From Methanocella paludicola SANAE (lineage in GTDB: Archaea; Halobacteriota; Methanocellia; Methanocellales; Methanocellaceae), in assembly GCF_000011005.1 (NCBI RefSeq), contig NC_013665.1, positions 1,899,501 through 1,963,500 on the forward strand: a DNA stretch of 64,000 nucleotides, read 5' to 3'. Within the stretch, counting starts at the first letter, position 1, and each line of letters opens with the position of its first letter. The position numbers and the translations under genes are program-made. Positions 1 to 64,000 of this stretch are shown piece by piece. Below the pieces are notes generated by a model. That model had not been told where the DNA came from and searched no databases. It saw only the letters and a list, made by a program, of their open reading frames with translations.

Positions 1-147
1 GCTAAAAGCAAAATACAGTTACGTTCCATCGATATAAAGCTTGTTACGGCCGGGGAGACCGGCAAACTTTTATCGTCAGCATGGATAGTAATCGGGTGCA
101 ATCATATACCGGCACGGTCAATGACCGGCATTATGAGGTGATATCTG

Positions 148-435
148 ATGAAGTTGATTAGCGTTTTAATGTTCGTATTACTGGTCGTGTCCGCCATGAC
201 GCTGGGCTGTATCGGCTCTCCGGCGCCTACGCCTACGCCGACGCCCACGCCGACGGCAACTTCGACGCCCACGCCTACGCCTGCTCCGACGGTGACTGTA
301 GCGCCGGTCACTTCCGACATCTACATGCCCCAGGAGACCACGAACGGCCGTACGTATCCGAGTGCGACTGTACCCCCGTCGAATAGAACCCCGGGGAGTG
401 GCGGGCTGATTACCGGGGAGTTAGGCCCCCAGTAA
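148..435 (+). CDS. Small Thr/Pro-rich lipoprotein
   Basis: This 95-residue protein is probably an exported, lipid-anchored surface protein of unknown function. Residues 1-20 form a hydrophobic signal peptide after a single Lys, and MTLGC fits a lipobox with Cys21 as the modified residue. Residues 25-50 are a low-complexity stretch of alternating Pro and Thr, typical of extended and often glycosylated archaeal surface linkers. The remaining 45 residues have no recognisable domain, so the protein may be only an anchor plus a stalk. The ATG at 148 is preceded by a GAGGTG ribosome-binding site. The repetitive Pro/Thr codons produce a spurious Val/Gly frame on the other strand. Confidence 0.75.
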   Translation: MKLISVLMFVLLVVSAMTLGCIGSPAPTPTPTPTPTATSTPTPTPAPTVTVAPVTSDIYMPQETTNGRTYPSATVPPSNRTPGSGGLITGELGPQ

Positions 436-503
436 TATTTATTTATTTTTAATTTAGTGCGATGAAAGATTTTTTATGATAAGGCCGCATCATAGCTCTT
501 ATC

Positions 504-923
504 ATGGCGACCCATTACATCGTAGGCTGCGGGGCCGTCGCCCGTGACGCCGAAGGCCGGTTCCTGATGGTCAGGCAGATGGGAGGCTACTGGAAGGGCC
601 TGTGGATCTTCCCCGGCGGCAAGCTCGAGATCGGCGAGACGCTTGAGCAATGCGCCCGCCGCGAGTTCGCCGAGGAGACGTGCAGCGACATCAACATCAA
701 AAAGCTCATCGGCGCCTACGTGTCCTACGACCCGGACACCGAGTTCGAGAAGCAGGTGGTGCTCGTCTATTTCCTTGGTAATAGTCTGTCCTCAGAGCCC
801 AGGGTGGGCGAGGGTGTCACAGGCATAGGGTGGTTTACCCTAAGTGATATCGAGGCTATGGAGAAAAATCGGCAGACACCTGGGATCATCTCAACGGTCG
901 CAAAAGACTCGATAAAATTATAA
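504..923 (+). CDS. Nudix hydrolase
   Basis: A 139-residue protein of the Nudix superfamily, which hydrolyses a nucleoside diphosphate linked to another moiety. The Nudix box begins at GGKLEIGET (about residue 39) and continues through REFAEETC, supplying the metal-binding glutamates. The overall size is that of MutT-like single-domain enzymes. The substrate (oxidised nucleotide, ADP-ribose or other) cannot be told from sequence. It stands alone, and a long palindromic repeat begins about 28 bp after its stop. Confidence 0.9.
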   Translation: MATHYIVGCGAVARDAEGRFLMVRQMGGYWKGLWIFPGGKLEIGETLEQCARREFAEETCSDINIKKLIGAYVSYDPDTEFEKQVVLVYFLGNSLSSEPRVGEGVTGIGWFTLSDIEAMEKNRQTPGIISTVAKDSIKL

Positions 924-950
924 ATATTATTCATCACGAAGTTTTTTAAT

Positions 951-1502
951 TTCCTGTGGGCGTTGGATTGTTTGGTCAGTAACACGAACTTCTCCAAAGG
1001 AAATAAACCACTAATTTTTCTTTAAGATTTTACTCACTAAACCCCAAAGCCCCGAACTCACCGTCAATGCACGAACTCTCAAACACTCTGGGCATTGCAC
1101 GAACGCCCGAAGCCTCAAACCCAAAAAGAAGGCTCTAAAGCTCGAATACACGTTTGAAACGCTAAACGACATAGCACTAACCCTCCAATGCTCGGTTAAA
1201 CCGCCAACGACACTAAAACCCAAAAATTCTGGGGAATGACCGGGCTCTTAGAGTGTTTTGCTTCGCAATTCGAGCAGTGCTCCACCGTTTAGCGTTTCAA
1301 ACGTGTTTTAGAGTCTTAGAGACTTCTTTTCGGGTTAGCGCGTTAGAGACTTAGAGCACTGCCCAGAGTGTTTGAGAGTTCGTGCGTTGACGGTGAGTTC
1401 GAGGCTTAGAGGCTTCGTGAGAAAAATCTTTAAAAAGAATTCGTGCGTTAATTCCTTTGGAGAGGTTCGTGATACCGACCGAACAAATCAACTCCACGGG
1501 AA
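951..1502. repeat. Foldback element A (long imperfect palindrome, TCGGTATCAC-end family)
   Basis: The left end (951-1030) is the imperfect reverse complement of the right end (1425-1502). Both outer ends carry a version of the motif TTGTTCGGTCGGTATCAC, and pairing continues inward almost to the middle near 1230. The arms consist of degenerate 8-10 nt words such as CTCGAA, GCTCTAAAG, CACGAA and CACTAA on the left, with their complements on the right. No credible gene lies inside. This is a diverged relative of the elements at 22114-22650 and 54258-54788. A vestigial extra terminus (GTTACCGATCAAACAAATC) lies just outside the right end, near 1523-1541. Length and terminal inverted repeats resemble a MITE. 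Confidence 0.85.
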
Positions 1503-1644
1503 TACTCATAGGATACGGTAAGTGTTACCGATCAAACAAATCTACGATTAATAGGTGATTTATAAAAACCAAGAAACACTAAAATAAAAAAGCAGGCGGC
1601 AGGGCCTTAATTATGTCCCCATTCCAACCCGCATAAATATGAAC

Positions 1645-2022
1645 TTACTTCTTGGCCTTCTTCTTGCCGTCCTTCTTCGGGATCTTGAACAGCGACTTGT
1701 CGTTCCTGTCAAGCTTCACGTACTTGAGCTGGGCGGTGCCGATCTTCTCGACGTTGGCCTTGTAGATCTTGCCCTTGTTCTCCTTGGCCGCTGCCTGGAT
1801 CCAGGCCGGGGCGTTCTTCGGGACGGCGACGAGCTCTCTCTTGCCGACGAAGTAGTGGAGCTTCTTGGTGCCCTTCTCCCTCAGGACAATGCTGGCCATG
1901 CCGCGGTTCGCGACCTTAAGGGCTGCATCCCTGGGCTGAGCGCCGGTAAAGGTGCCGACCTCTTCGCCTTTCTCGTTTACCAATCCAAAGTTTCTCTTTT
2001 CCCTGCCTTCTTTAGCTACCAT
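1645..2022 (-). CDS. Chromosomal protein MC1
   Basis: MC1 is the small basic chromatin protein of Methanosarcina-type archaea. It binds double-stranded DNA as a monomer and bends it strongly. The MC1 core runs from about residue 8 (KRNFGLVNEKGEEVGTF) through QPRDAALKVANRG and REKGTKKLH to KNAPAW near residue 82. This copy is 125 residues, longer than the roughly 90 usual for the family, because of a Lys-rich C-terminal extension ending KKDGKKKAKK. An SD-like GGAGTG precedes the ATG. It is transcribed alone. The upstream 330 bp is AT-rich and holds TATA-like stretches. Confidence 0.93.
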   Translation of the reverse strand: MVAKEGREKRNFGLVNEKGEEVGTFTGAQPRDAALKVANRGMASIVLREKGTKKLHYFVGKRELVAVPKNAPAWIQAAAKENKGKIYKANVEKIGTAQLKYVKLDRNDKSLFKIPKKDGKKKAKK

Positions 2023-2354
2023 ATTTTAATCACTCCATATATCCACAAGTATAATTTTATTAATTGAATGATTTGTTGCCTTATTAACCTTTTGGTGTTT
2101 AGCGGTTTTTTTATCATAATTTTTTTAGAATCCGCATATTTTATATCCCTTTTTTATACGTTATACCGCCTGACAGATAGATTGTTGCCTTAGTGGGTAA
2201 AAATATCGTGGATTTTATACACTATTAAAATAGCAAAGCCCCAGGGTACCCATCCGTATATGCGGTTTGGGTGAGCCATAGTAATAACTATTATGTCGAA
2301 AAAAACGAAAGGTTTATATAGCCACCCGCTAGTTTATATAAAATTACCTTCATT
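2023..2354. other. Intergenic region with MC1 promoter side and one hairpin
   Basis: This 332-bp AT-rich gap separates MC1 from the end of the methyltransferase gene. Reading toward MC1, TATA-like tracts occur near 2140-2165. A separate hairpin, ACCCA-t-CCG (2248-2256) with CGG-tt-TGGGT (2263-2272), lies about 30 bp after a TATA-like ATTTTATAC. It could be a small RNA or a terminator. Two further TATATA tracts lie at 2313-2340. No gene is seen. Confidence 0.4.
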
Positions 2355-3320
2355 TTAATGGCTAAATCGCCCGTTCGACCGTACGGCAAAAAAGGCCCAG
2401 CCATCGTAGATGTCGTTCTTATTCCGGTTGTCGATAACGGCGCCGCGTATGCCCATTTCCTCGAGCGCGGCCGCCAGGAAGTCCATCTCTTCCTTCGTAT
2501 TCACCGTGAATAGCAGGAACCCGTCGTCTTTTAGCGTTTTCACCGCTTCCTCGAAGATCATACGCCAGATATTTTTGTTGAACTCGTAGATGGTCCCGAG
2601 CATGAGCCCGAGCACGGCATCGTACTTTTCGCCTACGAACCTCGTCAGGGCCATGGCATCCACGACCATCGCGCTCTCGGGGTCGAGTGTGCCGTGGTAG
2701 ACGCCGTTACAAATGGCGCACCGGTCGTTGTCGATGCAGAGTATATCCTTGAACAGCGGCTTTATCGCGGCCGTGGACATGCCGTTGCCGCAGCATATCT
2801 CCAGCGCGCTCATCTCTTTGAGGTTGAACCCGTTCTCCTTTGCCAGCCGCTGCATGAGCACACGGAGCCGCTCGTTACGCCCTTCATTAAAAGCAAATGA
2901 CTTTGGCTCCCGCCCCTTGTCGCACTCGCACAGCGCCTGCTCGGCAAGGCTTACGGCCAGGTACTCCCGGAGCGCCTTTCGAAACTGGCCGGGGTCGACC
3001 TTTTTCTTCCTGACCGACGACACGATACCGCCGCCCAAAACGGCGTTCACGAGCTTTTCGGCCTGCTGCCTTGACGCCTTTGCCGCCGGGTACGGTATGA
3101 CGAACCAGAAGTCGCCACCATCCAATTTATTCTTAAAGGCAGCGCCGATCGCCGACCCGCCCTTATCGACGATCGTAAGAGCTGAATCGATGGAGCCTGC
3201 CGGCAGCATGCTCAGCTTATCGAGGTAGTCCAGCGTCCGGAGGTTCATCTCGAGGCCCTCGAAGCTGCCTTCGACGAGGTACGCGTCCTCTTTTAAGCCC
3301 AGCGTCTTTTGCAGGAGCAT
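2355..3320 (-). CDS. SAM-dependent methyltransferase domain protein
   Basis: A 321-residue protein with a class I methyltransferase fold in its C-terminal half. The SAM-binding glycine-rich loop is LEICCGNGMS (about residue 183), followed by an acidic strand end ILCIDND and a motif VVDAMAL that would contact the adenine. The N-terminal 170 residues match no domain I recognise. The frame stays open upstream, but that part lies antisense to the divergent regulator gene, so the ATG at 3320 is preferred. No clear SD is present, while a TATA-like tract at about 3370-3385 points to a short leader. The substrate is unknown. It shares a 90-bp divergent promoter region with the regulator at 3411. Confidence 0.75.
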   Translation of the reverse strand: MLLQKTLGLKEDAYLVEGSFEGLEMNLRTLDYLDKLSMLPAGSIDSALTIVDKGGSAIGAAFKNKLDGGDFWFVIPYPAAKASRQQAEKLVNAVLGGGIVSSVRKKKVDPGQFRKALREYLAVSLAEQALCECDKGREPKSFAFNEGRNERLRVLMQRLAKENGFNLKEMSALEICCGNGMSTAAIKPLFKDILCIDNDRCAICNGVYHGTLDPESAMVVDAMALTRFVGEKYDAVLGLMLGTIYEFNKNIWRMIFEEAVKTLKDDGFLLFTVNTKEEMDFLAAALEEMGIRGAVIDNRNKNDIYDGWAFFAVRSNGRFSH

Positions 3321-3410
3321 ACACTTTACATCGGCGTTATCCGTTTTATACGTTATCGTCCCGGTAAGGGCATATTTTTTATATATTGTTGAATAAATAT
3401 TATAGTAGAT

Positions 3411-3989
3411 ATGGACGAGGAGCCCGGGCAGCAAAAGGTCAGGAAGATCAGCATTTCCCTGTCGAACGACGTGCTCGACTGGGTCCTGAAGGAAAAGGGC
3501 GACCTCAAGGTGTCCACGTTCATCAACCAGGTCCTGAGGAACGCCATGGAGCGCCGGAGGGAAAGCGACGTGAGGGAGGAATTCGCCATACTGGAGCACC
3601 GGCTGAAAAAGCTCGAGGAGGACATCCACGACCTGCGGGCGGTGCGCAGCCTGAACGCCGGCAAGCTCGGCCGGTCCGAACACGTTTCCATACTCTCCAC
3701 GAGGCCGAAGGACGTTTTCGGCGAGCTCGTGCACATCAAGAACGTCTCGGCGAAGAACGCCACCGCAGTCCAGGAAGAGCTCATACGGTTCATGAGGGGC
3801 CGCGAGTATATCGACAGGCCCATAGTGCTCAAGGAATTATTCCCTAATACGGGCTCCAGCATCACGAACGACATCAACTACTGGTATAACGCCTGCCGCG
3901 GCGTCCTGGACAGACTCATCGAAGAAGGCTTCGTCGTACGCCTCGGTAAGAATAAGTACAGGTGGATCGGCGACAGGAAGCACGATTAA
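3411..3989 (+). CDS. Putative DNA-binding regulator (N-terminal RHH-like, coiled coil, C-terminal winged helix)
   Basis: A 192-residue protein. Residues 8-45 (KVRKISISLSNDVLDWV, then a helix with TFINQVLRNAM) resemble a ribbon-helix-helix or similar small DNA-binding fold. Residues 55-80 form a charged coiled coil (EHRLKKLEEDIHDL), and residues 115-188 look like a winged helix ending GFVVRLGKNKYRWIG. This layout suggests a dimeric transcription factor. It is divergent from the methyltransferase gene, with 90 bp between start codons, so it may control that gene and itself. The family assignment is inferred from pattern only. The ATG at 3411 has no SD and follows AT-rich DNA, consistent with a leaderless mRNA. 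Confidence 0.7.
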   Translation: MDEEPGQQKVRKISISLSNDVLDWVLKEKGDLKVSTFINQVLRNAMERRRESDVREEFAILEHRLKKLEEDIHDLRAVRSLNAGKLGRSEHVSILSTRPKDVFGELVHIKNVSAKNATAVQEELIRFMRGREYIDRPIVLKELFPNTGSSITNDINYWYNACRGVLDRLIEEGFVVRLGKNKYRWIGDRKHD

Positions 3990-4039
3990 CTGGTTTTTAC
4001 GTGCACGATGGCATAACCGGCCGGCTTATAATTATAACA

Positions 4040-4054
4040 AATATTAAATATAAA
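4040..4054 (+). promoter_or_regulatory. TATA box for the 4073-4194 RNA candidate
   Basis: The tract around TTAAATATAAA (4044-4054), preceded by AACAAAT, matches an archaeal TATA box with a BRE-like purine stretch. The usual spacing of about 25 bp places transcription start at 4071-4076, exactly where the terminal stem of the RNA candidate begins. Confidence 0.55.
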
Positions 4055-4072
4055 TGTGTAATGAGGATATAT

Positions 4073-4194
4073 TGAGGACGCAATACTCAGGCCGTATGCG
4101 GGCGCTGCGCGCTTCGTGAGCGGTTTGACCCCTCAAGGGCCTCAAAACCCGGCGGGGAACACCCGAGTCAAATCCGGTGTACTTTGCGCCCTCA
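4073..4194 (+). ncRNA. Unassigned structured RNA candidate, about 122 nt
   Basis: No protein-coding frame fits this GC-rich block, which sits in AT-rich surroundings. Its ends pair: 4073-4083 (TGAGGACGCAA) with 4184-4194 (TTGCGCCCTCA), ten pairs with a single A-C mismatch. Inside lie a long hairpin (GGTTTGA-CCC at 4122-4131 against GGG-CC-TCAAAACC ending 4149), a hairpin CGGG-GAACA-CCCG at 4154-4166, and a possible CGCT-TCGTG-AGCG hairpin near 4110-4122. A TATA box lies 25 bp upstream. The GC-rich island, closing stem and own promoter together indicate a stable RNA. It does not fit tRNA, 5S, SRP or RNase P RNA and I cannot name a riboswitch class for it. Confidence 0.6.
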
Positions 4195-4274
4195 CTATTC
4201 TATACAGCCCTACTCATAACGTGCCGCTATTTTATATAATATTATTTTCATATTATCGAGTGTAAGCCCCCGGA

Positions 4275-5018
4275 GTGATACTTATCAAGATAGGCGCTAT
4301 GGCAGACCTGCATTTCGGACCCGACTCGTTAAAGACGTACTCGTCATTGTTCAAGTCCGCAGGCGCCGAAGCAGATATCATTATCTTATGCGGCGACCTT
4401 ACGATGCGGGGGCTTGTCGAGGAAGCCAGGGGCCTGGTGGAAGCGATGGGCATCGCGGACGTCCCCATAGTCAGCGTGCTCGGTAACCATGACCACGAGG
4501 CCAACAACCAGGAAGAGATCATGGACGTCCTCGAGGATGCGGGCGTTAAAGTTCTCGAGCGGGGCTCGTTCATCATGCCGGACCGCTCGGTCGGCGTCTG
4601 CGGCACCAAAGGCTTTTGCGGGGGCTTCGCTCCGGCCAGGATAGCACCCTTCGGCGAGCGCATCCTGAAGATGTTCATCAACGAGACATACAAGGAAGCG
4701 AACAAGGTGAACCGGTCCCTGAAAAGCATGAAGGCCGGCTTCAAGGTCGTTGCGTACCATTACGCGCCGGTACGGGATACGTGTATCGGCGAGCGCTGCG
4801 AGATCATACCGTTCCTGGGCTCGTCCATTTTATCGGACCCGGTCGATACTTTCCGGGCTGACCTGGTATTGCATGGCCATTCCCATAACGGCAGTGAAAA
4901 GGGCTCGACACTTAAAGGCGTGCCCGTCCGTAACGTGGCCCTGCACATCCACGACCGCCACTACTGCATTTACGATACCGGCTCCTTCAGCCCATCCGCC
5001 TCAGAAGCGTCGAAATGA
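4275..5018 (+). CDS. Calcineurin-like metallophosphoesterase
   Basis: A 247-residue protein with the complete set of binuclear-metal phosphoesterase motifs: D-x-H in MADLHFG near residue 10, GDLT near residue 39, GNHD near residue 72, a mid-chain histidine in YHYAP and GHSH near residue 203. It should hydrolyse a phosphomonoester or phosphodiester in the cytoplasm; the substrate is unknown. The GTG at 4275 is used here, but an ATG at 4299 starting MADLHFG is possible. The 3' end overlaps the convergent nucleotidyltransferase gene by 32 bp. Confidence 0.88.
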   Translation: MILIKIGAMADLHFGPDSLKTYSSLFKSAGAEADIIILCGDLTMRGLVEEARGLVEAMGIADVPIVSVLGNHDHEANNQEEIMDVLEDAGVKVLERGSFIMPDRSVGVCGTKGFCGGFAPARIAPFGERILKMFINETYKEANKVNRSLKSMKAGFKVVAYHYAPVRDTCIGERCEIIPFLGSSILSDPVDTFRADLVLHGHSHNGSEKGSTLKGVPVRNVALHIHDRHYCIYDTGSFSPSASEASK

Positions 5019-5580
5019 CCTGAAGCGGGACAGGTATCACGTGGTCCCAGTCGGTCCGGACGAATAGCACGAATGACAGCGCCCGTTCCGTAAAATTTTC
5101 CGTCAGGCGCAAAAAGTAGTCCCAGTCGAACGTTTTATACGTATTCGAGAGCACCGCGATGCAGTCGTACCAGTCGTCCCGGAGGCAGCGCATGGCCAGC
5201 ACTTTCCGGAAGACCAGGTCCTCGGGCGACATGATGAACATCCGGCAGCCTGAAACGCACATGTACCGGCCGCGCCCGATGGTCTCGTCGGTGGTGAGGA
5301 TGCTGCCGATGTTCTCGAGGATGAAGTCGACCTGCACGCCGTTCTTGTACCCCTTGGCGAGCCACTTGACGTCGCTCATGGGGTTGATCTCGAACCCCTC
5401 TTGCTGGAGCGCTTCCAGCGCATGCCCGGTGTCTTCAGGCTTGATGTACAGGTCGATGTCCTTGGTCGACCTTACACGGCCATATGCGGCTACAGCGATA
5501 CCTCCGCCCACTACGTAGGGCACCCGGGCCAGCTCCAGTGCGTCGATGGTCTCCTTGTATATGGCAAAGTCGTTTCTCAT
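4987..5580 (-). CDS. Nucleotidyltransferase-fold protein
   Basis: A 197-residue protein of the polymerase-beta nucleotidyltransferase superfamily. The signature is VVGGGIAVAAYG (residue 22 onward) followed by RSTKDIDLYI, which provides the two metal-binding aspartates, with a third acidic residue likely in VQVDFI. This pattern occurs in stand-alone AbiEii/MNT-like proteins, but no HEPN or antitoxin partner is adjacent, so a toxin role is not supported. It is convergent with the phosphoesterase, sharing 32 bp, and its start is 61 bp from the end of the ATPase gene transcribed in the same direction. Confidence 0.78.
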   Translation of the reverse strand: MRNDFAIYKETIDALELARVPYVVGGGIAVAAYGRVRSTKDIDLYIKPEDTGHALEALQQEGFEINPMSDVKWLAKGYKNGVQVDFILENIGSILTTDETIGRGRYMCVSGCRMFIMSPEDLVFRKVLAMRCLRDDWYDCIAVLSNTYKTFDWDYFLRLTENFTERALSFVLFVRTDWDHVIPVPLQVISTLLRRMG

Positions 5581-5641
5581 GAAAATCCTCCGGCGCGAAA
5601 TAGAATATTATGGCGCAGATATTAAACCGTGACCGAAGAAG

Positions 5642-8326
5642 TTACCGACGTTCACCGAGTTTTGGCAGGATAATTTTGCGGGCCTCCACCAGGATGAAGA
5701 CAGAGGACGTCGCTACTGCGATCGCCAGCCAGTCGTATGCCGACAGAGGGACTGTACTGAAGAGGCCCTCCAGGTACGGTGTGTACAGCAGGGCACACTG
5801 TATAAGGAGCGATATGACGATGGCCCCGATGATGTACAGGTTGCTGAATATGCCCACTGAGAATAGCGACCGGGTCTCGGACCGGCAGTTCAGGCAGTTC
5901 CACATCTGGAAGACGACGAGGGTCGTGAAGGCGACCGTCCTCGCCATGTCCAGGCCCTGAGGCAGGTATAGATTGAACATGAACAGGGTGCCGATGCCGG
6001 TCGTGAAGCCGATGAGCGCCATATCGAAGAGCGTCAGCGGTGTAAATATGCCCTCATTCCTGGGCCGGGGAGGACGCTTCATGACGCCGGGCGCGACGGG
6101 GTCGACGCTCAGGGCAAGCGCGGGCAGGCTGTCTGTGATCAGGTTCACCCATAGGATCTGTACCGCCATCAGCGGCAGAGGCATGCCCAGCATGATGCCC
6201 AGGAACACGACCAGCACCTCGCCCAGGTTGCTGGAAAAAAGGTACTTGACGACATTCTTCACGTTATCGTATATCTTTCGGCCTTCCTCGACGGCCGAGA
6301 CGATGGTGGCGAAGTTGTCGTCCATCAGGACCATGTCCGCGGCCTGCCGGGATACGTCGGTACCGGTAATCCCCATGGCCACGCCTATGTCGGCCTGCTT
6401 GAGGGCCGGGGCGTCGTTGACGCCGTCGCCGGTCATGGCTACGACCCGGCCGTGGCGCTTTAGGGCGTCGACGATCCTGAGCTTTTGCTCGGGTGACGTC
6501 CGGGCGTACACCTTGATGCGGTCGATGTCCCCGACGAGTTCCTCGTCGCTCATCTCCTCCAGCCCGGAGCCTGTGACGACCTCGTCCCCTTCCTTAAATA
6601 TTCCAAGCTGCTTTGATATGGCGACGGCCGTAGGCTTCTGGTCTCCGGTGATCATGACCACGCCGATGCCCGCGGCCTTGCACTTCTCCACAGAGTCTTT
6701 CACTTCAGGCCTCGGAGGGTCCATCATGCCTGCAAGCCCGAGCCATGTCAGGCCGTTCTCGATGTCCCTGGCACTCATGGCGTTCGGGTCGCCCGATATC
6801 TCCTTATAGGCAAGCCCGAGGACCCTCATGCCGTTTCTCGCCAGCTCGTCGTTCAGCTTTAATAAGTGGTCGCGCCTGGATGCATCCATAGGCACGGCCT
6901 GGCTGTCTACCAGCACCCCCGGGCTGGATGCAAGTACGACTTCGGGCGCGCCCTTAACAAAAACATACTTTTTATCCTTGCACACGTTTACGGTAGACAT
7001 CCGCCGGGTATCCGTGTTGAACGGGATCTCGAATATCCTGGGGCAGTCGTCCTCCATCAAGACCTTGTTGAAGCCTGCCTTCGACGCGGCCACCAGCAAT
7101 GCCACCTCGGTCGAGTCGCCCACGATGTTCCACTTTTCCTCGAGGCGCTCGTACGTCGCGTTGTTGCATAGGGCTCCTGCCATCAATAACATCGTCAGCA
7201 CCGGATCCGAAGAAGGCTCGACCTCCCGGCCTCCGGTGATGAATCCGCCTTCGGGAGAATAACCTGAGCCCGTGACATCATATTTCTGGCCCGCGGTCAC
7301 GATCTGTCGGACAACGATGACATTCTGAGTAAGCGTGCCCGTCTTATCCGAGCATATGACGCTTGTGGAGCCCAGTGTCTCTACGGCGGGCAGCCGGCGG
7401 ACGACGGCCTTCTTCTTCGCCATCCGCTGCACGCCCAGCGCAAGGACGATGGTGATGGTCGCCGGAAGGCCCTCGGGTATGGCCGCGACGGCCAGGCTCA
7501 CCGCGACGAGGAACATATCATATATCCCCCTGCCCTCGAGCCATCCGACGATCAATATGACCGCACAAATGACGACAGCGGCGATGCCGAAAAACTTACC
7601 CAGGCGGTCTATGGAGGCCTGCATGGGCGTGTATTGTTCCTTGTTCCCCTCCACCAGGCTTGCGATCCTCCCGATCTCGGTGTCCATCCCGGTGCTCGTG
7701 ACCACGGCCATGCCGCGTCCGTCGAGCACGCTGGTGCCCATGAACAGCATGTTATCCCGGTCGCCCAGAGCCGTATCTTCAGGCAGTACTTCCGCCGTCT
7801 TTTTCGCCGGGCCCGATTCCCCCGTGAGAGCGGCTTCGTCCACCTTCAGGCTGGCCGAGTAAATGAGCCGGCCGTCTGCCGGCACGTTCTCGCCCGCCTC
7901 CGCCTCGATGACGTCGCCCGGCACCAGCTCAGAAGCATTAATTTTCAATCGGTGCCCGTCCCGGACAACGAATGCTTCCTGGACCACCATACGCTTTAGC
8001 GCCTCGAGGGACTGCTCTGCCTTATACTCCTGGACGAACCCCAGTACAGCGTTCATGATCACGATGACGCCGATGATGGCAGCGTCCAGCGTCTCGCCGA
8101 TGAGGAACGAGATGGCCGTCGCCGCAATAAGCAGGTATATTAAAAAATTATTGAACTGGCTTAAAAATAGTAAGAGCTTAGAGGCTTTTTTCGTAGCCCG
8201 CAGGGCGTTCGGCCCGTATTGTTCCCGGCGCCCGGCAGCTTCACCGGGCGTCAGGCCGTTCTCCCCGGTCTTTAGCCTGGTATAGATATCGCCGATATCC
8301 AGAGAATGCCAGGGTATACCGGGCAG
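5642..8326 (-). CDS. P-type (SERCA-like) calcium-transporting ATPase, likely CTG start
   Basis: A P-type ATPase of about 894 residues. The phosphorylation motif is CSDKTGTLT, the actuator motif LTGES, and the hinge MTGDGVNDAP. Residues that form both Ca2+ sites in SERCA are present: AIPEGLPA in TM4, SNLGEVL in TM5 and NLITDSLPALAL in TM6, so Ca2+ export is the best guess. The first ATG (8062) would remove the N-terminal segment and TM1. The frame continues upstream through WHSLDIGDIYTRLK, typical of the family N-terminus, but contains no ATG, GTG or TTG before the TAG that ends usp. A GGAGG overlapping that TAG sits 8 nt before a CTG at 8326, which I take as the start. It is the last gene of argB-usp-ATPase. 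Confidence 0.9.
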   Translation of the reverse strand: MPGIPWHSLDIGDIYTRLKTGENGLTPGEAAGRREQYGPNALRATKKASKLLLFLSQFNNFLIYLLIAATAISFLIGETLDAAIIGVIVIMNAVLGFVQEYKAEQSLEALKRMVVQEAFVVRDGHRLKINASELVPGDVIEAEAGENVPADGRLIYSASLKVDEAALTGESGPAKKTAEVLPEDTALGDRDNMLFMGTSVLDGRGMAVVTSTGMDTEIGRIASLVEGNKEQYTPMQASIDRLGKFFGIAAVVICAVILIVGWLEGRGIYDMFLVAVSLAVAAIPEGLPATITIVLALGVQRMAKKKAVVRRLPAVETLGSTSVICSDKTGTLTQNVIVVRQIVTAGQKYDVTGSGYSPEGGFITGGREVEPSSDPVLTMLLMAGALCNNATYERLEEKWNIVGDSTEVALLVAASKAGFNKVLMEDDCPRIFEIPFNTDTRRMSTVNVCKDKKYVFVKGAPEVVLASSPGVLVDSQAVPMDASRRDHLLKLNDELARNGMRVLGLAYKEISGDPNAMSARDIENGLTWLGLAGMMDPPRPEVKDSVEKCKAAGIGVVMITGDQKPTAVAISKQLGIFKEGDEVVTGSGLEEMSDEELVGDIDRIKVYARTSPEQKLRIVDALKRHGRVVAMTGDGVNDAPALKQADIGVAMGITGTDVSRQAADMVLMDDNFATIVSAVEEGRKIYDNVKNVVKYLFSSNLGEVLVVFLGIMLGMPLPLMAVQILWVNLITDSLPALALSVDPVAPGVMKRPPRPRNEGIFTPLTLFDMALIGFTTGIGTLFMFNLYLPQGLDMARTVAFTTLVVFQMWNCLNCRSETRSLFSVGIFSNLYIIGAIVISLLIQCALLYTPYLEGLFSTVPLSAYDWLAIAVATSSVFILVEARKIILPKLGERR

Positions 8327-8338
8327 AGCGTTAGCCTC

Positions 8339-8776
8339 CTACGTTCTCCGCACCATGAGCACGGGGCACAACGCGTGCCTGAGCACGCTGTCCGACACGC
8401 TGCCTATGAGCACTCGCTCGAGCGCAGACATGCCGATAGAGCCGATGACGATCAAGTCCGCCTCGATCTTGCATGCCACGTCTACGATGGCGGTCTTCGG
8501 CTCGCCCTCAACGACCATCTCCTTACACTCGACCCCGTTCTCGTCGCAGAGCGCCTTTATCTTCAGGACGGCTTCCTGCGCCGCCTTTTCCATGTCCACC
8601 TTGCTTTCGGCATAATGGATGCCGGCGTGGAATGCGAGGGGGGCGTTGACCACGCTGATCGCGTAGAGCTTTGCGCCCAGGACCTTCGCCAGGTACACGG
8701 CGTGCTCCGCGGCATAAAATGAATATTCCGAGCCGTCCGTGGGGACGAGGATATTTTTATAGGGTGGTACAGTCAT
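8339..8776 (-). CDS. Universal stress protein UspA family
   Basis: A 145-residue single-domain USP that binds ATP and usually acts as a dimeric signalling or chaperone-like protein. The N-terminal strand is NILVPTDGSEYS, and the phosphate-binding loop is GSIGMSALERVLIGSVS (about residues 112-128), matching the ATP-binding G-x2-G-x9-G-(S/T) pattern. It starts 7 nt after argB, behind a GGAG. Its TAG stop overlaps the SD of the ATPase gene, which suggests translational coupling. The pairing with a Ca2+ ATPase may reflect ATP or ion-stress sensing; that link is inferred from order only. Confidence 0.93.
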   Translation of the reverse strand: MTVPPYKNILVPTDGSEYSFYAAEHAVYLAKVLGAKLYAISVVNAPLAFHAGIHYAESKVDMEKAAQEAVLKIKALCDENGVECKEMVVEGEPKTAIVDVACKIEADLIVIGSIGMSALERVLIGSVSDSVLRHALCPVLMVRRT

Positions 8777-8782
8777 GAGCTC

Positions 8783-9661
8783 CTACTCCTTCGTGATACA
8801 GGTGCCTATGCCCTTATCGGTCAGCAGCTCCTGCAGCAGCGCGTGCGGGATGTTGCCGTTGATGATATGGACGCTCTGGATGCCGCTCTTGACCACGGAG
8901 ATGCTGGACAGTATCTTCGGTATCATCCCCTTGGAAATGACGCCCTTCTCGATGAGGTCGTAGCACTGGGCGATGTTGAGCTGGGAGAGCAGCGTCTCTT
9001 TTTTCGACGGGTCCATCATGACGCCGTCCACGTCCGTTAATGAGACGAGGCTTCGGGCATTGATGGCCGCGGCGATATCGCCGGCCGCCGTATCCGCGTT
9101 CAAGTTCAGGCAATTGCCTTCGGCGTCGTAGCCGATCGGCGATATGACGGGGATGTACTCGTTCTCCATCAGTATGTTGAGGATCTTCGGGTTGATGCGG
9201 ACCGTCTCGCCGACCCATCCAAAGTCCACTTCGGTCTCCTTGCCGTCGATCACGGCCTTCTCCGGCGCCTTTCGCCTCGCGACGATGAGATCGCCGTCGC
9301 TCCCGACCATGCCCACGCCGTTGCCGCCGTGCTTGGATATGAGCGAGCAGATGTCGGCGCTCACGTTGCCCACGAGTACCATGCGCACGATCTCCAGCGT
9401 TTCCTCGTCCGTCACTCTAAGCCCGGAAACGAACTTCGGGGTCTTGCCCATGCGCTTCATCATGGCGTCGATCTCGGGGCCGCCGCCGTGGACGATGACG
9501 GGCCTTGCCCCGAGATACTTGAGCGTTACGATATCCTTGATCATGCTGCTTCTGGCGGCCGGGTCGACCATGGCATGTCCGCCTACTTTAATGACTATGA
9601 CAGCTTCCTGGTATTTTTTAAGCCAGGGCAGCATCTCGCCGAACGATTCACTTACGTCCAT
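8783..9661 (-). CDS. argB: Acetylglutamate kinase
   Basis: ArgB phosphorylates N-acetyl-L-glutamate, the second step of the acetylated arginine pathway. The 292-residue length is normal. The amino-acid kinase fold is shown by VIKVGGHAMVD at residue 22, the HGGGPEID loop at residue 58, and NLNADTAAGDIA near residue 190. No other arg genes are in the window. It is the first gene of the argB-usp-ATPase unit and is divergent from the thioredoxin reductase gene across an 89-bp AT-rich promoter gap. Confidence 0.95.
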   Translation of the reverse strand: MDVSESFGEMLPWLKKYQEAVIVIKVGGHAMVDPAARSSMIKDIVTLKYLGARPVIVHGGGPEIDAMMKRMGKTPKFVSGLRVTDEETLEIVRMVLVGNVSADICSLISKHGGNGVGMVGSDGDLIVARRKAPEKAVIDGKETEVDFGWVGETVRINPKILNILMENEYIPVISPIGYDAEGNCLNLNADTAAGDIAAAINARSLVSLTDVDGVMMDPSKKETLLSQLNIAQCYDLIEKGVISKGMIPKILSSISVVKSGIQSVHIINGNIPHALLQELLTDKGIGTCITKE

Positions 9662-9750
9662 ATGATCCTCGACATCAATAATGCGTCTATGATAATAAAT
9701 ATTTATAATGTCATGAAATCTATAATTAATCTATCATAGAGGAACCAGTA

Positions 9751-10680
9751 GTGGCTGAAGAAACAGTTTATGATGTAGCTATCATCGGCGCGGGCCCGGC
9801 CGGATTGACCGCGGCGCTGTACTGTGGCAGGGCGAACGTGTCGACGGTGATATTCGGCGACCCGTTCGACTCCCAGCTCGCGAAGGCGGGCGACGTAGAG
9901 AACTATCCGGGATTCGAGTCCATACACGGCATCGATCTCGCCGAGAAGTTCCGTAAGCAGCTCGATAAGTATAAGATCGAGCCCGTAACGAACTACGTGG
10001 GCCGCATTACCCGAAATGGCGACCTTTTTGTATTATCCACCGACGTGGGCGAGTTCCAGAGCAAGTCGGTCATCGTATCCACCGGGTCGAAGCACCGTGA
10101 GCTGAACGTACCGGGCGAAAAGGAGTACCTTTACCGGGGAGTATCCTATTGCGCCGTGTGTGACGGCTCGTTCTATAAGGACAAGAGCGTCGCGATGATA
10201 GGCTACGGCGAGCAGGCGGCCAGCGCCGCCATTTACCTGGCGGGCCTGGCAAAGCACGTTATCGTCCTGACCCGCAAGCCCGACATGGAATCGCCCATGC
10301 ACGCCGGGCAGCTAAAGGCCCTGGATAACGTCGAGGTCATCGGCGAAGCGAAGATCCTTGCCATCGAGGGCAACGAGTTCGCCGAGCGCATCCGGTTCAA
10401 GGAGAACGGCGGCGAGGAAAAGAGCGTCCGTGTCGACGGCATCTTCATCGAGGGCGGGGTCCCCAACTCGGTCCTGGCCAATGACCTGGGGCTGGAGCTC
10501 GACGCCAAAGGCAACGTCGCCGTGGAGCGCCCCGACATGGAGACGAAGGTCGAGGGAGTCTTCGCGGCGGGCGACGTGACTGGCGGCCTACACCAGATCT
10601 CCAAGGCCGTCGGAGAGGGGGCGTGCGCTGCCGTCAGCGCTGCCATCTACATCAAGAAAAAATTTAAGGCAAAAAAATGA
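9751..10680 (+). CDS. trxB: Thioredoxin reductase-like flavoprotein
   Basis: A 309-residue low-molecular-weight thioredoxin reductase. The FAD loop is IIGAGPAGLTAA (residue 11), the redox CxxC is CAVCDG near residue 134, and GVFAAGDVTGG lies near residue 270. The second nucleotide site reads MIGYGEQAASAA, not the usual GGGDSA type, and the following strand VIVLTRKPDM lacks the paired arginines that normally clamp the NADPH 2'-phosphate. Some methanogens have an F420H2-dependent enzyme (DFTR) of this family, so NADPH use should not be assumed. The GTG start has an AGAGGA SD about 9 nt upstream. A hairpin terminator follows immediately. Confidence 0.9.
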   Translation: MAEETVYDVAIIGAGPAGLTAALYCGRANVSTVIFGDPFDSQLAKAGDVENYPGFESIHGIDLAEKFRKQLDKYKIEPVTNYVGRITRNGDLFVLSTDVGEFQSKSVIVSTGSKHRELNVPGEKEYLYRGVSYCAVCDGSFYKDKSVAMIGYGEQAASAAIYLAGLAKHVIVLTRKPDMESPMHAGQLKALDNVEVIGEAKILAIEGNEFAERIRFKENGGEEKSVRVDGIFIEGGVPNSVLANDLGLELDAKGNVAVERPDMETKVEGVFAAGDVTGGLHQISKAVGEGACAAVSAAIYIKKKFKAKK

Positions 10681-10681
10681 G

Positions 10682-10703
10682 AAAGGGGCTGATGACCCCT
10701 TTT
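10682..10703. terminator. Hairpin terminator between converging genes
   Basis: AAAGGGG (10682-10688) pairs with CCCCTTTT (10696-10703) across a 7-nt loop. It fills the gap between the convergent trxB and symporter genes, with T-rich sequence on the + side, so it can serve both directions. Confidence 0.7.
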
Positions 10704-10707
10704 ATAT

Positions 10708-12288
10708 CTATACTGCTTTTTTAATTGTTTCTTCGTCCTTTGATGCGGTCATATGCTCAATAGCCCAGACGACAATGAGAGCTATGGCCGACAGCGGAAG
10801 CGCGATAATGATCGGGTCAACGACCTGCCAGGGCATTGGAAGGATCGCCTTCTGGCCGAAGAACAGCATCGACAGGCCCAGCGGCTCAGACTCCTTGATG
10901 TGCACGAACGCCGTCCAGAGGAACCAGGTCACTGCGCCGACCACGAGGCTCACTTTGGCCGCGTTCGCAGAGGGCTTCTTGCTGAATATCGCGTGGGTGA
11001 ACGCGGGCAGGAAGGCCGCTGCGCAGAGGCCCATGAACATGGCCGTGGCGCGGGCGATGATGCTGCCGGGCATGATGTATGCGAGCGCGACGCTGACGAT
11101 GATCATGAGGATAACGAAGGTCTTCGTCTCGACCAGCGACGGCTTCTTGTTCCGGAGACGGCCCCAGATATCGTTCACGGCAGCCGTGCCCATGGCGTGG
11201 AACAGCGCGCTCAGCGTGGACATGGCTGCGGCGAGCAACGTGAGCAGGAATATCACGACGAACCAGTCGGGCAGCGCCATGTTGATGTATAAGGGGAATA
11301 CGGAGTCCGTGTTGCCTCCCGCTGCCGCGACCGCCAGCTTCCCCATTTCCTGGTAGAAGTAGACGTTCGTCAGCGCGCCCACGGTGTAGGCGACGCCGGG
11401 CAGCATCAGGATGGCGAACCCGCCGATCGCCACGGCCCGGTTCAGGGACTTGTTATCCTTTGCCGTCATGAACCGTACGATCAGCTGCGGCTGGGCGAGA
11501 ACGCCGATGCCGACACCCATTATGATGGTGGTCACGAGCGTGAGCCACATGGGCGAGCCGAAGGCCGGCATGGAAGTCCAGCCTGTCATGCCCTGGCTGC
11601 GGGCCGCGTCCGACACGAGGCTCGCCATGTTCGTGAGCGTCTCATGGGCGTTCGTGATACCGCCCATGGATACGTATGTAAAGACCAGCAGGAAGGTCAT
11701 GCCCACGAGCATGATGATGGCCTGGAACGAGTCCGTGTAGATGACGGCCAGTAATCCTCCGACGACAACGTAGATGGCCGTGATGGCGGCGAATAATATC
11801 AATGCCAGGTTATAGTCCATGGCGAACGTGGTCTCGACGAACCGGGCGCCCCCGATCATGACCGCCGAGGTGTACAGCGGCATGCCCAGGACGATCACGA
11901 GGCCGCAGGCGTACTGCATGAAAGCCGAGTTGAAGATCTTCCCCATCAGGTCGGGGAAGGTGACGGCCTTCAGCCTCTGGCCGATCTCCCGGGTCTTTTT
12001 GCCATAAACGACGAACGCGATAAGGATGCCGAAGAAGATGTTAAAGCCGACCAGCCAGATGATGCCCATGCCCATGTTGGCCGCGACGCCGCCGAAGCCC
12101 ACGATGGCCGAGGTGCTGATGAACGTGGCCGCGTAGGACAGCGCGATGAGCGCCGGATGGACTTTCCGGCCGGCGAGCATGTAGTCCTCGGTGCCCTTGG
12201 TCTGTTTCCATCCCAGGTATCCTAAGAATAATACGATGGCTAAATAAACGGCCGTACATAAGGCGAATATCCACAGGTCCACGGCCAT
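10708..12288 (-). CDS. Sodium:solute symporter (SSS family)
   Basis: A 526-residue inner-membrane transporter of the SSS family with about 13 hydrophobic segments, coupling solute uptake to Na+. Recognisable features are GYLGWKQTKGTEDYMLAGR at the N-terminus, SYAATFISTSAIVGFGG in TM2, and WLTLVTTIIMGVGIGVLAQP in the middle, as in acetate/proline-type members. The substrate cannot be decided. The ATG at 12288 lies 3 nt after the stop of a 36-residue membrane protein and probably relies on translational coupling with it. Downstream of the operon is a hairpin terminator. The neighbouring lactate permease suggests a monocarboxylate. Confidence 0.92.
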   Translation of the reverse strand: MAVDLWIFALCTAVYLAIVLFLGYLGWKQTKGTEDYMLAGRKVHPALIALSYAATFISTSAIVGFGGVAANMGMGIIWLVGFNIFFGILIAFVVYGKKTREIGQRLKAVTFPDLMGKIFNSAFMQYACGLVIVLGMPLYTSAVMIGGARFVETTFAMDYNLALILFAAITAIYVVVGGLLAVIYTDSFQAIIMLVGMTFLLVFTYVSMGGITNAHETLTNMASLVSDAARSQGMTGWTSMPAFGSPMWLTLVTTIIMGVGIGVLAQPQLIVRFMTAKDNKSLNRAVAIGGFAILMLPGVAYTVGALTNVYFYQEMGKLAVAAAGGNTDSVFPLYINMALPDWFVVIFLLTLLAAAMSTLSALFHAMGTAAVNDIWGRLRNKKPSLVETKTFVILMIIVSVALAYIMPGSIIARATAMFMGLCAAAFLPAFTHAIFSKKPSANAAKVSLVVGAVTWFLWTAFVHIKESEPLGLSMLFFGQKAILPMPWQVVDPIIIALPLSAIALIVVWAIEHMTASKDEETIKKAV

Positions 12289-12291
12289 TTA

Positions 12292-12402
12292 CTATTCACC
12301 GCCTTCGTTCCATTTCAATATGCCGTATAATATGCAAGCGATAGTCACGCCTATCGTGAAAATATATCCGCCCAGAATCCACGGATCATCGATGCCGAAC
12401 AT
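12292..12402 (-). CDS. Symporter small accessory protein
   Basis: This 36-residue protein has one predicted transmembrane helix: MFGIDDPWILGGYIF, then a hydrophobic run, ending KWNEGGE. It lies directly upstream of the SSS symporter with only 3 nt between stop and start. Short one-helix proteins in this position are known partners of SSS transporters in archaea and bacteria, so a role in symporter assembly or function is likely. A TCAGGGAGAG-like purine stretch (GGGAG) precedes the ATG. Two palindromic operator-like sites sit 22-57 bp upstream. Confidence 0.85.
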   Translation of the reverse strand: MFGIDDPWILGGYIFTIGVTIACILYGILKWNEGGE

Positions 12403-12423
12403 TTAAACTCTCCCTGACTATGG

Positions 12424-12459
12424 TATGTCATAACATAGCATTTGGTATGCTATAGCATA
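12424..12459. promoter_or_regulatory. Tandem palindromic operator candidates before the symporter operon
   Basis: TATGTCATAACATA (12424-12437) and TATGCTATAGCATA (12446-12459, a perfect 14-bp palindrome) are 22 bp apart from start to start, two helical turns, on the same DNA face. Both are preceded by TGG. They lie 22-57 bp upstream of the accessory-protein ATG, where a promoter would be, suggesting a dimeric repressor or activator that controls the symporter operon. Confidence 0.6.
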
Positions 12460-12513
12460 GCATTCGTACTTTTGGGATATAAAGATTTTGTCTGTATTGC
12501 GGCGTTAAAAAAA

Positions 12514-14106
12514 TTATAGGGCGATCCAGACGAAGAGGATCGCTCCCACGATAAGCGTCAGGAGAATAGAGACGACGGCCGACTTGCGGATGACCTCGCC
12601 CTCGATGCCGAGCCGGTCGATGACGGCGGCGGCGTTCACGATCTTGGCGGGCGATATGCCCGATGCGATGCCGCCCGAGACGGCGTGGGCGGCGTAGACC
12701 TTCATGAAGTCGATGTCCAGGACATCGGTCGACTTTTTCAGGATGCCGTGGAACATCACGTTCGACGACGCCTCGCTGCCCGATACGAAGCAGCCGAACA
12801 GCCCCAGCAGCGGGCTCACGGCAGGGAATGCGGAGGCGCCGAAGAACGCCGCAAGGCTCAGGCCTATGACCGCGTTCATATTAAGGTCTATGGCCCCGGT
12901 AGCGAATGCCAGAGCACCGTCGACGACCGACTGCGCCGAATAGTCCATCACATAGGCGATGGCGAAGAAGACTGCGGCCGCCAGCGTGGGGCTCCAGGCC
13001 CGGCGGGCCCACACTTTAAGGACTTCCCGTGCCTGGCTTTTCGATTTAACTAAAAACGGGGCCGAGATGACCGTGCTTACCAGCACCCAGAAGTACGCCT
13101 GGTTCAGGACCTTCAGGTCGATGACCTTGTTCGAGTAGACGGCGACCTTGTTCAGGCCTCCGGGTATGCCGTGGAGCATGGTGGAAATGAAAGGTATGCT
13201 GATCAGGATACAGAACGCTATCAGCAGCCCCCACGGGAGCAGCGCATTCCGCAGCGGCATCCGTGCGCCGCCGTCGGGCGATATGGTGCTATCTGAGGCC
13301 GCTTTGATGATGATGGGCTTGCCGCTGACGAGCCTCAGCGAGAACAGGGCGATGATGGCCATGAGGCCGGAGAACACGCCGACAAGCTGGACGAACTCTA
13401 CCCCGATATAGGGCAGAAGCCTGACGAAGACGATGGCCGAGATGCCCAGCGTCAGGCCGGCCACGACGGCCGGCACGAATCCCTTCCGGACGCCGTCGAA
13501 GCCTTCGGCGACCCAGAGCATGCCCAGGGCCAGCCCGGTCGATACGACGGGCAGGAAAATGGAAATATTGGACGAGAGCAGGCCAAGGTCCAGGCCGAAG
13601 GCCTGGGCGGGGAGCGTGATGGGCACGGCGAGCAGCGAGAACGACGTGAGCGGGTCGTAGCCCAGGCAGGGCAGCGCTACGGCCGCCAGCGGGGAAAATC
13701 CCAGGGCGATCATGATGGGCGGCAGCATGGTGACGGGCGTGGCGCCGATGGACACCAGCAGGGAGCCCAGGCCCACGTTGAGGATCATGACCTGCTCGTA
13801 CTTCTCCGCGGCGATGGTCTTGATGAACCCAGTGATGCGCTTTATCGCCCCCGTCATGTCCATCATCGTCACCTGTAAGATGGTGAACAGTACCATGAGC
13901 GAGATGCCGAACGAGGACAGGATGCCCGCGAAGGATGCCCGCAGGGCGACGTCCAGGGAAGTGCCAAAAAAAAGAACGGCGATGGCGACGGTAAGGGCCC
14001 AGCCGGCGATGCCCATGTAGGTGCCGGACTTTTTAAAGAAAACCAGCCCGGCGAAGATGAAGAGAATGGGTAGTATGGCTAAGATAAAGGCTAATAGCTG
14101 CTCCAT
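12514..14106 (-). CDS. lldP: L-lactate permease family transporter
   Basis: A 530-residue polytopic membrane protein of the LctP/LldP family, which imports L-lactate or glycolate with protons or Na+. About 12-14 hydrophobic segments are visible. Family-like segments include GISLMVLFTILQVTMMDMTG, GFSPLAAVALPCLGYDP and FGCFVSGSEASSNVMFHG near the C-terminus. The start is 31 nt after the UbiD-type gene transcribed in the same direction, so the two may be co-transcribed. Most methanogens do not grow on lactate, so the substrate or direction may differ, for example export or biosynthetic use of lactate for F420. Confidence 0.9.
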   Translation of the reverse strand: MEQLLAFILAILPILFIFAGLVFFKKSGTYMGIAGWALTVAIAVLFFGTSLDVALRASFAGILSSFGISLMVLFTILQVTMMDMTGAIKRITGFIKTIAAEKYEQVMILNVGLGSLLVSIGATPVTMLPPIMIALGFSPLAAVALPCLGYDPLTSFSLLAVPITLPAQAFGLDLGLLSSNISIFLPVVSTGLALGMLWVAEGFDGVRKGFVPAVVAGLTLGISAIVFVRLLPYIGVEFVQLVGVFSGLMAIIALFSLRLVSGKPIIIKAASDSTISPDGGARMPLRNALLPWGLLIAFCILISIPFISTMLHGIPGGLNKVAVYSNKVIDLKVLNQAYFWVLVSTVISAPFLVKSKSQAREVLKVWARRAWSPTLAAAVFFAIAYVMDYSAQSVVDGALAFATGAIDLNMNAVIGLSLAAFFGASAFPAVSPLLGLFGCFVSGSEASSNVMFHGILKKSTDVLDIDFMKVYAAHAVSGGIASGISPAKIVNAAAVIDRLGIEGEVIRKSAVVSILLTLIVGAILFVWIAL

Positions 14107-14137
14107 GGTATGCTTCCGCCGGAGTACAAAGGCGCTA

Positions 14138-15391
14138 TTATATCTTAGCCCTTTCGTATTTATCGCTGGCCTTCAGGGGCTTGGTGGCGTCGATGCCCAT
14201 CTTGCTGGTGATGTTGTCCTCGGACACGGGGTCAAGCGAGCTCCCCCTGACGTTGGAGACGATCATCACGTCCCTGTCGGCCTTGGTGCGGGTGGCGATG
14301 GCGTATTCGACGTCCGCCGTGTCGAAGATGTTGATGTCGGTGTCGACCACAACGACGTGCTTGAGGCTCGTGTGGGCCGCGAAGGCGGCCATGATGGCGT
14401 TCTTGCCGTCGCCCTCGGTCTGCTTCTCGATCTGGACGATGGCGTGCAGGTAGCAGCATCCGCCCTCGGTCAGGACGACATTCTTGACTTTCGTGACGTT
14501 GGCCACGGCATTGTATATTAAAGGCTCGTAGGGCACGCCCATGAGGAGCTTGTGCTCGTTGCCCCCGGGCAGGATGCCATGGTAGATGGGGTCTTTCCTC
14601 ATCATCATGTTGTTTAAATGGATGACAGGCTCGGGCCGGATATGGTCGTAGGAGCCGGTGATATCGACGAAGGGGCCTTCCTTGACCTTTTCAGAGGGGT
14701 CGATGTAGCCTTCCAGGACTATCTCTCCGTGGGGGACTTCCACCCCGTTGTCCAGCGTGACCAGTTCGAGAGGCTCTCCCTTGAGGGCGGCCGCGTATTC
14801 CCATTCCCTTTTCGGCGGGACCCTCGTGGAGGCGGCGAACACGGTGACCGGGTCTACACCAATGACAATGCCCACAGGCAATGGCTCATTCTTAGCCGCA
14901 GCCTCCTTCTGCATGACGTAGGTATGGCGGGGAGGCACAAGCCTGGCGGCCAGCGTATTATCGTTGACGACCATGAGCCGGTGAATGGAAGCGTTATACA
15001 TGTCCTTATACTTCGAGACGACGATGCCGGCCGTGATGTACGCGCCGCCGTCCTTCTTGAAGTGCTTCATGATCGGGAGCCGGGATAGATTAGCTTTTGA
15101 CTTGACCTCGAACATCGGCGAATGATCGACGTGTTTGACCTCGCCGTTATAACCGGTTGAAGTCAGCTTGTTGATGATGTTATCGGGCGAGACGCCCAGG
15201 GCCCGGGCGAACGTCTCCCGGGAGTTCATGACGTTCATGGCTGCCCGCATGCCGTTGCAGTCGTTGAACAGGACCGGGCGCCGGTCCTGGTACGCGTACC
15301 TCGGCGCCTCGAATATAGGCGATATCGGCTTGTTGATCTCCTGCAGGTTCCCTTCTTTTTTCAGCCAGTCTAAAAATTCTCGTAGACCCAT
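14138..15391 (-). CDS. ubiD: UbiD-family decarboxylase
   Basis: A 417-residue UbiD-type decarboxylase, which needs prenylated FMN made by UbiX (encoded at 18956-19561). Motifs include LNNMMMRKDPIYHG, HGEIVLEGYIDP and VKEGPFVDITGSYD, which supply the conserved acidic residues near the flavin. In archaea with the modified mevalonate route, a UbiD homologue decarboxylates trans-anhydromevalonate 5-phosphate toward isopentenyl phosphate. This gene is a good candidate for that role because of its length and archaeal context, but substrate assignment is inferred. Start ATG at 15391; lactate permease follows after 31 nt. Confidence 0.9.
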   Translation of the reverse strand: MGLREFLDWLKKEGNLQEINKPISPIFEAPRYAYQDRRPVLFNDCNGMRAAMNVMNSRETFARALGVSPDNIINKLTSTGYNGEVKHVDHSPMFEVKSKANLSRLPIMKHFKKDGGAYITAGIVVSKYKDMYNASIHRLMVVNDNTLAARLVPPRHTYVMQKEAAAKNEPLPVGIVIGVDPVTVFAASTRVPPKREWEYAAALKGEPLELVTLDNGVEVPHGEIVLEGYIDPSEKVKEGPFVDITGSYDHIRPEPVIHLNNMMMRKDPIYHGILPGGNEHKLLMGVPYEPLIYNAVANVTKVKNVVLTEGGCCYLHAIVQIEKQTEGDGKNAIMAAFAAHTSLKHVVVVDTDINIFDTADVEYAIATRTKADRDVMIVSNVRGSSLDPVSEDNITSKMGIDATKPLKASDKYERAKI

Positions 15392-15495
15392 TGTCCGAAC
15401 TCCTCGATGAACGCTATATTGTCAGAAAACGCCCGTTTCGTTGATATATTTTGTTATTCGGCGCCGTATAATACCGACGCGATAAAATATTAAAT

Positions 15496-17016
15496 CTATC
15501 GGTTTGCTATGGGAAGCGTTACCACGAACCGGGCGCCCTTCGAAAAGTCCCCGTTTACGCGGTCCTCGACCCAGAATTCGCCGTTAAAGTCCTCCAGGAG
15601 CATTTTAATGAGGCAGAGGCCGAAGCCCTTGCCCCTCGACTTCGTATGCGTGAGGTCGAGCTCCAGCAGGGTCTGCTTCATCTGGTCCGTGATGCCGGGG
15701 CCGTTATCCTCGACGGAGACGCCCACGTATTCCTTTCCGGCCTTCACGACCCGGTATAAGCTGATATTGATCGTCAGGTCCCCCGTGGAGTGCTTAATCG
15801 CGTTGCCCACCAGGTTAATGAATACGTCCTTGAGAAGGTCGTTGGCCTTGACCGTGAAGCCTTTCACGGGAGTAAAATCGATCCTCACGCGCCTGCCGGG
15901 AGTATCCAGGTGCTGTTCCACTACATCGCTTAATACCGTGCTGACGTCCATGATCCTGGGCTCGTACAGGCCCCGCTTCTCCCGCTGGATCTTCCGCACG
16001 TTATCGATGAGCAGGGAGCTGTTCTTGATGGAATCCATGGCCTTATCCAGTAAATAGAGATTGTCGGAGGTCAGTTTGCCTTCGTACTCGATGATGTTGC
16101 GGGCTAGCTCCATGAACCCCAGGGTGATCTGGTTCATGTTATTGATATCGTGGCCCATAAGGTCCACGTACAGCTCGCTCTCGGCCATCGCATTTCGTAA
16201 GATGCTATCGGCCTGTATGCGGTCAGTGATGTCCCGGACCTGCTCGACGGTGCCCGCCACGTCCCCGTCGTCATTGACCAGCGGGTAGGCGTAAAGCTCC
16301 TTCCACCCGATGAGGTCGTGCACGACCTCGCGCTGCATGCTTTTTTCCCGGACCGCCCGGATGCTCGGGCAGTTCTCGCATGGCTCGTTTCGCCCATGGA
16401 AGAGCCGATAGCATTTTTTCCCCACGAGGTCCCTGCCGTGCCACTTTTCAATGGTCGGGTTATGCCGTACGACGTTCAGGTCTATATCGAGGACTGTGAG
16501 GCCGTCCTGTATACAGTTGAAAATATTGTTCAGGAGCGCCTGGCTTTTACGGAGCGAATCTGCCGCCCTCTGGCGCTCGGTGATATCCCTCGCGATACCG
16601 ACGATCGCTTTTTCCCCGTCGAGGATGATGCCTCGTGAGTTGACCTCCAGCGGGAACGTGCTCCCATCCTTTCGCCGGTGTACCGTCTGGTATACGCAGC
16701 CATACTTGTAGCACCGCTCCAGCATGCCCGGCAATTTTTTTCGTTCTTCATCGGTCCGCAGCATGGCGATGTTCATGGACGGGAGCTCGTCCCTGGAGTA
16801 CCCGTAGGCCCTGACGGCCGCGTCGTTGACTTCGATGATGCTGCCGTCGAGGCGGAGAAAATAGGCGATATCCTGGATGCTGTCGAAAAGAAAATGATAT
16901 TTATCCGCATCCGCGGTCTTCACTAAAGCCTGCGCCCCCTGCCGCTGCTCAGCTAAAAGCTGCTCTTTTGCCTTACAGGCATCGGATTGGCGGGCGGGAC
17001 TATTATCCAGACTCAT
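15496..17016 (-). CDS. Soluble PAS-PAS sensor histidine kinase
   Basis: A 506-residue signal-transduction kinase without transmembrane segments, so it senses a cytoplasmic cue. PAS domain 1 spans about residues 38-150 (DGSIIEVNDAAVRAYGYSR, GIARDITERQ) and PAS domain 2 about residues 155-270, containing CENC, which could bind a metal or act as a redox site. The phospho-acceptor helix has MGHDINNMNQ near residue 292. The ATPase domain carries N box NAIKHS, G1 DNGPGI and G2 GKGFGLCLIK. No response regulator lies nearby; archaeal kinases of this type are often orphans. An AT-rich gap and tRNA-Cys lie upstream. Confidence 0.92.
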   Translation of the reverse strand: MSLDNSPARQSDACKAKEQLLAEQRQGAQALVKTADADKYHFLFDSIQDIAYFLRLDGSIIEVNDAAVRAYGYSRDELPSMNIAMLRTDEERKKLPGMLERCYKYGCVYQTVHRRKDGSTFPLEVNSRGIILDGEKAIVGIARDITERQRAADSLRKSQALLNNIFNCIQDGLTVLDIDLNVVRHNPTIEKWHGRDLVGKKCYRLFHGRNEPCENCPSIRAVREKSMQREVVHDLIGWKELYAYPLVNDDGDVAGTVEQVRDITDRIQADSILRNAMAESELYVDLMGHDINNMNQITLGFMELARNIIEYEGKLTSDNLYLLDKAMDSIKNSSLLIDNVRKIQREKRGLYEPRIMDVSTVLSDVVEQHLDTPGRRVRIDFTPVKGFTVKANDLLKDVFINLVGNAIKHSTGDLTINISLYRVVKAGKEYVGVSVEDNGPGITDQMKQTLLELDLTHTKSRGKGFGLCLIKMLLEDFNGEFWVEDRVNGDFSKGARFVVTLPIANR

Positions 17017-17120
17017 AATTACATGCTAAAAGAGATTAGTATAAATTATATTAATATTTTTAGGTCTATATAACGATAAATAAAATAGCTTTGGCTTAGT
17101 GGGAAAGAAGAAAAAATGAG

Positions 17121-17192
17121 AGCCAACGTCCGGAGTCGAACCGGATTAGGATTGCTCTGCAGGCAATTGCATGGCCGCTCTGCCACGTTGGC
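17121..17192 (-). tRNA. tRNA-Cys (GCA)
   Basis: On the minus strand the acceptor stem GCCAACG pairs with CGTTGGC, followed by discriminator U. The anticodon arm is ATTGC-CTGCAGA-GCAAT with anticodon GCA. The T arm contains GGTTCGACTCC. CCA is not encoded. U73 and GCA are standard identity elements for tRNA-Cys. Confidence 0.97.
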
Positions 17193-17313
17193 GAGTTTTG
17201 CAACAGTGTACATACATTTTTTCTATTTAAATCTGTTGATATCGGCATAAAGGGATACAAACGCTGAATTAATCAACATTAATATTATCCATCACGCCGT
17301 ACAATTATTGAGT

Positions 17314-18060
17314 ATGCCGCAGCGAGAGCTTAACGATTATGACCTCAAAAGATACGACAGACAGATAATTCTCCGGGGATTCGGCGAGGAAGGGCAAAAG
17401 AAGCTTAAGAATACGCGGGTTTTTGTGGCGGGATGCGGAGGCCTGGGGAGTCCAATCGCTTACTACCTGGCCGCTGCAGGGTTCGGTCACCTCGTTCTTG
17501 TGGACATGGATGTCGTCGACCTGAGCAATTTGAACCGCCAGATCCTTCACTGGGACGAGAATATCGGGGAGCTTAAGGTGAAAAGCGCTTACGAGAAGCT
17601 CTCCCGGCTCAACCCGGAGATCGAGCTTACTCCCCTGAACATGGAGATCACCGGGGATAACGTCTATGAGCTGACGGAAGGCTGCGACATCATCATGGAC
17701 GCCATGGACAACTTCCCCGCCCGGTACATGCTCAACCGGGCGTCGCTAAAACACGGAATACCGTTCATACACGCCTCCATCTGGGGCATGGAGGGCCGCC
17801 TGACGACGCTCGTCCCGGGAAAGACGCCATGCCTGGAGTGCATCTTCCCGAATGCCCCCCCTAAGGAGAAGTTCCCCGTTCTCGGGGCCACGGCGGGCGT
17901 GCTGGGCACGCTGCAGGTCACTGAGGCCGTTAAGGTCATCCTTGGCACAGGCGAGCCGCTGCTCAACCGGCTGCTCGTCTACGACGGCGAGTACATGGAG
18001 TTCCACGAGATCTGTATCGATAAGAACCCGGATTGCCCGGCCTGCAGGCATATGGAATAA
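17314..18060 (+). CDS. ThiF/MoeB/HesA-family adenylyltransferase (E1-like)
   Basis: A 248-residue E1-like enzyme that adenylates the C-terminus of a ubiquitin-fold sulfur-carrier protein (MoaD, ThiS or archaeal SAMP). The nucleotide-binding loop is VAGCGGLGSPIAYYLAAAG (residue 35), followed by VDMDVVDLSNLNRQ with the ATP-contacting Arg. Two zinc-binding CxxC pairs are CLEC near residue 171 and CPAC near the C-terminus. A TTG 6 nt upstream would also serve as a start; the ATG at 17314 is preferred. No partner carrier gene is adjacent. It could serve molybdopterin or tRNA thiolation. Confidence 0.9.
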   Translation: MPQRELNDYDLKRYDRQIILRGFGEEGQKKLKNTRVFVAGCGGLGSPIAYYLAAAGFGHLVLVDMDVVDLSNLNRQILHWDENIGELKVKSAYEKLSRLNPEIELTPLNMEITGDNVYELTEGCDIIMDAMDNFPARYMLNRASLKHGIPFIHASIWGMEGRLTTLVPGKTPCLECIFPNAPPKEKFPVLGATAGVLGTLQVTEAVKVILGTGEPLLNRLLVYDGEYMEFHEICIDKNPDCPACRHME

Positions 18061-18231
18061 TTTATTCGATAATACGTCATAAATCGAAATATTTCTATCT
18101 ATTTTAGAAAAAACTGGTGGTTTTAGGGTAATCAATCGAAATATTTATCAAGCGCTTGTTATATATAATTAATAAAAATTCCGTAGTGGCCCGGTATCTT
18201 CCCGGCCACCCGGGAAAAGGGGGCAAAACAT

Positions 18232-18570
18232 ATCGAGCTATATCAGGCTATAGCCTTACTCGTCGTAGTAGGGTGCATCATAGTCCTGCTCTGGCTATTT
18301 CAAAATGCCATGGGCGGGACGGCTTCGAAGACTCTCATCAGCTATGAGGCACTCGCCCTCATGCTCATCATCATTTTTTCGCTCATCGGGGATTACTTCT
18401 TATTCCAGGGCGAACTATTGATCAGGCCCATTTTCGGCCAGAACGCAGTGGAGCGGATACACTATGTTTATGATAACATGGGCAACGATATGAAAATATA
18501 TCTCGTTTCTCTGATGTCGTTCATCGTGATCTGCCTGTTCCTGGTGTTATACTATATTTCTAAAAAATAG
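18232..18570 (+). CDS. Small membrane protein, three hydrophobic segments, probable ATC start
   Basis: The first ATG in this frame (18310) starts a protein with two hydrophobic segments, but the frame upstream encodes another clear membrane helix (AIALLVVVGCIIVLLWLF) and contains no ATG, GTG or TTG. A strong SD, AAGGGGG at 18217-18223, lies 8 nt before an in-frame ATC at 18232, giving a 112-residue protein. Helices fall at about residues 5-24, 35-55 and 90-108, with a soluble loop IRPIFGQNAVERIHYVYDN between the second and third. No family is recognised. If only the ATG is used, the product has 86 residues. Confidence 0.6.
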   Translation: MELYQAIALLVVVGCIIVLLWLFQNAMGGTASKTLISYEALALMLIIIFSLIGDYFLFQGELLIRPIFGQNAVERIHYVYDNMGNDMKIYLVSLMSFIVICLFLVLYYISKK

Positions 18571-18580
18571 GCCACAACCA

Positions 18581-18853
18581 CTAAAATATCGAGCGCTCAT
18601 CGATCGGTAAAACATATTCATTCGTATCGACGGGCCGGCTTTTAATGCGCCAGACGCCGTCAAAATAAATTTCGACCGTAGCCCCGATCCCGTATTCTTT
18701 TTCTAAGAACGGGATCTGTCGTCTATCGATGGGCACTTTGATCAACGTCCCCTCGACGTTCACCAGAATATTGGCATCATTGACGAGCGGGTTCCAGTGT
18801 TTCTTGATACCTTTAAAAATGCCTGTAGCTACCGCTCCAGTATCATGATGCAC
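18581..18853 (-). CDS. Conserved-looking hypothetical protein
   Basis: A 90-residue soluble protein of unknown function with a mainly beta pattern (NILVNVEGTLIKVPID, GATVEIYFDGVWRI). The GTG start is preceded by GAGGGGG about 7 nt upstream, supporting a real gene. It is convergent with the small membrane protein gene, with 10 bp between stops, and lies upstream of nothing obvious on its own strand. No domain assignment is offered. Confidence 0.55.
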   Translation of the reverse strand: MHHDTGAVATGIFKGIKKHWNPLVNDANILVNVEGTLIKVPIDRRQIPFLEKEYGIGATVEIYFDGVWRIKSRPVDTNEYVLPIDERSIF

Positions 18854-18955
18854 ATTTGCGCCCCCTCGTTAATATCCGTTATTGGCTCGAGTGCCCATAA
18901 ACGTTTGCTTTCTTGTACGAGCCGATAACATGCTGGCGGTTTTGAGCTTATGGCT

Positions 18956-19561
18956 TTACCGTATCTTATGTGGTGTGGAGGGTAATACGTCCTGCTTTTT
19001 CTGCTTCTGGCCCCAGCGCTGGTACACGTCGTTATCGATGCCTAGCTGATCCAGGATCCGCCCGACGACGTTGTCGACCAGATCGTCGATCGTCTTTGGC
19101 TTGTTGTAGAACCCGGGGCTTGCCGGCATGATCACGGCCCCCGCCTGCTTTAGCTTTACCATGTTCTCGAGATGAATGAGGTTGAGGGGCATTTCGCGGG
19201 GCACGATGATGAGCTTGCGGCCCTCCTTGAGCGTTACGTCCGCGGCACGGCCGATGAGGGTGTCCGCGTAGCCGTTCGCCACCCCGGCCATCGTCTTCAT
19301 GGTGCAGGGCACGATGACCATGGCGTCCCAGCGGTATGAGCCGCTCGCGATGGGCGATAAAAAGTCGTTATCCTCATAATGGAAAGTAGCTTTCTTCAGC
19401 AGCGAGCTCACGCTCGTGTCCGTCTCGATCTCGACCAGTTCCCGTGCCTCCTGCGAAAGCACCAGGTGCGTCTCCTCGTTGCCCTCTAGGACCTCTAACA
19501 GCCGGATGCCGTACTGCACCCCGCTGGCGCCGGTCATCGCGATGATCAGTCTTTTTTGCAT
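18956..19561 (-). CDS. ubiX: Flavin prenyltransferase UbiX
   Basis: UbiX joins dimethylallyl phosphate to FMN to give prenyl-FMN, the cofactor of UbiD decarboxylases. The 201-residue length is typical. The FMN-binding N-terminus is IIAMTGASGVQYGIRLLE. Further motifs are VIVPCTMKTMAGVANGYAD and IIVPREMPLNLIHLENM, and MPASPGFYNKP forms the prenyl site. Its start overlaps the LpdD-like gene by 16 nt, in the order HD hydrolase, LpdD-like, ubiX. The client UbiD is 3.6 kb away. Confidence 0.95.
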   Translation of the reverse strand: MQKRLIIAMTGASGVQYGIRLLEVLEGNEETHLVLSQEARELVEIETDTSVSSLLKKATFHYEDNDFLSPIASGSYRWDAMVIVPCTMKTMAGVANGYADTLIGRAADVTLKEGRKLIIVPREMPLNLIHLENMVKLKQAGAVIMPASPGFYNKPKTIDDLVDNVVGRILDQLGIDNDVYQRWGQKQKKQDVLPSTPHKIR

Positions 19562-19905
19562 AGTTCACCCGCCAGTGCGCTTATCAGCTCGTCGCAGAGC
19601 CTCAGCGTTTCATCTATTTCTTCTTTCGTGATATTATCGTAATGTATGCCTGCCACGATAACGACTGTTTTGTTTAGCTTTTTTGCCAATTTTTCCGCTG
19701 CGCCCTTTACTACGCGGTCTTCCCTGTGCGCCGGGACTGTGATGACTGAGGATGTGGCGACTCCTTCGGACTTTATTCCGACCGCCACGGCCCCGATATG
19801 CGCCTTACCGCCCGTGATGGCCACGAGCAGGTCGTCGCCCACGTCGACCGCTTTCAGGGACACCGCAATGCGGCCCGATGAGTTCGAGAACAGCCGCTCC
19901 ATCAA
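19546..19905 (-). CDS. LpdD-like protein (putative prenyl-flavin chaperone family)
   Basis: A 119-residue protein with the pattern DLLVAITGGKAHIGAVAVG (residues 24-42) followed by VITVPAHREDRV, which I recognise as the LpdD-like family. LpdD proteins accompany UbiD/UbiX-type systems and are proposed to handle prenylated flavin; that function is not firmly established. The context supports it: the gene overlaps ubiX by 16 nt downstream and the HD hydrolase gene by 4 nt (ATGA type) upstream. It is likely cytoplasmic. Confidence 0.78.
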   Translation of the reverse strand: MMERLFSNSSGRIAVSLKAVDVGDDLLVAITGGKAHIGAVAVGIKSEGVATSSVITVPAHREDRVVKGAAEKLAKKLNKTVVIVAGIHYDNITKEEIDETLRLCDELISALAGELCKKD

Positions 19906-21104
19906 ACGACCTCGAGCTTACTCTGCTTCGGCACCTTTTCAACGTTAAAGTAATCCCTGGCGATGCGGCCGACCTTCTCCCGGTATTCGGGCAGCGTGTA
20001 AACACCCATGCGCCAGTCGCTCGAATAGGACTCTTCCATGATCTTCACTAGATTTGACACGTCGTCCAAATATTTCAACTGGTCATTTTCCATGAGCACC
20101 GTGGCGTTGCGCTCCCTGAAGTCGGGTATCTTCGGGATGTCGATGAGCACGTAGCCGCTGTCGATGCCCGCCATGCGGGCGATCTCGCGCTCGATATCCT
20201 TATGTATCCTGGTGTAGCGGACGATGCTCCTGTCGACGGAATCGAATCCGACGTACAGCGCCCTCTTGAAGAGGTTCCGCGAGTTCAGGCGGCCGATCAT
20301 TTCTGCCGAATATTTGTTGAAGTGCCTCATGCGCTCGTTGAGCTCGTAATCGTCCATGAGCTGTAGCTCGAAGGCGTTCATGTCTCCCTCGCTGATGGCG
20401 GCGTCGATGCCGTGGACGAACATGGAGCCCGCGATGCGCCCGACGTGGTGGTCGTATACGGAGGGATACATTAAAAACCGGGACATCAGCAGCGATTCGG
20501 CGGATTTGAGGCCCCGGTAGTACAGGACGATGTTGTTGTCGTAGAAGCGGATGTTCCGCAAGAGGTGCTCGTAGTCGACGATGCCGTAGGCGACGCCCGT
20601 GTAATAGGAATCGCGGATGAGGTAGTCCATCCGGTCCACGTCTAGCGAGCCCGTGATGATCTGCCCGACCTTCGTTTTCCCCTGGATGTGGCTCGATATG
20701 GCCGAGGGCTTGATGCCGTACTCGTCCAGGATAGTAGCGATCTCGGGATTTTCCAGTAAGAATAAGACATCGTCGTGCTTGCGGCGGGTGTACTCCTCGA
20801 TAATGTCCTCGCTGTCGTGGGAATAGGGGCCGTGGCCGATGTCGTGGAGCAGCGCCGCGATCTCGATCTCCCGGCGTTCTTCCTCGGAAAGCTCGGAGCC
20901 CAGCCTGCTTGCGAGATAATAGGTGCCAAGGGAGTGCTCAAACCGAGTGTGGTTGGCTCCCGGGTAGACGAGGTTCGTCCAGCCGAGCTGCTTGACGTTG
21001 CGGAGGCGCTGCACTATGCGCGTGTCGAGCAACTTTTCAATGTGAGGTGAAATTTCGATGTAACCGTGTATGGGGTCTCTAATGGGACTCATAGGCATGC
21101 TCAT
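19902..21104 (-). CDS. HD-domain phosphohydrolase (dNTPase-like)
   Basis: A 400-residue metal-dependent phosphohydrolase related to dGTPases and archaeal YdhJ-type proteins. Key residues are in NHTRFEHSLGTYYLA (about residue 52), ALLHDIGHGPYSHDSE (residue 84 onward, the HD pair) and the later aspartate in SLDVDRMDYLIRDSYYTG. The substrate may be a deoxynucleotide. Three closely spaced ATGs allow alternative starts within the first 6 residues. It heads a tight operon with the LpdD-like gene and ubiX and is divergent from cofD. Confidence 0.88.
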   Translation of the reverse strand: MSMPMSPIRDPIHGYIEISPHIEKLLDTRIVQRLRNVKQLGWTNLVYPGANHTRFEHSLGTYYLASRLGSELSEEERREIEIAALLHDIGHGPYSHDSEDIIEEYTRRKHDDVLFLLENPEIATILDEYGIKPSAISSHIQGKTKVGQIITGSLDVDRMDYLIRDSYYTGVAYGIVDYEHLLRNIRFYDNNIVLYYRGLKSAESLLMSRFLMYPSVYDHHVGRIAGSMFVHGIDAAISEGDMNAFELQLMDDYELNERMRHFNKYSAEMIGRLNSRNLFKRALYVGFDSVDRSIVRYTRIHKDIEREIARMAGIDSGYVLIDIPKIPDFRERNATVLMENDQLKYLDDVSNLVKIMEESYSSDWRMGVYTLPEYREKVGRIARDYFNVEKVPKQSKLEVV

Positions 21105-21210
21105 GCTTGTTTTATTTTAATACATCTTAGTAGGCGCCGTTAATGATAAACTTGTCCTTCGGCCCGATTCTAAATCCTTATTTAGAAAGGGCGCCTAGAT
21201 ATCTGCTGTT

Positions 21211-22104
21211 ATGTTATCCATCTTATCTGGCGGCACGGGAACCCCCAAGCTACTGAGGGGCTTCAAGGACAGCGAAGACATCTCGGTCATCGTGAACACG
21301 GCGGAGGACGTGTGGGTCTCCGGCAACAAGGTAACGCCGGACGTCGACTCGGTCATGTATACTGTCGCTGGCATCATCGACGACAAGAAATGGTGGGGGA
21401 TCAAGGGCGATACTTTCAACACGTTCAAGGCTCTCGAGGAGATGGGCTATTTCGAGGAGATCATGCTCGGCGACCGGGACCGGGCCACCTGCATCTACCG
21501 TACCGATGTGATCAACAGCGGCAGCACGCTGACTGAAGCCACTAAGGACCTATGTAACGTTTTCCAGATAAAGATGAACGTCCTGCCCATGAGCGAATAC
21601 GATATAACGTCCGTTATCAGTACGCCCCTGGGCGACATGCACTTCCAGGACTTCTGGGTGGGCATGCACGGCGAGCCTGATGTCTCCGCAGTAAGGCTTA
21701 TGGGGCAATTGCTGCCCACGCCCGAGGTCATGGATGCCCTGAACGCCTCGGATGATATATTCATCGGGCCCAGCAATCCTATCACCAGCATCGGGCCCAT
21801 TCTGTCTTTAGAAGGCGTGCGAGAGACATTGCAGATCAAGTTCGTTATCGCCGTCAGCCCCTTCATCGGCGACCAACCCATCAGCGGCCCGGCCGCAAAG
21901 CTCATGAAGGCCAGGGGACTGGAGCCTTCAACGAAGGGAGTGGCAGAGTTTTACAAGGATATCGTCGATATACTCATCGTGGATGAGCGTGATAAGACCG
22001 ACCTCTCGGGCTACGATTTTGAGGTGGACCATTACGATACGCTGATGACGAGTGTGGAGAAGAGCAAGGCACTTGCCGATTTCATGCTGAGTAAGTGCGT
22101 ATAA
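21211..22104 (+). CDS. cofD: 2-phospho-L-lactate transferase (coenzyme F420 biosynthesis)
   Basis: CofD transfers the phospholactyl (or phosphoenolpyruvyl) group from an activated GPP intermediate to the deazaflavin Fo, giving F420-0. The 297-residue length is normal. The signature N-terminus LSGGTGTPKLLRGF forms the nucleotide loop, and GDRDRATCIYRTD and IGPSNPITSIGPIL are conserved family segments. It is a monocistronic gene divergent from the HD hydrolase, and a foldback repeat begins 10 bp after its stop. Its presence supports an F420-dependent methanogen. Confidence 0.96.
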   Translation: MLSILSGGTGTPKLLRGFKDSEDISVIVNTAEDVWVSGNKVTPDVDSVMYTVAGIIDDKKWWGIKGDTFNTFKALEEMGYFEEIMLGDRDRATCIYRTDVINSGSTLTEATKDLCNVFQIKMNVLPMSEYDITSVISTPLGDMHFQDFWVGMHGEPDVSAVRLMGQLLPTPEVMDALNASDDIFIGPSNPITSIGPILSLEGVRETLQIKFVIAVSPFIGDQPISGPAAKLMKARGLEPSTKGVAEFYKDIVDILIVDERDKTDLSGYDFEVDHYDTLMTSVEKSKALADFMLSKCV

Positions 22105-22113
22105 TATACCGTG

Positions 22114-22650
22114 TTCCCATGGGCGCTGATTTGTTCGGTCGGTATCACAAACATCACTAAATGAATTAAAACACGAATTTTTTTTAAGATTTTACTCACG
22201 AAGCCTCTAATGCTCTAAAACACCGTCAATGCCCGAACTCTCCAAGCCACAGGGCAGTGCTCGAATTACACTAATGCTCCAACCCGAAAGGAAAGCCCGA
22301 AAGCTCGAAAACACGTTTGAAACTCGAAACAGCCATGCACAAACACTCTAAAAGCCCGGTCGTTTCCCATTAGGTCAGTTTGTAATGGCTTGGTGCCGTT
22401 AGCGGTTTAGCCGTGCTTTGGAGTGTTCGTGCTCCATCGTTTAGCGTTTCAAACGTGCATTCGTGCTTTAGAGCCTTCGTTTCGGGTTAGAGGCTTCGAG
22501 AATTCGAGCACTGCCCTGTGGCTTGGAGAGTTCGGGCATTGACGGTGAGTTCGAGGCTTAGAGGCTTCGTGAGTAAAATTATAAAAAAGAATTAGGGAGT
22601 TAATTCCTTTTGAGAGGTTCGTGATACCGACCGAACTAATCAGCGAGCGC
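22114..22650. repeat. Foldback element B (TCGGTATCAC-end family)
   Basis: A palindrome of about 537 bp filling the space between cofD and a convergent Fe-S gene. Both ends carry TGATTTGTTCGGTCGGTATC or its complement. The arms are built from words such as CCCGAA, CTCGAA, GCTCTAAA and CACGTTTGAAA. Element C at 54258-54788, read as reverse complement, matches it almost base for base over most of the length, so B and C are recent copies in opposite orientation. No gene is inside. Confidence 0.9.
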
Positions 22651-22673
22651 GCATACACGCTTTAAGATATGAG

Positions 22674-23498
22674 TTACTCTACTTCTCCCTGTATCGTGAT
22701 CGTCTTCTCGCTCACCGGGATATTCTTCGCAGACTTTTCAAGTGCACGATCAACTACATAGCGCACGCCGCTGCAGCATGGAACTTCCATGTGTGCGACC
22801 AGGATGGATTTGATCGTGTGGCTGGAGAAGATATCTGCAAGTTTCTCGACATAACCGTCGATGTCCGAATCCAGCTTCGGGCAGAAGATGATGACGATGC
22901 GGCCACGCACGAACTCTTCGTGGAATTCCGCATAGGCGAAGGGAACGCAGTCCGCAGTGATGAGCAGATCAGCATTATCAAAATACGATGCCGCAGGATT
23001 CAGGAGCTTGAGCTGGATAGGCCATTGTCGAAGCTCGGACCCAGAATTTCCAGAAGGCTTCGGGCCTGGAGTAGTTAGTTTCCGCGGGATGCTCCTCACT
23101 GCAGAGCCCGGGCAAGCTCCGAAATTCGGGTGGCCGCCGTGCATACTGCCAGGAACGGGGATCTTAAGCTCCTTAAGGTATTCGACCGCCTGGTCATACA
23201 GGTCAGTCTGCCCGTGACCCTTAAGATGCTCGAGGTGGGCCTTGATAACGGGCATGCCCTGCTTCACGATATTCTCCATTACTTTCTTTTCATCATAGGG
23301 CTCGGCCTCTCGCTCAATGACACAGATAGCGCCTTGGGGGCAGGTACCGATGCAGGCGCCGAGGCCGTCGCAGAAGAGGTCGCTTATTAGTCGCGCCTTC
23401 CCCTCGATGAGCTGAATGGCGCCCTCCGGGCAGTCAGGGATGCACTCGCCACATCCCGTGCATTTTTCATTGTCGATACTGATGATCTTACGTTTCAC
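22674..23498 (-). CDS. Two-[4Fe-4S] ferredoxin-domain protein
   Basis: A 274-residue protein. Residues 5-65 form a bacterial-type ferredoxin domain with CTGCGECIPDCP and a second cluster motif CDGLGACIGTCPQGAI. The C-terminal 200 residues carry further conserved-looking cysteines (GACPGS, CVPFAYAEFH, IIFCPKLD, VPCCSGVRYV) and probably form a separate Fe-S or metal-binding domain found with such ferredoxins in anaerobes. It is likely a cytoplasmic electron carrier or oxidoreductase subunit; the partner is unknown. It is monocistronic, and element B lies 23 bp after its stop. Confidence 0.85.
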   Translation of the reverse strand: MKRKIISIDNEKCTGCGECIPDCPEGAIQLIEGKARLISDLFCDGLGACIGTCPQGAICVIEREAEPYDEKKVMENIVKQGMPVIKAHLEHLKGHGQTDLYDQAVEYLKELKIPVPGSMHGGHPNFGACPGSAVRSIPRKLTTPGPKPSGNSGSELRQWPIQLKLLNPAASYFDNADLLITADCVPFAYAEFHEEFVRGRIVIIFCPKLDSDIDGYVEKLADIFSSHTIKSILVAHMEVPCCSGVRYVVDRALEKSAKNIPVSEKTITIQGEVE

Positions 23499-23589
23499 AG
23501 TTATTTCGTATGTTCACGAACATAAAATGTTTCCGGTTAATAGGTTCAACCCGCCCTGTCAAGCTTTTTATACTGGCCCGGCCATTTTT

Positions 23590-24126
23590 ATGACCATGCC
23601 GAAGTTCGCCGTCGTCGTTTGCCCCCACTGCAAGAACGCTTTCATCATGGAGCCCGGCCATAAGACAGTATCGTGCCGTAGCTGCAATAAGAGGCTGGAG
23701 GCCTCGCGGCTCAAGGTCTTTTTCGCGTCCGACGACTTCAAGGAAGCCCAGGCGGCCCGGGGCTCCGTCGTGGCCGGCATATCAGGCGACACGGCCGCCT
23801 TCGAAGAAGCGCTACCCGGCATTGGCAGGGACGTCATGGAACGCATTGGCGAGGACGTCCAGGAACAGCGATACATGGAAGACAAGCGCAAGGTCAACGA
23901 GAAGATGGACGAAGAGGCCCGTAAGACCAAAAAGAAGGGGCAGCAGGCCATCCTCAGGGATACGTTCGAAGAGCTCGCTGAAAACGGCGACATCGACATC
24001 GAAGAGTACTGGAAAAAAATATCCTTCAGCGGCATCGACCGCCTCAAGTTCGACAAGTGGGTGGAGAAGCTCGTCGAGACGGGAGTAGCCTATTCTCCTC
24101 GATTCGGGTACCTGAGAAAAAGCTGA
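23590..24126 (+). CDS. Archaeal zinc-ribbon protein (DUF5817-like)
   Basis: A 178-residue protein with an N-terminal zinc ribbon: CPHCKNAF at residue 11 and CRSCNKRL at residue 30. It is followed by SRLKVFFASDDFKEAQAARG, a segment seen in archaeal DUF5817 proteins. The C-terminal third (residues 115-178) resembles a winged-helix ending GVAYSPRFGYLRK. It may bind nucleic acid; function is unknown. The frame stays open upstream to 23416, but that part is antisense to the ferredoxin gene, so the ATG at 23590 (or 23596) is chosen. It is convergent with ablB, with 4 bp between them. Confidence 0.78.
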   Translation: MTMPKFAVVVCPHCKNAFIMEPGHKTVSCRSCNKRLEASRLKVFFASDDFKEAQAARGSVVAGISGDTAAFEEALPGIGRDVMERIGEDVQEQRYMEDKRKVNEKMDEEARKTKKKGQQAILRDTFEELAENGDIDIEEYWKKISFSGIDRLKFDKWVEKLVETGVAYSPRFGYLRKS

Positions 24127-24130
24127 GGGC

Positions 24131-24976
24131 TTAAGTGGCCCCCAGCGGCTTGTACCAGACGTTCATGCTCTCGTAGGCGCCGCAAATGTTCGTATTATTC
24201 ACCAGCCTCCCGCCGTAGGCGTATCCAGCTCGCGAGAATACCTTGTTCATCGGATAAGACGTGGCCCGGGCGATGGTATAGGACAGCTTCATTCCCTCGG
24301 CTGCCATGCTCTCCTCCATCTTTTTCAGGAGGAACGCCGAGATGCCTTTACTCCTGTGGCCCTCGAGCGTGGCGAAGTCCGTCATCTCGACGTTCTTCTG
24401 CTCATGGTCCATCTCTGCCGATGCTGCGCCCACCATCCTGCCCTTCATGCACATGAAGTAGTACTTTACGTTCTCGCCCATAGACTTCTTAATGTATTCG
24501 GCGTCCATGATCGGGAACGGGTATGTGCTGAAGGTCCGGCGGTAGAGCCCGGCAAGCTCCTTCGCATCGTCGGGATCCGCTGTGTGGAAGGTGAAATGCT
24601 CCTTAAGTGCCGGCACCTTGAACCATTCGGAGAAGGCTTTCGCTTCGGCGAGCACGTTCTCGAGCAGGCCGCTCCTCTTATCGACGGACCGGGTCCAGTC
24701 GGTATACTTCGCCATAAAGTAGCCGCCCTCGATGCCGTTGAAGAAGCCTGGCACGTAGGCTTCGATGCCGTAGCCGGCCTTGATGAATGTATCCAGGGCA
24801 TAGCCGGGCACCTTGACGAATATCTTCGAGTACGAGTTTTCCAGGGCCATGTCGTAGAGCCGGTGCACGATACGGGGCATATCGTCTTTGGCCAGCCGCA
24901 TGACGTATATGCGGTCATTGTGGTTGCCGTGCTGGACGACGGACTGCCCGAGCCTCATGATGATGTCACGCATCAT
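24131..24976 (-). CDS. ablB: Beta-lysine N-acetyltransferase
   Basis: AblB acetylates the epsilon-amino group of beta-lysine, completing synthesis of the osmolyte N-epsilon-acetyl-beta-lysine in methanogens. The 281-residue protein has a C-terminal GNAT domain with [10 protein letters not shown] and [18 protein letters not shown] as the acetyl-CoA loop. Its start overlaps the end of ablA by 11 nt, the usual ablA-ablB arrangement. In related archaea the operon is induced by high salt. Confidence 0.95.
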
Positions 24977-26273
24977 ATCGCCTCCCTATGCGCCTATTGT
25001 TCGAAGGTATGATCGATATGGTCTCATCCCTGTCGGACAGGAGCCTGGCAATGCCGACCTCGTTTTCTGAGCTCACATCGTCGTGCTGTAGATGGCATGC
25101 CTGGCAGTTGCCGTCGCACTTCGCCGCCTTATAGGCGTCGGGCTCGGTGTAAGTGGTGATGACGCCCTCGTAGTTTCTCATGACGACTTTGTTCGTGGCG
25201 CTTGAGATCAGGTAGTTGGGCATCACGGGTATCTTCCCTCCGCCGCCGGGAGCGTCCACGACGTACGTGGGCACGGCGAATCCGCTCGTGTGCCCCACCA
25301 AGTTCTCGATGATCTCGATGCCCTTGGATACCGAAGTACGGAAGTGTGAGAGGCCCTCCGAGAGGTCGCACTGGAACATGTAATAGGGCCTAACACGGTT
25401 CTGTACCAGTTTCTGGAAGAGCTTCTTCATTATCTGCGGGCAGTCGTTCACGCCCGCCAGCAGGACGCACTGGTTCCCCAGAGGAATGCCGGCATCGGCC
25501 AGCTTACGCAAAGCTTCACGGGATGCCGGCGTCACCTCCTTCGGGTGGTTGAAATGCGTGTTGATCCACAGAGGGTGGTGGCCCTTCAGCATTTCCACCA
25601 GATCATCGGTAATGCGGCAGGGGAGCACGACTGGCACTCTCGTGCCGATGCGTACTACCTCTACGTGCGGGATGTTGTCCAGCTCGCTTAATATCCAGTC
25701 GAGGTAGTCGTCAGGTAACATCAGCGGGTCGCCGCCCGAGAGGAGCACATCCCGAATGGACGGGTTATCCCGGATGTAGTCGATGCCCTTGAGGATCGTC
25801 TCCCTGTCCGGGATATAGTCCACGTTGCCTACTTTCCTCTTCCTTGTGCAGTGGCGGCAGTACATGGCGCAGACGTTGCTTACGAGGAAAAGCACCCGGT
25901 CCGGGTACCTGTGGGTAATACCTGGCACCGGGCTGTCCTCTTCTTCCGCCAGGGGGTCGACCATGTCGCACTTCTCGACGTTTAATTCCTCGGGCGAGGG
26001 AAAACACTGCTTATATACCGGATCGTTCTTCATGTCCGCAGTATCGATGAGCGAAAGATAGTATGGAGTTATGTTGAGCGGAAAGTGCTCGATGGTCTTT
26101 TCGAGCTCCCTGCGTTCTTCTCTGTTGAAGTGTACTCCAGTGAGCTCCTCGAATGAGGGTATGTCCCGGACCGCGTGCCTCATCTGCCATTTCCAGTCGT
26201 TCCATTGCCTTACGGCGGCCCCCGGGTCTATTTTCTTTGCCAGCCCTACCTGTTTTATTAATAAACTGACCAA
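24966..26273 (-). CDS. ablA: Lysine 2,3-aminomutase
   Basis: AblA converts L-alpha-lysine to L-beta-lysine using radical SAM chemistry, an Fe-S cluster and PLP. The 435-residue length is normal. The CxxxCxxC cluster motif is [11 protein letters not shown] near residue 137, the PLP lysine lies in APGGGGKIP near residue 345, and a C-terminal Zn motif is CDGNCQACH. It is the first gene of ablAB. An AT-rich 150-bp leader and then a foldback element lie upstream. Confidence 0.96.
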
Positions 26274-26437
26274 TTTGTCACCTTCCTTGTAATTGGTTGC
26301 TGATTAATGGGTTGATTTGAGGGTTCAAATATTTTTTCGTGTTTAGCCAACTTTAATAATTGATGAGGTATGGCAGTTTAATTTGGTTGTTATTGAGTTA
26401 ATATGTTGAATAATTCTATCCTCTCACTTGCCCGGAT

Positions 26438-26660
26438 AAGCCCGTGAAGAGGCACAAGCCCGCGAAGACTGTTTCGAGCCCGAAGACCGCTAAGCTGGCG
26501 CGAAGACCGCGAAGACTATCTTAAAGAATTAATATAGCATTTTTAACATTTAAAATGAGTAAATTAACTATCTTTTAATGAAGCTTCGCGGTCTTCGCGT
26601 ACGCTTCGCGGCCTTTGCGCTCGTATAGTCTTCGCGGGCTTGTGCCTCTTCGCGGGCTTG
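26438..26660. repeat. Foldback element D (CGCGAAGAC family, no gene)
   Basis: The left arm (26438-26520) is composed of words such as CGCGAAGAC, CCCGAAGAC and CGCTAAG. The right arm (26576-26660) is its imperfect reverse complement, and a 55-bp AT-rich loop without a gene separates them. The arm sequence is nearly the same as that flanking the GxxExxY gene at 48615-49004 (shared runs such as GCGAAGACTGTTTCGAGCCC). This looks like the empty form of that element. It lies between the ablA promoter side and the end of the RAM-domain gene. Confidence 0.88.
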
Positions 26661-26704
26661 GTTCTGCCCGGTAAATATGTTAAAAATAATTAAGCAGCTT
26701 GCGC

Positions 26705-26935
26705 CTAAAGCTCGGCACCGATGATGGTCTTAGTCGAAGTGACCATATCGTTTTCCCGAATCGTGTCGACGGTCTTGTTGATCTCGGACAGGCTCCCCAC
26801 GTCGATGATGGCGATAAAGTCGTACTCTCCGAACACGTGGAAGACCTCCCTGACGCCGGCGATCTTGGTGAGCACGTTGTAGACGGCCCTCTCCTCGCCG
26901 GGTATGACGGTGATCATAGTGACTCCGATAACCAT
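26705..26935 (-). CDS. Stand-alone Lrp/AsnC ligand-binding (RAM) domain protein
   Basis: A 76-residue protein consisting only of the Lrp/AsnC effector domain, with no helix-turn-helix. The pattern VTMITVIPGEERAVYNVLTK, GVREVFHVFGEYDFIAIID and a C-terminal strand TKTIIGAEL fits the alpha-beta sandwich that oligomerises and binds amino acids. Such solo domains may modulate full-length Lrp regulators or sense amino acids on their own. A GGTAGGTG SD precedes the start. Confidence 0.9.
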   Translation of the reverse strand: MVIGVTMITVIPGEERAVYNVLTKIAGVREVFHVFGEYDFIAIIDVGSLSEINKTVDTIRENDMVTSTKTIIGAEL

Positions 26936-27195
26936 AGTTACACCTACCTATGAATTAATGCCTCATTATATAGAGTTTATCATCGCTTTTCCAGTGCTGC
27001 ATCCAGAGCCGGCGCCCCTCTGCAGACGCCATCGTAGTCCCGTGAGTCAATATTAAAGTAGCCATAATAATCCCATAATGGCCTCCTTATGGTTATTTTT
27101 ATGACTTATATTGCTTATATGCGTAAGATTTTATGAAAAATATTAATAAGTAAAAAAGCCTCTTACATCTACCGCTTCGGCCATGAGGTCGTCCC

Positions 27196-27693
27196 TTGAA
27201 CGAGAATGTGCCTAATTCCTGCCCGCTGAACTATGCGGGTATACCTTCGGGAGGCAAGCTTACGGATGAAGAGCGTAAGCATCTAGAAGCTAAGCTCTCC
27301 CGGCTACTGGAATGGGTCGGGGCCTGGGTGCCCGACGAGATCGTTCTTGAAGGGAAAAAATTACCGCTCCACGAGATCATCTGGAACATCGTTAAGAAAG
27401 ATAAGCTGACCGATAGCGAATTAGAGCTGTTGTTAAGCCTGGAAAAAAAGCTGAATGAAAAGTACCGGCAGGATCTGGCGAATATCAAATACAGGGATAC
27501 CACGGAAGACCAGGCGATCAAAGATTTCTGCGAGGCCATCGGCCTTCTTCGGGCACTCGTTACCCTGAGGGATATCGAGAAAAAAGAGGAGAAAAAAGAG
27601 GAAAAGGATGATGTCATTCTTAAAATGCGTGAAAACTCAAAAGAGCAGGCCCTGTACTGGATGGGTTTCCTAAAACGGTTCAATGTTTTGTGA
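27196..27693 (+). CDS. Hypothetical archaeal protein (DUF5788-like)
   Basis: A 165-residue, highly charged and mostly helical protein. The segment VPDEIVLEGKKLPLHEIIW and the C-terminal ALYWMGFLKRF resemble archaeal DUF5788 proteins, whose function is unknown. Residues 120-140 are a Lys/Glu-rich coiled coil. The TTG start is supported by a GAGGTC SD 5 nt upstream. An AT-rich promoter region of 260 bp separates it from the divergent RAM-domain gene. Confidence 0.7.
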   Translation: MNENVPNSCPLNYAGIPSGGKLTDEERKHLEAKLSRLLEWVGAWVPDEIVLEGKKLPLHEIIWNIVKKDKLTDSELELLLSLEKKLNEKYRQDLANIKYRDTTEDQAIKDFCEAIGLLRALVTLRDIEKKEEKKEEKDDVILKMRENSKEQALYWMGFLKRFNVL

Positions 27694-27720
27694 TCGAGCT
27701 TTTGTTAAAATAAGCAGGCC

Positions 27721-28017
27721 TCAGGGGGTCAGAATACCCTCCATCCCGGGCCCGCACGCCAGCCTCATCCTTTCTAGCTGTTTTTCTACTTCTTCTATGG
27801 TCCGGCCATGCTCTCGCCTGAATGCGTCTTCGTCGTTCCAGCGCCGGACCGTTGTTCTTTTCCAGTCCTCGAGCATTGTCCCGCCCCGGTCCACCTTATG
27901 CCATATGTGGACGTTGGTCTTTCGATGGTAGTGCTGAAAATTGTATTTCGGTGTTTTTACGTGGGCCGCGTGCGGGCGATTTAGCTTAATATCGGGATCT
28001 TTAAGCAAGTGACACAA
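27721..28017 (-). CDS. Hypothetical protein
   Basis: A 98-residue basic protein rich in His, Arg and aromatic residues in its first half (TPKYNFQHYHRKTNVHIWHK), with a helical second half containing EEVEKQLERMR. No family is recognised. It is convergent with the DUF5788-like gene. It is kept because the amphipathic composition and the lack of a better frame on either strand suggest coding, but it could be a small remnant gene. Confidence 0.5.
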   Translation of the reverse strand: MCHLLKDPDIKLNRPHAAHVKTPKYNFQHYHRKTNVHIWHKVDRGGTMLEDWKRTTVRRWNDEDAFRREHGRTIEEVEKQLERMRLACGPGMEGILTP

Positions 28018-28475
28018 TATATTATGAAAAATCAGAACCAGTACAAAATTGAGATGATCAGTAATAATAAAATCTCTGCAGAGTTCGCTCTTTTATTGAA
28101 TTCCTTCGATGCGACTCACGTACTGCCATTCGGTTTTGCAACACGAAGACCCTAAATTCCTTTTTAGATTTTACGAACACTAAATCATGAAGACACTGTA
28201 AACACAATTAAGCCATGAAAACTCAAAGGCACTATTAAGTGAAATAAAACACCAAGCTCACGGTTATTAAGACACTAACGAACGACGTAAGCCACGAAGT
28301 GCCACAAAAATAAGACAAATAGATTAACTATAGTTATAGCGATCGATGCAACGCTATTATCGATACCAATTTTGAAAACGATAGGCAACTTAATGGTACC
28401 TGGGCTGGCGTTCCCTTTTTGTCTTATTTTGGTGGCACTTCGTGGTGGAGTGCTTCCATAAAAGTAGACAGTTAG

Positions 28476-29339
28476 TTAAGGCACAATGTTCGTATTTAAT
28501 GTTTTCTCGTATTCGATTGGTGATTGGTATCCTATTGACGAGTGTAATCGTTTTTGGTTGTACACTTCGTCGATGAACCGTTCGATGTTCTCCATTGCGT
28601 CCTTGAACGTCTCGTACTCGTTCAGGTATACCTCCTCGTACTTCAGGGTCTTCATGAAGCTCTCGGCGAACGCGTTATCATACGGATTGCCACGCCGGCT
28701 CATGCTAACCCGGATACCGTGCTCAAGGAGGCATTCAACGTACTCCTTAGAGGCGTACTGGACTCCCTGATCGCTATGATGAACCAGGCCGCCTAACTCC
28801 GTCCTCCTGGTCTCCAGTGCATTATGCAATGCTCCCAGCGTCAGCCTCGTATCGATACTGTGGCTGAGCTGCCAGCCAACGCACCGTCTGCTGTACACGT
28901 CTATCACTACGGCCAGGTACACGAACTCCCTGGACAACTGGATGTACGTGATGTCGGCCACCCACAACTGGTTAATACCTGAAACCCTCATGCCCCCGGC
29001 CAGGTTCTCGTACACTGGTTTATCGTGATTCGAGTCAGTGGTGCATACCCGGTACCGTCTTCTCACACACAACAGGTTGTACTGTCTCATCAGCATGTAC
29101 ACCTTTTTCCTACTAACAATGAACCCACGGTTGCCCAACTCCACCCAGGCTCGCCTATACCCATACCTCGGATAGTCGAGAGCTATCCGCTGGATCTCTT
29201 CAGTGATCAACAAATCAGACTCCGTGGGCTGTATCATGTTTCGAGTATGCAACCACCTGTAATACCCGCTCCTGCTGACCCCCATCAATTCCACAGCCCT
29301 CGATACCGGAAGACTGCCACGGCACTCCAGTATGCTCAT
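28476..29339 (-). CDS. IS3-family transposase OrfB (DDE integrase core)
   Basis: A 287-residue transposase subunit with an HTH_21-like N-terminus (MGVSRSGYYRWL, YPRYGYRRAWVEL) and an rve/DDE core. The catalytic residues lie in WVADITYI, VHHSDQGVQYAS and NPYDNAFAESFMKT. It ends with the typical YNQKRLHSSIGYQSP motif. Its ATG overlaps the orfA stop as ATGA. It is also open upstream in the -1 frame to a slippery heptamer in orfA, so a fused OrfAB is possible. Confidence 0.95.
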   Translation of the reverse strand: MSILECRGSLPVSRAVELMGVSRSGYYRWLHTRNMIQPTESDLLITEEIQRIALDYPRYGYRRAWVELGNRGFIVSRKKVYMLMRQYNLLCVRRRYRVCTTDSNHDKPVYENLAGGMRVSGINQLWVADITYIQLSREFVYLAVVIDVYSRRCVGWQLSHSIDTRLTLGALHNALETRRTELGGLVHHSDQGVQYASKEYVECLLEHGIRVSMSRRGNPYDNAFAESFMKTLKYEEVYLNEYETFKDAMENIERFIDEVYNQKRLHSSIGYQSPIEYEKTLNTNIVP

Positions 29340-29665
29340 ATACGATCCCTCCCTCGATCTTCCTCCCGTTTCTTCATGTTGGCCAACGCTCTTTTTAAAA
29401 AATCGTTCTCCGCATACAACTGGCCCACAAGCCTCTCCAACTCCCTCGTACGATTCTCATCCACGCGAGCCTTACCCTTACCCTGAAACGCGTCAGGATT
29501 CTCCTCATGCTCCCTCTTCCACCTGGCAACAAGAAACCGAGTGAGATCGTACTCCCTGCACACCTCTGCCACGCTCTTACCGCCTTTAAGCTCCCGCAAC
29601 ACCTGAAGCTTGAACTCCCGCGAAAACCTCCGCCGCTCAACTCTTCCCATACAATCATACCTCAT
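29336..29665 (-). CDS. IS3-family transposase OrfA (HTH)
   Basis: A 109-residue OrfA with a helix-turn-helix (RRRFSREFKLQVLRELKGG, then VAEVCREYDLTRFLVARW) and a C-terminal leucine-zipper-like helix (LERLVGQLYAENDFLKRAL), used to bind the IS ends and to multimerise. The heptamer T-TTA-AAA at 29399-29393, in phase for -1 slippage, would carry translation into OrfB without a stop. An alternative start at MGRVERRRFS is possible. Confidence 0.92.
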   Translation of the reverse strand: MRYDCMGRVERRRFSREFKLQVLRELKGGKSVAEVCREYDLTRFLVARWKREHEENPDAFQGKGKARVDENRTRELERLVGQLYAENDFLKRALANMKKREEDRGRDRI

Positions 29666-29915
29666 AGCAGATGTGCCTTAACTACCTGTCCACAAAAAAG
29701 GGAGCAGTCCATGGCTTACGTCGTTCGTTAGTGTCTTAATAACCGCGTCTTAGCGGCTTAATTCGCTTAATAGGGCCTTTGAGTTTTCATGGCTTAATTG
29801 TGTTTACAGTGCTTTCACGATTTAGTGTTAAAACTCTAAAAAGAAGAATTTCATGTCTTCGTGTTGTAAAACCGAGGGTCTGTACATGAGTCGCAAACAC
29901 TGCACAGAAATAAAT

Positions 29916-31214
29916 TTACTTTTTCTTTTTCGTGACGGATTTTTTTACCGGAGCTTTAGTGACACTGCTTACTTTCTTCACTTTTTGTGGCGGCAGACCA
30001 ATCGCGTTTATAATATCGATAAGCTCAGTAAAAGCACATACCTCGAAGTCGATGATCTCGTCTTTCGTCATGCTGATGGTCATCTCGCCATCCGCTGTCA
30101 AACGATCCGGACCCCTGCGCACAAGACGATCAACACCATCCTTCGTTAATAGCTCCTCGATCTCTTTGTCATGCACTAAAGCCCGTCCAGGGAAGATGAC
30201 GGTCTCTTTTACGTCTTTGAGGTCGATGCCTTCGATGTCCTTTATGGTGATGAGGCATGCGATGTCCTTTTTGACGGGCACGACGTTCACACTGCTGCCC
30301 AGTTTCGTGAATATTTCCTGGATGAGCGGCGCTGCGATGGAGCCCGAAATGAGGGTCGCTTCCTTGGTGAGTTTGGGTAATTTCAGGAGCTTCTTGGGCT
30401 CGTTGCGTATGGCGAATGGGGAGCCCAGCTTCGGGTCGCCCAACGGCGTGCCCGTGACGCGGAACTTGTACTTCGAGGCGATGTCCTTTACGATGCCCTC
30501 GAATTCCTGGATGGTGTGTGGCTTGACGCCCTTGATGAGGGGCGCGTTGTTCAGGATGAGGCCCTGCTCCTCGGAGTTGGCGAAGCGCATTAAGATGACG
30601 CCTTTGACACCCCATTTTTGGAGGAGGTCGCACGTCTTGATCAAGTCTTCGCCGTCGTTGACACCCGGGATGAGGACCGACGCCGCATAAACATCACAGG
30701 ACTTACAGAAGCGCTTGAGGGCCTCGAGCGACTCTTCGGGGTGTTTGTCGTTCATGTACTCCTTGCGGAGCTTCGTGGTGGCCGAGAATACGGTGAAGGT
30801 GACCTCTGTGACGCCGTTCTCGATGTAGAAGTCGGCATCATCCGCACTATCAAAGCCCTTACCGCTTGTATAGCCGAGGTGGATGGGAAGGCCGGTCTGG
30901 CTGAGGAACGCGACGAGCTCCTTCAGCTCGGGGTAGCAGCTAACGTCGCCGCCGCCGCTGATGGTGATCTTGTCGGCGTTGCGGTTGAACATGAGCGCGC
31001 CCATGACGTCGGAGGTGACCATGGGGAGAGGCTTGAAGCCGGGGTACTGCTCTTTTATGCCTCTGGTGCAATAGTCGCAACCCTTCTGGAAGGGGAGGCA
31101 ATGCTTACAGCCGAAAGCTGGAACTTCCTTGACTAGCTTGAAATAACAATATTTGCAAAAGCCCCGGCAGTCCTTACCAGGACTGCCGCCCACGTCCGCG
31201 AGGATTTCAACCAT
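29916..31214 (-). CDS. mmp10: Methyl-coenzyme M reductase arginine methyltransferase (methanogenesis marker 10)
   Basis: Mmp10 is a cobalamin-dependent radical SAM enzyme that methylates an arginine near the active site of McrA. The 432-residue protein has the radical SAM cluster motif [11 protein letters not shown] at residue 16, extra cysteines [14 protein letters not shown] typical of this family, and TISGGGD near residue 83. The C-terminal half is the Mmp10-specific domain. It ends in a Lys-rich tail ([12 protein letters not shown]). It is monocistronic. The gene is direct evidence that the host makes methane or reverses it through Mcr. Confidence 0.95.
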
Positions 31215-31337
31215 GATGAATCTGAGAGATGAGTTGTGCTCTGAAGAAATAAAGCTTTTTAGATTGGGTGAAATTGTAAAAAAAATCAGTAAAAAAATTA
31301 GCTATCGACAGTTTATCAATCTAAAAAATTTAATTGA

Positions 31338-31724
31338 TTATAATATACCATCATATATTACTTTAGGCGTTTCCTGGTAGCATATTGCGGTAACTACGAC
31401 GTGTGCACCAGCATTTGCGTTAAAAACTTCTGTGGATCCGATATTTTCGTCCAGATTGCCGCATGGAACTTCAATATCATTAATCACAACTCTAAATGGA
31501 GTGGTTGTATCGAGAATTTCTAAATCGCCGCCAGAATTAGTTAGGGTTATTGTCGTAGTATCTACTCTCTGAGCTGTAACAACAACATTTTTCGGTTGTC
31601 TTATATCTTGAGCTAAACCATAGGCATATGAAGCCATTATACTTGCAATAATAATCGTCAATGCGGCAATTAGAATAACAGCGAGTACATCAGAAATACC
31701 TTCATCATCAATAATCAGTGGCAT
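31338..31724 (-). CDS. Archaeal type IV pilin-like protein
   Basis: A 128-residue class III signal-peptide protein. The leader MPLIIDDEG is followed by the hydrophobic assembly helix ISDVLAVILIAALTIII, so cleavage by the EppA/FlaK-type peptidase is expected just before or at the DEG/GIS junction. The C-terminal 85 residues are a beta-rich pilin head with repeated TT/NS pairs. The frame is open to 31778, but the ATG at 31724 gives the normal short leader. It sits at one edge of the AT-rich glycan island; another pilin gene lies at the other edge. Confidence 0.85.
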   Translation of the reverse strand: MPLIIDDEGISDVLAVILIAALTIIIASIMASYAYGLAQDIRQPKNVVVTAQRVDTTTITLTNSGGDLEILDTTTPFRVVINDIEVPCGNLDENIGSTEVFNANAGAHVVVTAICYQETPKVIYDGIL

Positions 31725-32045
31725 AATACAATCGTATGTAAAGCGAATACTTATATTTATCTTATTATAGTATAACAAAATTATATAATAAAAATAAAAA
31801 AAGAAATTTTTGATGATTACAGGATTTATAATAAATAAATTGCATTACTAAATCATTTGTTGATTATATGGATAGGAAAATATGCGATATGATAATCAGA
31901 CCATGATAATAGTGATATTTTATATGAATCATATAAATCTATAAAATCGCGATATATTATATCTCTTACAATTTATTTGGTTATACCATAAATGATTTAT
32001 GTTTTATTGTTGATATAATGGTTAATTTGCAGGGGAGGAGCATTG
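31725..32045. other. AT-rich divergent intergenic region
   Basis: These 321 bp separate a pilin gene (minus) from a glycosyltransferase gene (plus). Several TATA-like tracts occur (for example near 31750-31800 and 31965-31975), and a GGGGAGGAG SD ends the region. No gene or strong hairpin is seen. Confidence 0.5.
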
Positions 32046-33023
32046 ATGGCATCAACAATAGAGCATTCGTATAATCTAATAAAGCCTAATGCCATCGATT
32101 CAATAGCTCAAAATAATAGTAATACCCCAACAAATGAGAAATACAGGATCATAGTAGCTATTCCGTGTTATAATGAAGAGATCGCGATTGGAAGTATTGT
32201 TTTACGGTCACAAAAATTTGCGAATCAAGTTTTAGTAATTGATGATGGCTCAAAGGATAAAACTTCGGAAATCGCCAGAATTGCTGGTGCCGAGATTATC
32301 ACTCATAAAACTAATCAAGGAAAGGGAGTGGCAATAAAAGATGCATTTGAATTCGTAAAAAGAGCAAATGCAGATATACTTATATTGATCGATGGTGATG
32401 GGCAGCATAATCCCGATGAGATACCACTTCTTCTAGGTCCTATCATTAGTGGGAAAGCAGATATTGTAAACGGTTCGAGGTTCCTCATTAAAAATGGTAA
32501 CAAAGTACCGGGATATCGACGTATAGGGCAAGAAGTTTTAACTGCTGCGACGAACACCGGTACCAAACAAAAAATAACAGATTCGCAGAACGGGTTTAGA
32601 GCATTTTCTAGTAAAACGTTTAATTGCTTTTCTTTTAGGCAGAATGGCATGGCGATAGAAAGCGAAATGCTCATCGATGCGGCACAGGCAGGGCTTAAAG
32701 TTCTAGAAGTTCCGATAAATGTTAGGTATGATGTGGAAGGTTCCACGATGAATCCTGTCTCTCATGGGTTTGGCGTATTAAACCCAATCATAGGCCTGAT
32801 ATCACAAGAGCGGCCTTTACTGTTCTTCGGCGTTCCTGGCGGTTTATTATTGGTCACCGCGGCGATCTTCTGCTTCATGGTACTGGATATATTTAATGCT
32901 ACAAAGGTCGTTGCTGTCGGGTATTCTTTAATCTTCATGCTATGCACTATTTTAGGGATATTTAGCATATTTACCGGATTGATGCTATGGTCTATACAGA
33001 ACGTTCGAATAAAGATTAGATGA
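32046..33023 (+). CDS. Family 2 glycosyltransferase, polyprenyl-phosphate sugar synthase type
   Basis: A 325-residue GT2 enzyme with a catalytic domain (residues 38-240) showing VAIPCYNEE, VIDDGSKDKT and the DxD-like LIDGDGQHNPDE, followed by two C-terminal membrane helices (about residues 258-285 and 292-318). This layout is that of dolichyl-phosphate mannose/glucose synthases and AglD-like archaeal proteins, which load a sugar on a lipid carrier for surface glycans. The ATG at 32046 follows GGGGAGGAG by 5 nt; a TTG lies one codon before. Confidence 0.88.
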   Translation: MASTIEHSYNLIKPNAIDSIAQNNSNTPTNEKYRIIVAIPCYNEEIAIGSIVLRSQKFANQVLVIDDGSKDKTSEIARIAGAEIITHKTNQGKGVAIKDAFEFVKRANADILILIDGDGQHNPDEIPLLLGPIISGKADIVNGSRFLIKNGNKVPGYRRIGQEVLTAATNTGTKQKITDSQNGFRAFSSKTFNCFSFRQNGMAIESEMLIDAAQAGLKVLEVPINVRYDVEGSTMNPVSHGFGVLNPIIGLISQERPLLFFGVPGGLLLVTAAIFCFMVLDIFNATKVVAVGYSLIFMLCTILGIFSIFTGLMLWSIQNVRIKIR

Positions 33024-33033
33024 ATTTTATTGC

Positions 33034-34098
33034 TTATACAATTTTTATAATCGCATAAAAATATATCTTATAAATAGAGTTAAAAATTTTATCGACTTGA
33101 TTTTTTATGGATTCATTAACTATTACTTGCTCAAAAGGTATCCTCCAATCGAGGAGTTTTATAAGTTCTTTATCACTAATTTTTCTATAGCTTTGTATCT
33201 CCTTACGTTCTGGTATGACAAGGTTAAGGTTGCTAATTAACCACCAATAAGCCCTTAATTTACTCTGCATATATGGTAATCCATTTAGTATTGCATGTCC
33301 CCAAGTGATAGCTTCGGTGACCAGCAGCACTGGCAATAATAGGAAAAGTGTCTTCAGTCGATAGTTCTTTAACAGAAGGATATATCTGTTACGTTCGAGG
33401 TAATACTCCTTCCAGGGTGCGATTGTAAGCCGGTATTTATGATAAATAACGGATGACGGCACAAACATTATTTTATATCCGGCAAGACGAGCTCGCCAAG
33501 ATAAGTCATCATCCTCCATATACAAAAAAAAGTTAGAGTCAAATCCACCCAATTCCTCAATGACCTTCCGTCGAGTAGCAAATGAGCAACCAGATATAGC
33601 ACCGACCTCGAGTGGTTTTTTAAACGATGAAGAAAGCTGATTGAGCCCGCGGCAGAAGTTAAGACCGGTGTAATGTGAATGATTCGCACAAGTGTTGATT
33701 AAATGCTTATCAGTGTGCATCAAAATTTTTGAAGTAGTTATAGCAATTTCTGGATTCATTTGTAGTGGCGCAATAAGCGCAGAAAGCCAGTTATTACCCG
33801 GGATAGTATCCGGATTCACGACGACTATATACTCGCCTTTTGCATGTCGAAATCCTATATTGTTACCGGCGGCGTAACCCAGGTTTGAGCCATTTTCAAT
33901 GAACTGGATATTCGAATAATTCTTTTTAATAAATGATTCCGTGCCATCGACTGAGCCATTATCGACAACGATTATTTCATGGTCGGAGCCAATTTGTTCC
34001 AATATAGAAGGTATACACTCCATCAGATCTTGACAACTGTTATATGAGAGTATAATGATGCTCACGGTTTTTTTATTAACGCCGTTATTAGTATACAT
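33034..34098 (-). CDS. Family 2 glycosyltransferase (rhamnosyltransferase-like)
   Basis: A 354-residue GT2 with SIIILSYNSCQDLMECI at residue 12, VVDNGSVDGT, NLGYAAGNNIG, VVNPDTIPG as the metal-binding site and MEDDDLSWRARLAGYK at about residue 215. This NPDT/ED(D)DL pattern is shared with rhamnosyl- and galactofuranosyl-type transferases of cell-surface polysaccharides. A hydrophobic stretch near residues 255-275 (LFLLLPVLLVTEAI) may attach it to the membrane. It is convergent with the preceding gene, with 10 bp between. Confidence 0.88.
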   Translation of the reverse strand: MYTNNGVNKKTVSIIILSYNSCQDLMECIPSILEQIGSDHEIIVVDNGSVDGTESFIKKNYSNIQFIENGSNLGYAAGNNIGFRHAKGEYIVVVNPDTIPGNNWLSALIAPLQMNPEIAITTSKILMHTDKHLINTCANHSHYTGLNFCRGLNQLSSSFKKPLEVGAISGCSFATRRKVIEELGGFDSNFFLYMEDDDLSWRARLAGYKIMFVPSSVIYHKYRLTIAPWKEYYLERNRYILLLKNYRLKTLFLLLPVLLVTEAITWGHAILNGLPYMQSKLRAYWWLISNLNLVIPERKEIQSYRKISDKELIKLLDWRIPFEQVIVNESIKNQVDKIFNSIYKIYFYAIIKIV

Positions 34099-34211
34099 GG
34101 ATAAATCCGCGATTCGTTCTAGGATAGCGATATTAATCTACATATGAAGAAGCAACATATTTATCTATTCCTCTTACATGTTATTGCTTAAAAGTCGGAT
34201 CGATATTCCAA

Positions 34212-35336
34212 ATGAAAGTAATTCTATTACGCGCAAGGGCCACCGATTCTGCCATTTATAAAATAGCAGAGAGCCTGTCAGAAAATGGGATGGATGTAAA
34301 ATTATTAGTATGGGACAGACAACATACTCTAAAAAGCCCCATAAATTCGCATTATGCTTTTCAAAAATTCAACTTGAAAGCGCCTCTCGATAAATGGACG
34401 GTAATATTTTACATGCCAATCTGGTGGATATACGAGTTTATTTACCTCTTGAAAAATGATGCGAATGTAATTCATACATGTGATATTGATACGCAGTGGC
34501 CGGCTATCATAGCTAAATTCGTAAAAAGATGCCGGCTCTTCTATACAAGCTTTGATTTTTATGCCAGTACTATACCGGAAAAACGCCCATATTTCATAGT
34601 AAATACTATTAGAAATGTGGTCGCTGCGATCGAGATGTTCGGCATTGGATTTGCAGACGTTTTATTCTTAGTCGATGAATGTCGTTATGATGAAGTTAAA
34701 GGGGCCAAAATAAATAAGCTAGTATACATCTATAATTCGCCACCCGACCGTTTCAATCTTCAAACAAGTAAAATTAAAGATGCAGCTGATGAGATGGTTA
34801 TTTTCTATGCTGGAGCTATGCATAAATATCGTGGTATCGACCATATGATAAAAGCAATTGAGAATATCGATAATGTAAAACTAGTGCTAGTAGGCCCGGG
34901 ATCGGATGTTTTACCATATATGGAGCAAATCAATCGTTATAATAATAAAATAAAATATATCGGATGGCTGCCAACTTATGAAGACGTCCTGCTAAAAACG
35001 ATGGAAGCAGATGTTCTATTTAGGTTTAATGATCCCCGGGTTTTAAAAAGTAAATACGAGAGTCCCAATAAACTTTTTGAGGCGATGATGTGTGGGAAAC
35101 CTATAATCGTAAATTCCGAGATAGCTGCGAGTCGAATCGTTAAGGAAGAGAATTGTGGTATACTTGTCCCCTATGGGGATATTGAGGCTTTAGAAAATTT
35201 GATAAAAATGTTAAAAAATGATCCTGAAAATAGAAAAAAACTAGGCGATAATGGGAGAAATGCCTACATTTCGAAATATTCCTGGAAAATAATGGAGCAA
35301 CGATTGATAGACACGTACAATAATAGTAAAATATAG
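34212..35336 (+). CDS. GT4-type glycosyltransferase
   Basis: A 374-residue GT-B-fold transferase. The C-terminal Rossmann domain has FYAGAMHKYRGIDHMIKAI, LVLVGPGSD, YIGWLPTYEDV, the nucleotide-sugar motif SPNKLFEAMMCGKPIIV and a final GILVPYGDIEAL, as in family 4. The N-terminal acceptor domain includes VIHTCDIDTQWPA. It probably adds one sugar to the surface glycan encoded here; donor and linkage are unknown. It is one of three plus-strand genes in the island. Confidence 0.9.
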   Translation: MKVILLRARATDSAIYKIAESLSENGMDVKLLVWDRQHTLKSPINSHYAFQKFNLKAPLDKWTVIFYMPIWWIYEFIYLLKNDANVIHTCDIDTQWPAIIAKFVKRCRLFYTSFDFYASTIPEKRPYFIVNTIRNVVAAIEMFGIGFADVLFLVDECRYDEVKGAKINKLVYIYNSPPDRFNLQTSKIKDAADEMVIFYAGAMHKYRGIDHMIKAIENIDNVKLVLVGPGSDVLPYMEQINRYNNKIKYIGWLPTYEDVLLKTMEADVLFRFNDPRVLKSKYESPNKLFEAMMCGKPIIVNSEIAASRIVKEENCGILVPYGDIEALENLIKMLKNDPENRKKLGDNGRNAYISKYSWKIMEQRLIDTYNNSKI

Positions 35337-35345
35337 CCCAGTATA

Positions 35346-36245
35346 TCATGTTTTAATAAAATAATCGAATGTTCCTTTCAAAAATCCCTTTAATTCAGCT
35401 ATATTCCTATAATAGATACCATACATTAAAATATTGTACCAAAATTTGAACAATATAAAATAAGTAAGGAATGAGATGAATTGCGATGTACTGGCATTCT
35501 TTCTCATAAAGATGAAGCAATTTCTTGTCATATAATAGCTATTTGTACCGCCTCTTCTATTCGATGTCGCAGAGATCTTATGCCATATTTTTGCATCAGG
35601 GACTGATATGGTTTTATAACCAATTTTTCTGCCCCTTTCGCACCAATCGGTATCTTCCCAATATAAAAAATATTGTGGGTCTAATAATCCAATTTTTTCT
35701 ATTACATCACGTTTTACCAATATGCATGAGCCTTCGACATAATCGACTTCAATGGTCCTGTTATACTGGCCATTATCTACTTCTTTTGCACCTAAATGTC
35801 TTACCGTACCTCGCCATTTACTTAATTTTCCTCCAACAAAACTGATAATGTCTTTTCTGCCATGATAATCATAAAAATAAATCATAGGTCCCGCAAAACC
35901 TACGTTCTTATAATTCTCTGCTGCAATTACCAGCTTATTTAAAAAATCAGTAGACACTGTAGTATCATTGTTTAGTAGTAAAAGATATTCATAATTATTA
36001 TCATAAACATATCGTATTCCTGAATTATTGCCCTCGGCAAATCCTAAATTTTTTTTATTTTGTATTATCTCAATACCAGGGTATTTGTTTTTAAATAACT
36101 CTACCGAACCATCTGTCGAGCCATTATCAATTAATAGAATGTAATAATTTGGATAATCCACAGCTTTAAGTGATTCGATGCAATCGATTGTATCAGATTT
36201 CCCATTCCAGTTTAATATTAAGATTATTACTTTTGGGAAATCCAT
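35346..36245 (-). CDS. Family 2 glycosyltransferase
   Basis: A 299-residue GT2 with VIILILNWNGKSDT, LIDNGSTDGSVE, NLGFAEGNNSGIRY, LLLNNDTTV and WEDTDWCERGRKIGYK, again the rhamnosyltransferase-like subgroup. The C-terminus has an aromatic, possibly membrane-associated segment (FISFLTYFILFKFWY). A TTG three codons upstream could also be the start; the ATG at 36245 (MDFPKV) is chosen. It lies 21 bp after the next GT2 gene on the same strand, so the minus-strand genes from 42320 down to 35346 look like one operon. Confidence 0.86.
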   Translation of the reverse strand: MDFPKVIILILNWNGKSDTIDCIESLKAVDYPNYYILLIDNGSTDGSVELFKNKYPGIEIIQNKKNLGFAEGNNSGIRYVYDNNYEYLLLLNNDTTVSTDFLNKLVIAAENYKNVGFAGPMIYFYDYHGRKDIISFVGGKLSKWRGTVRHLGAKEVDNGQYNRTIEVDYVEGSCILVKRDVIEKIGLLDPQYFLYWEDTDWCERGRKIGYKTISVPDAKIWHKISATSNRRGGTNSYYMTRNCFIFMRKNASTSQFISFLTYFILFKFWYNILMYGIYYRNIAELKGFLKGTFDYFIKT

Positions 36246-36266
36246 CGATATCAATCCGGTTGCAAT

Positions 36267-37166
36267 TTATACAGTATGTTTTGTTAAAATATACGATATA
36301 TACATAAAAGTAATTGGTGGCCACATCACACATGATAAAACAAGATCCAAAATCGATTTGAAATAATTTTTATCTCTAGAATCGATAATATACCTATATC
36401 TATAAAAACAGGAATTGACCTGGTACTTCCAGTATATTGGCATTCCATCTAGCAATTTAATCTTGTCAATATTACTTGGTTTAAAAGTTTTATCTAATAC
36501 CTGACACGTACTATTAATCATCCTTTGCTTATTCTTTGTCATGGATTGCGGGTGAATCCTGTAGTGGGCGATTAAATGATTTAAGTACCCCATCTTATAT
36601 CCATTACTTAATGCCCTGAGCCACATATCCCAGTCTTCATGGGAATTTAGGGCTACATCAAAAAAACCGCAATAATCGAATACTGCTTTTTTTATTAATA
36701 ACGAATGTACCGGGAAAAGATTGGTCAACATAAGATCATACAAATAGTTTTTTCGTATTATTGGCCCAAATCTACGTGAAATTGCTTTTCCATTATCATC
36801 TATTTGGTCCCATGCTCCATTTACAATATCAATATTAACATGTTTTTCCAGATAGCCAGTCGTTAGTTCGAGCATTTGAGTATCCAAAATATCATCCGAA
36901 TCTAAAAATACGACATATTTTCCTTTTGCTAACTTTAATCCAGTATTACGAGCTTCTGATAAGCCCTTATTATCTTGATATATATAATTAAATCGTGAAT
37001 CCTTTTTAATAAACTCTTGAGCAATTATGTCCGTATTATCTGTGGATCCATCATTGACAATGATTGCTTCCCAATCTTTTAGTGTTTGATCAATTACACT
37101 AGATAATGCTGATTGAATGTATTCTTGTTGATTATAAGCTGGTATTATTATGCTGACAGTGGGCAT
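36267..37166 (-). CDS. Family 2 glycosyltransferase
   Basis: A 299-residue GT2 of the SpsA/EpsJ type, with SIIIPAYNQQEYIQSAL, VNDGSTDNTD, GLSEARNTGLKLAKGKY and the DxD motif FLDSDDILD. The acceptor region has SHEDWDMWLRAL. It is expected to act at the cytoplasmic face on lipid-linked sugar. It is closely followed by another GT2 gene on the same strand, and its AT-rich codon use matches the island and not the flanks. Confidence 0.88.
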   Translation of the reverse strand: MPTVSIIIPAYNQQEYIQSALSSVIDQTLKDWEAIIVNDGSTDNTDIIAQEFIKKDSRFNYIYQDNKGLSEARNTGLKLAKGKYVVFLDSDDILDTQMLELTTGYLEKHVNIDIVNGAWDQIDDNGKAISRRFGPIIRKNYLYDLMLTNLFPVHSLLIKKAVFDYCGFFDVALNSHEDWDMWLRALSNGYKMGYLNHLIAHYRIHPQSMTKNKQRMINSTCQVLDKTFKPSNIDKIKLLDGMPIYWKYQVNSCFYRYRYIIDSRDKNYFKSILDLVLSCVMWPPITFMYISYILTKHTV

Positions 37167-37196
37167 ATCAATATATTAATTTACTTCAACGAATTT

Positions 37197-38231
37197 TCAA
37201 TTAATTGATGATTTATAAGATTGATATAATAGCTTCAACATTATATCTTTTATAGATTGCATTTTAAATATGCCAACTTTTAAAAATATTTTTATACGAT
37301 AATTAATGCCCATATTCCTTTCTTTTATCACCTGTCTCAACAATAAATACATAACAATATTCGATATAGAATTTAATTCTTTTAAATTCAGATTGTTATT
37401 ATTCGTATAATGATTATAGAGCTCAAACATAATATTAAAAGCATTTTCCACTTCATCATTATTATTCAATAGAAATCCGTTATATACCCTCTTCATATTT
37501 AGTATTATTTCATCGGATACATTATTATTTAAAATTTTTCTAACATTTAATATCATAATGCACAAGGCAATTTTTTCTTGCTCTTCAAAATAGACTGATG
37601 AAATACTACTATCGTGTATGTGATAACTCAATAACACTTCGGGGAGATTGGCGATATTCGTAATGCGACTCGCCCGGATCCATAGGTCATAATCCTCACA
37701 AAAATCTACCGACTTATCATAATACCCCAACATTTTGATTATTTCACTTCTTATAATAACAGAAGAATGGGCGATACAATTGCTAAAGATAAGGCACCAT
37801 TTTAATATATTGGGGTTAGTCGGTAATAAATATATTTTTTTATTTCCGTTATCGTCATTAACTGTTTCAAAGAACGTGCCTAATACCCCCACATCACTGT
37901 GATTCTCCATAAAATTAACCTGTTTCTCTAATTTTTCCGGGAACCATAAATCATCCGAATCTAATATTGCTATATACTTTCCTTTTGCTAACTTTATGCC
38001 TGTGTTCCTTGCATAAGATGGTGATCCTGAGTGGTAGATATTGACATAATTTATTTTATTTCCATATTTTTTTAGAATAGCATTTGTATTATCTGTCGAT
38101 CCATCGTCAACAATAATAATTTCATAATCCTGGAAAGTTTGATTGAATATACTATCTATGGTGTCTGATATAACATTTTCTCTGTTATATGTTGCGACAA
38201 TTACACTTACTTTCGGCACAATTTCGGTCAA
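37197..38231 (-). CDS. Family 2 glycosyltransferase
   Basis: A 344-residue GT2 with SVIVATYNRENVISDTI, VDDGSTDNTN, SYARNTGIKLAKGKY, ILDSDDLW and CEDYDLWIRAS. The C-terminal 120 residues are Asn-rich and helical with no clear domain. The start is TTG at 38231, or GTG at 38219; neither changes the catalytic domain. Eight bp separate it from the CgeB-like gene upstream. Confidence 0.86.
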   Translation of the reverse strand: MTEIVPKVSVIVATYNRENVISDTIDSIFNQTFQDYEIIIVDDGSTDNTNAILKKYGNKINYVNIYHSGSPSYARNTGIKLAKGKYIAILDSDDLWFPEKLEKQVNFMENHSDVGVLGTFFETVNDDNGNKKIYLLPTNPNILKWCLIFSNCIAHSSVIIRSEIIKMLGYYDKSVDFCEDYDLWIRASRITNIANLPEVLLSYHIHDSSISSVYFEEQEKIALCIMILNVRKILNNNVSDEIILNMKRVYNGFLLNNNDEVENAFNIMFELYNHYTNNNNLNLKELNSISNIVMYLLLRQVIKERNMGINYRIKIFLKVGIFKMQSIKDIMLKLLYQSYKSSIN

Positions 38232-38239
38232 AATATCCC

Positions 38240-39322
38240 TTATTTTATTATCTCAACAGTACTTCCATGCTTTGGTTTTCCGATATAAGTAATATCTGAT
38301 GGAGTGGATGCCCAGGCTATATGCTTGAATATATCGTTAAATCTATGGACGTAAGTGTGTTCTTTTAATGTTCTTATATATCCTGCGTTAGCTATCTGGC
38401 GTCTTTCTTCATCATGATTGAGATAGTAATTGATTTTATATAACAGGTCATTCATATCTTCGAAACAACAAACTTCTTTATTAATGTCATAATATTGATC
38501 TAGATCTTCGGCGATACCTGTTAACATGAAACTGCCGCAACCAGGTACTTCAAAATTTCGCCCTTTAATCTGATTATTAATATGATTGAATATTATTTTA
38601 TCGTTCTTGTTTTTTACAAACATAGATTTTATTTTTCCTAAAATATTTATATTATTTATAGTAGAACTGTTGCTCAAATTTAGATTAATACGACTTTGAT
38701 TGAATATCTTTATCATTTCCTCTTGAGTCACCCTCCCAGATTCCCAACCGGTGCCCCACGTCTCTATTTGAATGTTCGAATTTTTTATTCTTTGTATTAT
38801 CTCACGCCGATTTCCATGAGGTTGCCCAATAAACGAAGAGTCATACTTAAACTGCAGTTCCATTTTTTTATATAAAAAATTATTACATGCCCACTGGCTT
38901 TTTATTACATTCGTATAACCCATTTTTTCGTATTTCGGTAGTGCACTCTTTGCTGTCGTCACGACATAGTTAAAACACGGTGCCCAATATTTTGTAAAGT
39001 TATCAAATCTCCAGTGATCATCGCAGAACCAATTTAGTGTAATAGTATCCGTACTATCGGATATTTTTTTTACTATGTTTTTATCGAGCTCTTCCTTAAA
39101 CAAAACTGTGAACATTAAGTCAGGGTTTTCTTTTTTTACTATCTCGAACAACTTATTATTCATCCACTCTCTTCCATATTGTTGCATGAGTGTCATATAA
39201 TCAAAATAAAGGATATCGTGACCAATATTAACGAGTGAGTCATAGAAATTATAATGCTCGAAGCTATAACCCTGATTGGGATTGCCATAATCGTACTTCA
39301 TTCCGACATATAAAATTCGAAT
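38240..39322 (-). CDS. CgeB-type glycosyltransferase, likely ATT start
   Basis: This GT-B-like protein resembles the CgeB/DUF3880 glycosyltransferases: GYSFEHYNFYDSL near the start, LNWFCDDHWRF, SFIGQPHGNRREII, and a C-terminal RGRNFEVPGCGSFMLTG plus CFEDMNDLLYKI. The first ATG (39301) would omit the first beta-strand of the fold. In the same frame upstream the codons read IIRILYVG, and an AAGGGGG SD (39336-39330) lies 7 nt before an ATT at 39322. The SD lies within the end of the upstream DUF268 gene. The sugar and acceptor are unknown. Confidence 0.8.
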   Translation of the reverse strand: MRILYVGMKYDYGNPNQGYSFEHYNFYDSLVNIGHDILYFDYMTLMQQYGREWMNNKLFEIVKKENPDLMFTVLFKEELDKNIVKKISDSTDTITLNWFCDDHWRFDNFTKYWAPCFNYVVTTAKSALPKYEKMGYTNVIKSQWACNNFLYKKMELQFKYDSSFIGQPHGNRREIIQRIKNSNIQIETWGTGWESGRVTQEEMIKIFNQSRINLNLSNSSTINNINILGKIKSMFVKNKNDKIIFNHINNQIKGRNFEVPGCGSFMLTGIAEDLDQYYDINKEVCCFEDMNDLLYKINYYLNHDEERRQIANAGYIRTLKEHTYVHRFNDIFKHIAWASTPSDITYIGKPKHGSTVEIIK

Positions 39323-39324
39323 AA

Positions 39325-40098
39325 TTATGCCCCCTTATTCTTTCTAAACCAGAAACAGCCGCAACCATATTCCTGTTTATCTGTTATCTCTTTAGATGCA
39401 TTATAAATGATACCGATATCGTTTTGATTATCAGGGATTAATGCATATTCTTCTAGGGTAAGATCAGAAAAATAACCCATAATCTGCTCATAAGAATATA
39501 TACGATGCGCATTGAATGCAATTTTTGGTTTTCCAATTGGAACAACAAACAACAAGGAGCCATCTTGCGCTAGTATTCTTTTGAGTTCAGATATCGCCTT
39601 TAGGTCTCCCATCGGATTAATTAGGTCCCCGTATCTCCCCAACCCGATATGTTCTACAGTGTGCATACATGATATTGATTTTATACTCATGTCATCAAAC
39701 GGTAAAGCTAATAAGTCAGCTCTATCTGCGGATAAACCTGTTAATATTATCTCAGCAGGGCGATAATCATAAAATTTTATTGGTATCACTGAAGACATTA
39801 TTGAACAAAAATACAAGGATGATGAGATGTCCACATGTATCTCAGGTTTAATTTTAATAAGTGTACGAGCTGCCCATGAAAGATGATAAACATAATGTCT
39901 GTCAAACCCTGTTGTTATTGTTCTATCATATAGACATGGATAAAAATTCGTCAATTTAATAAAAAAACGATGATCTTTTTTGTTTAATGAATTGAACTTA
40001 TTATAATCTTCTATGAATCTAAAAAATAATGAAAAAGACCTCAATTTATTATATACCCAAACAAGTAGGTTAATATTCGGAAAAATTTTTGTCATCAA
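39325..40098 (-). CDS. DUF268/methyltransferase-like protein
   Basis: A 257-residue protein with a degenerate methyltransferase pattern: HVDISSSLYF at the usual SAM-loop position, ALPFDDMSIKSISCMHTVEHIGLGRYGD, and LKRILAQDGSLLFVVPIG. This is characteristic of DUF268 proteins found in polysaccharide clusters. It may methylate a sugar or have a non-catalytic role because the glycine-rich SAM loop is weak. It ends just before the CgeB-type gene and follows the ABC transporter genes in the same direction. Confidence 0.82.
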   Translation of the reverse strand: MMTKIFPNINLLVWVYNKLRSFSLFFRFIEDYNKFNSLNKKDHRFFIKLTNFYPCLYDRTITTGFDRHYVYHLSWAARTLIKIKPEIHVDISSSLYFCSIMSSVIPIKFYDYRPAEIILTGLSADRADLLALPFDDMSIKSISCMHTVEHIGLGRYGDLINPMGDLKAISELKRILAQDGSLLFVVPIGKPKIAFNAHRIYSYEQIMGYFSDLTLEEYALIPDNQNDIGIIYNASKEITDKQEYGCGCFWFRKNKGA

Positions 40099-40137
40099 TC
40101 TTCCCTTGGTTAATTTAACATTTCCATTGACATATCT

Positions 40138-41445
40138 TTACATTATATTACTATCTAATTGGCCCATTTCATCATTATCAATAATACACCAGTCTATAAC
40201 TGGGGCTAAAATCCCCGGCCGTTTAACCATCCAGAGTGGAGAATCGCTTAATTCTCCTTGAATTGTAAGGTATATTGATGGCGCATTTATAATTGGTTGT
40301 AAAAGCCATTCTCTAAAATGAAGGCTTCCAATTAATTCAATTTTATAAATGCCCTCATTTAAAAGTCTTTTAGGAATCATACTTCTCAAAGTAATCATCC
40401 CTAATTTTAAATCTGGCCATTTATTTTTAGTTACATCAGTATGGTATGACCAATATAATAGATTACCTGATTCATCATATATCGCATATCCAATTGTAAG
40501 TGCTGAATCCAATTCTTTTATTTCTAGCTCAATATTTATCCATATTTCACTATTATTAGTAAATATCCCCTGTTTGATATTGTTTTTATTAGATAGATAA
40601 AATTTTCTTGGCACTAACCAATGACTATTAAACTCATTTCTTGAGTTAATCCATTCAAATGATCTTTCCTCATAGTTAGCATATAAATAATTATGAATTA
40701 CAGAATTTACACTATTAGAATTTTGAACAATTTTACCTTTATCTAATTGTATAACTCGAGAGCAAAGCCTTTCAATGGCTTCCATATTATGACTCACGAA
40801 AAGAACTGTTCTGCCAGCTTTTGATACATCTTCAATTTTGCCTAGGCATTTCTTTTGAAACTCAGCATCACCAACAGCTAAAACTTCGTCAATTATTAAT
40901 ATTTCGGGGTCTAGATACGCAGCTACAGCAAAACCCAGCCGTACCTGCATTCCACTTGAATAATGCTTTAGAGCGGTGTCTAGGAACTTTTCTGTTTCCG
41001 CAAACTTAACTATTTCATCGAATTTATTATCAATCTCCGACTTTTTCATTCCTAGGATTGAACCGCTCAAATAAATATTCTCTCGACCGGTCAGTTCTGG
41101 ATGAAAACCTGTCCCCACCTCTAAAAGCGATCCAACTCTTCCATAAATTTTTGCATATCCCTCTGTTGGATCTGTGATTCTTGACAATATTTTTAATAAT
41201 GTACTTTTTCCAGCTCCATTGCGACCTATAATGCCTAATACTTCTCCCTTTTCAACATCGAATGATACATCTTTTAATGCCCAGAATTTACTTTCTTGAT
41301 CGGTTAATCGACTTCCTTCCTTGAATCTTTTTATTGGTGCTGTTATGGTATTTGTTATCGCATCCCTGAATGTCAAATACGGCGCTTTTTGCCCTATGCG
41401 ATACTGCTTCCCCATATGCTCCACTTGTATCGCTATCTCGCTCAT
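40138..41445 (-). CDS. wzt: Polysaccharide ABC exporter ATP-binding protein (Wzt type)
   Basis: A 435-residue ATPase. Walker A is GRNGAGKST, the signature YSSGMQVRLGFAVA and Walker B ILIIDEVLAVGDAEF, within the first 250 residues. Residues 270-430 form an extra C-terminal beta domain (IWINIELEIKEL, GYAIYDESGNLLY) as in Wzt proteins that recognise the finished glycan. With the permease 2 nt upstream it should flip a lipid-linked surface polysaccharide across the membrane. Confidence 0.93.
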   Translation of the reverse strand: MSEIAIQVEHMGKQYRIGQKAPYLTFRDAITNTITAPIKRFKEGSRLTDQESKFWALKDVSFDVEKGEVLGIIGRNGAGKSTLLKILSRITDPTEGYAKIYGRVGSLLEVGTGFHPELTGRENIYLSGSILGMKKSEIDNKFDEIVKFAETEKFLDTALKHYSSGMQVRLGFAVAAYLDPEILIIDEVLAVGDAEFQKKCLGKIEDVSKAGRTVLFVSHNMEAIERLCSRVIQLDKGKIVQNSNSVNSVIHNYLYANYEERSFEWINSRNEFNSHWLVPRKFYLSNKNNIKQGIFTNNSEIWINIELEIKELDSALTIGYAIYDESGNLLYWSYHTDVTKNKWPDLKLGMITLRSMIPKRLLNEGIYKIELIGSLHFREWLLQPIINAPSIYLTIQGELSDSPLWMVKRPGILAPVIDWCIIDNDEMGQLDSNIM

Positions 41446-41447
41446 CT

Positions 41448-42320
41448 TCAGACCTCATCAGCGAATGTCTTCTCCATCCGCCTGAAATAGAATGCTCCGG
41501 ACACTAGTAGAGCTAACGACACTACTACTGAAGCTATGATTATCATTCCTGGCGCATTTGTGCTTAGCAGCGACCACCTAAACCCTTCTATAACGCCTGC
41601 CATAGGGTTCAGCCCATACAGGAATTGATATTGTACCGGTATCATCGACGATGCATAAACCACGGGGGACGCGAACATCCAGATCTGTATCACGAATGGT
41701 ACTACGTATTGAATATCCCTATACCGGGCGTTCAGGGCCGAAGTCCAGAGCCCGACGCCTAACGATGTCACGATGGCCAGTAACAGGAACGCCGGCATCC
41801 AGATAACATTGATCGTGGGCATCACGCCAAAATAGGCCATCATCAGTATAAGAATAACAAACGCTATCGCAAAATCTACAATCGGAGAAAGTACGCTAGA
41901 GATCGGCAGCGCCATCCTGGGGAAATAGACTTTTTTTATGATATTAGAATTCATGACCATTGTACTGGTCGATCTCGCAATGCTTTCCGAGAACATCGTC
42001 CATGGAAGCAGTGCAGCATAGGCGAATATCGGATAAGGCACGCCATCCGAAGGTAACTTCGCCAGGCTGCCGAAGAACAACGTGAATATCAACATCGCAA
42101 AGAATGGCTGGATAATCGCCCAGGCGAAGCCTAAGACCGTCTGCTTATACCGGAGCTTGATGTCTCTCCACGTGAAGAAATATAAAAGGTCTTTGAACTC
42201 CCAGAGCTCGTGAAGGTTGATCGGCATCCAGCCCTTCGACGGCTTGATGATTGTTACAGGCAAATTTCTAAATGACATTTCATAAACGCTTGGTTTTACA
42301 TCTACCTCTGTTGCCTGCAT
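41448..42320 (-). CDS. wzm: Polysaccharide ABC exporter permease (Wzm type)
   Basis: A 290-residue ABC-2 permease with six predicted helices. The N-terminal amphipathic segment LLYFFTWRDIKLRYKQTVLG precedes the first helix, and VYFPRMALPISSVLSPIVDF is a conserved loop. It pairs with the downstream Wzt-type ATPase. GC content here is higher than in the downstream glycosyltransferases, suggesting the exporter and its cargo genes have different histories. It begins the long minus-strand glycan operon. Confidence 0.93.
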   Translation of the reverse strand: MQATEVDVKPSVYEMSFRNLPVTIIKPSKGWMPINLHELWEFKDLLYFFTWRDIKLRYKQTVLGFAWAIIQPFFAMLIFTLFFGSLAKLPSDGVPYPIFAYAALLPWTMFSESIARSTSTMVMNSNIIKKVYFPRMALPISSVLSPIVDFAIAFVILILMMAYFGVMPTINVIWMPAFLLLAIVTSLGVGLWTSALNARYRDIQYVVPFVIQIWMFASPVVYASSMIPVQYQFLYGLNPMAGVIEGFRWSLLSTNAPGMIIIASVVVSLALLVSGAFYFRRMEKTFADEV

Positions 42321-42442
42321 ATCCCACCATCAATACCAATGCCGCTTAAATCATTAGCCCGAGTATATTATCTACTTTATGCTGAATAATTGTTAATTTA
42401 GTTACTGCAACTGGGCCTTGTACCCCCTGTAATACTTCTCGA

Positions 42443-42746
42443 TCATATGGTCCCACCCCTAGCTGGCCCACGGTCCTTCTTGCTATACACCTCGATTTTA
42501 GTACTATCAACTCCAGGCGCTTTGAACAACCGGAACACCAGTATTCTAAGCATGCCCACGATGATGTCCATGATCCTGTCCAAAGTATCCCTGAGTTCTT
42601 GCTTGAACCTGGTGAACACGCAGTCGCTAGGTACCCCCTCTAAGCCAAATATTCATTTTATACTGGTAACGCATTGCTCGAATTAACTTTAGTCAAAAAA
42701 TCCGTATCAGCTCGTGCACGCTGTCCAGACATGCCAACTCCATGTA
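42443..42746 (-). pseudogene. Degenerate IS5/IS1182-like transposase remnant
   Basis: One frame on the minus strand reads VPSDCVFTRFKQELRDTLDR and later GVDSTKIEVYSKKDRGPARGG, then stops. These match the N-terminal DUF772-like part and the start of the DDE core (DSTKIE) of IS5/IS1182-family transposases. Upstream, in a shifted frame, MELACLDSVHELIRIF and IRAMRYQYKMNIWLRG look like the protein's beginning. Frameshifts and the missing catalytic core show it is dead. It marks past transposition at the edge of the glycan operon. Confidence 0.7.
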
Positions 42747-43022
42747 GAAAAGGTCCTGGATGCAATCAAAACAAGAAATGGGCTTCTACAATCAGATACA
42801 AACGTTTTTATCGGGTATAAAAACGACAAAACCGGAAGCTCCAAATACTTTCACCTAATTACATAATACACCCCATATTATCAATAATTTTATGAATATT
42901 TTACTTTTATTTAATCATATGAAGAATTATTAATTGAGTTTTAAGTGAAAACTATATTAGATTTTGGAACATAAGAATTTTCACATTTAAATTGAGTAAT
43001 TAATTCCTCTGGGTTGCTACAG
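42747..43022. other. AT-rich intergenic DNA
   Basis: This stretch lies between the transposase remnant and the polytopic glycosyltransferase gene. It holds long A/T tracts and TATA-like sequences but no gene or convincing hairpin. A further piece of the decayed IS may lie at its left end. Confidence 0.4.
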
Positions 43023-44804
43023 ATGAAAAATGGAATTCAATGTGTAAATCAATCAATTGAAAAATATGCTTTACTTATAATTTGCATATTATTTATATCA
43101 TTAACATTATTAAAGATATTTTTATCGTTAAATTTCTATGCACCCTTCATACATATGGATGAAATCTATTATGATAGTTTGGCTAATAATTTAATAGAAG
43201 GTAAATTATATGCTAAATTTGGCGGTTCTTACTCCCCCGGATATCCTATATTTTTATCTCTAGCATATGCTATATCAAATGATAAAGAAGTGATTTATCA
43301 TATAATGTTAGCAATAAGTGCGATAGTGACAACCTCAATTATTTTTCCAACATATTTCTTATTAAAAAAATATTGTAATTTAATTATTTCCATTATTGGT
43401 TCCCTTGCTGTTACTACCCTGCCTTTATTAAATTATAATAGTTTTACAATAATGACTGAAGTATTATTCATACCTTTATTTTTATTTTCAATTTGGTTCA
43501 TACTCAAAAGTTATGAAACAAACGATAAGAAATGGGAGTTACTAGCATCTCTATCGGTCGTATACTTATATATAACAAGATCGAATGGTATATCAATGCT
43601 TATTGCATTTATTCTAACCTTTTTTTATTATTTATTAAGTAATAAAAAGTATGATAGTGTTACTAATTTATTAAAGAAAAAATGGTTTTTAATAGGTACT
43701 TTCACGTTATTTTTAATTTCTTGGGTATTTTTTTCCATGTATGTAACAGATATAAATAATTTATGGGGAGAACGCGAAGAACAGTTAGCAAGTTGGACAT
43801 ATGGCTCATCTTATAATGTTTTTACTATATTTTGGCAAGCAGTAAATGGACTATCAACTATAAATGGATTATTACGCATTATAGGATGTCTTATTTATTT
43901 AATAAATTACCTTTTTTTATCATCATATTTTTTATTATTTGTTGCCATCTTTTTTTTATTAATGTTATTTATACACGATAAAAAGATCATCAACAATAAT
44001 GCGTCAGTATTAATCTTTTACTTATTTACTACAATACTTTTTTTAATTTTAACAACGCTTGTTTTTACATTTATTAGTGGTGAAACATTATTAGGTAGAT
44101 ATGTTGAACCAGTTATACCCCCAATTATAATTTTAAGTATAATAAGTATTTACAAAATAGATTGGAAAATATTAAGTGTTAAATATGTTAATTTGTTTAT
44201 ATTATTATTTATATTAATTATTTTAATAGTACTATTTATACTAATGTATAATAGCACAATTATACTTGGGTTTTTAAGTTTTGTAAATAATCCATCATTA
44301 TATGCATATACTTCGTTCTATGATCCTTTCTTCGGGATAAATTATGGTCAAGCATTAAATATGCCTACATGGAACATACCATCGGCAGCATTGATAATTG
44401 TTTTTTTCTTATTATTATTAATGTTGATATACTTATCAATTAGTGATAAACGTTATATTTGCGTATTGTTACTTGTTATAATTATATTTTCATACTTCTT
44501 TTCGCTGAATATATATTATAATGAATTATTCCAGTCAAAATATGAATCATATCATGAAAATGCCATATACAATTTCATAAAAAATAATACAAATTCTAAT
44601 ACACTATTAATTTTAGATAATAATGAGTTTAATAACAATTTTTATTTATATAATTATTGGAATATGGGAGATTCGAGTTTACAAGATATAAAAAACAACA
44701 CATTAGTAAAAAGTCAAAACAAAAAGATATATTTACTATCGAATAAAACTTTAGAATATGATATAGTAGCATGTGATGACTATATGAAATTATATATGAT
44801 TTAA
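43023..44804 (+). CDS. Polytopic membrane glycosyltransferase (GT39/ArnT-like)
   Basis: A 593-residue membrane protein with about 12 hydrophobic segments in residues 15-510 and a C-terminal extracytoplasmic tail. The first loop holds the metal/catalytic acid motif MDEIYYDSLANNL, followed by GSYSPGYPIFLSLAYAI, as in PMT, ArnT and Rgt-type enzymes that use lipid-phosphate sugars outside the cytoplasmic membrane. A TTG 9 nt upstream is an alternative start. Base composition is extremely AT-rich, unlike the core genes. It is likely the partner of the polyprenyl-phosphate sugar synthase at 32046. Confidence 0.82.
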   Translation: MKNGIQCVNQSIEKYALLIICILFISLTLLKIFLSLNFYAPFIHMDEIYYDSLANNLIEGKLYAKFGGSYSPGYPIFLSLAYAISNDKEVIYHIMLAISAIVTTSIIFPTYFLLKKYCNLIISIIGSLAVTTLPLLNYNSFTIMTEVLFIPLFLFSIWFILKSYETNDKKWELLASLSVVYLYITRSNGISMLIAFILTFFYYLLSNKKYDSVTNLLKKKWFLIGTFTLFLISWVFFSMYVTDINNLWGEREEQLASWTYGSSYNVFTIFWQAVNGLSTINGLLRIIGCLIYLINYLFLSSYFLLFVAIFFLLMLFIHDKKIINNNASVLIFYLFTTILFLILTTLVFTFISGETLLGRYVEPVIPPIIILSIISIYKIDWKILSVKYVNLFILLFILIILIVLFILMYNSTIILGFLSFVNNPSLYAYTSFYDPFFGINYGQALNMPTWNIPSAALIIVFFLLLLMLIYLSISDKRYICVLLLVIIIFSYFFSLNIYYNELFQSKYESYHENAIYNFIKNNTNSNTLLILDNNEFNNNFYLYNYWNMGDSSLQDIKNNTLVKSQNKKIYLLSNKTLEYDIVACDDYMKLYMI

Positions 44805-45183
44805 TATGTTATATTGATATTAGATAATAATTGCAAAGTTTTAAATCTATCGTAAGTACTTTGATGTCTTCTTTTTCAAATAATAGAAATTTATTCACAG
44901 TCATACTACCTCCCGGTTAGCGCTAATCTAATTTTTCTATGCCTCAGAAACATATAAAGACAGTTAAAAATAGAAAATTCCTGCATCTCACCCATACTCA
45001 GTATTTATCTCATCCACATCATTTTAACTAAGAAAAAAAGAACACCTGGTCCAATCACAACCCTAAAATAAAACACCAATCAAAATTTAAAAAAGCAATA
45101 TGAGTATCAATAGTTTCAATAAGTATGCTATTAAAACAAACAACTACTTTTTAAATGTTTAACCAAATTAAAAATTAAAAATA
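44805..45183. other. AT-rich intergenic DNA, no gene seen
   Basis: These 379 bp lie between the end of the membrane glycosyltransferase gene and the terminator of the convergent pilin gene. Only short A/T runs and no open frame of note are visible. Confidence 0.5.
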
Positions 45184-45211
45184 TAGGTAAGCGGATATAA
45201 TAGCTTACCTA
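45184..45211 (-). terminator. Terminator of the pilin gene
   Basis: TAGGTAAGC (45184-45192) and GCTTACCTA (45203-45211) form a perfect 9-bp stem with a 10-nt loop, about 25 bp after the pilin stop. In the pilin direction it is followed by a T-rich tract (TATATTTTTAATTTTTAATT). This is a strong intrinsic-type terminator. Confidence 0.8.
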
Positions 45212-45233
45212 ACCATAACCGTGTTATATAATT

Positions 45234-45623
45234 TTACAGGGTTTGTGTCATTATCACTGATGTTGATCCATCAGCCCACTTAGACGTGACAGTTACAGTA
45301 CACGGGTTAGCAGCATTAGTTACTTGAATTGAGCTACCAACGGTTGTACCCAATGTACCAGAGATAGTACCACCAACAGCCGATGCAGTTAACTCAACAA
45401 CCTGTGCGGAATCCTGACCACCATTGTATGTAATAAGGACTGTGTTAACACTTGTTCTCTGCGCAGTTGCCGCAACAGTGTAAGTCTTCTTGACTCCGCC
45501 AACCATGCCGAATACGAAAGCCGCGATGACAGCCGCCAGAATGACGGTGACTGCGACCATGAGGATGACACCGATTACGGCGGAGACACCCTCATCATTG
45601 TTTGCAAATCTGTTTGCCTTCAT
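45234..45623 (-). CDS. Archaeal type IV pilin
   Basis: A 129-residue pilin. The class III leader MKANRFANNDEG is followed by VSAVIGVILMVAVTVILAAV, the assembly helix of the archaeal pilin N-terminal domain, with cleavage expected near the DEG/VSA junction. The head domain is Thr/Ser/Val-rich and beta-like, with several N-x-S/T positions that could be glycosylated. A GGAGG SD precedes the ATG. It has a clear TATA box, a 120-nt structured leader and a strong terminator, so it is a monocistronic, probably highly expressed gene. GC content is nearer to the core genome than to the island. Confidence 0.9.
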   Translation of the reverse strand: MKANRFANNDEGVSAVIGVILMVAVTVILAAVIAAFVFGMVGGVKKTYTVAATAQRTSVNTVLITYNGGQDSAQVVELTASAVGGTISGTLGTTVGSSIQVTNAANPCTVTVTSKWADGSTSVIMTQTL

Positions 45624-45656
45624 AGTTAAAATTTCCTCCACCAATTTTCAGGCGAT

Positions 45657-45736
45657 CTGAGACCATAGGTTTTTAGCCATAGTCGCGAAGGGAAGAATCC
45701 CTGCCCCCCTAACGATAGGTATCTAAGCGGTCTCAC
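45657..45736 (-). promoter_or_regulatory. Structured 5' leader of the pilin mRNA
   Basis: TGAGACC (45658-45664) pairs perfectly with GGTCTCA (45729-45735), closing a 64-nt loop. Inside is a smaller hairpin GGGA-AGAA-TCCC (45690-45701) and a possible TTAG/CTAA pairing. The whole lies inside the predicted 120-nt 5' untranslated region between the TATA-defined start near 45746 and the SD. It could control translation or mRNA stability of the pilin; the ligand, if any, is unknown. Confidence 0.55.
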
Positions 45737-45769
45737 ACCGCACTCTAACAACTAAATTACGAAAAGCTA

Positions 45770-45787
45770 CTATATATATCCTTTCCT
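45770..45787 (-). promoter_or_regulatory. Pilin promoter (BRE and TATA box)
   Basis: On the minus strand AGGAAAG is followed by GATATATATAG, a near-ideal archaeal BRE/TATA pair. Transcription should start about 25 bp downstream, near 45746, leaving a leader of roughly 120 nt before the ATG. Confidence 0.75.
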
Positions 45788-46183
45788 TAACAACCCAGTT
45801 TTTTAGATAAATTGTCAAAATGGGAGAAATATTTTCATGTTTTATCAGATTCTGGAACAAAATTGCTTAATTTAACATAATCGCTCAATGTAAACAGTTT
45901 ATTTTAACTTATAAGAGAATTTATATGGCATCAGCGGTATTACTACCTATATGAACAACAATATCTTTATATAGATATTTTGATTCAGGACAATTCTAAT
46001 TTTAAATGCCTAATTTGTGTAGAAAAAATTGGTTATATAAGTGAATAATCCTTAGTAACATGGATTCATTTTAAAAAATATTACTTTTTTGTATTATTAG
46101 TCATAATTGGTTCTGAGGTTACTGTTTAGACCATAAAACAAGTACTTCAGTACTTCAGTAAAACTCATTAAAAAGAAAGAGGG
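45788..46183. other. AT-rich intergenic DNA, no gene seen
   Basis: About 396 bp between the pilin promoter and the hppA terminator. A short direct repeat GTACTTCA (46142-46157) is present, but no coding frame or clear RNA structure. Confidence 0.45.
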
Positions 46184-46203
46184 GTTGGGAGAAAACTCCC
46201 AAC
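46184..46203 (-). terminator. Terminator of hppA
   Basis: GTTGGGAG (46184-46191) and CTCCCAAC (46196-46203) form a perfect 8-bp stem with an AAAA/TTTT loop, adjoining the hppA stop codon. On the minus strand it runs into CCCCTCTTTCTTTTTAATG, a T-rich tract, as expected for an intrinsic terminator. Confidence 0.8.
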
Positions 46204-48270
46204 TTACCTGAGCAGGTAATACGTGGTGATCAGGCCGATGAAGATCAGCGAAATAGTATTCATGACCTTGATCAGTGCGTTCAGCGACGGCCCGGCGGTA
46301 TCCTTATACGGGTCACCGACTGTGTCACCGACTACAGCAGCCTTGTGAGCATCGCTCTTCTTGCCGCCGTAATTACCAGACTCAATGAACTTCTTCGCAT
46401 TATCCCAGGCAGCGCCTGCGGACGTCATATGCAGCGCAAGCACCAGGCCGGTAATGATCACACCGAGCAGCAGGCCACTCAGCGCTGCAGGCCCAAGGAT
46501 GAACCCGACAAGCAGAGGAGTCAAAACCGCCAGGATGGCCGGAAGTGCCATCTGCTTCAAGGCAGCGATCGTCACAATATCGACGCACCTGCCATAGTCC
46601 GGCTTTGCCTTGCCTTCCATGATGCCGGGAATCTCCTTAAACTGGCGACGGACCTCTTCGACGATGTTGAACGCCGCACGGCCCACGGCCAGCATGCACA
46701 GGGCGCTGAACAGGAACGGCACGGCGCCGCCGATGAACAGGCCGATGAGCACGATCGGGTTATCGATGGACAGGTTCAGGGAAGTCCCGGCCGGCATGAC
46801 GATGTCCGCCTTGAAGGCGGCGAACAGGGCAAGCGCGGCGAGAGCCGCAGAACCTATGGCATAACCTTTAGTCACGGCCTTCGTGGTGTTGCCCACGGCA
46901 TCAAGCGCATCGGTGTGCTTCCTGACCTCGGGGGGCAGCTCGGCCATCTCGGCGATGCCGCCCGCGTTGTCGGTGATTGGACCGTAGGAATCGATGGCCA
47001 CGATGATGCCCGTGACCGAGAGCATGGCGACCGCCGCGATGGCGATACCATACAGGCCAGCGAACTGGTAGGCCACGAAGATGCCGATGACGATGACCAG
47101 CACCGGCAGCGCGGTGGCCTCAAGGCCCATGGCGATGCCAGTGATGATATTCGTGCCGGCGCCGGTGAGCGACGCCTTGGCGACCTCGTTGACCGGCCGG
47201 TGGCCCGTGCCCGTGTAATACTCGGTGATGATGAACAGGCAGGCCATCACTGCCAGGCCCACGAACGAGGCAATAAGTATGCCCATGTTCATGCCGAGCA
47301 GGTAGTAGTTTGCTGCAGCGAACAATATGACCGATATGACGGTGGCAGCAATGAGGCCCTTGTAGAGGGCGCCCATGATGTTGTTGCTCTTGCCCAGCCT
47401 CACGAAAAAGATGGCGATGATCGACGCGATAATGGCGCCGGCGCCCAGTATTAGCGGGAAGGTGACCAGGTTAGAGACGAAGGACGGGTTCAGCCCGAAC
47501 TGCGTGGTCAGGGCCGTCTGGACCGCGGGGATGTTGCCCAGCAACATGGCGGCCAGCGCCGTGACAATGTAAGTCTCGAACAGGTCGGCGCCCATGCCGG
47601 CGCAGTCGCCCACGTTGTCGCCCACGTTATCGGCGATAACGGCCGGGTTCCTCGGGTCATCCTCGGGGATGCCCGCCTCGACCTTGCCCACAAGGTCCGC
47701 GCCCACGTCAGCCGCCTTGGTATAAATACCGCCGCCCACACGGGCGAACAGGCTGACAAGGCTGGCGCCGAAACCTAAGCCGATAAGGGGCTTCAGGTCT
47801 ACGGGCTGACCCGCCGGGGTAAGGACGTAAGCGGAGATCAAGTAAACGCCGCTAATGCCCAGTAAGCCTAAACCGACGACTGCAAGGCCCGTAACGGAGC
47901 CGCCGCGGAAGGCCACGGAAAGCGCCTTGGCCAGGCCGCTCTTTGCAGCCTCGGCGGTCCTCACGTTCGACCGCACGGAAATGTTCATGCCGATATAGCC
48001 GGCCACCGCCGACAGGATGGCGCCCAGAAGGAAGCCTCCTGCAACGTACCAGCTGATAAAGAATCCCAGAACGACGGCGATGATCACGGCGAAGATCGCT
48101 ATGGTCGTATACTGCCTGTTCAGGAACGCCATCGCGCCCTCCTGGACCGCTCCGGAGATCTCCTTCATCCTCGGCGTGCCCGCGTTCTCCTTGAGCACGG
48201 AGTAGGCGAAGTATCCGGCGGCCACCAGGGCGAGTAGACCCGCGATGGGCGCTAGTATGGTGAAATCCAT
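46204..48270 (-). CDS. hppA: Membrane-bound proton-translocating pyrophosphatase
   Basis: A 688-residue, 16-helix enzyme that couples pyrophosphate hydrolysis to ion pumping. The PPi/Mg site motifs are [38 protein letters not shown] and a C-terminal [18 protein letters not shown]. At the K+-determining position it reads [10 protein letters not shown]: lysine in place of the alanine of K+-dependent enzymes, so this should be a K+-independent H+ pump. It is monocistronic with its own terminator. It would recover energy from PPi made by biosynthesis in an energy-limited methanogen. Confidence 0.96.
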
Positions 48271-48470
48271 ATCCTATTGTCCTCCTACAGAATCTGATGT
48301 TTATCGTAATGATAGCCTTTTAAAGCTATATGGGGATAGCTTTAGAAGCTATATAGGTGTCATGGGTAAAAGTGCGAGGACTTTCCTATGACTAATCCTT
48401 GAGGGGGGTCCCCTCGTGTTAATAATCATGTTTCTCGCATATAACGTTTACTACGATACTGAATCCGCAC

Positions 48471-49098
48471 AAGCTCGCGAAGCTTGTTAAGTCCGCGAAG
48501 ACTGTTTCGAGCCCGAAGACCACGAAGCTTACGCGAAGACCGCTAAGATTTTTTTATTAATTGGTAATTGCTAAATACTTATATGCATATTATTGTAAAT
48601 AAGATGTGATTTATATGGAACCTATTCCCGAAGAAATAGAAAAGATCGTGACCCAAATTATCGATGCAGCATACAATGTCCACGCATACACAGGCAACGG
48701 ACTGCTCGAAAGCGCATACGAAGCATGCATGCTCATCGAACTGGAAAAGAAAGGATTGACTGTTGAAAACCAGATACTATTACCTATTATATACGACGGC
48801 CACATCATACCCAACGCCTACCGCCTCGACATCCTGGTAAACAAATGCGTAATAGTTGAAATAAAAGTCGTCGAAGATATACTCCCGGTACACATATCCC
48901 AGGTACTAACATACCTGAGATTCACCGATCTCAGAATAGGCCTGATCATAAACTTTAACAAAAAATACTTCGGCGATGCAGTCAGGAGAGTAAAACGAAA
49001 ATAAAATATTCTTTAAAAAAATCTTAGCGGTCTTCGCGCCAGCTTCGCGGCCTTCGGGCTCGAACAGCCTTCGCGGACTTAACAAGCTTCGCGAGCTT
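48471..49098. mobile_element. Foldback element E: GxxExxY gene enclosed by CGCGAAGAC-family inverted arms
   Basis: The left arm (48471-48555) and right arm (49014-49098) are about 90% reverse-complementary: AAGCTCGCGAAGCTTGTTAAG on the left is matched on the right as CTTAACAAGCTTCGCGAGCTT. Between them is a single gene (48615-49004) with its own TATA-like sequence near 48573. Element D has the same arm sequence without a gene. Inverted arms, one gene, and an empty sibling are what a small mobile element would leave. No clear target-site duplication is visible. Confidence 0.75.
48615..49004 (+). CDS. GxxExxY-family protein (PD-(D/E)XK nuclease-like)
   Basis: A 129-residue protein of the GxxExxY family. 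The namesake motif is GLLESAY near residue 31, followed by LDILVNKCVIVEIK with the acidic and lysine residues (D-x-n-E-x-K) of a PD-(D/E)XK nuclease core, then HISQVLTYLRFT and LGLIINF-like C-terminal strands (here IGLIINFN). Function is not established; the fold suggests DNA binding or cleavage. It sits inside inverted repeat arms of the CGCGAAGAC family. The ATG at 48615 is chosen over a GTG three codons upstream. Confidence 0.9.
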   Translation: MEPIPEEIEKIVTQIIDAAYNVHAYTGNGLLESAYEACMLIELEKKGLTVENQILLPIIYDGHIIPNAYRLDILVNKCVIVEIKVVEDILPVHISQVLTYLRFTDLRIGLIINFNKKYFGDAVRRVKRK

Positions 49099-49113
49099 AA
49101 AAAGATAGAGAAC

Positions 49114-50169
49114 TTATGTTAGTTCTTCGGGTACCGGTATAGGCGAGGCAACATGTCTCTCAACCGTAAGCTTCTTCGCCCACATGCCGTGGTTATTCGG
49201 CTCGGCGATCCAGCACTGGTGCTTGATATCCATATCACATAAGTAATCGGACACGGCGTTCTGGATCTCCTGCGCCTTCTTGTTGCTGTTCGTCAGGCCA
49301 TAGACAGTAGGCCCGAAGGAGCTCATGCCGCTGCCGTAGGAGCCGGCGTGGTTCATGATGCTCAGCATGTTGGGCACGAGAGGGGACTTCATCTGAACTT
49401 CGATGTTCTTGAAGCCGATCTCCTGCATCCGGTTTAAGGCGCTGCCGAAGGTCTCGATGTCCTTCTCCAGGATGCCCGGGACGAGCTGCATCAGCACGAC
49501 ACGGCAGACACGGCCGATCTCGTCCTCGTTAAGGGGGAAAGATGACTGGAAAATGTCGACCTCGGACTGGCCGTGGGAGCCCTCGTCGTTCAGGGGCGTG
49601 ACCAGCACGAAACGCCAGTCCTCGGGGATGTCGCACCGCAGGACCTGGGGGCCGGGCTTCGCCTTAGAGGCAGAAGAGGGAAGACAGGAGCTCTTTTCCT
49701 TGCCCTCGCCGAAGCTGTGGCCGCAGTCAAGAATAAAGCCGCCCTTGTCGAAGGCACGGACGCCGATGCCGGACGTGCCGCCCCGCTCTACAAGGCGGGC
49801 CAGGCCCTCGATGCCATTATACGGCATATCGTATTCCTTGCAGATGGCGTAGGCGAGAGCCAGGCTCATCTGGGTCTTGGAGCCGAAGCCGGCGTGGGCG
49901 GGGATCTCTTCCTCGACGGTCACTTCGAAGTCGGGGAGAGGCTTGCCCAGCTTATCGCATATGCCACGGGCGATCTTTACGATGCTCGCAGGGTCCGAGC
50001 TCGTTCCGTTCGGACAATTAACCAGGAACTTTCTACCCGGCTTTATCGAAATAACGTTACGCGGGTTGTTAATGGCGACGCCGGCGCCGCCATCGATGCG
50101 GCCCAGGTTACCATTAAAGTCGATCAACCCGAAATGAAGGCGAGATGGCGTTGTGATCCTCATGTACAT
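49114..50169 (-). CDS. mptG: Beta-ribofuranosylaminobenzene 5'-phosphate synthase (methanopterin)
   Basis: MptG condenses 4-hydroxybenzoate or p-aminobenzoate with PRPP, releasing CO2 and PPi, in the first committed step to the arylamine part of methanopterin. The 351-residue protein is of the GHMP-kinase superfamily, with MRITTPSRLHFGLIDFNG at the N-terminus, GAGVAINNP, and PAHAGFGSKTQMSLALAYAI as the phosphate-binding loop. The released PPi could feed the nearby H+-pyrophosphatase. Element E ends 16 bp beyond its stop. Confidence 0.93.
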   Translation of the reverse strand: MYMRITTPSRLHFGLIDFNGNLGRIDGGAGVAINNPRNVISIKPGRKFLVNCPNGTSSDPASIVKIARGICDKLGKPLPDFEVTVEEEIPAHAGFGSKTQMSLALAYAICKEYDMPYNGIEGLARLVERGGTSGIGVRAFDKGGFILDCGHSFGEGKEKSSCLPSSASKAKPGPQVLRCDIPEDWRFVLVTPLNDEGSHGQSEVDIFQSSFPLNEDEIGRVCRVVLMQLVPGILEKDIETFGSALNRMQEIGFKNIEVQMKSPLVPNMLSIMNHAGSYGSGMSSFGPTVYGLTNSNKKAQEIQNAVSDYLCDMDIKHQCWIAEPNNHGMWAKKLTVERHVASPIPVPEELT

Positions 50170-50474
50170 TGGCCAATCAGTCCTTGGTAAATATGTAGTA
50201 CGTACCGTATGTTACTTATACGTTTTGTCTTAATTGGCAGTGGCCTTAAGCCCTTGCTTTTGTCTCCCCAGTAGAAAAAGGAACCGCAGGAGCCTATCCA
50301 GGTCTCGGAGGAGCCTATCCGTTCGGTCATTAGAGTAGTACCTTTTTTGTCGGTCTATCGTGCTTATACAGGAAGAATCCGTATAAACATGATTGATAAT
50401 ATGTTTATGTATATTAATTTTTGCGGGTGGAAAAATAGGGCAAAACGTATGGTTATAAATTGAAAAAGTAGGAA
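50170..50474. other. Intergenic region upstream of mptG
   Basis: About 305 bp with AT-rich promoter-like DNA. It holds a direct repeat GGAGCCTATCC at 50289-50299 and 50310-50320, spaced 21 bp (two helical turns), and an inverted pair AAACAT/ATGTTT near 50385-50410. No gene is seen. Confidence 0.45.
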
Positions 50475-50488
50475 GGCCCTTTCGGGCC
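50475..50488 (-). terminator. Terminator of nifB
   Basis: GGCCC (50475-50479) and GGGCC (50484-50488) with a TTTC/GAAA loop lie about 32 bp past the nifB stop. On the minus strand they are followed by TTCCTACTTTTT, giving an intrinsic-type terminator. Confidence 0.65.
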
Positions 50489-50519
50489 CGGCTTATGCGT
50501 GTCGCTTAATGCGTACCGC

Positions 50520-51416
50520 TTAAGCGTGGTAGTACTCGCCGCTGGCCGCACGCTGCGCTGGCGAGACCGACTCTTCCTTGCCCGGGACGCCGCAGGCGTC
50601 CGCCCTGCACTGCTTACAGAGCCTGAACTGGGGCAGGTACTTCTCGGCGATGGCCCTGGCCTCTTCGAGGTCTTTACACTCGGGGGCCTTCATGTCCTTG
50701 AACTTGTACAGCGGGATCATGGGGATGATGTTCATCAATATGGCGCCCCTGGCCGCCGCCTCTTTGGCGATCTTCTCGATCTGGTCGTTGTTGATGCCAG
50801 GCACGAGGACCGTGTTCACCTTGACGATCATTCCGGCCTTTACAGCCATCTCGACGCCCTTGAGCTGGTTGTCCCTCAAGATCTTCGCGCCTTCTTCTCC
50901 ACGGTAAGTCGTATTATGATATCTTACCCATGAGACGATCTTAGCGCCCACCTCGGGGTCGTATGCGTTTATCGTAACGGTCAGGCTGGATACGCCGACC
51001 TTTACCAGGTCATCGATACGCTCGGGAAGCATGAGCCCGTTCGAGGCGATACACTCCATGATATCGGGATGCCGCTCGTGAACGAGCTTAAGCGTCTCGA
51101 AGGTCTCCTCGTTCGCGAGCGCCTCGCCCGGGCCGGCGATGCCTACCACTTTGAGGTTTCCGCCGAGCTCTTTCAGCGCCTCGTCGACACGGTCTGCCGC
51201 CGCCTGGGGCGTCATGACACCGCGGGACACGCCGGGGCGGTGCTCGCACTTGTCGATCTTGCGGTTACAGAAATTACATTGAATGTTACATTTAGGGGCT
51301 ACGGGCAGGTGTATCCTGGCCGTCGAGAAGTGGGCCTTCTCGTTGAAGCACGGGTGGGCGGAGGTCATGTGTGAGAACTTTGACTTTCCGCCGTCGAACA
51401 CTTTTAACTCATCCAT
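50520..51416 (-). CDS. nifB: NifB-type radical SAM protein (nitrogenase cofactor precursor)
   Basis: NifB fuses two [4Fe-4S] clusters and inserts carbide to give NifB-co, the core of FeMo-co. The 298-residue protein has the typical HPCFNEKAHF N-terminus, the radical SAM motif CNIQCNFCNRK, VGIAGPGEALAN, and a C-terminal pair in CKQCRADACGVPG. It lacks the NifX-like C-terminal domain, as in archaeal stand-alone NifB. The ATG at 51416 has a GGAG SD 8 nt upstream; a longer frame exists but has no support. No nifHDK genes are in the window, so nitrogen fixation cannot be claimed from this alone. Confidence 0.92.
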   Translation of the reverse strand: MDELKVFDGGKSKFSHMTSAHPCFNEKAHFSTARIHLPVAPKCNIQCNFCNRKIDKCEHRPGVSRGVMTPQAAADRVDEALKELGGNLKVVGIAGPGEALANEETFETLKLVHERHPDIMECIASNGLMLPERIDDLVKVGVSSLTVTINAYDPEVGAKIVSWVRYHNTTYRGEEGAKILRDNQLKGVEMAVKAGMIVKVNTVLVPGINNDQIEKIAKEAAARGAILMNIIPMIPLYKFKDMKAPECKDLEEARAIAEKYLPQFRLCKQCRADACGVPGKEESVSPAQRAASGEYYHA

Positions 51417-51588
51417 AGGTCGTCTCCGGTTATATTCAGGGCTGCTTGATACGTTTATTGCACGCTTCAAAACTTTAGTTAGAAAGGTGATTTTGAATGG
51501 TTAAATACTTTACTAGGTTGGAGAAAAGGTTATTACTGTTGTAGCCGAAACGCTTGATGTCAGGGGTGTAATCAATATTAGGAAAACA

Positions 51589-52917
51589 TTGTCATTTATT
51601 ATAGCTATAGCCATAGCTGCGGCGGCTTTTTCGGGCTTTGCCGCGTCCCAGTCGACCACCTATACCATCAGCATATCCGATATGCTGAGTGATCTTGGCC
51701 TGGGCGGCGACGATGCGATCATCAACGTCGGGGATGTTTCTCAGGTAACGCTGACCGACCCCGTGGTCGTGATGGGCTCGGGTCTTGACGTCGAGGAACA
51801 ACAGATCCTGCTTTCGGTCCAGTCCGGGGGCGTTAGCACGGACCGCGTGGTTCCAGATACGGCAACGCAGTATAACGGGCAGGACCTATCGAGTTATGAT
51901 CTCATCGTCCTGGGAGGCCCCGAGCACAACACGTATGCGAAGAAGCTGCTGGACGGGGGATACCTGAAGTATGAGACGACGGACAAGAAGCTGCCCACGG
52001 TCATCTTCGAGGTCGCGGAGGGGACGGGCGGCAATAAAGTCGTCGTGATCGGCGATGCGGCCGGGTACGCGTACCATAAGAAGGACCTTCCGCTTAACGG
52101 CATCATTCCCGAGGAGATGGCCCCGGTGGCCGCGGTAGGCACGGGACTGGGCATCGGCCTTCTGGGCCTTATCGTCGCGAAGATCACGGGCATGTCTGGC
52201 TCCATTTTCGACTGGCTCCGGAGCTTCATCGCCGGCTACGCGATGACGCACGTCCAGGAGAAGGCCAGCGACCTGGAGGCAGAGGCGACAAAGGTCAAGG
52301 CTGGAAAGCCGAAGAAAAAAACGCTGATACCGGGCCTGTCCGGCATGGAGATCCTGATAGCTCTCGCCTGTATAGCCATTTTTGCCATCGCCTATGTCTT
52401 TGCGGACCGGAGCGCTTTTACCGTGAGTAATGTGGCCATGTATGTCGTAGTTGCCGGTGTCGTAACGGTTGGCCATGACCTGTCCCACAAGATAGTGGCG
52501 CTGTTCTATAAGACCGATACTGAGTATAAATTCTGGACGCTGGGAACTGTCACCATGATCCTTACCTCGTGGCTGTTCGGCACGGTCTTCGCCCAGCCTG
52601 CGCGGGCCATCATCAACTCGAAGGACCTCAAGCCCGGCGGCATAGCCCTCGTGGCGTTCGCAGGGCCGGCGGCCAGCCTTTTGTTGTCGCTCCCGTTCCT
52701 GTTGCTGGTCCCGTTGCGCTATACGCCCTGGGGCGGCTGGATCGCCGCAGTCGGGGTGCTGGGCTTCTCGATGAACATGCTGTCCACGGTCTACAGCCTG
52801 ATGCCCTTTGAGCCCATGGACGGTGGCAGGATCTTCGGGTGGAGCAAGCTGCTCTGGGCTTTTATCTTTATCCCGCTGCTGCTGTTCTACCTGGTGATGC
52901 TGGTCTTTATCCTTTAA
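51589..52917 (+). CDS. S2P-like (M50) membrane protease homologue with secreted N-terminal domain
   Basis: A protein of about 442 residues. An N-terminal signal-like helix (FIIAIAIAAAAFSGFA) is followed by a 150-residue extracytoplasmic domain (VVVMGSGLDVEEQQILLSV, IVLGGPEHNTYAKKLLDGG), then about seven membrane helices. The helices hold GHDLSHKIVALF, where HExxH would be in site-2 proteases, and a second motif FEPMDGGRIFG like the S2P NPxxPLDGG. Asp replaces the catalytic Glu, so activity is uncertain. The start is TTG 51589, or an ATT at 51577 behind GGGGTG that would add the Arg-Lys of a normal signal peptide. Confidence 0.75.
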   Translation: MSFIIAIAIAAAAFSGFAASQSTTYTISISDMLSDLGLGGDDAIINVGDVSQVTLTDPVVVMGSGLDVEEQQILLSVQSGGVSTDRVVPDTATQYNGQDLSSYDLIVLGGPEHNTYAKKLLDGGYLKYETTDKKLPTVIFEVAEGTGGNKVVVIGDAAGYAYHKKDLPLNGIIPEEMAPVAAVGTGLGIGLLGLIVAKITGMSGSIFDWLRSFIAGYAMTHVQEKASDLEAEATKVKAGKPKKKTLIPGLSGMEILIALACIAIFAIAYVFADRSAFTVSNVAMYVVVAGVVTVGHDLSHKIVALFYKTDTEYKFWTLGTVTMILTSWLFGTVFAQPARAIINSKDLKPGGIALVAFAGPAASLLLSLPFLLLVPLRYTPWGGWIAAVGVLGFSMNMLSTVYSLMPFEPMDGGRIFGWSKLLWAFIFIPLLLFYLVMLVFIL

Positions 52918-52925
52918 AAATAGGT

Positions 52926-52940
52926 GGGGCTTTATGCCCC
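52926..52940 (+). terminator. Hairpin terminator after the S2P-like gene
   Basis: GGGGC (52926-52930) and GCCCC (52936-52940) with a 5-nt loop follow the S2P-like gene by 8 nt and precede a T-rich stretch. The hairpin overlaps the 3' end of the convergent apgM gene. Confidence 0.6.
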
Positions 52941-54158
52941 GTATTTCTTTGTTTTGTTGATGAGGTCGAGAGCAATAGGCATCACGTCCATGCCCTTGAT
53001 GCGGTGGAGCCCGCCCTTGTATGCTATTAGCTCGTTGTAGTGGGCCACGTCGTCCATGCGTACTCCCGGCCCGTGCATGAGAATGGGCACGGGGTCGGCG
53101 GAGTGGTCTTTAATGGATACGGGAGTGCTGTGGTCGACCGTGACGATGATGAGGACGTCCTTGAGCGTGAGCAGGTCCTTAAATGATTCATCCGCCTGCC
53201 CCAGGAATTGGGTCTTCTTCTCGAAGTTGCCGTCGTGGCCCGCCTCGTCGGCGCCTTTGATGTTCAGCAGGACGAAGTCGTAGGTCTCGAGCGCCTGGAT
53301 GGCCTTCTTCATCTTGGCGGCCGCCTGGGAGCCGGATGATTCTATCTCCATGCTGCCTACCGGGAGATATTCCAGGCCGCACATCTTGCCGATGCCGATG
53401 ATCAGGCCGGCTGCGGCGACGACCGCGCCCTTGAGGCCGTAGCGCTCCTGGAATTGCGGTATGTGGGGCACTTCGCCGGCGCCCCTGATGAGTATGGCGT
53501 TGCCGGGTGGCAGGCCCTGCTTTCTTCTTTCCTGGTTTACTGGCATGTCATCCAGCAGGCTGACGACCTGCTTCGAGATGCTGTTCACGATGTCGGCAGT
53601 GCGCTTCGCCTCCGGCGTATCGTCGGTCGCGTGGCATTCCTTGATGGGATTTCCTTCCTTCTTTGGGTCTGTGTCGGTTATGGCCGCTGAGAGGCCCTTT
53701 CCACGCAGGACCAGGGCGGCACGGTGGCCGGTCGAGCGCTTGAAGATGATGTCCACGCCGGGGACCTTCACTTTCTCATTAATAGCTTTAGCAAGCTCAT
53801 CCGTGTCTGAGATGCGGCCCGCCCGGCGGTCCGTGACCAGGCCGTTCTCGACCGTGGCAAAGTTGACCCGGAATGCGATGTCGCCGCCCTTCACGTCGAT
53901 GCCGACGCCCGCCGCCTCGAAGGGGCCACGGCCGGTATAGTACGTGTGCGGGTCATACCCGAGGATGGCTAAGTGGGAGGTGTCTGAGCCCGGCCTTATT
54001 CCGGGTCCCACGGTGTCCATGATGCCGTTGATGCCGCCGTACGCCAGTTTATCGAGGTTGCGCATGCCGGCCTCGGAGAGCGGCGTCTTGCCGCCGACGG
54101 GACGGTCTGAGGCGCCGTCGAGCACGATGAGAAGGATCTTGTTCGCTACGTCTGACAT
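52932..54158 (-). CDS. apgM: 2,3-bisphosphoglycerate-independent phosphoglycerate mutase, archaeal type
   Basis: ApgM interconverts 3- and 2-phosphoglycerate in glycolysis and gluconeogenesis. The 408-residue protein belongs to the alkaline-phosphatase superfamily. ILLIVLDGASDRP holds the first metal Asp, and GSDTSHLAILGYDP holds the serine nucleophile. GADEAGHDGNF and VTVDHSTPVSIKDHS supply the remaining metal ligands. It is monocistronic. The end converges with the S2P-like gene, with 14 bp between stops. Confidence 0.95.
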   Translation of the reverse strand: MSDVANKILLIVLDGASDRPVGGKTPLSEAGMRNLDKLAYGGINGIMDTVGPGIRPGSDTSHLAILGYDPHTYYTGRGPFEAAGVGIDVKGGDIAFRVNFATVENGLVTDRRAGRISDTDELAKAINEKVKVPGVDIIFKRSTGHRAALVLRGKGLSAAITDTDPKKEGNPIKECHATDDTPEAKRTADIVNSISKQVVSLLDDMPVNQERRKQGLPPGNAILIRGAGEVPHIPQFQERYGLKGAVVAAAGLIIGIGKMCGLEYLPVGSMEIESSGSQAAAKMKKAIQALETYDFVLLNIKGADEAGHDGNFEKKTQFLGQADESFKDLLTLKDVLIIVTVDHSTPVSIKDHSADPVPILMHGPGVRMDDVAHYNELIAYKGGLHRIKGMDVMPIALDLINKTKKYGA

Positions 54159-54257
54159 GAGATATCAACTAATATACAGATGCGCGCAAGGGATAAAAAT
54201 TATGAGCTACATGTTTATTAAGAGCGTTTATCCATTATAGCGGTTCATAAGTATTTA

Positions 54258-54788
54258 CAAATCAGTTCGGTCGGTATCACGAACCTCTCAAAAGGAAGTA
54301 AACCACTAATTCTTTTTTAAGATTTTACTCACTAAATCCCTGAGCATCGAATTCACCGTCAACGCTCGAACTCTCGAATACACAGGGCAGTGCTCGAATT
54401 CTCGAAGCCTCTAACCCGAAACGAAGGCTCTAAAGCACGAATGCACGTTTGAAACGCTAAACGATGGAGCACGAACACTCCAAAGCACGGCTAAACCGCT
54501 AACGGCACTAAGCCATTACAAACTGACCTAATGGGGAACGACCGGGCTTTTAGAGTGTTTGTGCATGGCTGTTTCGAGTTTCAAACGTGTTTTCGGGCTT
54601 TCGGGCTTTCCTTTCGGGTTGGAGCATTAGTGTAATTCGAGCACTGCCCTGTGGCTTGGAGAGTTCGGGCATTGACGGTGTTTTAGAGCATTAGAGGCTT
54701 CGTGAGTAAAATCTTAAAAAAAATTCGTGTTTTAATTCATTTAGTGATGTTTGTGATACCGACCGAACAAATCAACGCCTACAGGAAA
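54258..54788. repeat. Foldback element C (TCGGTATCAC-end family)
   Basis: A 531-bp palindrome upstream of apgM. Both ends hold GTTCGGTCGGTATCAC or its complement, and arm words include CTCGAA, CACGAA, GCTCTAAAG and TTAGAG. It is a near-identical reverse-orientation copy of element B (22114-22650), which shows movement or recombination between the two sites. The right end extends outward to GCGTTTCCTGT-like sequence that is also found at the outer left end of element A. No gene is inside. Confidence 0.9.
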
Positions 54789-54808
54789 TACGACATATTT
54801 GACCGTGA

Positions 54809-55393
54809 TTAGACCCGGCGGCTAGATTCGCCCAGGACTATTCCCGTAGCTATCAGGTGGGCCACGCGCACTGGCTCAGGTATCCGGCTGTGGGTAGAAC
54901 TTGAACGCACTATCTCGACGGCGCTCGCCTCGTCAATGCCCTTATACTGTATAAATACCGGCTCACCTCTTGTCGTGGACACTTCTACAGCCTTGCCCGC
55001 CTTCAGGATCAGCCCATATCGCAGGTCAGGCTCGCTGAGATTATTCAAGGCATTCCTGATACTGGGCATGTCCGGCATCCGGCGCATGACGCTGATGACG
55101 GGCGTACCGGTCTTATCAGAGAGCACATCCATGTCCACCACGTTGAACCCGCCCATGGTAACGCCGTTGAGCATGACCACGCGGATCTGGCCGAAGTGCT
55201 TACTCCGGGTGACCATCTCGGCGAGCTTATCCGTGGCATCCAGGCCGTCCTTCGTGATACAGGTTCGGACCACACCCTCCAGCCAGTCGCCGCCTCGCAT
55301 GACGGCCCCGACAACGAGGATATCCTTTGACAGCAGGGGCGAATCGTCAATGCCCAGTATCCGCAATTCCGGCTTCAGGTGCAGGCGCGGCAC
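54809..55393 (-). CDS. DUF99 family protein
   Basis: A 194-residue archaeal DUF99 protein, a family with an endonuclease V-like (RNase H) fold and unknown function. The N-terminus has LRILGIDDSPLL (the first acidic pair) and VVGAVMRGGDWLEGV; later come VVMLNGVTMGGFNVVD and PVISVMRRMP. It overlaps the end of the YhfC-like gene by 47 nt, so translation may be coupled. DNA-repair or RNA-processing roles are only suggested by the fold. Confidence 0.9.
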   Translation of the reverse strand: MPRLHLKPELRILGIDDSPLLSKDILVVGAVMRGGDWLEGVVRTCITKDGLDATDKLAEMVTRSKHFGQIRVVMLNGVTMGGFNVVDMDVLSDKTGTPVISVMRRMPDMPSIRNALNNLSEPDLRYGLILKAGKAVEVSTTRGEPVFIQYKGIDEASAVEIVRSSSTHSRIPEPVRVAHLIATGIVLGESSRRV

Positions 55394-56135
55394 CTCCGTA
55401 CTTCTTGCCGAACCAGTACAGGCCTGCCAGCCCTATGACGGCGAGGACGATGAGGTACGCCTCGACCAGGTAATACATGCTGATACCCAGATAGCCGAGA
55501 TAGTGGGTGAACAGGGGCAGCGGGCCGTCGATGAGCGTCTTGTAGACAACCGCGATAAGGAGCCACTTGAGGTCGGCGAGCTTCACAGCATAGATAGTGA
55601 GAACCGTGGCGAAGACGTGGGCGAAGAGGACGGCAAGGCGCTCGATGATCGGTATGGGGATGAACGACAGCTCGAACTGCTGCTGGGTGGATGCTGGAAG
55701 CATCATAAATAGCGTCGGCTGGAGCATGAACACGATGACGTTGAGAAGGCTTAAAGCGCCCAGCAATAGCGCCTCGATGCCCCCGAAGCCGATGCCGACA
55801 GCCACCGCGTCGTCGAAGCTCATGTTCTTAAGCCTCGTATAAAGAGTCCCGAAGTAAACAGCGCCGTTCTCCAGAATGCCCGTCCTCAGGCCAAGGTAGA
55901 GCCCGGTAGCGAGCACGGCGGCGTCGATGGGAAGCGCCCCGCCGAGCCACTTGTAGAGCGAGGTCGATATGGTCAGGTCCATGATGAGCTTGATGGCGAT
56001 GGCGACGACCCAGAAGAGGGCGCCTGCGGCGAAATAGACGGCTTTCGTGTGCTTTTTACGCCGCCAGTAGAAGATGGCGATTATGGCGACGGCCATCATG
56101 CCGAGCCCGGATAACAGGTTTAGAGCGCTTATCAT
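55347..56135 (-). CDS. YhfC-like membrane protein (CPBP-type protease relative)
   Basis: A 262-residue polytopic protein with about seven helices. The motifs GIGFGGIEALLLGALSLLN and ERLAVLFAHVFATVLTIYAV resemble the YhfC/DUF2324 family, distantly related to CPBP intramembrane proteases, with Glu and His residues within helices. The C-terminus beyond residue 240 is cytoplasmic. The ATG at 56135 is favoured by GGAT just upstream; the frame is open to 56183. It is divergent from the usp gene across 61 bp. Confidence 0.82.
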   Translation of the reverse strand: MISALNLLSGLGMMAVAIIAIFYWRRKKHTKAVYFAAGALFWVVAIAIKLIMDLTISTSLYKWLGGALPIDAAVLATGLYLGLRTGILENGAVYFGTLYTRLKNMSFDDAVAVGIGFGGIEALLLGALSLLNVIVFMLQPTLFMMLPASTQQQFELSFIPIPIIERLAVLFAHVFATVLTIYAVKLADLKWLLIAVVYKTLIDGPLPLFTHYLGYLGISMYYLVEAYLIVLAVIGLAGLYWFGKKYGGAAPAPEAGIADTGH

Positions 56136-56196
56136 GTGTATCCTCGTATAGAAGTAAGGTATCAATCTATATACTATTTTCAATATACGATAAAAT

Positions 56197-56643
56197 GTGT
56201 ATAAGAAAATCCTTATCCCTGTGGACGACCAGGAGCAGAGCTATGCCGCGGTCCGGGTGGCGGGAATGATGGCCGCCTGCGATAAGGCGGGCATTACGCT
56301 TTTTCATGTGCGGAAACCTCCCATGGAGGTCGTGACGGACATCGTTACGAAGGATAAGCTCTTCGAGCTGCCTCTCCAGGACCAGGACCGCAGGATGTTC
56401 GAGAAGTGCATGGGCATTTTATCGATGTTCGGGATCGAGCCGAAGGTGAAGCTGACCGTAACGGAGAACGTGGCAGCGGAGATATTGAAAGAGTGCGGCA
56501 CGGGCGCCTACGACGTCATCGTCATGGGCCACCGGGGCCGGAAGGCGCTCAAGCAGCTCATGCTGGGCAGCGTGGCCAACGGCGTGCTCACCGAATCTAA
56601 GTGCCCCGTCATCATGGTCCACGTTCCCAAACCTGGTGAATGA
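56197..56643 (+). CDS. Universal stress protein UspA family
   Basis: A 148-residue USP, a second one in this window. The N-terminal strand is KILIPVDDQEQSYAAV, and the ATP loop is VMGHRGRKALKQLMLGSVANGV (about residues 109-130), so it should bind nucleotide. The GTG start lies directly after AT-rich DNA with no SD, consistent with a leaderless mRNA. It is divergent from the YhfC-like gene and is not next to any transporter, unlike the other copy. Confidence 0.92.
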   Translation: MYKKILIPVDDQEQSYAAVRVAGMMAACDKAGITLFHVRKPPMEVVTDIVTKDKLFELPLQDQDRRMFEKCMGILSMFGIEPKVKLTVTENVAAEILKECGTGAYDVIVMGHRGRKALKQLMLGSVANGVLTESKCPVIMVHVPKPGE

Positions 56644-56721
56644 TTCTCATAGACAGTGTACCGTTTTGTCGTTTTATAGGATTTGCACTATAACTCCATT
56701 CGCCTTTTACGTTGTGCCATC

Positions 56722-57015
56722 ATTGAGTGGTCCAACCACAGAGGCGCAGAGCGCACGGAGTTACACAGAGTTTTTATTTAATAATTTGAGACACGGAGCC
56801 CACAGAGCCCGGTTTATTAGTTTGCCTAGGGCACAGAGATAATTGAGGCCCGGTTGACCAATAAACAATAATGCGGGTTTATCCTCAGCAGTGCCTCTAA
56901 CAACTCCGTGCCCCAGGAAAGTATAAACCCGTTCTCCGTGCCCTCTGAGCCTCCATATTTAAAAAACTCAGTGAACTCTGCGCTCTCCGTGCCCCTGTGG
57001 TTGGACCACTCAAAG
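56722..57015. repeat. Foldback element G (CACAGAG/CGCAGAG family)
   Basis: The left end TTGAGTGGTCCAACCACAG (56723-56741) reappears as its reverse complement at 56995-57013. The arms are words of 7-10 nt such as CACAGAG, GCGCAGAG, CGCACGGAG and ACACGGAG on the left, and CTCCGTG, CTCTGCG and CTCTGAG on the right. The loop near 56830-56880 has no gene. Similar CACAGAG-word arrays occur in many unrelated prokaryotic genomes. It lies between usp and the GNAT gene. Confidence 0.88.
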
Positions 57016-57112
57016 ACGGCTTTATAAGAAAATTATGGAAAAAAATATTGGATATCAAGGACGTTGCCTTCTCATAATATTTATACGAAAAGCTCTTTTT
57101 AATTAAGAGACC

Positions 57113-57685
57113 ATGACCGGCAATTTCCACATCGACGTGGGCGATGGCCTGCACATAAGGCTTCTGGAGGATAAGAACGCCCGCGCCCTTTTCGAGCTTA
57201 TCGACGCGAACCGGCTGATGCTCAGGGACTGGCTACCATGGGTGGATAAGACGAAGACGCTGAACGACAGCGTGATGTTCATCCGCAGCGCCCTCGACCA
57301 GTATAAGGGCTGCACCGGCGTCCACGCCGGCATATGGAAAGACGACACGCTCATCGGTGTCGTTGCTTTCGTGAACATCGACATTAATAACCGCAGGGCG
57401 ATGATCGGCTACTGGCTGGCGGAGCCTTTCAGGGGAAAGGGATACATGACGAGGGCCTGCGCGGCCATGGTCGACGTGGCGTTCAACAAGCTGCTCCTGA
57501 ACAAAGTGGACATTTATTGTGGCGTGGGTAACCATAAGAGTAAAGCTATCCCGGAGCGCCTGGGGTTCAAGCCCGAAGGCATCCTGAGGCAGCATGAGTG
57601 GGTGAACGACCGTTTCGTAGATATCGTCGCCTATGGCATGCTGGCGAGCGAGTGGCAGGAGAACCGGAAGAAGTTCAAGAAGTGA
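57113..57685 (+). CDS. GNAT N-acetyltransferase (RimJ/RimL type)
   Basis: A 190-residue acetyltransferase. The segment LLEDKNARALFELIDANR near residue 20 and RDWLPWVDKTKT are typical of RimJ/RimL/YdaF enzymes that acetylate protein N-termini or small amines. The acetyl-CoA loop is GYWLAEPFRGKGYMTRA, followed by the strand VDIYCGVGNHKSKAIPERLG. The ATG at 57113 follows AT-rich DNA. It ends with an 11-bp overlap with a convergent membrane-protein gene. Confidence 0.9.
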   Translation: MTGNFHIDVGDGLHIRLLEDKNARALFELIDANRLMLRDWLPWVDKTKTLNDSVMFIRSALDQYKGCTGVHAGIWKDDTLIGVVAFVNIDINNRRAMIGYWLAEPFRGKGYMTRACAAMVDVAFNKLLLNKVDIYCGVGNHKSKAIPERLGFKPEGILRQHEWVNDRFVDIVAYGMLASEWQENRKKFKK

Positions 57686-58055
57686 GCCGTTTTTCGAGCA
57701 GGTAACCGATCCCGATCGTCACGATCGGATAGATCAGGTACGTGAGCCCGATATCTTTCATATAATCCGTGAAGCTCATGGCCATCGGGCCCCACGAGAA
57801 CATCAGCAGATCGAATATGAGGCTGATGGCAAGCCAGATGGTGCCGACGATGATCCCTTCTTTAAGATATTCGCCCTTAACGCCATTGAAATATAGATAT
57901 GACAGGGCGACTACGGCGAGGGTGATGACCACCGGCATGATGGTCTCGAAAAATACTCTGTCCGAAGTATGGATGGGCGAAATGGCCAGAGATATGATAA
58001 AGGGCACTAGCCATAGCAGAAACCCAAGGGCCAGCGCGAGCTTAAGCGACCTCAT
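57675..58055 (-). CDS. Small four-helix membrane protein
   Basis: A 126-residue membrane protein with helices at about residues 5-24, 36-56, 66-86 and 103-120. The topology suggests a small integral protein with both ends inside. Family not recognised. GTIWLAISLIFDLLMFSWG is the most distinctive segment. It overlaps the end of the convergent GNAT gene by 11 bp. Confidence 0.7.
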   Translation of the reverse strand: MRSLKLALALGFLLWLVPFIISLAISPIHTSDRVFFETIMPVVITLAVVALSYLYFNGVKGEYLKEGIIVGTIWLAISLIFDLLMFSWGPMAMSFTDYMKDIGLTYLIYPIVTIGIGYLLEKRLTS

Positions 58056-58118
58056 AGCAATAATGTAAATTATTGTCAGAGCCGGTAAATGTATTTATCC
58101 TGCCGCGGGCATCTTGAT

Positions 58119-58508
58119 ATGGATGGTGACATGGTGAGCGACCGTAACGTTAAGGAGTTCGTCCGCAAAACGCTGGGCTGCGACTGCGCCGAGGACGTCT
58201 TCAAGCACATAGAGAATGAGCAGGATATCAATGTCGCAGGCATTACTCTGAGGAATAAGATCAACGTTGGTAACCGCTTGCTAGTCTACGTTGTCGATGC
58301 CGGCGACCTGTCAAAAGAGATGCCGGCGCTCGTTAAAGCGGGCAGGGAGGAGAGAGATGCCCGGGGCTTCAACCGGTTCAGGCTGGTGCTCGTATCGGAC
58401 GATGCGGCGCTGAGGGAAAAGGCGTTTAAGGCCTTCGCCCGGCTGCCCGAAGTCGACGAAAAAGTACACCTGCACGTTATTGGGAAAGCAGGTGCAAGCG
58501 CCCTGTGA
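58119..58508 (+). CDS. Hypothetical protein
   Basis: A 129-residue soluble alpha/beta protein. VKEFVRKTLGCDCAEDVF near the start contains a CxC pair that might bind a metal. The middle LLVYVVDAGDLSKEMPALV and the later FRLVLVSDDAALREKAFKAF look like two halves of a Rossmann-like sheet. No family is assigned. ATGs at 58119 and 58131 are both possible; the purine-rich sequence fits either. It lies between a membrane-protein gene and a small zinc-binding protein gene. Confidence 0.65.
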   Translation: MDGDMVSDRNVKEFVRKTLGCDCAEDVFKHIENEQDINVAGITLRNKINVGNRLLVYVVDAGDLSKEMPALVKAGREERDARGFNRFRLVLVSDDAALREKAFKAFARLPEVDEKVHLHVIGKAGASAL

Positions 58509-58574
58509 CAAAATATTTATACATGATTTCGCTAAAAAATATTTTTGCAGACGTGATCTGCGAGTGTAATTAAA

Positions 58575-58745
58575 ATGAGAGACAGTGGAAGTATGGGCCG
58601 CAGAAATTTCGGCCCCAGAGAAATGCACAAGGCAACTTGTTCTGACTGTGGTAAAGAATGTGAAGTCCCGTTCGTCCCCGCAGAGGGCCGGCCGGTATAT
58701 TGCAGGGACTGCTTACCCAAGCACAGGAAACCAAGGCCGCAGTGA
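58575..58745 (+). CDS. Small CxxC zinc-binding protein
   Basis: A 56-residue basic protein with CSDCGKECEVPFVPAEGRPV followed by YCRDCLPKHR: two CxxC knuckles 19 residues apart that should bind one zinc ion. Proteins of this exact pattern (C-x2-C-x3-C ... YCRxC) are widespread in archaea and some bacteria and contain little else; their role is unknown, possibly RNA binding. An AT-rich promoter (ATATTTATAC) lies about 55 bp upstream of the ATG. Confidence 0.85.
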   Translation: MRDSGSMGRRNFGPREMHKATCSDCGKECEVPFVPAEGRPVYCRDCLPKHRKPRPQ

Positions 58746-58890
58746 TCAGCTTTTCATATCATAGCTCATAAGTGACAGATTTAATGCGAAGATCCGTCTT
58801 CGCCTCATTTTATTTTGGATGTTGCAAGCCGTTAGTCCACAATATTTAATATTGTTCAAGTAAAATTGACTTATCCATTGGTGGCCTGTC

Positions 58891-59988
58891 GTGAGGTTTC
58901 GTAAAGAGCTATCGGATATCGCGCCCTGCGCGCATGGCGGTAAAGCCTTTGAGATAGCCGGCCGCCTGGGAGTTAAAGAGGGGGCGCTGCTCGATTTTAG
59001 CGTGAACCTGAACCCGTACATGCCCCTGGATGCCGGGGATGTGCTGCGTCAGGCCCACGATTCGGTCTTTTCCTATCCCGATAATCAGTATAAGCGGTTC
59101 CGGGAAAGCGCTGCCCGCTTCACGAGCGTCCATGCCGATAATATCATACCCGGCAACGGGTCCACCGAGATCATACGGCTTGTCGCCGAGTGCGTCATCG
59201 ATAGGGGCGACATCGTCTCCATTCCCTGTCCCACGTTCGGCGAGTACGAACAGCAGTGCCGGCTCTTCGGTGCCGCCATCCGGTACGTCCGCTACAGCGA
59301 CATCATCAATAAGAATTACTGGCACCTGGACGGCTGCCGTATCGTTTTCCTCTGTAATCCTAATAACCCGGACGGCAGGCTTCTGCCCCGGAATGACGTC
59401 GAAAGCCTGATCGAATACTGCGCCGGGAAAGATGTCATCGCCGTCGTGGACGAGGCTTTCATCGACCTGGCCGACCCGGAGCAGAGCGTGGCACAGCTCG
59501 TCGATAAGTATGAGAATCTCCTGGTCATGAGGTCCCTGACCAAATGCTTTGCCATACCCGGCCTGAGGCTGGGCTTCGGGATCGCGAATAAAGCATCGGC
59601 CGAAGTGCTCAACAACGCCCGGCTGACCTGGAATCTGGACAGCATCGCCGCCGAGGCGGGCATCTATTATATGGATAGCTCCGACTCGTACCTGGACGTT
59701 TCCCGTGCCTACGTGAAGCGCGAGAGGGAATGGCTTGCGGATGCCATCAACGGGATCCAAGGCATAAAGCCCCTCCCGGCCAGCGCGAACTATTTCCTCA
59801 TCGACGTTGCGGGCACGGGCAGGATCTCGGGCGAATTTGCTGAGAGGATGCTCCAGGAGCACGTCATCGTCCGGGACTGCAGCTCATTTTCAATGCTGGG
59901 CGATACATACCTCAGGCTCGCCGTACGTACCCGGGAAGAGAACGAGAGGCTGGTCGAAGCGCTGCGTAAGGCCGCTGGTAGCTCATGA
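58891..59988 (+). CDS. cobD: Threonine-phosphate decarboxylase CobD-like aminotransferase
   Basis: A 365-residue PLP-dependent class I aminotransferase-fold protein. The N-terminal HGGKAFEIA motif and DFSVNLNPY are typical of CobD, which decarboxylates L-threonine phosphate to the aminopropanol linker of cobamides. CNPNNPDGRLL is the substrate loop, and SLTKCFAIPGLRLGF carries the PLP lysine. Histidinol-phosphate aminotransferase is the closest alternative, but the gene overlaps cbiB by 4 nt in a cobamide operon, which favours CobD. The GTG start at 58891 is assigned. Confidence 0.88.
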   Translation: MRFRKELSDIAPCAHGGKAFEIAGRLGVKEGALLDFSVNLNPYMPLDAGDVLRQAHDSVFSYPDNQYKRFRESAARFTSVHADNIIPGNGSTEIIRLVAECVIDRGDIVSIPCPTFGEYEQQCRLFGAAIRYVRYSDIINKNYWHLDGCRIVFLCNPNNPDGRLLPRNDVESLIEYCAGKDVIAVVDEAFIDLADPEQSVAQLVDKYENLLVMRSLTKCFAIPGLRLGFGIANKASAEVLNNARLTWNLDSIAAEAGIYYMDSSDSYLDVSRAYVKREREWLADAINGIQGIKPLPASANYFLIDVAGTGRISGEFAERMLQEHVIVRDCSSFSMLGDTYLRLAVRTREENERLVEALRKAAGSS

Positions 59989-60908
59989 TCATAAAATTTA
60001 TTCTTGAGGCGTTCCTGCTCGCCATCGTCTTCGACCTCGTTTTTGCCGAGCCCCGCCCCTTGTTCCACCCCACGGTCTGGATCGGCACGCTCATCGGCTT
60101 TCTGGATAGGCATGCGGCCGGGCAGTTCAAGCGCCTGTACGGCGTGCTGATGGCGCTTTTCTGTATCGGCATGGCCGCCATTGCGGGCTACTTCATCCCC
60201 TACCTGTTATACCAGGTATCGCCTCTTCTGGCGCTCCTCGTCACGGCGTACTTGTTAAAATCCACGTTCAGCCTTTCATTCTTATGGCAGATATCCGGCG
60301 ATATTTACGGCGACTTAAAAGCAGGTAAGCTCGACGCGGCAAGGGCGAAGCTCCCGGCGCTCGTGGGACGGGACGTCAGCAAGCTCGACGAGGGCCAGAT
60401 GGCCTCCTGCGTCATCGAGTCGCTGGGCGAAAGCTTCGTGGACGGCATCTTCTCCCCGTTATTCTATTTCGTCATCTTCGGCCTGCCCGGCGCCATGGCT
60501 TACCGGGCCATCAACACGCTCGACTCCATGGTCGGGTACAAAGATGAAAAGCATATAAAAGTAGGCTGGGCCTCGGCGCGCATCGACGACGTGGCTAACT
60601 TCATACCCGCCCGACTTGCCGTCTTAATCATGGCCCTGATATCAGGCCATCTAATACGAAGCCTCAAAACATCGATGCGGGACGGCAGGAACGCTCCCAG
60701 CATAAACTCGGGCTACCCGATGGCGGCGTTCGCCGGAGCGCTGGGCCTGAGGCTGGAAAAATTGGGCTATTACGTGTTAGGAGAAGGATTAAAGCCATGC
60801 GGCGCCGATGACATACCTAAAGCCATCTGGCTGAACCGGCTGCTGACGGCGACGCTGGTCATCGTTATCATCGCGGCACTGTGGCTGACGCCGCTGCCGT
60901 TGCTCTAA
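59985..60908 (+). CDS. cbiB: Adenosylcobinamide-phosphate synthase
   Basis: CbiB attaches aminopropanol phosphate to adenosylcobyric acid. The 307-residue polytopic protein has the family N-terminus VFDLVFAEPRPLFHPTVWIG, the middle LDEGQMASCVIESLGESFVD and the loop RDGRNAPSINSGYPMAAFAG. About five helices place it in the membrane with CobS. The start overlaps the cobD stop as ATGA, and cobS begins 9 nt after its stop. Confidence 0.95.
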   Translation: MIIKFILEAFLLAIVFDLVFAEPRPLFHPTVWIGTLIGFLDRHAAGQFKRLYGVLMALFCIGMAAIAGYFIPYLLYQVSPLLALLVTAYLLKSTFSLSFLWQISGDIYGDLKAGKLDAARAKLPALVGRDVSKLDEGQMASCVIESLGESFVDGIFSPLFYFVIFGLPGAMAYRAINTLDSMVGYKDEKHIKVGWASARIDDVANFIPARLAVLIMALISGHLIRSLKTSMRDGRNAPSINSGYPMAAFAGALGLRLEKLGYYVLGEGLKPCGADDIPKAIWLNRLLTATLVIVIIAALWLTPLPLL

Positions 60909-60917
60909 GGTGAAAAA

Positions 60918-61721
60918 ATGGATACGCAGCAATTCGTGAAAGGGCTCAGGTCGGGCATAGGCTTTCTCACTACGCTCCCCGTAGGATGGGACGAGAAAGG
61001 CTTTGACGTCTTCTTCAGCCACAATTACTTTTTCGTCATCATCGGCATCATTATCGGCATATCATTTGGCGTGCTGGGATTGATCTTCCAGTGGTTCATC
61101 CCCGCTCCGCTCATACCGGTGCTCGTCATTGCGGCGATATACCTGCTCACGGGCATCAACCACCTGGACGGCCTTTCGGACTTCGGCGACGGCTTCATCG
61201 CATCGGGCACAAAAGAGAAGAAAGTGGCGGCTATGAAAGACGTCCACGCGGGCGCCGGGGGCATACTGTTCATCGGCATGAACCTGTTGTTCTTATACGC
61301 TGCCATCTCTATGTTCGCAGGGATGGGCGGATATTATCTTTTTGCCGGCCTCCTCGTCGCCGAGGTCTGCGCGAAGGTGTGCATGACCACGGCCATCGCT
61401 TTCGGGAAAAGCATGCCGGCAGGCATGGGTAAAGCCCTAATGGATAAGACGAAGAAGGACCATTATATCCTCGGGCTCGCCATAGCCGTCGTCGTATGTA
61501 TCCTGGCGGCGGGCTTTGCAGTCGCACCCTGGTTCGACGCCCGCTATGCGCTGATCGGGTTCCTGTCCGTATCCCTATCGGCGGCCCTGGGATTTTTCAT
61601 CGCCGACCTGGCCGAGTATAATTTCGGCGGAGTCAACGGCGACGTCATGGGAGCGGCCAACGAGATAGGCAGGATAGCTGCATTAATAGTTCTGGGTATT
61701 TTGATATGGAAGCTCTGGTAA
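60918..61721 (+). CDS. cobS: Cobalamin 5'-phosphate synthase
   Basis: CobS joins adenosyl-GDP-cobinamide with the lower-ligand nucleotide in the membrane. The 267-residue protein has the metal-binding motif HLDGLSDFGDGF and later KDVHAGAGGILFIGMNLL, both diagnostic. About seven helices are visible. AAGGTG precedes the ATG. The end overlaps cobY by 16 nt, so the final steps of cobamide assembly are coded together. Confidence 0.96.
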   Translation: MDTQQFVKGLRSGIGFLTTLPVGWDEKGFDVFFSHNYFFVIIGIIIGISFGVLGLIFQWFIPAPLIPVLVIAAIYLLTGINHLDGLSDFGDGFIASGTKEKKVAAMKDVHAGAGGILFIGMNLLFLYAAISMFAGMGGYYLFAGLLVAEVCAKVCMTTAIAFGKSMPAGMGKALMDKTKKDHYILGLAIAVVVCILAAGFAVAPWFDARYALIGFLSVSLSAALGFFIADLAEYNFGGVNGDVMGAANEIGRIAALIVLGILIWKLW

Positions 61722-62311
61722 TGGCGGGCGGTAAGGGCACGCGCATGGGCGGCGGCGAGAAGCCCATTATGACATTACGTGGAAAGCCGATGCTCGCCTA
61801 TGTTTTAGACGCGCTATCGGGCAGCCGTTCGATCGAGAAGATCAACGTTGCGGTGTCGCCGGACGTGCCCCGGACTGCAGAGTTCGTGCTAATGGACGGA
61901 AGGGCGTTGACGGTGATGACGCCCGGCTCGGGCTTTATCGAGGACATGGGCTACGCCCTGAGCGTCCTGGGGCTTTTCGAGCCGGTGCTGGTCGTGGCGG
62001 CCGACCTGCCGCTCATTACCCCGGAAGTCATCGACAGGGTCGTCGATGCTTATGAAAAATGCGGCAAGGAAGCGCTGTCCGTGCGCGTCGAGGCGGACAT
62101 TGCTCCCTGGACCCCGGACACGGTGTTAAACGATACGGAAAAGCCCACAGTACCCGCGGGCATAAACGTGGTCCATAGTGCCCACATGGACAGAGCGCAG
62201 GAAGAGCATGTCCTGGTCATAAACGATGCGAAGCTCGCCGCAAACGTCAATTACCGAAAGGATTTAACGTACTGCGAGCATTTATTTGCGCAGGAACAAG
62301 AGCAAGGGTGA
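61706..62311 (+). CDS. cobY: Adenosylcobinamide-phosphate guanylyltransferase (archaeal)
   Basis: CobY is the archaeal replacement for bacterial CobU and activates adenosylcobinamide phosphate with GTP. The 201-residue protein has a nucleotidyltransferase fold: LVMAGGKGTRMGGGEKPIM at the N-terminus, VVAADLPLITPEVIDRV with the metal aspartate, and VPAGINVVHS near residue 150. It lacks a kinase domain, as expected for CobY. It overlaps cobS by 16 nt and the next gene by 4 nt. Confidence 0.93.
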   Translation: MEALVMAGGKGTRMGGGEKPIMTLRGKPMLAYVLDALSGSRSIEKINVAVSPDVPRTAEFVLMDGRALTVMTPGSGFIEDMGYALSVLGLFEPVLVVAADLPLITPEVIDRVVDAYEKCGKEALSVRVEADIAPWTPDTVLNDTEKPTVPAGINVVHSAHMDRAQEEHVLVINDAKLAANVNYRKDLTYCEHLFAQEQEQG

Positions 62312-63204
62312 GCATGAAGGACGAAACGTATGCGACCAAGAAGTGGGTCGTGCCCTACAAGAACATCGTCGCCATGTACGACGGCGAAGGCTATGTGGAT
62401 ATCGTCGAGCAGACCAACTGCTTCGGAGGCGCCTGCTGGGCCCGGTACCATTATGAGCGTACGAGCCCGCTCATCGTGAGCGTCCGGAATGTCGGGAACA
62501 CGATGCGATATCTTACCCGTGTCGGTAAAGAGGAGCTTAACCTTACGCCTTCCATTGCGGCCGCGGGCATCGAGGCGGTCGAGGTGGGCGACGATACGAT
62601 CTCTATTACTTATGCAGGCCTTGGCGGAGGCGGCGTCGGCGCGACTATCAGCCGGGCGCTCGCCGAGGACGTCATCGATTATGATCATTCGGAGATCGGC
62701 GGCAGCCGGAGTAGTAAAGGCACCATCGTACTGCCGAAGCGTAAGCGCGTCCTCATCGGCGTCGACGATACCGACACCAAGGAGGAGGGCGCCACCTGGT
62801 CGCTCATCCACAACATCGCGTCCGACCTGAACGGCAAGAACGCCTACTATATTTCCCATGCCCTCGTCCAGCTCTACCCGGTGCCCTTCAAGACCCAGAA
62901 CTGCGTCTCGACGGTCGTCGAGTTCGCCTGCCTGGACGAGAGTAAGCTGATGCGGGACTTCGAGGCACTGCTGAGGAAATATACGCTGTCCGAAGAGACC
63001 GGCATGGTCGCGCTCACGAAGTTCGATGCCGAGGCGTTGAGAGAGTACGGTAAGCTCGTCAAGTCGAAGCAGATCTCTAAGGAGACGGCCGAGAAGGCTG
63101 CCGTTAATGCTGAAGCGGATATACTTATGAATGGCCGGGGCATCATCGGCGCCCTTGCCTCGCTGCCCTATTTTGCGAATCCGATGGATTCGGTGATACT
63201 GTAA
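62308..63204 (+). CDS. Methanogenesis marker protein 11-like
   Basis: A 298-residue protein with a central segment VLIGVDDTDTKEEGATWSL, like the TiaS-type ATP-binding domain, and a conserved NCFGGACWARYH near residue 37. I recognise it as probably methanogenesis marker protein 11, a methanogen-restricted family of unknown function. The middle GLGGGGVGATISRALAED may bind nucleotide. GTG at 62308 overlaps the cobY stop; an ATG at 62314 is also possible. Its location in the cobamide operon hints at a link with corrinoid or Mcr biology. Confidence 0.75.
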   Translation: MSMKDETYATKKWVVPYKNIVAMYDGEGYVDIVEQTNCFGGACWARYHYERTSPLIVSVRNVGNTMRYLTRVGKEELNLTPSIAAAGIEAVEVGDDTISITYAGLGGGGVGATISRALAEDVIDYDHSEIGGSRSSKGTIVLPKRKRVLIGVDDTDTKEEGATWSLIHNIASDLNGKNAYYISHALVQLYPVPFKTQNCVSTVVEFACLDESKLMRDFEALLRKYTLSEETGMVALTKFDAEALREYGKLVKSKQISKETAEKAAVNAEADILMNGRGIIGALASLPYFANPMDSVIL

Positions 63205-64000
63205 TGCAAATGGATGCCCGTAAAAAGGCTGAGCTTATATCGGTCGGTGGCGTGGAGATCGACGAGTCGATCACGGCGCACCTGAGCCGTTCTACGGCAG
63301 GCCCCGGAGCGGGCCTGGACTCGTTCTTCTTTCGTTCCGGACAGCACAGGGTCAGGCTGGGCGTCCGCAAGTCATCCCCTTTTAAAGCTGTTTCAAAGGG
63401 CAACGATATCGTCATCTTAAAGAATGGAAAAGAGTTCGCCACCGGCGAGATCGAGGATGCGATCGCCCATTGCCCCGAGCAGGTGTACGTTACGGTGAGC
63501 GAGCGCTGCGTATTCGACTGTAAGTTCTGCCCGGTGCCTAAGCTGCACGGCCACATAAAGACGCTGGACGAAGTAAAGAAGCTGGCCGACCAGGGGTTGA
63601 AAAGCCCATCGTTCAAGGCGATATCGATAACATCTGGCGTTTGGAAGACTCCCGAAGAGGAAGTAAAGCGTGTCGCCGAAATGGTCGAAGAATTGAGGAA
63701 GTACAACGTCCCTATCGGCGTTTCGGTCTATGCGACGGACGATTCCTCGGAAATATTAAAGGAGGCGGGCGCAGTCGAAGTCAAGTATAACGTCGAGACC
63801 ATCGACCCGGCCATTTTCGAAAAAGTCTGCCCCGGCTTGTCGCTCGACGAAATAAAGAAGGCCCTGGAGCACGCCGTTACGGTCTTCGGGCGCAACCACG
63901 TGTTCACCAACATCCTCATCGGCCTGGGCGAATCGGACGAGGCAGTCATCGCCGCCATCGAGGAGTTCGCCGCAAAAGGCATAATCCCCGTGCTGAGAAA
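63204..64000 (+). CDS. Radical SAM protein (3' end beyond window)
   Basis: The gene begins with TAATG overlap (ATG at 63204) after the marker-11-like gene and runs off the window; 265 residues are seen. A 90-residue N-terminal domain (HRVRLGVRKSSPFKAVS, IVILKNGKEFATGEIED) precedes the radical SAM cluster motif CVFDCKFCPVPKLHGH at about residue 100, then AISITSGVWKTPEEEV and KYNVETIDPAIFEKVCPGL of the TIM barrel. The specific reaction is not recognised. Since it is in one operon with cobamide genes and a methanogen marker, a role in methanogen cofactor or Mcr maturation is plausible. Confidence 0.85.
   Translation, partial: MQMDARKKAELISVGGVEIDESITAHLSRSTAGPGAGLDSFFFRSGQHRVRLGVRKSSPFKAVSKGNDIVILKNGKEFATGEIEDAIAHCPEQVYVTVSERCVFDCKFCPVPKLHGHIKTLDEVKKLADQGLKSPSFKAISITSGVWKTPEEEVKRVAEMVEELRKYNVPIGVSVYATDDSSEILKEAGAVEVKYNVETIDPAIFEKVCPGLSLDEIKKALEHAVTVFGRNHVFTNILIGLGESDEAVIAAIEEFAAKGIIPVLR

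Follow-up and report, generated by a model that had tools for sequence, protein, structure and literature searches.

Three gene-less hairpins (A, B and C) in the window, the 64,000-nucleotide stretch of the Methanocella paludicola SANAE genome analysed here (G000:C1:1899501-1963500, on a single 2,957,635-bp contig), are probably non-autonomous-like members of a class of hairpins whose gene-bearing forms hold a GxxExxY gene in the loop (Table 1). On the best reading, this class would work in the manner of REPIN-RAYT systems, or of MITEs paired with a cognate protein, the partner here being a predicted Cas4/RecB-like nuclease. The hairpins are dispersed and multicopy, and gene-bearing and gene-less copies of one arm family occur within one genome.

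Table 1. Hairpins and loop gene located in the window
Feature	Position	Strand	Arms or relationship
Element A, gene-less hairpin, 0.55 kb	951..1502	.	arms 951-1178 and 1276-1502
Element B, gene-less hairpin	22114..22650	.	arms 22124-22359 and 22411-22645
Gene-less hairpin akin to the 48471-49098 element	26432..26660	.	arms 75-82% alike
Word-repeat hairpin interrupted by an IS3-type element	28110..29896	.	arms 84% alike over 195 bp
Gene-bearing hairpin, other arm family than A, B and C	48471..49098	+	arms 48471-48556 and 49014-49098
GxxExxY gene, 129 aa, PD-(D/E)XK fold	48615..49004	+	loop of the 48471..49098 hairpin
Element C, gene-less hairpin	54258..54788	.	arms 54265-54490 and 54542-54768
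Gene-less hairpin akin to the GxxExxY element at C1:1469810	56704..57025	.	73-78% alike

The 0.53-kb palindrome family of the host genome

A, B and C are homologous imperfect palindromes of ~0.53 kb with common ends, GTTCGGTCGGTATCACGAAC. Their arms are 79-82% complementary over 228-238 aligned bp around a centre of 50-100 bp, the folds are very stable, and no coding frame was found, the longest open stretch starting with M or V being only 45-66 codons. The sequence-only reading, which had described three non-coding palindromes paired along their length, with A diverged and B and C nearly identical, was borne out in these respects: overall identity is 95% between B and C, and A and B match at 73-76%. 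The differences between B and C are clustered, with 3 differing columns across the first ~380 compared with ~24 over the final ~135; the two elements are therefore mosaics, and recombination between copies explains this structure. Element A is extended to ~1546 by a further end unit on its outer side, which contains a degenerate second copy of the core, and element B lies between a cofD-like ORF ending at 22104 and an ORF at 22674-23498 (-).

To place these elements in the genome, we searched it both with the full DNA sequence and with a 16-bp end, GTTCGGTCGGTATCAC. The former returned ~34 complete copies, 77-100% identical, together with split ones, and the latter, allowing up to 2 mismatches, returned 94 matches (48 + 46) versus 0 for a reversed control pattern, which places the family far above chance. 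The expectation of many copies in the genome was thus confirmed, the family comprising ~40 copies (~34 full-length, 5 interrupted by insertion sequences and one end fragment). Nearly all copies share the core ends, as the earlier description of simple terminal inverted repeats had it; that description fell short outside the core, where degenerate outer segments of two types, TATGCCGTGTTTCCTGTGGGCGCTGATTTG and GTGCAAATCAG, occur, and where some copies carry a second TTCGGTCGGTATCAC core 48-57 bp farther outward. A solo end of the family (L049:335-437) consists of a double core followed by unrelated genic sequence, and is a copy that has been truncated but retains its outer unit. A 17-19-bp insert, TGCTCGAATTGCGAAGCAA, is present in one arm of four copies (the 1157-1290 region of A, L023, L026 and L029) and, inverted, in the other arm of L034, a distribution suggestive of sequence exchange, either between arms or from copy to copy. 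The end search also revealed another family of palindromes, ~0.3 kb in length (L050-L057, e.g. L050:293-598), which has at least 8 copies, ends CTTCGGTCGGTATCACGAAA and inner sequence TTTTTATATCCCACGTAAGG; its ends resemble those of the 0.53-kb family.

The copies are placed beside the 3' ends of genes: a rough ORF count, in which B and C were entered twice and B was scored tandem despite a convergent ORF pair at its locus, gave 18 convergent, 15 tandem and 0 divergent contexts. A target duplication was looked for and not found, the longest common word of the outside flanks being 6.15 versus 6.11 for permuted flanks. Direct repeats, CAAATCAG, adjoin 5 of 34 copies and were rejected as target duplications, being variants of the end sequence. 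The text of the M. paludicola SANAE genome paper (PMC3146512) does not mention these repeats.

Variation among 34 copies was examined for linkage and for compensatory change. Linkage between variable sites was lost within ~10 bp (mean r2 of 0.32 at up to 5 bp, 0.09 at 6-15 bp and 0.05 beyond), which recombination could explain, as could repeated switching among a small set of word forms. Covariation between the arms was absent, with 783 paired cells across 55 doubly variable pairs versus 802 (sd 14) after shuffling, and the compensatory arm changes expected of a structured RNA or a pairing-selected hairpin were accordingly not seen. An apparent covariation on the folded consensus, which was biased toward G-U, disappeared in a symmetric test.

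GxxExxY genes between inverted arms

The window also contains a GxxExxY gene in the loop of a hairpin, which, together with three further gene-less or interrupted hairpins (Table 1), had escaped the sequence-only reading. The encoded protein scored 137 bits against TIGR04256 (cut-off 35) and contains the GxxExxY motif. All 6 GxxExxY genes of the host lie between long inverted repeats of 7-8-bp words (CACGAAG, CTCTAAG and the like in the 5' arm, their complements in the 3' arm), as do 11 of the 12 loci tested in four genomes of the host's archaeal family, the sole exception being L141, which has no hairpin. Copies of these elements have clean edges at unrelated sites: the window element, whose shared tail extends to ~49114, is almost the same as its sister at C1:491296 from AAGCTCGCG to CGCGAGCTTAAAAAGATAGAGA and unrelated to it outside, and three copies of another family are alike from GTTATGC to GCATAAC. 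In all, ~27 palindromes share the arm of the C1:1635001 element, one containing a GxxExxY gene and one an IS256 element. The four-helix-bundle family TIGR02436 was considered as another possible loop gene; the search gave no match, but neither did its controls.

None of the 0.53-kb copies of the host contains a GxxExxY gene or a remnant of one; the link to gene-bearing forms comes from a relative. With the 537-bp element as query against 40 relatives, the sole match was G001, which belongs to another genus of the host's family and contains ~85 homologous palindromes with unrelated ends, GGATGGCAGGTAG. Its inner arms are ~72% identical to those of the host over 130 bp, and within a single G001 element the two arms are 85-87% complementary. 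Three G001 copies (L123, L124 and L125) are ~1.0 kb long with a GxxExxY gene in the loop, intact in L125 (136 aa) and damaged in L123 and L124; the loop protein scored 123.7 bits against TIGR04256 (cut-off 35) and 118.5 bits against PF13366 (cut-off 22). The arms of L123-L125 align to those of the A/B/C family at 69-73% over 122-150 bp, and the word-repeat arms of A, B and C are thus homologous to those of gene-bearing copies. Outside G001 palindromes such as L117 and L118 lie conserved asymmetric segments of ~95 and ~110 bp, beginning CTCCCATGAAAAACTTTT and CACCACGAAATCTTTGATGAGCGGGGTCTTGCTCAGG; additional words of the CCTTTGTG type frequently adjoin them. One G001 GxxExxY gene lies between inverted tandem arrays (L133:980-1310 and 1890-2100) of a ~60-bp unit, CCACTAAGTACACGAGGGTTACTAAGGTACACTAGCTTAA, with ~5 or more units per side, which indicates that hairpin arms can grow by tandem duplication.

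Elsewhere among the relatives, two related genomes were found to have no such palindrome, and an exact scan of genome contigs with the 20-bp end gave 0 matches beyond its own genome, which marks the ends as lineage-specific. No 0.5-kb palindrome is present at the cofD locus (next to B in the host) in three relatives, in which the local gene order also differs. The different ends in G001 and the palindrome-free cofD locus indicate that the copies do not occupy fixed ancient positions.

To examine the prevalence of this layout, we scanned genomes for GxxExxY relatives and confirmed 572, the best 80 of which came from many phyla. Words and inverted repeats were surveyed at 76 loci drawn from the best-scoring, similarity-ranked relatives. 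The word CRCNRAG occurred 2.99 times per 300 bp upstream versus 0.82 for its complement, and 1.13 times per 300 bp downstream versus 3.47 for its complement, falling to 0.27-0.48 at 0.9-1.2 kb. Words upstream with the complement downstream were present at 46 of the 76 loci, and the reverse arrangement at 2, revealing a gene-in-hairpin layout with a single orientation across many phyla. The word pattern was picked after these arms had been viewed, and the strand contrast and the distance control therefore carry the argument. A general inverted-repeat score exceeded the 99th percentile of mismatched pairs at 17 of 76 loci, a less striking result in part because the loci share similar words. In a GxxExxY tree of 38 rows the phyla were largely mixed, which suggests rather than demonstrates transfer of the gene, the tree being weakly resolved with few supported branches.

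Six residues (E32, Y35, D72, E82, K84 and Q96) are invariant among 38 GxxExxY sequences. An AlphaFold2 model of the window protein (pLDDT 95.9) matched best, among solved structures, SSO0001 (E 1.7e-3, TM ~0.5), a Sulfolobus Cas4, with lambda exonuclease and AdnAB lower down; a comparison with PDB sequences gave no match. The model fits a predicted Cas4/RecB-like PD-(D/E)XK nuclease, sharing the modelled fold and the D, ExK and Q motifs of Cas4, RecB and lambda-exonuclease-like nucleases, but the protein stands alone at 129 aa with no adjoining helicase or Cas1. The G001 loop gene is a clear member of TIGR04256 and PF13366 (PDDEXK_3), above both curated cut-offs, whereas the searchable literature describes this family at the protein level only and does not mention a hairpin setting.

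Insertion sequences and alternative explanations

Five 0.53-kb copies (L009, L010, L011, L047 and L048) contain a 1.2-1.3 kb insert near the centre, encoding IS256-family transposases of three types. The inserts have inverted ends of their own and short (8-bp) duplications, such as GAGCCCGG in L047 and CCCGCATT in L010, and are therefore later insertions into the palindromes. Of the 8 IS256-family transposase genes in the host genome, 6 lie between inverted arms and the other two do not; the sixth arm-flanked case (L234) is an identical insertion sequence in an unrelated hairpin family, with the duplication CCATCGTG. A similar interruption, by an IS3-type insertion sequence at ~28446-29711 (orfA 109 aa, orfB 287 aa, with an apparent flanking TGG duplication), splits one hairpin of the window. 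The earlier statement that no matching transposase is present in the window extends to the genome: among all end matches in the genome, no transposase with the palindrome's ends was found, and the only genes between paired ends were those of IS256 insertions with ends of their own. With these ends, duplications and three transposase types, IS256 was rejected as the mobiliser of the palindromes. Occurrence of an IS256 transposase between the arms of 5 of ~40 copies might also suggest that the palindromes are internal-deletion derivatives of the IS256 elements. This origin is extremely improbable, being contradicted by the duplications, by the presence of three different transposases, each in an insert with its own inverted ends, by the identical insertion sequence in the unrelated family of L234, and by the insert-free palindrome being the complete and common form.

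A conventional transposase, lost or unrecognised, could instead have moved ordinary MITE or foldback families in trans, with the GxxExxY gene as a passenger or coloniser. The multicopy, non-coding nature and common ends of the family accord with this, as do the gene-free host copies and the rarity of gene-bearing ones; with only 3 of ~85 G001 copies carrying the gene, two of them damaged, it could be a passenger. We nevertheless regard this explanation as rather unlikely, since no element with these ends carries a transposase of its own, target duplications are lacking, and the GxxExxY-hairpin layout recurs across many phyla; moreover, elements moved by a transposase ought to keep their ends, yet the ends are wholly different between G001 and the host despite conserved inner arms. 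A role for host selection, in which the hairpins would serve as terminators, stabilisers of mRNA 3' ends or sites that structure the chromosome and would owe their spread to recombination and not to mobility of their own, accords with the very stable folds and the positions behind gene ends, but is improbable given the lack of compensatory arm changes, the existence of gene-in-loop copies, and a copy number and ends that are wholly different between related genera, two related genomes having no copies at all.

Relation to known elements and proposed mobility

As in REPIN-RAYT systems (PMC3116915), the elements are dispersed extragenic palindromes, many of them gene-less, and a cognate gene of nuclease type, present in few copies, is bordered by the same repeats. 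They differ in that RAYT is a Y1/HUH transposase, whereas the loop gene matches TIGR04256/PF13366 only and its product is of the PD-(D/E)XK type, and in that REP hairpins span 20-40 bp, whereas the arms here span 85-240 bp with the gene within the loop. The elements share with prokaryotic MITEs (PMC10969869) a short, non-coding, multicopy and intergenic nature and terminal inverted repeats, but have neither a target-site duplication nor a parental transposase with the same ends, and they pair through the whole element. The earlier comparison with a MITE or foldback element dependent on an enzyme in trans therefore holds for the non-coding, repeated, foldback and intergenic character, and not for descent from a transposase gene in the manner of a standard MITE. 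Chunjie, a Geobacter MITE considered as a possible relative, is described as having direct repeats (PMC10969869), and the same review does not mention GxxExxY. Insertion sequences of the IS3, IS110, IS4, IS256 and IS5 families target REP sequences (PMC1525189), much as IS256- and IS3-type elements lie in repeated palindromes here; the difference is that the target is the centre of large archaeal hairpins and involves 6 of 8 IS256-family copies in the genome and three transposase types. The open-access literature, the part searched here, yielded no description of a GxxExxY-hairpin association, and the only two papers there that mention GxxExxY concern reverse transcriptases and an algal virus.

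Tentatively, we propose that GxxExxY hairpin elements may form an unrecognised class of mobile element in bacteria and archaea, in which the loop nuclease would propagate the hairpin using none of the DDE, HUH or recombinase chemistries, families of the A/B/C type being non-autonomous derivatives. Association is what points to the nuclease as the putative driver of mobility. Movement would involve a folded single strand or a cruciform, either as the moving form or as an intermediate, which the nuclease may recognise and cut; new copies would then enter intergenic DNA without target duplication, possibly via repair copying after breakage. Gene-less copies may be spread in trans, or may decay; they may also recombine among themselves and offer IS256 and IS3 elements places to insert.

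This analysis links large families of non-coding palindromes, the widespread uncharacterised GxxExxY (TIGR04256) proteins, and intergenic strings of CACAGAG/CACGAAG-type words. PD-(D/E)XK chemistry is not known to work alone in transposition. If the link is causal, a common GxxExxY protein would be the enzyme of a type of mobile element, and many unexplained intergenic repeats would gain a testable origin.

Follow-up and report, generated by a model that had tools for sequence, protein, structure and literature searches.

A predicted structured RNA gene of Methanocellaceae that keeps little of its sequence

The locus and predicted fold in Methanocella paludicola

The stretch of DNA analysed (the window; 64,000 nucleotides, positions 1899501-1963500 of the M. 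paludicola contig, called G000 in comparisons with the other three genomes of the order, G001, G002 and G003) carries a predicted structured RNA gene between a gene for a 192-aa protein and a phosphoesterase gene. The features of the locus are, in window positions:

2355-3320, minus strand: divergent SAM-dependent methyltransferase-like gene (Pfam Methyltransf_25/23 matches weak and below the cut-offs; orthologues in four of four genomes of the order)
3411-3989, plus strand: upstream neighbour of the RNA, a 192-aa protein tentatively read as ribbon-helix-helix, coil and winged helix (low-confidence model)
4045-4056, plus strand: TATA-like block, presumed promoter of the RNA, starting 28 bases before the closing stem; a like distance is seen in four of four genomes
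4073-4194, plus strand: predicted structured noncoding RNA gene of 122 nt (fold z -3.42; positional counterparts in G001, G002 and G003; covariation in the closing stem)
4073-4083, plus strand: 5' arm of the closing stem P1, UGAGGACGCAA
4184-4194, plus strand: 3' arm of P1, UUGCGCCCUCA; a blind scan of the spacer ranks the stem of these two arms first among long-range stems
4087-4128, plus strand: arm P2, a long hairpin (MFE and centroid structures)
4129-4157, plus strand: arm P3, CCCC...GGGG with inner GGG/CCC (MFE structure)
4159-4180, plus strand: arm P4, ACACC...GGUGU (MFE structure)
4230-4240, plus strand: TATA-like block 3' of the RNA, judged from sequence to belong to the phosphoesterase gene itself
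4275-5018, plus strand: downstream phosphoesterase gene (Pfam Metallophos; orthologues without the RNA in three of three relatives)

Folded on the plus strand, the sequence at 4073-4194 had an MFE of -55.2 kcal/mol, which none of 200 dinucleotide shuffles equalled, and the coordinates given in the original prediction were right. The opposite strand formed a weaker fold (-50.3, z -1.54, equalled by 13 of 200 shuffles). A repetition with 300 shuffles gave z -3.22, two of the shuffles folding as well. In a coarse sliding scan (fixed 120-nt windows, 30 shuffles per window), z reached no more than -1.6 to -2.0 at this place. The closing stem had been described as ten pairs with one mismatch and indeed consists of ten standard pairs and one A-C mismatch (UGAGGACGCAA/UUGCGCCCUCA), while the strong internal hairpins correspond to three arms, present inside the closing stem in 300 of 300 sampled structures (rounded). 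The TATA box proposed upstream is matched by the TATA-like block 24-31 bases ahead of the RNA, with the A/T block AAATATTAAATATAAAT at -34 to -18 relative to the first paired base.

No ORF of at least 60 aa was found within the element, in agreement with the earlier claim that it lacks a coding frame, yet one frame per strand is stop-free over all 122 nt. The longest stop-free stretches inside the four RNAs compared below were 32-45 aa with differing peptides, hence there is no conserved reading frame. Taken alone, the M. paludicola fold is suggestive evidence for an RNA; it is the comparison with the relatives that makes the case convincing.

The 192-aa protein (RHH protein below) had no Pfam match, and its AlphaFold model has a mean pLDDT of 60. 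The succession of a ribbon-helix-helix, a coil and a winged helix is our own reading and should be taken as putative.

Counterparts and gene order in related genomes

A like element adjoins the methyltransferase orthologue in four of four genomes of the order, these being all the Methanocellaceae examined. The counterparts are:

G001, L045:2170-2280: 3' of the RHH orthologue on the same strand; GC-rich block with a long closing stem
G002, L046:2196-2332: 3' of the RHH orthologue on the same strand; GC-rich block with a long closing stem
G003, L052:1360-1243, minus strand: same place by the methyltransferase, without the RHH gene; ten-pair closing stem

An A/T block precedes P1 in all four genomes, running from -34 or -35 to between -23 and -16 in three of them and from -41 to -18 in G001. 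The RHH/winged-helix gene stands directly upstream of the RNA in G000, G001 and G002, the orthologues of G001 and G002 being 65% and 51% identical to the M. paludicola protein, and is absent from G003. Among 392 genomes of the phylum, the protein was found in three, all Methanocellaceae, each with an additional distant N-terminal match to a paralogue; none was found in viral contigs and plasmids. An element belonging to this gene, either bound or controlled by the protein or folded at the 3' end of its mRNA, would fit the position directly 3' of the gene on the same strand in three genomes and the restriction of the protein, like that of the RNA, to Methanocellaceae. It is unlikely nonetheless, given the G003 RNA that stands without the gene and the A/T block lying at promoter distance before the RNA in all four genomes.

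The next gene on the same strand after the RNA encodes an aldehyde dehydrogenase (Pfam Aldedh) in G001, G002 and G003, the first two proteins being 60% and 71% identical to that of G003. In G000 the phosphoesterase gene follows instead. A cis-acting leader of the downstream gene (aldehyde dehydrogenase in three genomes, phosphoesterase in G000) is suggested by this same-strand succession but would have to bridge gaps of 788 (G001), 134 (G002) and 230 (G003) bases, the largest of which contains repeats. Moreover, the linkage is not conserved: the downstream gene of G000 is a different one, preceded by a separate TATA-like block, and no aldehyde dehydrogenase match was present within the window. 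A leader role is therefore improbable. The more specific idea of the original prediction, a riboswitch-like element serving the phosphoesterase gene, was not supported. The phosphoesterase orthologues of G001, G002 and G003 (60-69% identity) have a divergent FKBP gene upstream in three of three cases and no RNA element there, the RNA stays beside the methyltransferase/RHH pair, and the TATA-like block at 4230-4240 intervenes. What stood was the other half of that proposal, a predicted small structured RNA with its own putative promoter.

Since the RNA persists both where the RHH gene is missing (G003) and where the downstream gene differs (G000), it is best regarded as a gene of its own and not as a leader of either. 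The ancestral order was probably the divergent methyltransferase gene, the RHH gene, the RNA and the aldehyde dehydrogenase gene.

Some further structures were seen around these loci. In G001, the gap that separates the RNA from the aldehyde dehydrogenase gene holds blocks of approximately 40-nt repeats in both orientations (L071:7570-7990). In G002, a long palindrome, GTACAGAGTTTGTACA...TGTACAAACTCTGTAC, follows the RNA closely, ahead of the aldehyde dehydrogenase gene (L046:2360-2402), and is perhaps an operator. The surroundings of the RHH/winged-helix paralogues, checked in three genomes, held one candidate beside a single paralogue of G002 (L084:700-820), where an 18-pair perfect hairpin sits inside a longer stem and the stretch folds with z values of -9.7 on one strand and -7.9 on the other; it was rejected as a long perfect hairpin and not the RNA element.

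Covariation, shared fold and sequence divergence

When each spacer was scanned for its best long-range stem, P1 was picked in four of four genomes. Shuffled spacers equalled or beat its score in 30 (G000), 0 (G001), 102 (G002) and 5 (G003) of 150 cases; the score is exceptional in G001 and G003 only, not in G000 or G002. Within a nine-pair register, six of the nine pairs carried double-sided changes across the four genomes and none a one-sided change, and 34 of 36 cells were paired (94.4%, compared with 37.5-56.3% in slid registers), although some bias towards pairing is built into this count because the register was picked by hand from the folds. Covariation in relatives had been set beforehand as the test of the prediction, and it was present here as well as in the fold shared by G001 and G003.

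This shared fold was accessible from a single sequence, as a covariance model built from the G003 RNA alone found the G001 RNA with 28.7 bits (E 1.3e-5 in 34.5 kb). In a structure-fitted alignment of the common three-arm fold, 16 of 36 pairs were changed on both sides and 97.1% of 69 cells paired; the unconstrained fold of the G001 RNA gave the same closing stem and three arms. Models of this fold reached the G000 RNA at chance level only (8.5 bits, E 2.1) and did not recover the G002 RNA as a whole. The arms of G000 and G002 are therefore not demonstrably homologous to these, and the link is made by place, P1 and promoter spacing. In G002, three arms occurred in just 34% of the ensemble samples. 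Three arms are also not rare by chance, as 35-52 of 150 shuffled interiors gave three, and the arm lengths vary between the species.

The strand preference was evaluated with and without the closing stem. The full RNAs (300 shuffles each) gave z values on the called strand of -3.22 (G000), -9.26 (G001), -3.83 (G002) and -4.19 (G003), and on the other strand of -1.53, -3.86, -4.27 and -2.30, respectively. Without P1, the called and other strands gave -2.16 and +0.68 in G000, -5.85 and -0.70 in G001, -2.06 and -2.16 in G002, and -1.57 and +0.14 in G003. The interior thus folds better on the called strand in three of the four, with G002 even, which fits the expectation for an RNA. G-U pairs made up 18 of the 168 pairs over the four MFE folds. 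These data bear on the idea that P1 is not an RNA stem but a pair of DNA sites in inverted orientation, used by a regulator or recombinase. The similarity of the P1 arms in three species (GGGAG...) around a weakly conserved interior would agree with such sites, but the strand asymmetry in three of four interiors (G002 being of no help), the G-U pairs and the arms covarying between G001 and G003 speak against them, leaving this explanation quite improbable.

In primary sequence, the four RNAs have diverged almost beyond recognition. Their global alignments were near the shuffled level (z -0.5 to 3.2), and the MAFFT alignment was unusable beyond the ends. For comparison, the RNase P and SRP RNAs of the same genomes had an identity of 0.81-0.90 over aligned bases with z of 28.6-40.4. 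Even G002 and G003, which belong to one genus, were no closer in their RNA than other pairs (z 0.9), and no conserved loop sequence was seen among the four. There is, accordingly, no strongly conserved core as in riboswitches, which further weakens the case for a leader. Overall, the sequence comparison supports the predicted element together with its position and closing stem; in two species the support extends to the entire fold. By this comparison, a putative RNA gene of about 110-140 nt is present in every Methanocellaceae genome examined (n = 4).

Likely nature and range of the RNA

No family reached the gathering level of Rfam in the whole window. At E values up to 10, the sole overlap with any of the four RNAs was a partial, AT-rich match to snR57 (E 0.51), which is taken for chance. 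The claim that the element is not a tRNA, 5S, SRP or RNase P RNA was upheld: Rfam gave no match, and the RNase P and SRP RNAs are located elsewhere in four of four genomes. With its closing stem and three arms, the RNA resembles tRNA-like cloverleaf RNAs but differs from them in that neither ARAGORN nor Rfam called a tRNA on the G000 RNA, the arm lengths depend on the species and no T-loop is kept among them. In a family library, the general class of guide RNAs is not well represented. A known archaeal class (a guide, Y-like or tRNA-like RNA) that drifted below detection would be compatible with this poor coverage and with the rapid sequence change; it is nevertheless very improbable, considering the lack of any Rfam family apart from the snR57 overlap, the placement of the RNase P and SRP RNAs, the absence of a TROVE/Ro60 protein from four of four genomes (the control search was positive in Deinobacterium chartae) and of an ACA directly after P1, as judged by eye in the four downstream flanks.

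In the M. paludicola genome paper, untranslated genes were sought by four tools, among them Rfam, tRNAscan-SE and ARAGORN, and in the available part of its text no mention of this locus was seen (PMC3146512). The papers retrieved in searches for a Methanocella RNA, judged by titles and the beginnings of abstracts, name no such RNA. The element is real and, as far as Rfam 15 and this portion of the literature show, undescribed.

The element is best explained, with moderate confidence, as a stand-alone, structured, probably trans-acting noncoding RNA specific to the family. We infer its transcription, a protein contact at P1 and its action in trans, for which the following course can be proposed. 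Transcription would start at P1 or close to it, about 25-30 bases past the TATA-like block, and the transcript would fold so that a long stem joins both ends with three arms at the junction. Besides perhaps shielding the ends, the stem is probably what a protein recognises, and the RNA might act in trans in a regulatory or scaffolding role, like archaeal intergenic sRNAs. Pairing of the RNA with the starts of neighbouring genes was not above that with shuffled targets (10 tests in four genomes, z -1.22 to 1.19).

According to a review, sRNA154 of Methanosarcina mazei is highly conserved within Methanosarcina and its loops base-pair with mRNAs (PMC5867862). The Methanocellaceae RNA is similar to it in being a stand-alone intergenic gene with a presumed promoter of its own, a stable predicted fold and a narrow taxonomic range, but its loops are not conserved. 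Because sRNA154 keeps its sequence within Methanosarcina and the present RNA does not within its own family, a role read from the shape appears as likely as pairing with mRNAs. An RNA family acting almost only by shape, with a covarying end stem read by a lineage-specific protein and arms free or driven to change, would be new but is rather unlikely; if true, the rapid change would fit a decoy RNA or one engaged in conflict with an invader. The RNA also resembles the candidate structured RNAs obtained by comparative genomics (PMC2864571), which are likewise recognised through covariation and place, and differs from them in matching no Rfam model; no word starting with "Methano" occurs in the main text of that paper.

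The RNA is thus ordinary in kind and unusual in how little of its sequence is kept. If expressed, it would be a noncoding RNA untraceable by sequence search even within a genus and revealed by gene order and structure, which suggests that lineage-specific structured archaeal RNAs may often be missed. The locus offers a well-defined object for tests in a rice-field methanogen that is in culture.

The 122-nt query found only itself at full length in the DNA of 60 relatives, apart from short chance matches (best E 0.0024 over 22 bases), and the plasmid records searched gave three short chance matches. Across the four whole genomes, the single-sequence covariance models R1 and R2 (the latter from G003) each returned the self-match only. 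Searched against 392 genomes of the phylum, model R3, from G001 and G003, recovered both of its parents plus one match in G361, whose E of 0.006 per genome is about chance level over 392. The methyltransferase had matches in 53 genomes, 49 of them outside the order. In 11 of the 16 loci from these outside genomes (L054-L064), a folding scan with 15 shuffles per window did not recognise the RNA element; several windows with z < -4 were found in AT-rich DNA. The methyltransferase orthologue adjoins a chromatin protein gene across lineages, namely MC1 in Methanocella (window:1645-3320) and a histone elsewhere (L054:2985-3191). The histone gene lies on the divergent side of the methyltransferase in five loci, which we take to be from Methanosarcina-like genomes, and was recognised by Pfam in L054 and by eye in the other four.
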